The notes: generated by a model not told the origin, from the sequence alone. A stretch of 12,758 nt of DNA from a bacterium (GCA_025774865.1 JALGZO010000125.1:1-12758); one strand, 5' to 3'. Counted from the stretch's first letter, positions 1-12,758 are shown. Translations and numbers: made by a program.

Positions 1-714
1 GGCGCGGCGTCGACTTGCGCGCTATTCGCTCATTGCTTCACCTGCTCGAAGGACGTCGCGGCCGCGAGCCGCATCAGCCGACGGCTCTCCGAGCTCGGCC
101 TGGGAGTGCTGCGCTTCGACTTCACGGGACTCGGAAACTCGGAAGGGGATTTTTCGAACACGAACTTCTCGTCCAACGTGGATGATCTCGTCGCGGCCGC
201 CGACCACCTTCGCGGAATGGGCACCGCGCCCGCACTGCTCGTGGGGCACAGCCTCGGCGGCGCCGCGGTGCTCGACGCGGCGGGGCGGATCGAGGAGGTC
301 CGTGCCGTCGCCACCATCGGGGCACCGAGCACCCCGCAACACATCCTCCGTTTACTGGAAGACTCGCGGCCCGAGATCGAAGAGGCCGGGGTCGCCGCGG
401 TGAGCCTCGCCGGTCGAACGTTTCACATCCGCAAGCAGTTCCTGGACGACCTCGAGGAACAGAACCTCGCCGAGCGCATTCGCACTCTCGGGCGAGCGCT
501 CCTCGTGATGCACTCCCCACGCGACGAGATCGTCCCGATCGACGAGGCACGCAAGATCTACGAAACGGCCCGCCATCCGAAGAGCTTTCTCTCTCTCGAC
601 GACGCCGACCACCTGCTCACGCGCCCCGCCGACTCGGAGTTCGCGGCACGGGTGCTCGCGGCGTGGGCCTCCCGCTACGTCGGTACCGCGACCCTTCGGC
701 GCTCCGCCCCCTAG
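1..714 (+). CDS. alpha/beta hydrolase (OsmC-partner type), 5' end outside window
   Basis: The frame is open from base 1, so the first residues (about 30, judging by the family) are missing. The visible 237 residues contain the [10 protein letters not shown] block and the [15 protein letters not shown] block typical of the hydrolase half of bifunctional alpha/beta hydrolase/OsmC proteins. The nucleophile elbow is GHSLGG with Ser at bases 250-252. The likely acid is the Asp of HSPRDEIV (523-525) and the likely base the His of DADHLL (610-612), so the catalytic triad looks complete. Substrate is unknown; such proteins are cytosolic and of uncertain physiological role. The usual C-terminal OsmC peroxidase-like domain is absent: translation stops about 10 residues after the hydrolase core, and the next 114 bases encode no OsmC remnant. 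An internal ATG at 106 is in frame, but the conserved block before it argues against that start. Confidence 0.9.
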
Positions 715-828
715 AAGGGGCCGTCCAGCGGGCCGATCGCCACTCAGGTGCCCACCGAAACTCGCCGAAAGTCGGATGAAACCGGGTACCCTTGCAGGTA
801 TTCGGACTCCTTCACGCGGAAGGCGAAC

Positions 829-2595
829 ATGCGATCTCTCGTCGTGGCCGCGACGATTCTCCTCGGCTCCGCCACCATCGTCGCGGCGGTCGTGAACGTG
901 TCCCCGGACGGGCGCGAGACGGCGGTCGAGCCGGAGGCCGCGATCCCGCCCGGAACGCTGCTTCTCGGTGTCCCCGACGTCCCGCTCCCCGATGTTCCGA
1001 GCTGGACCGGCGATCTGAATCGAGCCGTCGGGGCGCTCGCGTTCGGCGACACGGACGGGGATGGCGACCTCGACCTCGCGTGCGGTTGCTACTTCTCGAA
1101 CGGGTTTCCCCCCATCGACCAGTGGGAGAACCTGATCTACCGGAACGACGGCGGCACGCTCCAGACGACACCGACCTGGGTGTCGGTGGACGAACGGCAC
1201 ACCGCCGACCTCCGGTTCGGTGACGTCGACGGGGACGGGCGGCAGGATCTGTTCGCGGCGAACGGCGGCGAGGGGCTCGACCCGAGCGTCATCTACCTGA
1301 ACGGACCCACCGGCATCGACTCCATCGCCGACTGGGCCGCCACCGACCTGACGTGGACCCTCGGGGGAGCGTTCTGCGATCTCGACGGCGACGGCTCGCT
1401 CGACCTCGTCACCGCGAATCAGGGGAACTCCGCCAATTCCGTGCGGCCGGTGCACGCGTACTACAACACCGGCGCCGGGCTCGAGACCTCGCCGAGCTGG
1501 GCATCGAGCGACCTCGCGATCTCGAACGCGGTGGCCGTCGGCGATCTCGACGGCAGCTCCGACGTTGCGGTGCTCGCTCACACGTTCCCCGGCGACGGTC
1601 AGACGACGCTCTTCACGCTCCCGCACCAGCCGATCACATCGATCGAGCGAATCGAGATCATCGATTGGATCGGGATCGTGTTCTACACCGTGGACCGACT
1701 CACGGGGCGCATCCACTTCGGCTTCCCGCCGCCGGTGGGGTCGACCGTCGAGGTCGACTACACCTACAGCACCCAGCCCGACATCGCGGTCACGAAGTGG
1801 GTGAACTACGAGACCGGCGTCTACGCGAACTCGTCCGGCACGCTGTCGGCGACTCCCACCTGGACGACGGGCGACGCCACGCGCGCCGACAAGGGCATCG
1901 GGCTCTCCGACGTCGACGCCGACGGTGATCCCGATCTCGCGTTCGGCGGCACCGACGAGACGCTCTTCTATCGAAACGCCGGTGGCACTCCCACCGGCCC
2001 GGAGTGGATGTCGAGCAACGATTTCCACAGTTGCCAGGACCTCGCTTGGGGCGACGTGGACGGAGACGGCGACGAGGATCTCGCGACCATCCACTTCGGC
2101 ACGGGGCACGTACGCCTCTATCTCAACCGGGACGGCCTGCTCGACGCGACGCCGTCGTGGCTCTACGACCTCGCCTCGAGCGGGACGGCCATCGCCTGGG
2201 GTGACGTGAACGGCGACGGCTTCCTCGACCTCGCCGCGGGGACCGCCCGCCTGCCGATCGTCCTCTTCCTGAACACGGGGCCGCCCTTCGTCGGGGCCGA
2301 GACCGTGGACGCGGGCGCGCCGGATCGCTCGACCGCGTTGCTCGCGCATCCGAACCCGTCTCGCGCCACGGTCACGCTCCTCCGGCGGGACGCTCGACCG
2401 ATCCCCCTCCCGGCGCGGCTCGTCGTCTCGGACGCGGCGGGACGAACCGTTCGTCGGCGCTCCATCACGTCCCGCCTCGACGCTCGCTGGGACGGGCTCG
2501 ACGAATCGGGACGACCGGTACCCGGCGGGGTTTACTTCGTGAGGATTCACCACGCGGATGGCGTCGACACGGGGCGCCTCGTCCGGCTCCGCTGA
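829..2595 (+). CDS. secreted FG-GAP/VCBS beta-propeller protein with FlgD-like C-terminal domain
   Basis: 588 residues. The start ATG at 829 is preceded by GGAAGG (818-823, 5 nt spacer) and opens a signal peptide (Arg2, then a hydrophobic run to about residue 22); the in-frame GTG at 748 would bury it. Seven Asp-rich calcium-binding-type loops of the form GD.DGDG..DL begin near residues 74, 132, 184, 239, 361, 409 and 459, matching a seven-bladed propeller. The fourth loop is shortened (GDLDGSSDVAV). An extra segment of about 55-70 residues sits between blades 4 and 5 (from residue 262). The C-terminus, from HPNPS at 507 through WDGLDESGRPVPGGVYFVRI, resembles the FlgD Ig-like or Por-type sorting domain of FCB-group bacteria, suggesting export and surface attachment or release. 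Partner or ligand is unknown. It stands 114 bp after the hydrolase and 46 bp before the ankyrin gene. Confidence 0.93.
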   Translation: MRSLVVAATILLGSATIVAAVVNVSPDGRETAVEPEAAIPPGTLLLGVPDVPLPDVPSWTGDLNRAVGALAFGDTDGDGDLDLACGCYFSNGFPPIDQWENLIYRNDGGTLQTTPTWVSVDERHTADLRFGDVDGDGRQDLFAANGGEGLDPSVIYLNGPTGIDSIADWAATDLTWTLGGAFCDLDGDGSLDLVTANQGNSANSVRPVHAYYNTGAGLETSPSWASSDLAISNAVAVGDLDGSSDVAVLAHTFPGDGQTTLFTLPHQPITSIERIEIIDWIGIVFYTVDRLTGRIHFGFPPPVGSTVEVDYTYSTQPDIAVTKWVNYETGVYANSSGTLSATPTWTTGDATRADKGIGLSDVDADGDPDLAFGGTDETLFYRNAGGTPTGPEWMSSNDFHSCQDLAWGDVDGDGDEDLATIHFGTGHVRLYLNRDGLLDATPSWLYDLASSGTAIAWGDVNGDGFLDLAAGTARLPIVLFLNTGPPFVGAETVDAGAPDRSTALLAHPNPSRATVTLLRRDARPIPLPARLVVSDAAGRTVRRRSITSRLDARWDGLDESGRPVPGGVYFVRIHHADGVDTGRLVRLR

Positions 2596-2628
2596 CCGGC
2601 CGCCATACCCGCCTTACAGCTCGAGTGT

Positions 2629-2634
2629 TAGGAT
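2629..2634 (+). promoter_or_regulatory. probable -10 box of a leaderless promoter for the ankyrin gene
   Basis: TAGGAT, inside GTTAGGAT, is followed by exactly 7 nt and then the ATG at 2642, which places the transcription start at or next to the start codon. No good Shine-Dalgarno sequence stands at normal spacing, and no TTGACA-like -35 is visible. The same TAGNNT-N7-ATG arrangement occurs twice more in this window, at glgA and at the gene divergent from it. This is inference from the pattern only. Confidence 0.5.
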
Positions 2635-2641
2635 TCCGGCC

Positions 2642-3745
2642 ATGGATCACGATCTTCACTGGTACGCCGAATCGGGACAGATCGACCGGCTGCGGGCCGA
2701 TCTCGAGGCCGGTGCAGATCGCGAAGCCCGCGACGAGGACGGGCGGACACCGTTGCAGATCGCCACCGAGAAGGGGCGCCTCGACGTGATCGAGGTGCTG
2801 GCGGACGCGGGAGCCGATCTGGACGCGGCGGAGGGCGTCGCTCCGTCGCTGCGTCCTCTCCACCGCGCGTGCCTCGTCTCGGAGCGATTCGCGCTCGCCC
2901 GGAACGAGGAGATGGCCCGGCTCCTGTTGCGCCGGGGGGCGGACCCCGCCGTCCCCGACGACGCCGGGCGCACGCCGCTACACCTCGCGATCGAATGGTG
3001 CGGCTCCGATCTCCTCGAGCGCTTCATCGACAAAGGAGCCGATCCCGTCGCCACCGACGAGTCCGGGCGCACGCCACTGCACGTCGCGTGCGCGCGCGGA
3101 GCGATGTCCATGGCCGATCACCTGATCGAGGGAGAGGGTGCGGCCGCGGCTCGGCGGAAGGACACGGCCCTGGCCCGCCTCGAAGACGAGTCGGTGCTCG
3201 AGACGCTGATCGCTGACGGAGCGAACCCGGCCGAACCCGACGGGCAGGGGATCACGCCGATCCACGTCGCGGCCGAGCGTGGAACGGAGTGGGCGGCCAA
3301 GATCCTTCTCGCCCACGGCGCCGATCCGAACTCGGTCGACTCCTACCGCGCCACACCTCTCCATCGCGCGGCCGACGCGAACGTCGCGGAGCTCTTGATC
3401 GCGCACGGTGCCGACCTGAACCCCCTGGACAAGGACGGGAACCCTCCGCTGCATCGCGCGGTCGGATCGGGGCGGATCGACGTCGCGGACGTGCTCCTCG
3501 AGCGGGGCGCCGACGTGCGGGTGGCCAACGCCGACGGTCGGACGGCGCTTCACGTCGCCGCGAGCTCCGGTCGCGCCCATACCGTCGAGAAGCTCGTCGC
3601 GCGCGGCGCGGACGTCAACGCGCCGGATCGGGACGGCCGCACGCCGCTCACCGTCGCGAAGGAGGGCGGCCACACGCTGGTCGTCCAGACGTTGAAGCGG
3701 CACGGCGGTCGCACGCGGAAGCGTCGCTCCTTCTTCGGATTCTGA
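2642..3745 (+). CDS. ankyrin-repeat protein
   Basis: 367 residues, composed almost wholly of about ten ankyrin repeats of the form DGRTPLHxAxxxGxxxxxxxLLxxGADxNxxD. The clearest lie at about residues 32-64, 107-139, 140-163, 201-233, 264-296, 297-329 and 330-356. The unit around 166-200 is degenerate, having lost the TPLH turn, and the unit at 234-263 is about three residues short. The protein ends in a basic tail (RTRKRRSFFGF). No signal peptide or membrane segment is visible, so it is probably a cytosolic binding scaffold; the partner cannot be inferred. The start at 2642 is chosen because the repeat-cap helix begins there and because of the -10 box 7 nt upstream; the longer frame from 2558 adds only non-conserved residues that overlap the preceding gene. 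It lies 11 bp before thiD and is probably co-transcribed with it. Confidence 0.95.
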   Translation: MDHDLHWYAESGQIDRLRADLEAGADREARDEDGRTPLQIATEKGRLDVIEVLADAGADLDAAEGVAPSLRPLHRACLVSERFALARNEEMARLLLRRGADPAVPDDAGRTPLHLAIEWCGSDLLERFIDKGADPVATDESGRTPLHVACARGAMSMADHLIEGEGAAAARRKDTALARLEDESVLETLIADGANPAEPDGQGITPIHVAAERGTEWAAKILLAHGADPNSVDSYRATPLHRAADANVAELLIAHGADLNPLDKDGNPPLHRAVGSGRIDVADVLLERGADVRVANADGRTALHVAASSGRAHTVEKLVARGADVNAPDRDGRTPLTVAKEGGHTLVVQTLKRHGGRTRKRRSFFGF

Positions 3746-3756
3746 CGGAGACTCGG

Positions 3757-4521
3757 ATGACCCCGACCATCCTCACGATCGCCGGCTCCGACCCGACGGG
3801 GGGCGCGGGGATTCAGGCCGATCTCCGGACGGCGGCCGAGCTCGGATGCCGGGGCGCGAGCGCCGTCACCGCGATCACCGTTCAAGACTCGCGCGGCGTG
3901 CACGGGTGGGAGCCCGTATCCGCCGACCTCGTCCGCCAGCAGGTGCGCACGATTCTCCGGGACTTCGAACCGGGAGCCGTGAAGACCGGCATGCTCGCGA
4001 CCGCAGAAATCGTCGAAGTCGTCGCCGAGGAGATCCGGCGGGAGGCGACCCGCGTCCTCGTGGTCGATCCCGTGCTCGTCTCGTCGTCGGGAGCTCCCCT
4101 GCTCCAGGAGGGCGGCCTCGAGGCGCTGCGGCGTGAGCTTCTCCCCCTCGCGACTCTCGTCACCCCGAACGTCGACGAAGCCCGACGCCTCTCGGGGCTT
4201 CCGGTCGAGTCCGCCGACGACGCCGGAAGGGCCGCCGCCGCGATTCGCGACCTCGGTGCCGCCGCCGTCGTCGTCACGGGTGGGCACCTCGAAGAAGAGC
4301 CCGGTACGGACGTTCTCGTGACGCGCGACGGCGTGACCCGGTTCGCCCCGGAGAGGGTCGAAGGCCGCGACGCCCATGGTACCGGTTGCGTTTTCTCAGC
4401 GGCGATCGCGTGCGGGCTGGCACGAGGCGAGTCGCTCGAGGAAGCGGTGGAGGGCGCCAAACGGCTCACCGAGGACCTGATTCGCCGGTGTCCCGCTCAC
4501 CGACCGGAGCCGGCGTCGTGA
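3757..4521 (+). CDS. thiD: hydroxymethylpyrimidine/phosphomethylpyrimidine kinase
   Basis: 254 residues, close to the usual length of about 265. ThiD phosphorylates 4-amino-5-hydroxymethyl-2-methylpyrimidine and then its monophosphate, supplying the pyrimidine half of thiamine in the cytosol. It is a ribokinase-fold enzyme. Seen here: the N-terminal TIAGSDPTGGAGIQADL substrate and oxyanion region (residues 7-23), VKTGML (75-80), VDPVLVSSSG (103-112), TPNVDEA (136-142), VVTGGH (172-177) and the catalytic DAHGTGC motif (205-211), with the family's conserved Cys at 211. The start ATG at 3757 has GGAG 6 nt upstream. No TPP riboswitch fits in the 11 bp leader and no other thiamine gene is adjacent, so control probably comes from the upstream ankyrin promoter. 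The stop overlaps the GTG start of the next gene. Confidence 0.97.
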   Translation: MTPTILTIAGSDPTGGAGIQADLRTAAELGCRGASAVTAITVQDSRGVHGWEPVSADLVRQQVRTILRDFEPGAVKTGMLATAEIVEVVAEEIRREATRVLVVDPVLVSSSGAPLLQEGGLEALRRELLPLATLVTPNVDEARRLSGLPVESADDAGRAAAAIRDLGAAAVVVTGGHLEEEPGTDVLVTRDGVTRFAPERVEGRDAHGTGCVFSAAIACGLARGESLEEAVEGAKRLTEDLIRRCPAHRPEPAS

Positions 4522-5024
4522 CCGCGACGATACGCGCGATCGCCGACACCGACTGGGAAGCCGTTCTCGCGATCTACGCCGAAGGAATCCGCGGGGGCAA
4601 TGCCACATTCGAGACCGAGGTCCCCGACTGGGAAACCTGGAAGCGCGGACATCTCGAAGTCGGCCGGCACATCGTGGTCGAGGACGGGAAGGTCGTCGGA
4701 TGGGTGGCGCTCGCCCCCGTCTCTCCCCGGCCATGCTATCGCGGCGTGGCCGACGTGAGCGTCTACGTCACGGATCGCGCCCAGGGGCGCGGCGTGGGGC
4801 GGGCGCTCCTCGACGCGGCGATCGAGTCCTCGGAGGCGCATGACATCTGGACCCTCACGGCCGGCATCTTCCCCGAGAACGAAGCGAGTCTCAGCGTTCA
4901 CGAGAAGTGCGGCTTCCGCCGGGTCGGAGTGCGGGAACGCATCGGCTGGGGCCTTGGTCGCTGGCGCGACGTCGTGTTGATGGAGCGCCGCAGCGCCAAG
5001 GCGGGCACGCCCGATCCTGTGTAA
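4518..5024 (+). CDS. GNAT family N-acetyltransferase (phosphinothricin acetyltransferase/MnaT-like)
   Basis: 168 residues. The start is the GTG that overlaps the thiD stop as GTGA, with GGAG at 4506-4509 (8 nt spacer). The pattern is that of the Pat/YncA subgroup, which acetylates the amino group of small amino acids or analogues such as methionine sulfone, methionine sulfoximine or phosphinothricin using acetyl-CoA. Seen: IRAIADTDWEAVLAIY at the N-terminus, NATFETE (28-34), YRGVADVSVYV (74-84), the acetyl-CoA pyrophosphate loop QGRGVG (89-94), and N.ASLSVHEKCGFRRVGV (121-138) followed by GRWRDVVLM (147-155). These match the subgroup along its whole length. The natural substrate is unknown; detoxification or amino-acid housekeeping is most likely. 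Translational coupling to thiD is clear, but a functional link to thiamine is not. Confidence 0.93.
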   Translation: MTATIRAIADTDWEAVLAIYAEGIRGGNATFETEVPDWETWKRGHLEVGRHIVVEDGKVVGWVALAPVSPRPCYRGVADVSVYVTDRAQGRGVGRALLDAAIESSEAHDIWTLTAGIFPENEASLSVHEKCGFRRVGVRERIGWGLGRWRDVVLMERRSAKAGTPDPV

Positions 5025-5056
5025 GACGAGCACCGATCGAACGGCGGCGCGCCCTT

Positions 5057-5602
5057 CTACTGCGGATACGAGAAATCGACCGCCAGGTAGGTTCGACGAT
5101 CGATCGCGATCTGCTCGATCGTGCCGCCGAGCGTGAGAGCCCCGGTCAGCGTCCGGGTGCCGCCCCAGTACACTGACGAGTCCCCCGCCATCTCGCCGGT
5201 CTCGTCGTCCTCCTTCGGCACGAGCATCACCACGCGCTCCCGCTCCAGGAAATCCACACTGACCCTCATGTACATCTCCGGCTGGCGAAGGCGGAGCGGC
5301 TCCACCGCGTCCGCGCCGGAAAAGTAGACGGTGAAAATGCTGGTCTCGGGATCGAACGTGATCTCGGCGTGGGCCACGTGGTTCCCCAGCGCGACCACGG
5401 AACCGCCGTAGAGCGCCTCGTGCTCGCAGTCGAGGGCGTGCTCCGTCACGACCGAGCCGGGCGGGGGCAGGGCCGCCGCGCCGAGGGCGCCGCCGGCCTT
5501 TCCTCCGGCCAGTTTGGGGTCGTCGGACTCCTCATCTGCTCCCGTCGGTGGGACCAGCGTCAACCCGACGAACCCGATGAGGACCAAAGCGAGCATTCTC
5601 AT
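5057..5602 (-). CDS. small secreted protein of unknown function
   Basis: 181 residues, last gene of the minus-strand cluster. The ATG at 5602 follows GAGGAG (5610-5615, 7 nt spacer) and begins a signal peptide: MRM, a hydrophobic run to about residue 17, then PPTGA with cleavage likely near residue 22. There is no lipobox Cys. A Gly/Ala/Pro-rich linker (about 30-50) leads to a beta-rich region with GGSVVALGNHVAHAEITFDPE followed by FTVYFSGADAVEPLRL. I have a loose impression of small periplasmic proteins with GG.V..LG.HH.E-type strands in planctomycetes and relatives, but I would not assign a family. A second conserved-looking part is GGTRTLTGALTLGGTIEQI. The stop faces the GNAT stop across 32 bp with no clear terminator. 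It lies 11 bp from the upstream esterase gene, so it is probably in the same transcript. Confidence 0.75.
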   Translation of the reverse strand: MRMLALVLIGFVGLTLVPPTGADEESDDPKLAGGKAGGALGAAALPPPGSVVTEHALDCEHEALYGGSVVALGNHVAHAEITFDPETSIFTVYFSGADAVEPLRLRQPEMYMRVSVDFLERERVVMLVPKEDDETGEMAGDSSVYWGGTRTLTGALTLGGTIEQIAIDRRTYLAVDFSYPQ

Positions 5603-5609
5603 GGTGTAT

Positions 5610-5615
5610 CTCCTC
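5610..5615 (-). promoter_or_regulatory. Shine-Dalgarno site that fixes the start of the small secreted protein
   Basis: GAGGAG on the minus strand, 7 nt before the ATG at 5602. It overlaps the TGA of the upstream esterase (5614-5616), which suggests coupled translation. It supports the signal-peptide start rather than the longer open frame reaching to 5764. Confidence 0.8.
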
Positions 5616-6342
5616 AAACCCATTCTGCGAGGTATTTCGGCAACATTTCCCGCCACAACGGCCAGTCGTGATCCCAGTCGGGTCCCCACGAGTCTACCCG
5701 ATTCGGCACCCCCGCGGCGCCCAGGACCTCGGCCGCTCGCCAAGATTCTCCGATGTCTTCCCACCGACCCTCGCCGGAGGCGAAGAGCACGAAGCGCTTC
5801 CGGACCTGATCCAAGTGCTCGCCGTTCATTCCCCCGAGGAAGTGAATGGGAGAGGACTCGAAGAACTCGGGTCCGGGCTCGTCCTCCTTGTAGAACCGGA
5901 CGAGATCGAAGGTGCCGCTCATGCAGAGCGCGTGGGAGAACGCGTCAGGGTGTCGACAGATGAGAGCCAAAGCGTTGAAGGCGCCGATGGACGATCCGGC
6001 GACCACCAGCTCGAGGTCGTCGTCGCGGCAGTCGTGCCGAACCGCCGGCACGACCTCGTGGTATATGAACTCCTGATACTGCTTCTGGATCCATCCGCGG
6101 TACCGGCCGTCGCTGTCGCCTCGGAGCATCGCACGACCCGCCACGCTGTCGACGGAATAGACCTTGATCTTTCCGGCGGCCAGAAGATCCGACAGCACGT
6201 CGATCACGAGGAAGCGCTCGATCTCCTCGGCGTCACCGCCCGCCGTGGGGAATATGAGCACCGGCTTGCCGATTTCCCCCCAGCGCGCCAGCGCGACCTC
6301 TTGCCCGAGACGCTTCGAGTGCCAGGTTTCGGTCGCCTTCAC
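5614..6342 (-). CDS. putative esterase, alpha/beta-hydrolase fold
   Basis: 242 residues. The start is the GTG at 6342, which overlaps the stop of the upstream ATP-grasp gene as GTGA and has GAAGG 7 nt upstream (6350-6354). The fold signs are KPVLIFPTAGGDAEEIE (26-42), typical of the first strand and oxyanion region of the putative-esterase family, and the nucleophile elbow VVAGSSIGAF with Ser118. The likely base is His225 in DWDHDWPLW near the C-terminus; the acid is not certain. There is no signal peptide, so it acts in the cytosol. The family includes S-formylglutathione hydrolase, Fes and mycolyltransferases; this member has no characterised substrate that I know of. Its coupling to an ATP-grasp ligase suggests it hydrolyses or transfers an acyl group made or used by that enzyme. 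Confidence 0.87.
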   Translation of the reverse strand: MKATETWHSKRLGQEVALARWGEIGKPVLIFPTAGGDAEEIERFLVIDVLSDLLAAGKIKVYSVDSVAGRAMLRGDSDGRYRGWIQKQYQEFIYHEVVPAVRHDCRDDDLELVVAGSSIGAFNALALICRHPDAFSHALCMSGTFDLVRFYKEDEPGPEFFESSPIHFLGGMNGEHLDQVRKRFVLFASGEGRWEDIGESWRAAEVLGAAGVPNRVDSWGPDWDHDWPLWREMLPKYLAEWV

Positions 6343-7604
6343 GGTCCCGCCTTCTCGCGGCGCGACGCGGCCGGAGAGTCGCGCCACCGCTGGATCCTCT
6401 CCCAGAAGAGCTCCGTGAACTCCTCCACTTCGTGATCCGGGTAAAGAGCCTCGACCTTCTTGCGAACCGCGTCCTTCGCGACGTCGGAACCGAAGAACTC
6501 CCGAGCGACCTCATCCAGATGCGACAGGTGCGTGGCGCAGAACTCTTCGAAGTGTTCCGCGTCGAAACGCTTCAGTGCGATCGCCGCGTACTCCGAGAGC
6601 TTCTCGCGAAACGACAGATCGTCTCGGTCTGCAATCGCGTAGAACGGGGTCCAGTTGAGGTTGCGGCGGAACGGCCGCTCGACGGCGGCGCAGAAGATGG
6701 ACCACTTCAGTTTCGCGAGTAGGAGCCACGGGAAGTGAAAGTGCAGCGATGTGACCTGCGAGTCGGGACAGGGATTCGCGAAATCGATCGGCCGCCAGGT
6801 GCCCTTCTCGCCACGAAGTGTCTCGCAGGAGTTGAAGTCCCAGCCGAAGAAGGAGTTGATCGTGAGCGTCATGTCCTCGAGGACGGCGGCGTCGGTCGGG
6901 GAAAGAAAGTCGGTCTCCATCGTGTAACGATCGTGGAGCGGACCCGACGGATCGTAGAGAACGTGGCGAATCTGCGGACCGAGGCCGACGGTGCGCACGT
7001 AGAGGTCGAACGGCTCCACGGCTCGCTGGATGTGCATCACGTGGCGGCCGCTTTGTTCGTACGCGGCCTGGAGCGCCGCGGGGTTCTCGATGCGGCTGAC
7101 CCCGGTCCAGCCTCCCCCGTCGTAGGGTTTCATGTACATCGGGTAGCCGAGCCGCTCCCCGACGTCTTCGAGATCGAACAGGCGCGCGTAGCGTTCCAGG
7201 GTCGGCTTCAGGTCGGGGCTCGATTCGTACTCCTTCGGCGGGATGAGCCAGGTCTCGGGAATCGGAAACCCGAGCCGCAGCATCCCGCCGTACGTGGTGA
7301 GCTTCTCCATCGACTGCACGGACCACGGATTGTTGAACACGTAGACGTCGTCGAGGAGGATCGACTTCTTGATCCATTCGCGGCTCGGGTGATACCAGTG
7401 CGTCAACCGGTCGATGACGAGGTCGTACCGGGGAGGGTCGAGAAGGGCGAACGGCTCGATCGTGACGCGCTCCACCTCGAACTGGATGCAGTCCCCGTCG
7501 ACGGGAATCGAGAGGTCGAGCCGCTCCAGAATCTCTTCGTAGCAAATCGGCCAGCAGATGTCCGCCCCGAGGGACAGGCCGATTCTTCGGGTCAGGGTGG
7601 CCAT
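6339..7604 (-). CDS. ATP-grasp domain protein (ligase 2), with long C-terminal extension
   Basis: 421 residues. The ATG at 7604 has GGGGAGG only 2 nt away, a tight spacing; the frame extends to a TTG at 7712, but the added 36 residues look non-conserved. The N-terminal domain (8-125) includes SLGADICWPICYEEIL and a run with FNNPWSV and MEKLTTYGGMLRLGFPIPETWLIP, the typical lid and hinge before an ATP-grasp core. The ATP-binding segment is YPMYMKPYDGGGWTGV, with Lys159 and the glycine loop 163-165. Later come VRTVGLGPQIRHVLY (203-217) and the metal-binding segment WRPIDFANPCPD (270-281). Such enzymes activate a carboxylate as acyl-phosphate and join it to an amine or similar nucleophile. About 140 residues rich in Trp/Phe and helices follow the metal site and are not part of the standard core. 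Substrates unknown. It heads the second block of the cluster and is translationally coupled to the esterase after it. Confidence 0.86.
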   Translation of the reverse strand: MATLTRRIGLSLGADICWPICYEEILERLDLSIPVDGDCIQFEVERVTIEPFALLDPPRYDLVIDRLTHWYHPSREWIKKSILLDDVYVFNNPWSVQSMEKLTTYGGMLRLGFPIPETWLIPPKEYESSPDLKPTLERYARLFDLEDVGERLGYPMYMKPYDGGGWTGVSRIENPAALQAAYEQSGRHVMHIQRAVEPFDLYVRTVGLGPQIRHVLYDPSGPLHDRYTMETDFLSPTDAAVLEDMTLTINSFFGWDFNSCETLRGEKGTWRPIDFANPCPDSQVTSLHFHFPWLLLAKLKWSIFCAAVERPFRRNLNWTPFYAIADRDDLSFREKLSEYAAIALKRFDAEHFEEFCATHLSHLDEVAREFFGSDVAKDAVRKKVEALYPDHEVEEFTELFWERIQRWRDSPAASRREKAGP

Positions 7605-7718
7605 TTCCTCCCCATCTTGCTGCGGGCTCCTCCCGCCGCTGGTTGCTCCGGGGCTCCACCCACTCGTCCCGACCCGTCCCGAGACCCCTCCTTCGATTCT
7701 AGCCGAATCCAAGAGCCG
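7605..7718 (-). promoter_or_regulatory. intergenic leader of the second block, with -10-like box at 7696-7701
   Basis: This 114 bp gap is the only sizeable break in the minus-strand cluster. GCTAGAAT (7696-7703, minus strand) matches the -10-like elements at three other genes in the window; initiation near 7688 would give a leader of about 84 nt. The leader contains a direct repeat of CGGGACG and a short perfect hairpin (stem GCGGG/CCCGC, loop AGGAG, 7622-7636) just ahead of the GGGGAGG ribosome site. No TTGACA-like -35 is visible. The likely function is independent or boosted expression of ligase 2, the esterase and the secreted protein. Confidence 0.45.
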
Positions 7719-8882
7719 CTACTCATACACCATCCAGAGGGGACCTGGATACAGCCAGGAAAGCCCCTCTCGAAGCCGATCCCGCCAGTTCTCCCAGTTG
7801 TGGCCGTCGCGAGCCTCGACGTAGCGGACGTCCATCCCCGTGGATTGCAGGAGCGGCACGAGCGACCGGTTCTCGTAGATGAGAGACTCGTACATGCCGC
7901 AGCTGACGAAGACCTTCTCGGCGACGGCCGAGGGCTGGTCGCGGAACGCGTTCACGAACGCCACGACCGGATCGAACGCGGGACCTCGCTCGTGATGGGG
8001 CCCGATGTCCGTGAAAGCGAACGAGCCGGACTGCAGCAGCAGACGTCCGAACCGGTCCGGGTAACGCCATGCCGCGGCGAGAGAGGCGACGGCCCCGAGG
8101 CTCGCGCCGAGCAAGCAGCGGGAGGCCACGGTGCCCTCCAGCGGCAGGCGTTGTTCCAGTTTCGGAACGAGCTCCTCGGCGAGAAACTCGGCGTGCGAGG
8201 GATCGTCGGCGTACTCTCGCATGCGGTCGCGCGGATCGATCATGGCGGCGATCAGACCGGGAATCTCGAAGCGGTGAATCAGATTGTCGAGGACCGTCTT
8301 CAGACCCGAGTAGTTCAGATAGTCTCCCCCGTCGTGCACGATCAGCAAGGGATAGCGGCGCTGGGCCCGGTAGCGCGCCGGGTAGTAGAGCGTGACGGGG
8401 ACCATCCGATGCATGACCCGGCTCCGGATCCGGATCTCCTCGAGGCGACCGGGTCCGGCGTCAGGGTCCTCCGCGATCCACTCCGGGACCTCGTATCCCT
8501 CCGCCTGACAAACCGAGTTGGCCCCGAACGGATCGCGCGCGAGCGCCGAGTTGAGGGGATCCTCGATCCACTGGTGCGTGGGACCGCGAACGATCTCGAA
8601 CTTGTACTCCACGCGCGAGCCCCGGGGTAGCTCGAGGACGAGATACCAGAGGTCGGTGCCGTGAACCCGGTTGAACGCTTGCGTCGACGGGAGCCCGTAG
8701 ACCCAGTGTCGCAAGTGAACGGCGTCCGCCTCGCCGCGCCACACGAAGGTCACGCTCGATCCCTCGACGATCGGGAACCGGTGACGTGCGAAGAACTCGT
8801 CGATTGCGGCGGCGCCGAGCGACACCCGGCTCTCGAGCTCGCGGATCGCCAATCGGTGGCCCGGGGCGGAGGAAATGCTCAC
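7719..8882 (-). CDS. enterochelin esterase-like hydrolase with N-terminal E-set domain
   Basis: 387 residues. The start is the GTG at 8882, which overlaps the upstream stop as GTGA, with GAGGAG at 8891-8896 (8 nt spacer). Residues about 35-130 (SSVTFVWRGEADAVHL, WYLVLELPRGSRVEYKFEI, DPLNSALARDPFGANSV) form an immunoglobulin-like E-set domain resembling the N-terminus of Fes and the CBM48/AMPK-beta glycogen-binding fold. Residues about 150-380 are an alpha/beta hydrolase of the putative-esterase family: YPLLIVHDGGDYL (177-189), the nucleophile elbow LLGASLGAVASL with Ser261, LLLQSGSF, and the likely catalytic His361 in DGHNWENW. There is no signal peptide. Fes hydrolyses the ester bonds of ferric enterobactin, but no siderophore synthesis or uptake gene is present here. 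Because glgA lies in the same operon, a glucan- or conjugate-linked ester is an alternative substrate (inference). Confidence 0.88.
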   Translation of the reverse strand: MSISSAPGHRLAIRELESRVSLGAAAIDEFFARHRFPIVEGSSVTFVWRGEADAVHLRHWVYGLPSTQAFNRVHGTDLWYLVLELPRGSRVEYKFEIVRGPTHQWIEDPLNSALARDPFGANSVCQAEGYEVPEWIAEDPDAGPGRLEEIRIRSRVMHRMVPVTLYYPARYRAQRRYPLLIVHDGGDYLNYSGLKTVLDNLIHRFEIPGLIAAMIDPRDRMREYADDPSHAEFLAEELVPKLEQRLPLEGTVASRCLLGASLGAVASLAAAWRYPDRFGRLLLQSGSFAFTDIGPHHERGPAFDPVVAFVNAFRDQPSAVAEKVFVSCGMYESLIYENRSLVPLLQSTGMDVRYVEARDGHNWENWRDRLREGLSWLYPGPLWMVYE

Positions 8883-9832
8883 GCGGCGAGCTCCTCGACG
8901 CGGCCGTCGGTACCGAGGACGGAGGTCCCGGGAGACACGGACCAGTGGTCGGGGCTCACCACGAGGCGGGCGCCATCGTCGAGCGCGAGGCAGCGGTCGG
9001 GCGCCCACCGTCTCGCGAAACGAGAGACGCGAGCGGCATCGTCGAGGCGCAGGCGCGTGCGCGCGTGCGGCAGCGCGATCACCCCACGACAGAGCCCGAG
9101 GCCGACCTCGAGTACTTCGGCGTTGCCCGGGCCTTGCGGGGGCCTGTCGTGATAGACGACGATGCGCTCTCCCAGCACCATCGCCCCCGCCGACCAGCCG
9201 ATCACTGGCTTCTCGCGGATCATCTCGGTGATACCGAAGAGTCGGAGACGGTTCAGAAGCACCGCCACGTGCCCCCCGGCGATCGCGATCGCTTCCGCCC
9301 GGCCGACGATCTCCGCGAGCTCCCGTTGGTGGCGCCTCCCAACGGAGTGCCGGTCGAGCCGGAGCCGCTCGCGGTACTCTTCATGGATACCCCGGACCTG
9401 GTCGAGGTGCTCGCGGTCGAGTCGCCGGACCGCATCGAGCGAGCGGTGCAGGCTCTCCGCCACGAGGTCGGCGGGACCCGCGTGCTCCGTCAGCTCGATC
9501 ACGGCCCTGGCCGTGTGAACGAGCCGAACGTTGTAGAGGGACTGCAGCGCCTGCAGTCGGCGCTGACGTTCGTTGTGGAGCGACGCGATCTCCGGGACCT
9601 TCGCAAAGACGTCGTCGCCGCGACGATGTAGTTCGAGATTGTCGAACCGGTCGCTGAGTCGGTCGGCGGGACGCCGCGTTTCGGTTTCACGCTCCTGCCA
9701 CCCGGCGGTCACCGTCGCGATCCGCCCCCCCACCCCGAGCTCCTCCAGCGCCGCCGTCAGCGTCGGTGTCCGGCCCTGCGGACCGAGCAGAATGACCGTC
9801 TGCTCAGAACTGATTTCGGTGAAGGTGCTCAC
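8879..9832 (-). CDS. peptidase S51/cyanophycinase-like protein (type 1 glutamine amidotransferase-like fold)
   Basis: 317 residues. The start is the GTG at 9832 in a GTGA overlap with the ATP-grasp stop; its ribosome site is weak. The N-terminal part (11-45: TVILLGPQG, GRIATVTAGWQERE) looks like the first strands of the fold. A charged, helical stretch of about 100 residues (75-175) interrupts it. The C-terminal half carries AIAIAGGHVAVLLNRLRLFG (181-200) and the nucleophile elbow VIGWSAGAMVL with Ser214, the hallmark of peptidase E and cyanophycinase. Asp229 lies 15 residues after the Ser, the same offset as I recall for the Ser120-Asp135 pair of peptidase E. His256 (LPHARTR) is a candidate base. 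It therefore probably hydrolyses, or transfers from, a peptide or isopeptide bond, possibly one made by the neighbouring ligases. It is not cyanophycinase by context: no cyanophycin synthetase is present. Confidence 0.8.
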   Translation of the reverse strand: MSTFTEISSEQTVILLGPQGRTPTLTAALEELGVGGRIATVTAGWQERETETRRPADRLSDRFDNLELHRRGDDVFAKVPEIASLHNERQRRLQALQSLYNVRLVHTARAVIELTEHAGPADLVAESLHRSLDAVRRLDREHLDQVRGIHEEYRERLRLDRHSVGRRHQRELAEIVGRAEAIAIAGGHVAVLLNRLRLFGITEMIREKPVIGWSAGAMVLGERIVVYHDRPPQGPGNAEVLEVGLGLCRGVIALPHARTRLRLDDAARVSRFARRWAPDRCLALDDGARLVVSPDHWSVSPGTSVLGTDGRVEELAA

Positions 9833-11052
9833 TCGGCTCGGACCTGGACGTTCTGTCCGACGGCGTCCAGCATACGGCGGAGCTCGTCGAAGTCGGGATG
9901 CCGCAATCGCATCCACGCGTTCGCCATGTAGCCCGATTCCACCGATTGCGTCGGCGTCCCCGGGTCCGGCAGGTGCCAGTCGATCAGACTCTCGCCGAAC
10001 TCTTGCCGAACGAACTCCACCCCCTCGTAGCCGATGATGGTGCCGTCCCGGTCGGGTCGCAGCGTGATGATTCCCGCGGAGTACCGCCGGGACGGCTCCT
10101 GCTCGATGCAGCCCCAGCAAATCGCTCGCGCCCACTCCTCGTAGACGTCCATCTCGTTCGCGGCGCAGTAGAGATCCCAACACCCCACCCCCGGTGGGCG
10201 GCACCCGATCTCCGAGAAGCGAAGGCCCTTGGGCCCGAAGAACCATTCCATGTGCGTCGGCGAGGTATCGATAGCCAGCGCCTCGATCACTTTTCCTCCG
10301 AGCTCCCGGACCTCGCGATAGTCCTCAGCCGTATCGATACGATTCGTGACGATGAACTGCGGCGAGATCCAGCGCGTGCGCATCGCCTCGAGCACGTTCG
10401 GGTAGTAATGCGTCACGAAGTCGCAGGCGACCCGACCGCCGATCGTGATCGTGTCGTAGAATGCTTCGTGACCTTCGACGAACTCCTCGATGGCCACCGA
10501 GCTGCCGTGCTCGACGCCGGACGCGTGCAGGGCGCCGTCGAGCTCCTCGTTCGACGTCACCTTGAAGGTGCCGGCGGACCCCGCGCCGCTGCGCGGCTTC
10601 ACGATGAGAGGAAAGCCGACCGAGTCCGCGAAGCGATGTGCCTCGTCCGAAGAGACCGCGCCGGTGGACTGCGCACAGGGGACGCCGGCCTTCGCCAGAG
10701 CGTCCTTCATGGCCGGCTTGTCGCGGCAGAGCCACGCGGTCCTGACGGAAGTGCCAGGAATCCCGCACGCCTCGCGCACGCGCGCGGCCGTCATCACGTG
10801 GGCCTCCACGGTCGCCTCCAGCCGGTCGACGGGCAAGCGTTCATGAATCCAGCGCACGCAACGCATCACCGCGTCATCGTCCACGACGGACGGAACCTGC
10901 TCGTAATGGAATAGCCTGCCCAGCATGTCGGAGGGGAGAGCCCCGGTCGGGCTCTCGCCGATCGCCGTCACCTTCGCGCCGACCGCGAGAAGCCCCCGCA
11001 CGAACTCGTTCTGGTTCGCGGGAAACGCCGGCTCCAAGAAGACGACGTGCAC
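9829..11052 (-). CDS. ATP-grasp carboxylate-amine ligase-like protein (ligase 1)
   Basis: 407 residues. The GTG start at 11052 is one base after the glgA stop, with GAAGG at 11059-11063 (6 nt spacer). The N-terminal Rossmann-like domain is VVFLEPAFPANQNEFVRGLLAVGAKVTAIG (3-32). The central lid has TAWLCRDKPAMKDALAKAGVPCA (105-127), and the ATP-binding strand and loop is FPLIVKPRSGAGSAGTFKV, with Lys152. EEFVEG (189-194) is the adenine-hinge region. Metal and substrate residues lie in SPTHMEWFF (Glu269) and FSEIGCRPPGVG (Glu281, Arg285). This layout matches the carbamoyl-phosphate-synthase-like ATP-grasp enzymes that form amide bonds via acyl-phosphates, such as dipeptide ligases and carnosine-synthase-like proteins. 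It is the more canonical of the two complete ligases in the window. Substrates cannot be read from the sequence. Coupling to glgA upstream and the S51-like gene downstream is tight. Confidence 0.9.
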   Translation of the reverse strand: MHVVFLEPAFPANQNEFVRGLLAVGAKVTAIGESPTGALPSDMLGRLFHYEQVPSVVDDDAVMRCVRWIHERLPVDRLEATVEAHVMTAARVREACGIPGTSVRTAWLCRDKPAMKDALAKAGVPCAQSTGAVSSDEAHRFADSVGFPLIVKPRSGAGSAGTFKVTSNEELDGALHASGVEHGSSVAIEEFVEGHEAFYDTITIGGRVACDFVTHYYPNVLEAMRTRWISPQFIVTNRIDTAEDYREVRELGGKVIEALAIDTSPTHMEWFFGPKGLRFSEIGCRPPGVGCWDLYCAANEMDVYEEWARAICWGCIEQEPSRRYSAGIITLRPDRDGTIIGYEGVEFVRQEFGESLIDWHLPDPGTPTQSVESGYMANAWMRLRHPDFDELRRMLDAVGQNVQVRAE

Positions 11053-11053
11053 C

Positions 11054-12529
11054 CTAGACCTTCGCTTCTTGTCGCGTGACGAGCTCGCCGTACAGCTCGA
11101 GGTAGCGTTTCCCGGCTTTCTCCCAGGAGAAGTCCGCGTTCATAGCGTTCGACATCAGCTTCTTCCACACCTCGCGATCCTGATACAGGCCGAGCGCCGT
11201 CCGCAGTGCCCAGCGAACCCCCTCGGCGGTCGGATGGTCGAACACGACCCCGTTGCCGGATTCGCTCTCCGGATCCCACTGACGCACGGTATCCGCGAGG
11301 CCACCGGTCTTCCGGACGATCGGGATCGTCCCGTACATCAAGCTGTACATCTGGTTGAGCCCGCAGGGCTCGTAGATCGACGGCATCAGGAACATGTCCG
11401 CACCGGCCTCTATGCGGTGGGCGAGCCCTTCGTGGAAACCGCGATAGAAGCAGACCTCCCCCGGGAACGCTTCCTGGAGCTCCGCGAAGAACCGTTCGTA
11501 CTTCGACTCACCGCTCGCCAGGATGACGAGGCGAAGCACGTGCGCTTCGAGAAACTCGGGCAGCGGCTCGAAGAGGAGCTCGATGCCCTTTTGACCGGTG
11601 AGTCGCGTCACCATGCCGACGACCGGCCGGTCCGGGTCGTACGGCAAGTGAAGATCCGAGAGGAGTGCCTCCTTGTTCTTCTCTTTGCGCCAAAGGCTCT
11701 TTTGCGAATAACGGTGGGCGAGGTTCGAATCGCGGCGCGGATTCCAGACGGCCGTATCGACTCCGTTCAGGATTCCGACGAGCGTTTCGCCGCGCTCGCG
11801 CATCAGATCGTGCAGGCCGGCGCCGAGCTTCTCGGTTCGGATCTCCTCGGCGTAGGTCGGGCTCACCGTGGTAACGCGATCGGCGTAGAGAACTCCCGTC
11901 TTCAAAAAGCCGATCGCGCCCTCCCGGAGGTCCTCCTGATGGAGGTACTTCGCGCTGTCCTCGAGGCCGGTGTCGGTCAGGACGGAGGCGGGGAACGTTC
12001 CCTGGTAGCCGATGTTGTGAATCGTGAGCACCGACCGCGTGGCCTGGAAGAGACGATCCCACGCATAGATCGACTTCAGATAGAGTGGAATCAATCCGGT
12101 CTGCCAGTCGTGACAGTGCATCACGTCGGGCGCCCACCCGAGGCGTTGACACGCATCCAGGGCGGCCCGTGACAGCAGGATGAACCGACGGTGTTCGTCG
12201 GGGTCGTTCGTGTAGACGTGCAGCCGATCGTAGAGCGCGGGGCAGTGAATGAAATGCACGACCAGTGACGATCCCGGAAGAGTGGCCTGGAGCACGTCGT
12301 AGGAGATGCGATCCGCCCCGGTCTCCACGGACAGATCGGAGAGCCCTTCGACGGGAGCGAAGTCGTAGGCGTCGGTCTCGATGGCGGAGTAGAGGGGCGT
12401 GAAGACGCGGACGTCGTGCCCCGCGCCATGGAGGAACGAGGGCAGCGCGGCCGAAACGTCAGCGAGCCCGCCGACCTTTGCAAACGGAGCGATCTCGCTC
12501 GTCACGTGACCGATTCGAAGAGTACGCAT
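11054..12529 (-). CDS. glgA: glycogen synthase (ADP-glucose type, GT5)
   Basis: 491 residues, near the usual 480. It transfers glucose from ADP-glucose to the non-reducing end of an alpha-1,4-glucan in the cytosol. Seen: the N-terminal sugar-nucleotide motif EIAPFAKVGGLADV (Lys18), HCHDWQTGLIPLYLK (138-152), LTIHNIGYQG (168-177), LNGVDTAVWNP (254-264), the phosphate-contacting TRLTGQKG (308-315), the catalytic-region SIYEPCGLNQMYSLMYG with Glu387, and the second KTGGLADTV (407-415). All expected motifs are intact, so it should be active. The ATG at 12529 has no ribosome site but a TAGACT box exactly 7 nt upstream, which suggests a leaderless message. It is first in the operon; no glgB, glgC or glgP is visible. 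Operon mates are ligases and hydrolases rather than glycogen genes, which is unusual. Confidence 0.97.
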   Translation of the reverse strand: MRTLRIGHVTSEIAPFAKVGGLADVSAALPSFLHGAGHDVRVFTPLYSAIETDAYDFAPVEGLSDLSVETGADRISYDVLQATLPGSSLVVHFIHCPALYDRLHVYTNDPDEHRRFILLSRAALDACQRLGWAPDVMHCHDWQTGLIPLYLKSIYAWDRLFQATRSVLTIHNIGYQGTFPASVLTDTGLEDSAKYLHQEDLREGAIGFLKTGVLYADRVTTVSPTYAEEIRTEKLGAGLHDLMRERGETLVGILNGVDTAVWNPRRDSNLAHRYSQKSLWRKEKNKEALLSDLHLPYDPDRPVVGMVTRLTGQKGIELLFEPLPEFLEAHVLRLVILASGESKYERFFAELQEAFPGEVCFYRGFHEGLAHRIEAGADMFLMPSIYEPCGLNQMYSLMYGTIPIVRKTGGLADTVRQWDPESESGNGVVFDHPTAEGVRWALRTALGLYQDREVWKKLMSNAMNADFSWEKAGKRYLELYGELVTRQEAKV

Positions 12530-12536
12530 CAGGCGA

Positions 12537-12542
12537 AGTCTA
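12537..12542 (-). promoter_or_regulatory. probable -10 box for the glgA operon (leaderless)
   Basis: On the minus strand, GCTAGACT contains TAGACT followed by exactly 7 nt and the glgA ATG. There is no Shine-Dalgarno sequence in that interval. It lies back to back with the -10 box at 12564-12569, with the palindrome TTCGAA (12549-12554) between them. This is pattern-based inference. Confidence 0.5.
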
Positions 12543-12563
12543 GCACCCTTCGAAAGTTGGAGC

Positions 12564-12569
12564 TAGAAT
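12564..12569 (+). promoter_or_regulatory. probable -10 box for the divergent ATP-grasp-like gene
   Basis: GCTAGAAT contains TAGAAT, then 7 nt, then the ATG at 12577. The box itself overlaps the alternative ATG at 12568, which would lie upstream of the transcript if this promoter is real. It forms a compact divergent promoter pair with the glgA box. Confidence 0.5.
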
Positions 12570-12576
12570 GCCCGGC

Positions 12577-12758
12577 ATGCCGAGCGCCGTCTTCGTCGCC
12601 CCTTTTCTGCTGAAGACCACCCTGCGGTTCGTGAGGGCCGCGACCGAGCTGCCCGGAGTGAAAGTCGCGCTCGTCACGCAGGACACCCGAGACAAGATCG
12701 AGTCGCCTCTGCGGGATCGGCTCGCCGCCTTCGAGACCGTCGACGACGCGATCGACCC
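12577..12758 (+). CDS. probable ATP-grasp protein, N-terminal fragment (cut by window end)
   Basis: Only about 60 residues are visible. It begins MPSAVFVAPFLL, then TTLRFVRAATELPGVKVALVTQDT, and continues to VDDAID at the edge. A short strand, a P-F loop, a helix and a second strand ending in a polar turn is the N-terminal Rossmann-like pattern of ATP-grasp ligases, and the wording resembles ATP-grasp proteins that begin VVFVAPF. No catalytic region is in view, so the family call is tentative. The ATG at 12577 is preferred because of the TAGAAT-N7-ATG promoter. The ATG at 12568, with GGAG 5 nt upstream, would add three residues. It is divergent from glgA with about 47 bp between the chosen starts, which suggests shared control with the cluster. 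Confidence 0.6.
   Translation, partial: MPSAVFVAPFLLKTTLRFVRAATELPGVKVALVTQDTRDKIESPLRDRLAAFETVDDAID

Follow-up and report, generated by a model that had tools for sequence, protein, structure and literature searches.

The window analysed here, a stretch of 12,758 nucleotides that makes up the complete contig C127 of a fragmented bacterial genome bin (4.7 Mb, 785 contigs), carries a run of seven minus-strand genes between positions 5057 and 12529, as seen from open reading frames, translations and the raw sequence. From 12529 downwards the run encodes a glycogen/starch synthase of a system-specific subfamily (GlgA, 11054-12529), an ATP-grasp protein of the L-amino-acid-ligase type (ATP-grasp 1, 9829-11052), an S51-like protein of cyanophycinase/dipeptidase E fold into which a long helical segment is inserted (8879-9832), a Fes-like esterase with a PF00756 domain and an Enterochelin_N-like N-terminal domain (7719-8882), a putative ligase of RimK fold which is the hallmark gene of the set (ATP-grasp 2, 6339-7604), a second PF00756 esterase (esterase 2, 5614-6342) and a lineage-specific secreted protein (5057-5602). 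Four of the six junctions are either a 4-bp overlap or a 1-bp gap, the latter separating GlgA and ATP-grasp 1 and the former, always GTGA, joining ATP-grasp 1 to the S51-like gene, the S51-like gene to the Fes-like gene and ATP-grasp 2 to esterase 2. A gap of 114 bp (7605-7718) lies between the Fes-like gene and ATP-grasp 2, and the coordinates are thereby in agreement with the initial annotation, which had described seven close-set minus-strand genes with one gap of this size.

Divergently from glgA, the plus strand holds the N-terminal 63 codons of a further ATP-grasp gene, ATP-grasp 3b (12568-12756), which is continued on contig C223. The end of this contig is an exact match to the final 114 bp of the window; beyond the overlap it completes ATP-grasp 3b (409 residues) and then carries ATP-grasp 3a (404 residues). 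The divergent gene, originally taken for a likely third ATP-grasp, is thus indeed an ATP-grasp, but since C223 supplies both the rest of 3b and 3a, the system of the window comprises four such proteins and not three.

Families and folds of the encoded proteins

The families first named for the run (GlgA, ATP-grasps, an S51-like protein and two esterases) were upheld when checked with Pfam and NCBIfam, and in the case of ATP-grasp 2 by structure. GlgA scores 539 bits against the TIGR02095 cut-off of 328 bits, its GT5 N-terminal domain matches PF08323 (Glyco_transf_5) with 257 bits, and the catalytic motifs KxGGL, RxxxQKG and EPCG are present as KVGGL, RLTGQKG and EPCGLNQ and are kept across the clade described below.

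ATP-grasp 1 matches ATP-grasp families in the Pfam/NCBIfam scan and, by profile, the L-amino acid ligase 4wd3 (2.5e-22) and BacD (3e-15), and it is 57-70% identical between phyla. ATP-grasps 3a and 3b, which form two separate clades across loci (supports 1.0 and 0.94), likewise match L-amino acid ligases by profile, with LAL_C2 weakly matched in 3b. Enzymes of this type couple amino acids via amide bonds. Sequence comparison of ATP-grasp 2 gave a sub-threshold Dala_Dala_lig_C match alone and no match to TIGR00768 (rimK_fam) at E 0.01. Its AF2 model (pLDDT 87) has RimK as best fold match (Z 19.5, rmsd 2.8 Å, 259 residues aligned), with inositol kinases, synapsin and ArgX about 1-2 Z units behind; RimK and LysX/ArgX are the top matches among ligases, and the graspetide ligases 7drm and 5ig9 also appear. 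RimK-fold ligases attach amino acids to carboxyl ends, RimK acting on S6 and ArgX on LysW, and graspetide ligases of this fold form esters with hydroxyls. Since the relatives of the fold include kinases and synapsin, the fold by itself is no proof of ligation, and from the model ATP-grasp 2 is a likely ligase. It furthermore shares the fold of RimK, LysX and ArgX at 13-16% identity only, falls below the RimK thresholds and has an additional C-terminus of about 110 helical residues. Its blocks IDFAN and FFGWDFNSCE are invariant. Neither a LysW-like carrier nor an S6-type partner was found near ATP-grasp 2.

The S51-like protein matches PF03575 (Peptidase_S51) with 48.8 bits against a gathering score of 23.9, and its AF2 model (pLDDT 92) resembles pseudo-CphB, cyanophycinase and PepE (Z 14-16), the helical insertion occupying about residues 65-175. 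It has the GWSAG nucleophile motif, and the catalytic Ser and His, both present in the window protein, are kept in 36 and 27 of 39 relatives respectively. Both esterases exceed the PF00756 cut-off of 22 bits (Fes-like 78.3, esterase 2 45.2), and their Ser and His are invariant, in 26 of 26 Fes-like sequences and 22 of 22 sequences of esterase 2. The Fes-like protein matches the enterochelin esterase 2b20 across both domains (4e-24) as well as CE1 feruloyl esterases, some of which bear CBM48-type N-terminal domains. The secreted protein, counted as part of the set in the initial annotation, does have an open reading frame, but it has no match in Pfam or NCBIfam and a homologue at just one other locus (L002, 34%), so that it probably lies outside the conserved system.

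Recurrence of the gene set and its glycogen synthase

One scan with ATP-grasp 2 retrieved 80 loci at 59-72% identity which, by the names that submitters gave to the genome bins, belong to Gemmatimonadota, Acidobacteriota, Planctomycetota, Myxococcota, Pseudomonadota, Actinomycetota and Eisenbacteria; a plasmid search with the same protein gave no match. Direct search of these loci and the window, 81 in all, located the Fes-like esterase in 73, esterase 2 in 67, the S51-like protein in 55 and a linked GlgA in 28, many of the contigs stopping within the gene set, and a codon-usage gene caller placed a linked GlgA at 29. The genes fall into two modules, one of S51-like protein, Fes-like esterase, ATP-grasp 2 and esterase 2 and the other of ATP-grasp 1 and GlgA with the divergent ATP-grasp 3 pair, and these are joined, inverted or apart depending on phylum. 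A variant in Granulosicoccus and alphaproteobacteria has the order GCS2-ligase, Fes-like, ATP-grasp 2, esterase 2, ATP-grasp 1 and is devoid of the S51-like gene, the ATP-grasp 3 pair and a linked GlgA. Ligases of GCS2 type and PGM1/BesA-like ligases recur in variants, and a methionine synthase gene, taken as a local neighbour, lies near ATP-grasp 1 in two Acidobacteriota genomes.

Among 247 Acidobacteriota genomes true ATP-grasp 2, defined by E below 1e-200, occurs in 11; the S51-like protein is present in these 11 and no others, and full ATP-grasp 1 is confined to ten of them. Of 196 Planctomycetota genomes 27 have ATP-grasp 2, and 26 of these share the S51-like protein and 26 ATP-grasp 1, for each of which the total number of carriers is 26-27. 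The corresponding hypergeometric values of 1e-16 to 1e-31 overstate the significance, since genomes of the same phylum are related and thus not independent; nonetheless the two phyla agree. Furthermore, ATP-grasps 1 and 2 are on separate contigs in 10 of the 26 planctomycete genomes that share them and about 490 kb apart in one acidobacterium, and the co-occurrence is therefore independent of linkage. We can conclude that the gene set is a conserved system of at least six phyla, as named by the submitters, and no chance neighbourhood. That these might be unrelated housekeeping genes side by side is accordingly highly improbable: the notion could draw on the commonness of GlgA, which is present in 174 of the 247 Acidobacteriota genomes, but it is contradicted by the near-perfect co-occurrence even of unlinked genes and by adjacency repeated across phyla. 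Nor are homologues scattered apart from glgA beyond close relatives, a possibility raised with the initial annotation, since the system and linked glgA recur across phyla.

Because GlgA is this common, its presence in system genomes says little in itself. The window copy is the sole GlgA of its genome, as is a single GlgA the rule in most genomes carrying the system, and in 28 of the 29 loci where glgA is linked it has a system gene no more than 353 bp away, in several arrangements. More telling is a tree of 75 GlgA sequences, rebuilt with 68 once long branches had been dropped, in which linked GlgAs of several phyla group in a single clade (support 100/100) together with six unlinked ones from system genomes, these six having been chosen after the first tree had been seen. 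The clade spans Acidobacteriota, Planctomycetota, Myxococcota, Pseudomonadota and the window's own group. In the larger tree the GlgAs of 20 Acidobacteriota genomes that lack the system all lie outside it, as do the 17 non-system sequences kept in the smaller one, this comparison set representing a single phylum. The linked GlgA of one Holophagae bin is divergent and lies outside the clade; it was omitted from the second tree for its long branch. One genome (G028) carries both a clade-type and an ordinary GlgA. The converse does however not hold, since several system genomes have an ordinary unlinked GlgA only. The system thus has a dedicated GlgA subfamily, separate from ordinary GlgA. Regarding the protein as a mere housekeeping copy was considered and rejected, its prevalence being uninformative and the tree speaking against it. 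Genes for glgC, malQ, GH57 and debranching enzymes recur beside the set at some loci, where the neighbours were named by eye with the exception of glgC and one alpha-amylase-family protein.

A candidate conjugate pathway and its alternatives

The analysis shows a co-occurring and conserved set with a GlgA clade of its own, recognisable folds and intact ligase, esterase and GlgA motifs. For ligase families that accompany two esterases and a protein of peptidase fold, the simplest reading is the synthesis and turnover of a conjugate, and the dedicated GlgA, along with its glgC, malQ, GH57 and debranching neighbours at some loci, suggests that glucan is involved. Our tentative preference, held at little short of even confidence, is for a multi-ligase pathway coupled to glucan metabolism that makes and turns over such a conjugate, with substrates, order of steps and type of bond as we infer them here. 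ATP-grasps 1, 3a and 3b, being of L-amino-acid-ligase type, and the RimK-type ATP-grasp 2 would couple carboxylates to amines or hydroxyls at the expense of ATP, and their product would be a short amino-acid or peptide conjugate, amide- or ester-linked, which the S51-like protein and the two PF00756 esterases may trim, release or recycle. The dedicated GlgA is predicted to make or extend an alpha-1,4-glucan from ADP-glucose, and this glucan could be either the scaffold of the conjugate or a partner stored with it. That the conjugate is covalently linked to the glucan seems possible but somewhat unlikely. Similarly doubtful is the more specific proposal of a new biopolymer or glycoconjugate, present in several phyla, in which amino acids or short peptides would be amide- or ester-bound to the alpha-glucan of the dedicated GlgA, assembled by the four ATP-grasps and remobilised by the S51-like protein and both esterases. 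The initial annotation had likewise argued from the pairing of ligases and hydrolases towards the making and turnover of an amide- or ester-linked conjugate, perhaps bound to a glucan or stored with it; the multi-phylum distribution and the separate GlgA subfamily lend weight to this idea, but the existence of lineages without linked GlgA detracts from it.

Indeed the proteobacterial variant indicates that glucan is dispensable in some lineages and that the ligase chemistry can operate by itself. It may therefore be asked whether the product is a small peptide or amino-acid conjugate that remains free and serves as reserve, osmolyte or signal, GlgA being merely co-regulated so that carbon and nitrogen reserves rise jointly while the glucan stays unmodified. 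This is a credible, albeit still tentative, alternative, since Granulosicoccus and alphaproteobacteria keep the ligase-esterase core without linked GlgA, other system genomes rely on an ordinary GlgA, and ATP-grasps 3a and 1 have weak matches to ligases that make free dipeptides. A GlgA clade with full support that is restricted to system genomes, across phyla, is however more than co-regulation would need, and the two esterases are left without explanation. Modification of a protein, where ATP-grasp 2 would attach amino acids as a tag, perhaps to GlgA itself or to a carrier, and so control glucan synthesis, the S51-like protein and esterases detaching the tag, is suggested by RimK and ArgX/LysX being the top folds, but appears improbable, since the spacers of at least 75 bp contain no reading frame of at least 22 residues conserved past close relatives that could be a small carrier or precursor peptide, three further ligases would be redundant, and variants persist without the dedicated GlgA. 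Quite improbable, finally, is a cyanophycin-like storage polymer, built by split ligases and degraded by the S51-like protein as a cyanophycinase homologue. The notion stems from the fold match to cyanophycinase/pseudo-CphB at Z 16 and from weak matches of the ATP-grasps to the ATP-grasp part of CphA, but the S51-like protein reaches just 17.9 bits, far under the 126.6-bit cut-off of the NCBI cyanophycinase family, the ATP-grasps here are of about 400-420 residues and have no Mur-ligase domain, no three-domain CphA-type synthetase with such a domain is among the recurring genes, and the esterases and GlgA would be left over.

To return to the glucan-coupled conjugate pathway, a branch of glycogen synthase belonging to the system implies that glucan serves for more than simple storage, and if the conjugate is confirmed, it would be a bacterial reserve or surface material of a new class, and would provide functions for several families labelled just 'ATP-grasp' or 'esterase'. 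A seven- or eight-gene pathway is in any event preserved as a whole in environmental bacteria of distant phyla, and full-text search of the open-licence literature found neither a description of the gene set nor a described product, in keeping with the initial annotation, which knew of no such pathway.

Relation to known systems

The individual components resemble known proteins in other combinations. The L-amino acid ligases (BL00235/4wd3 and BacD, of the PF13535/ATP-grasp_4 group) are matched by ATP-grasps 1, 3a and 3b, but here three paralogues occur per system, and all score far under the curated cut-offs. The S51-like protein has the fold and nucleophile motif of the cyanophycinases and dipeptidase E (MEROPS S51) but differs by its helical insertion and by the loss of the catalytic His in 12 of the 39 relatives. 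The Fes-like esterase, related to the Fes enterochelin esterase and CE1 feruloyl esterases, here partners ligases, and no siderophore biosynthesis or uptake genes are present among the scanned window genes or the recurring families of the 81 loci.

Gene systems with multiple ATP-grasp amidoligases, in which ATP-grasp ligases stand beside peptidases or hydrolases, were reportedly described by Iyer et al. in 2009. Graspetide loci (PMC8939145) likewise have ATP-grasp ligases with neighbouring peptidases and hydrolases, in a paper in which glycogen, starch and S51 are unmentioned. The present set is set apart from both the graspetide and amidoligase systems by having a dedicated glycogen synthase and no conserved precursor peptide in the spacers. 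With the glgA/glgC glycogen operons it shares GlgA and, at some loci, glgC, malQ, GH57 or debranching genes, but its GlgA comes from a separate clade that is associated with ligases and esterases.

Shorter ATP-grasp 2 paralogue in Acidobacteriota

In three loci (L084, L086 and L087) the ATP-grasp 2 homologue is a shorter paralogue of about 310-350 aa, which the ATP-grasp 2 search of Acidobacteriota genomes also found in most of 67 other genomes of that group, and the L084 protein, when tested, had no Pfam match. The paralogue is adjoined by a GCS2 ligase in all three loci and furthermore by a circularly permuted ATP-grasp in L084 and L086, and together these proteins possibly form a second, undescribed peptide-ligase system.

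GlgA and the ATP-grasp 3 genes

With the first ATG taken as start, the divergent glgA and ATP-grasp 3b are separated by only 38 bp (window 12530-12567), a very tight gap leaving little room for two promoters. With a score of about 279 bits, under the cut-off, the linked GlgA in the Holophagae genomes of L036 and L020 has diverged strongly and may have an altered function; ATP-grasp 3 is still its neighbour.

Other neighbouring genes

Two large proteins are encoded near ATP-grasp 3a on the contig overlapping the window end (L111, G000:C223, 24-7923, plus strand): one of 1,699 aa with many HYDIN/ASH-like Ig, cadherin-like and CBM96 domains, and a Vps10-like one of 891 aa, both with the same FlgD_ig tail. 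A PGM1/BesA-like ATP-grasp peptide ligase recurs in L019 (10175-11761), L033 and L055, adjoining ATP-grasp 1 in the former two and esterase 2 in L055. In Acidobacteriota, a B12-dependent methionine synthase lies directly beside ATP-grasp 1 in L088 and one gene from it in L091. The left half of the window carries, on the plus strand, genes for an FG-GAP repeat secreted protein (829-2595, by Pfam) and, assigned by eye, an ankyrin-repeat protein (2642-3745), a ThiD-like kinase (3757-4521) and a GNAT acetyltransferase (4518-5024).
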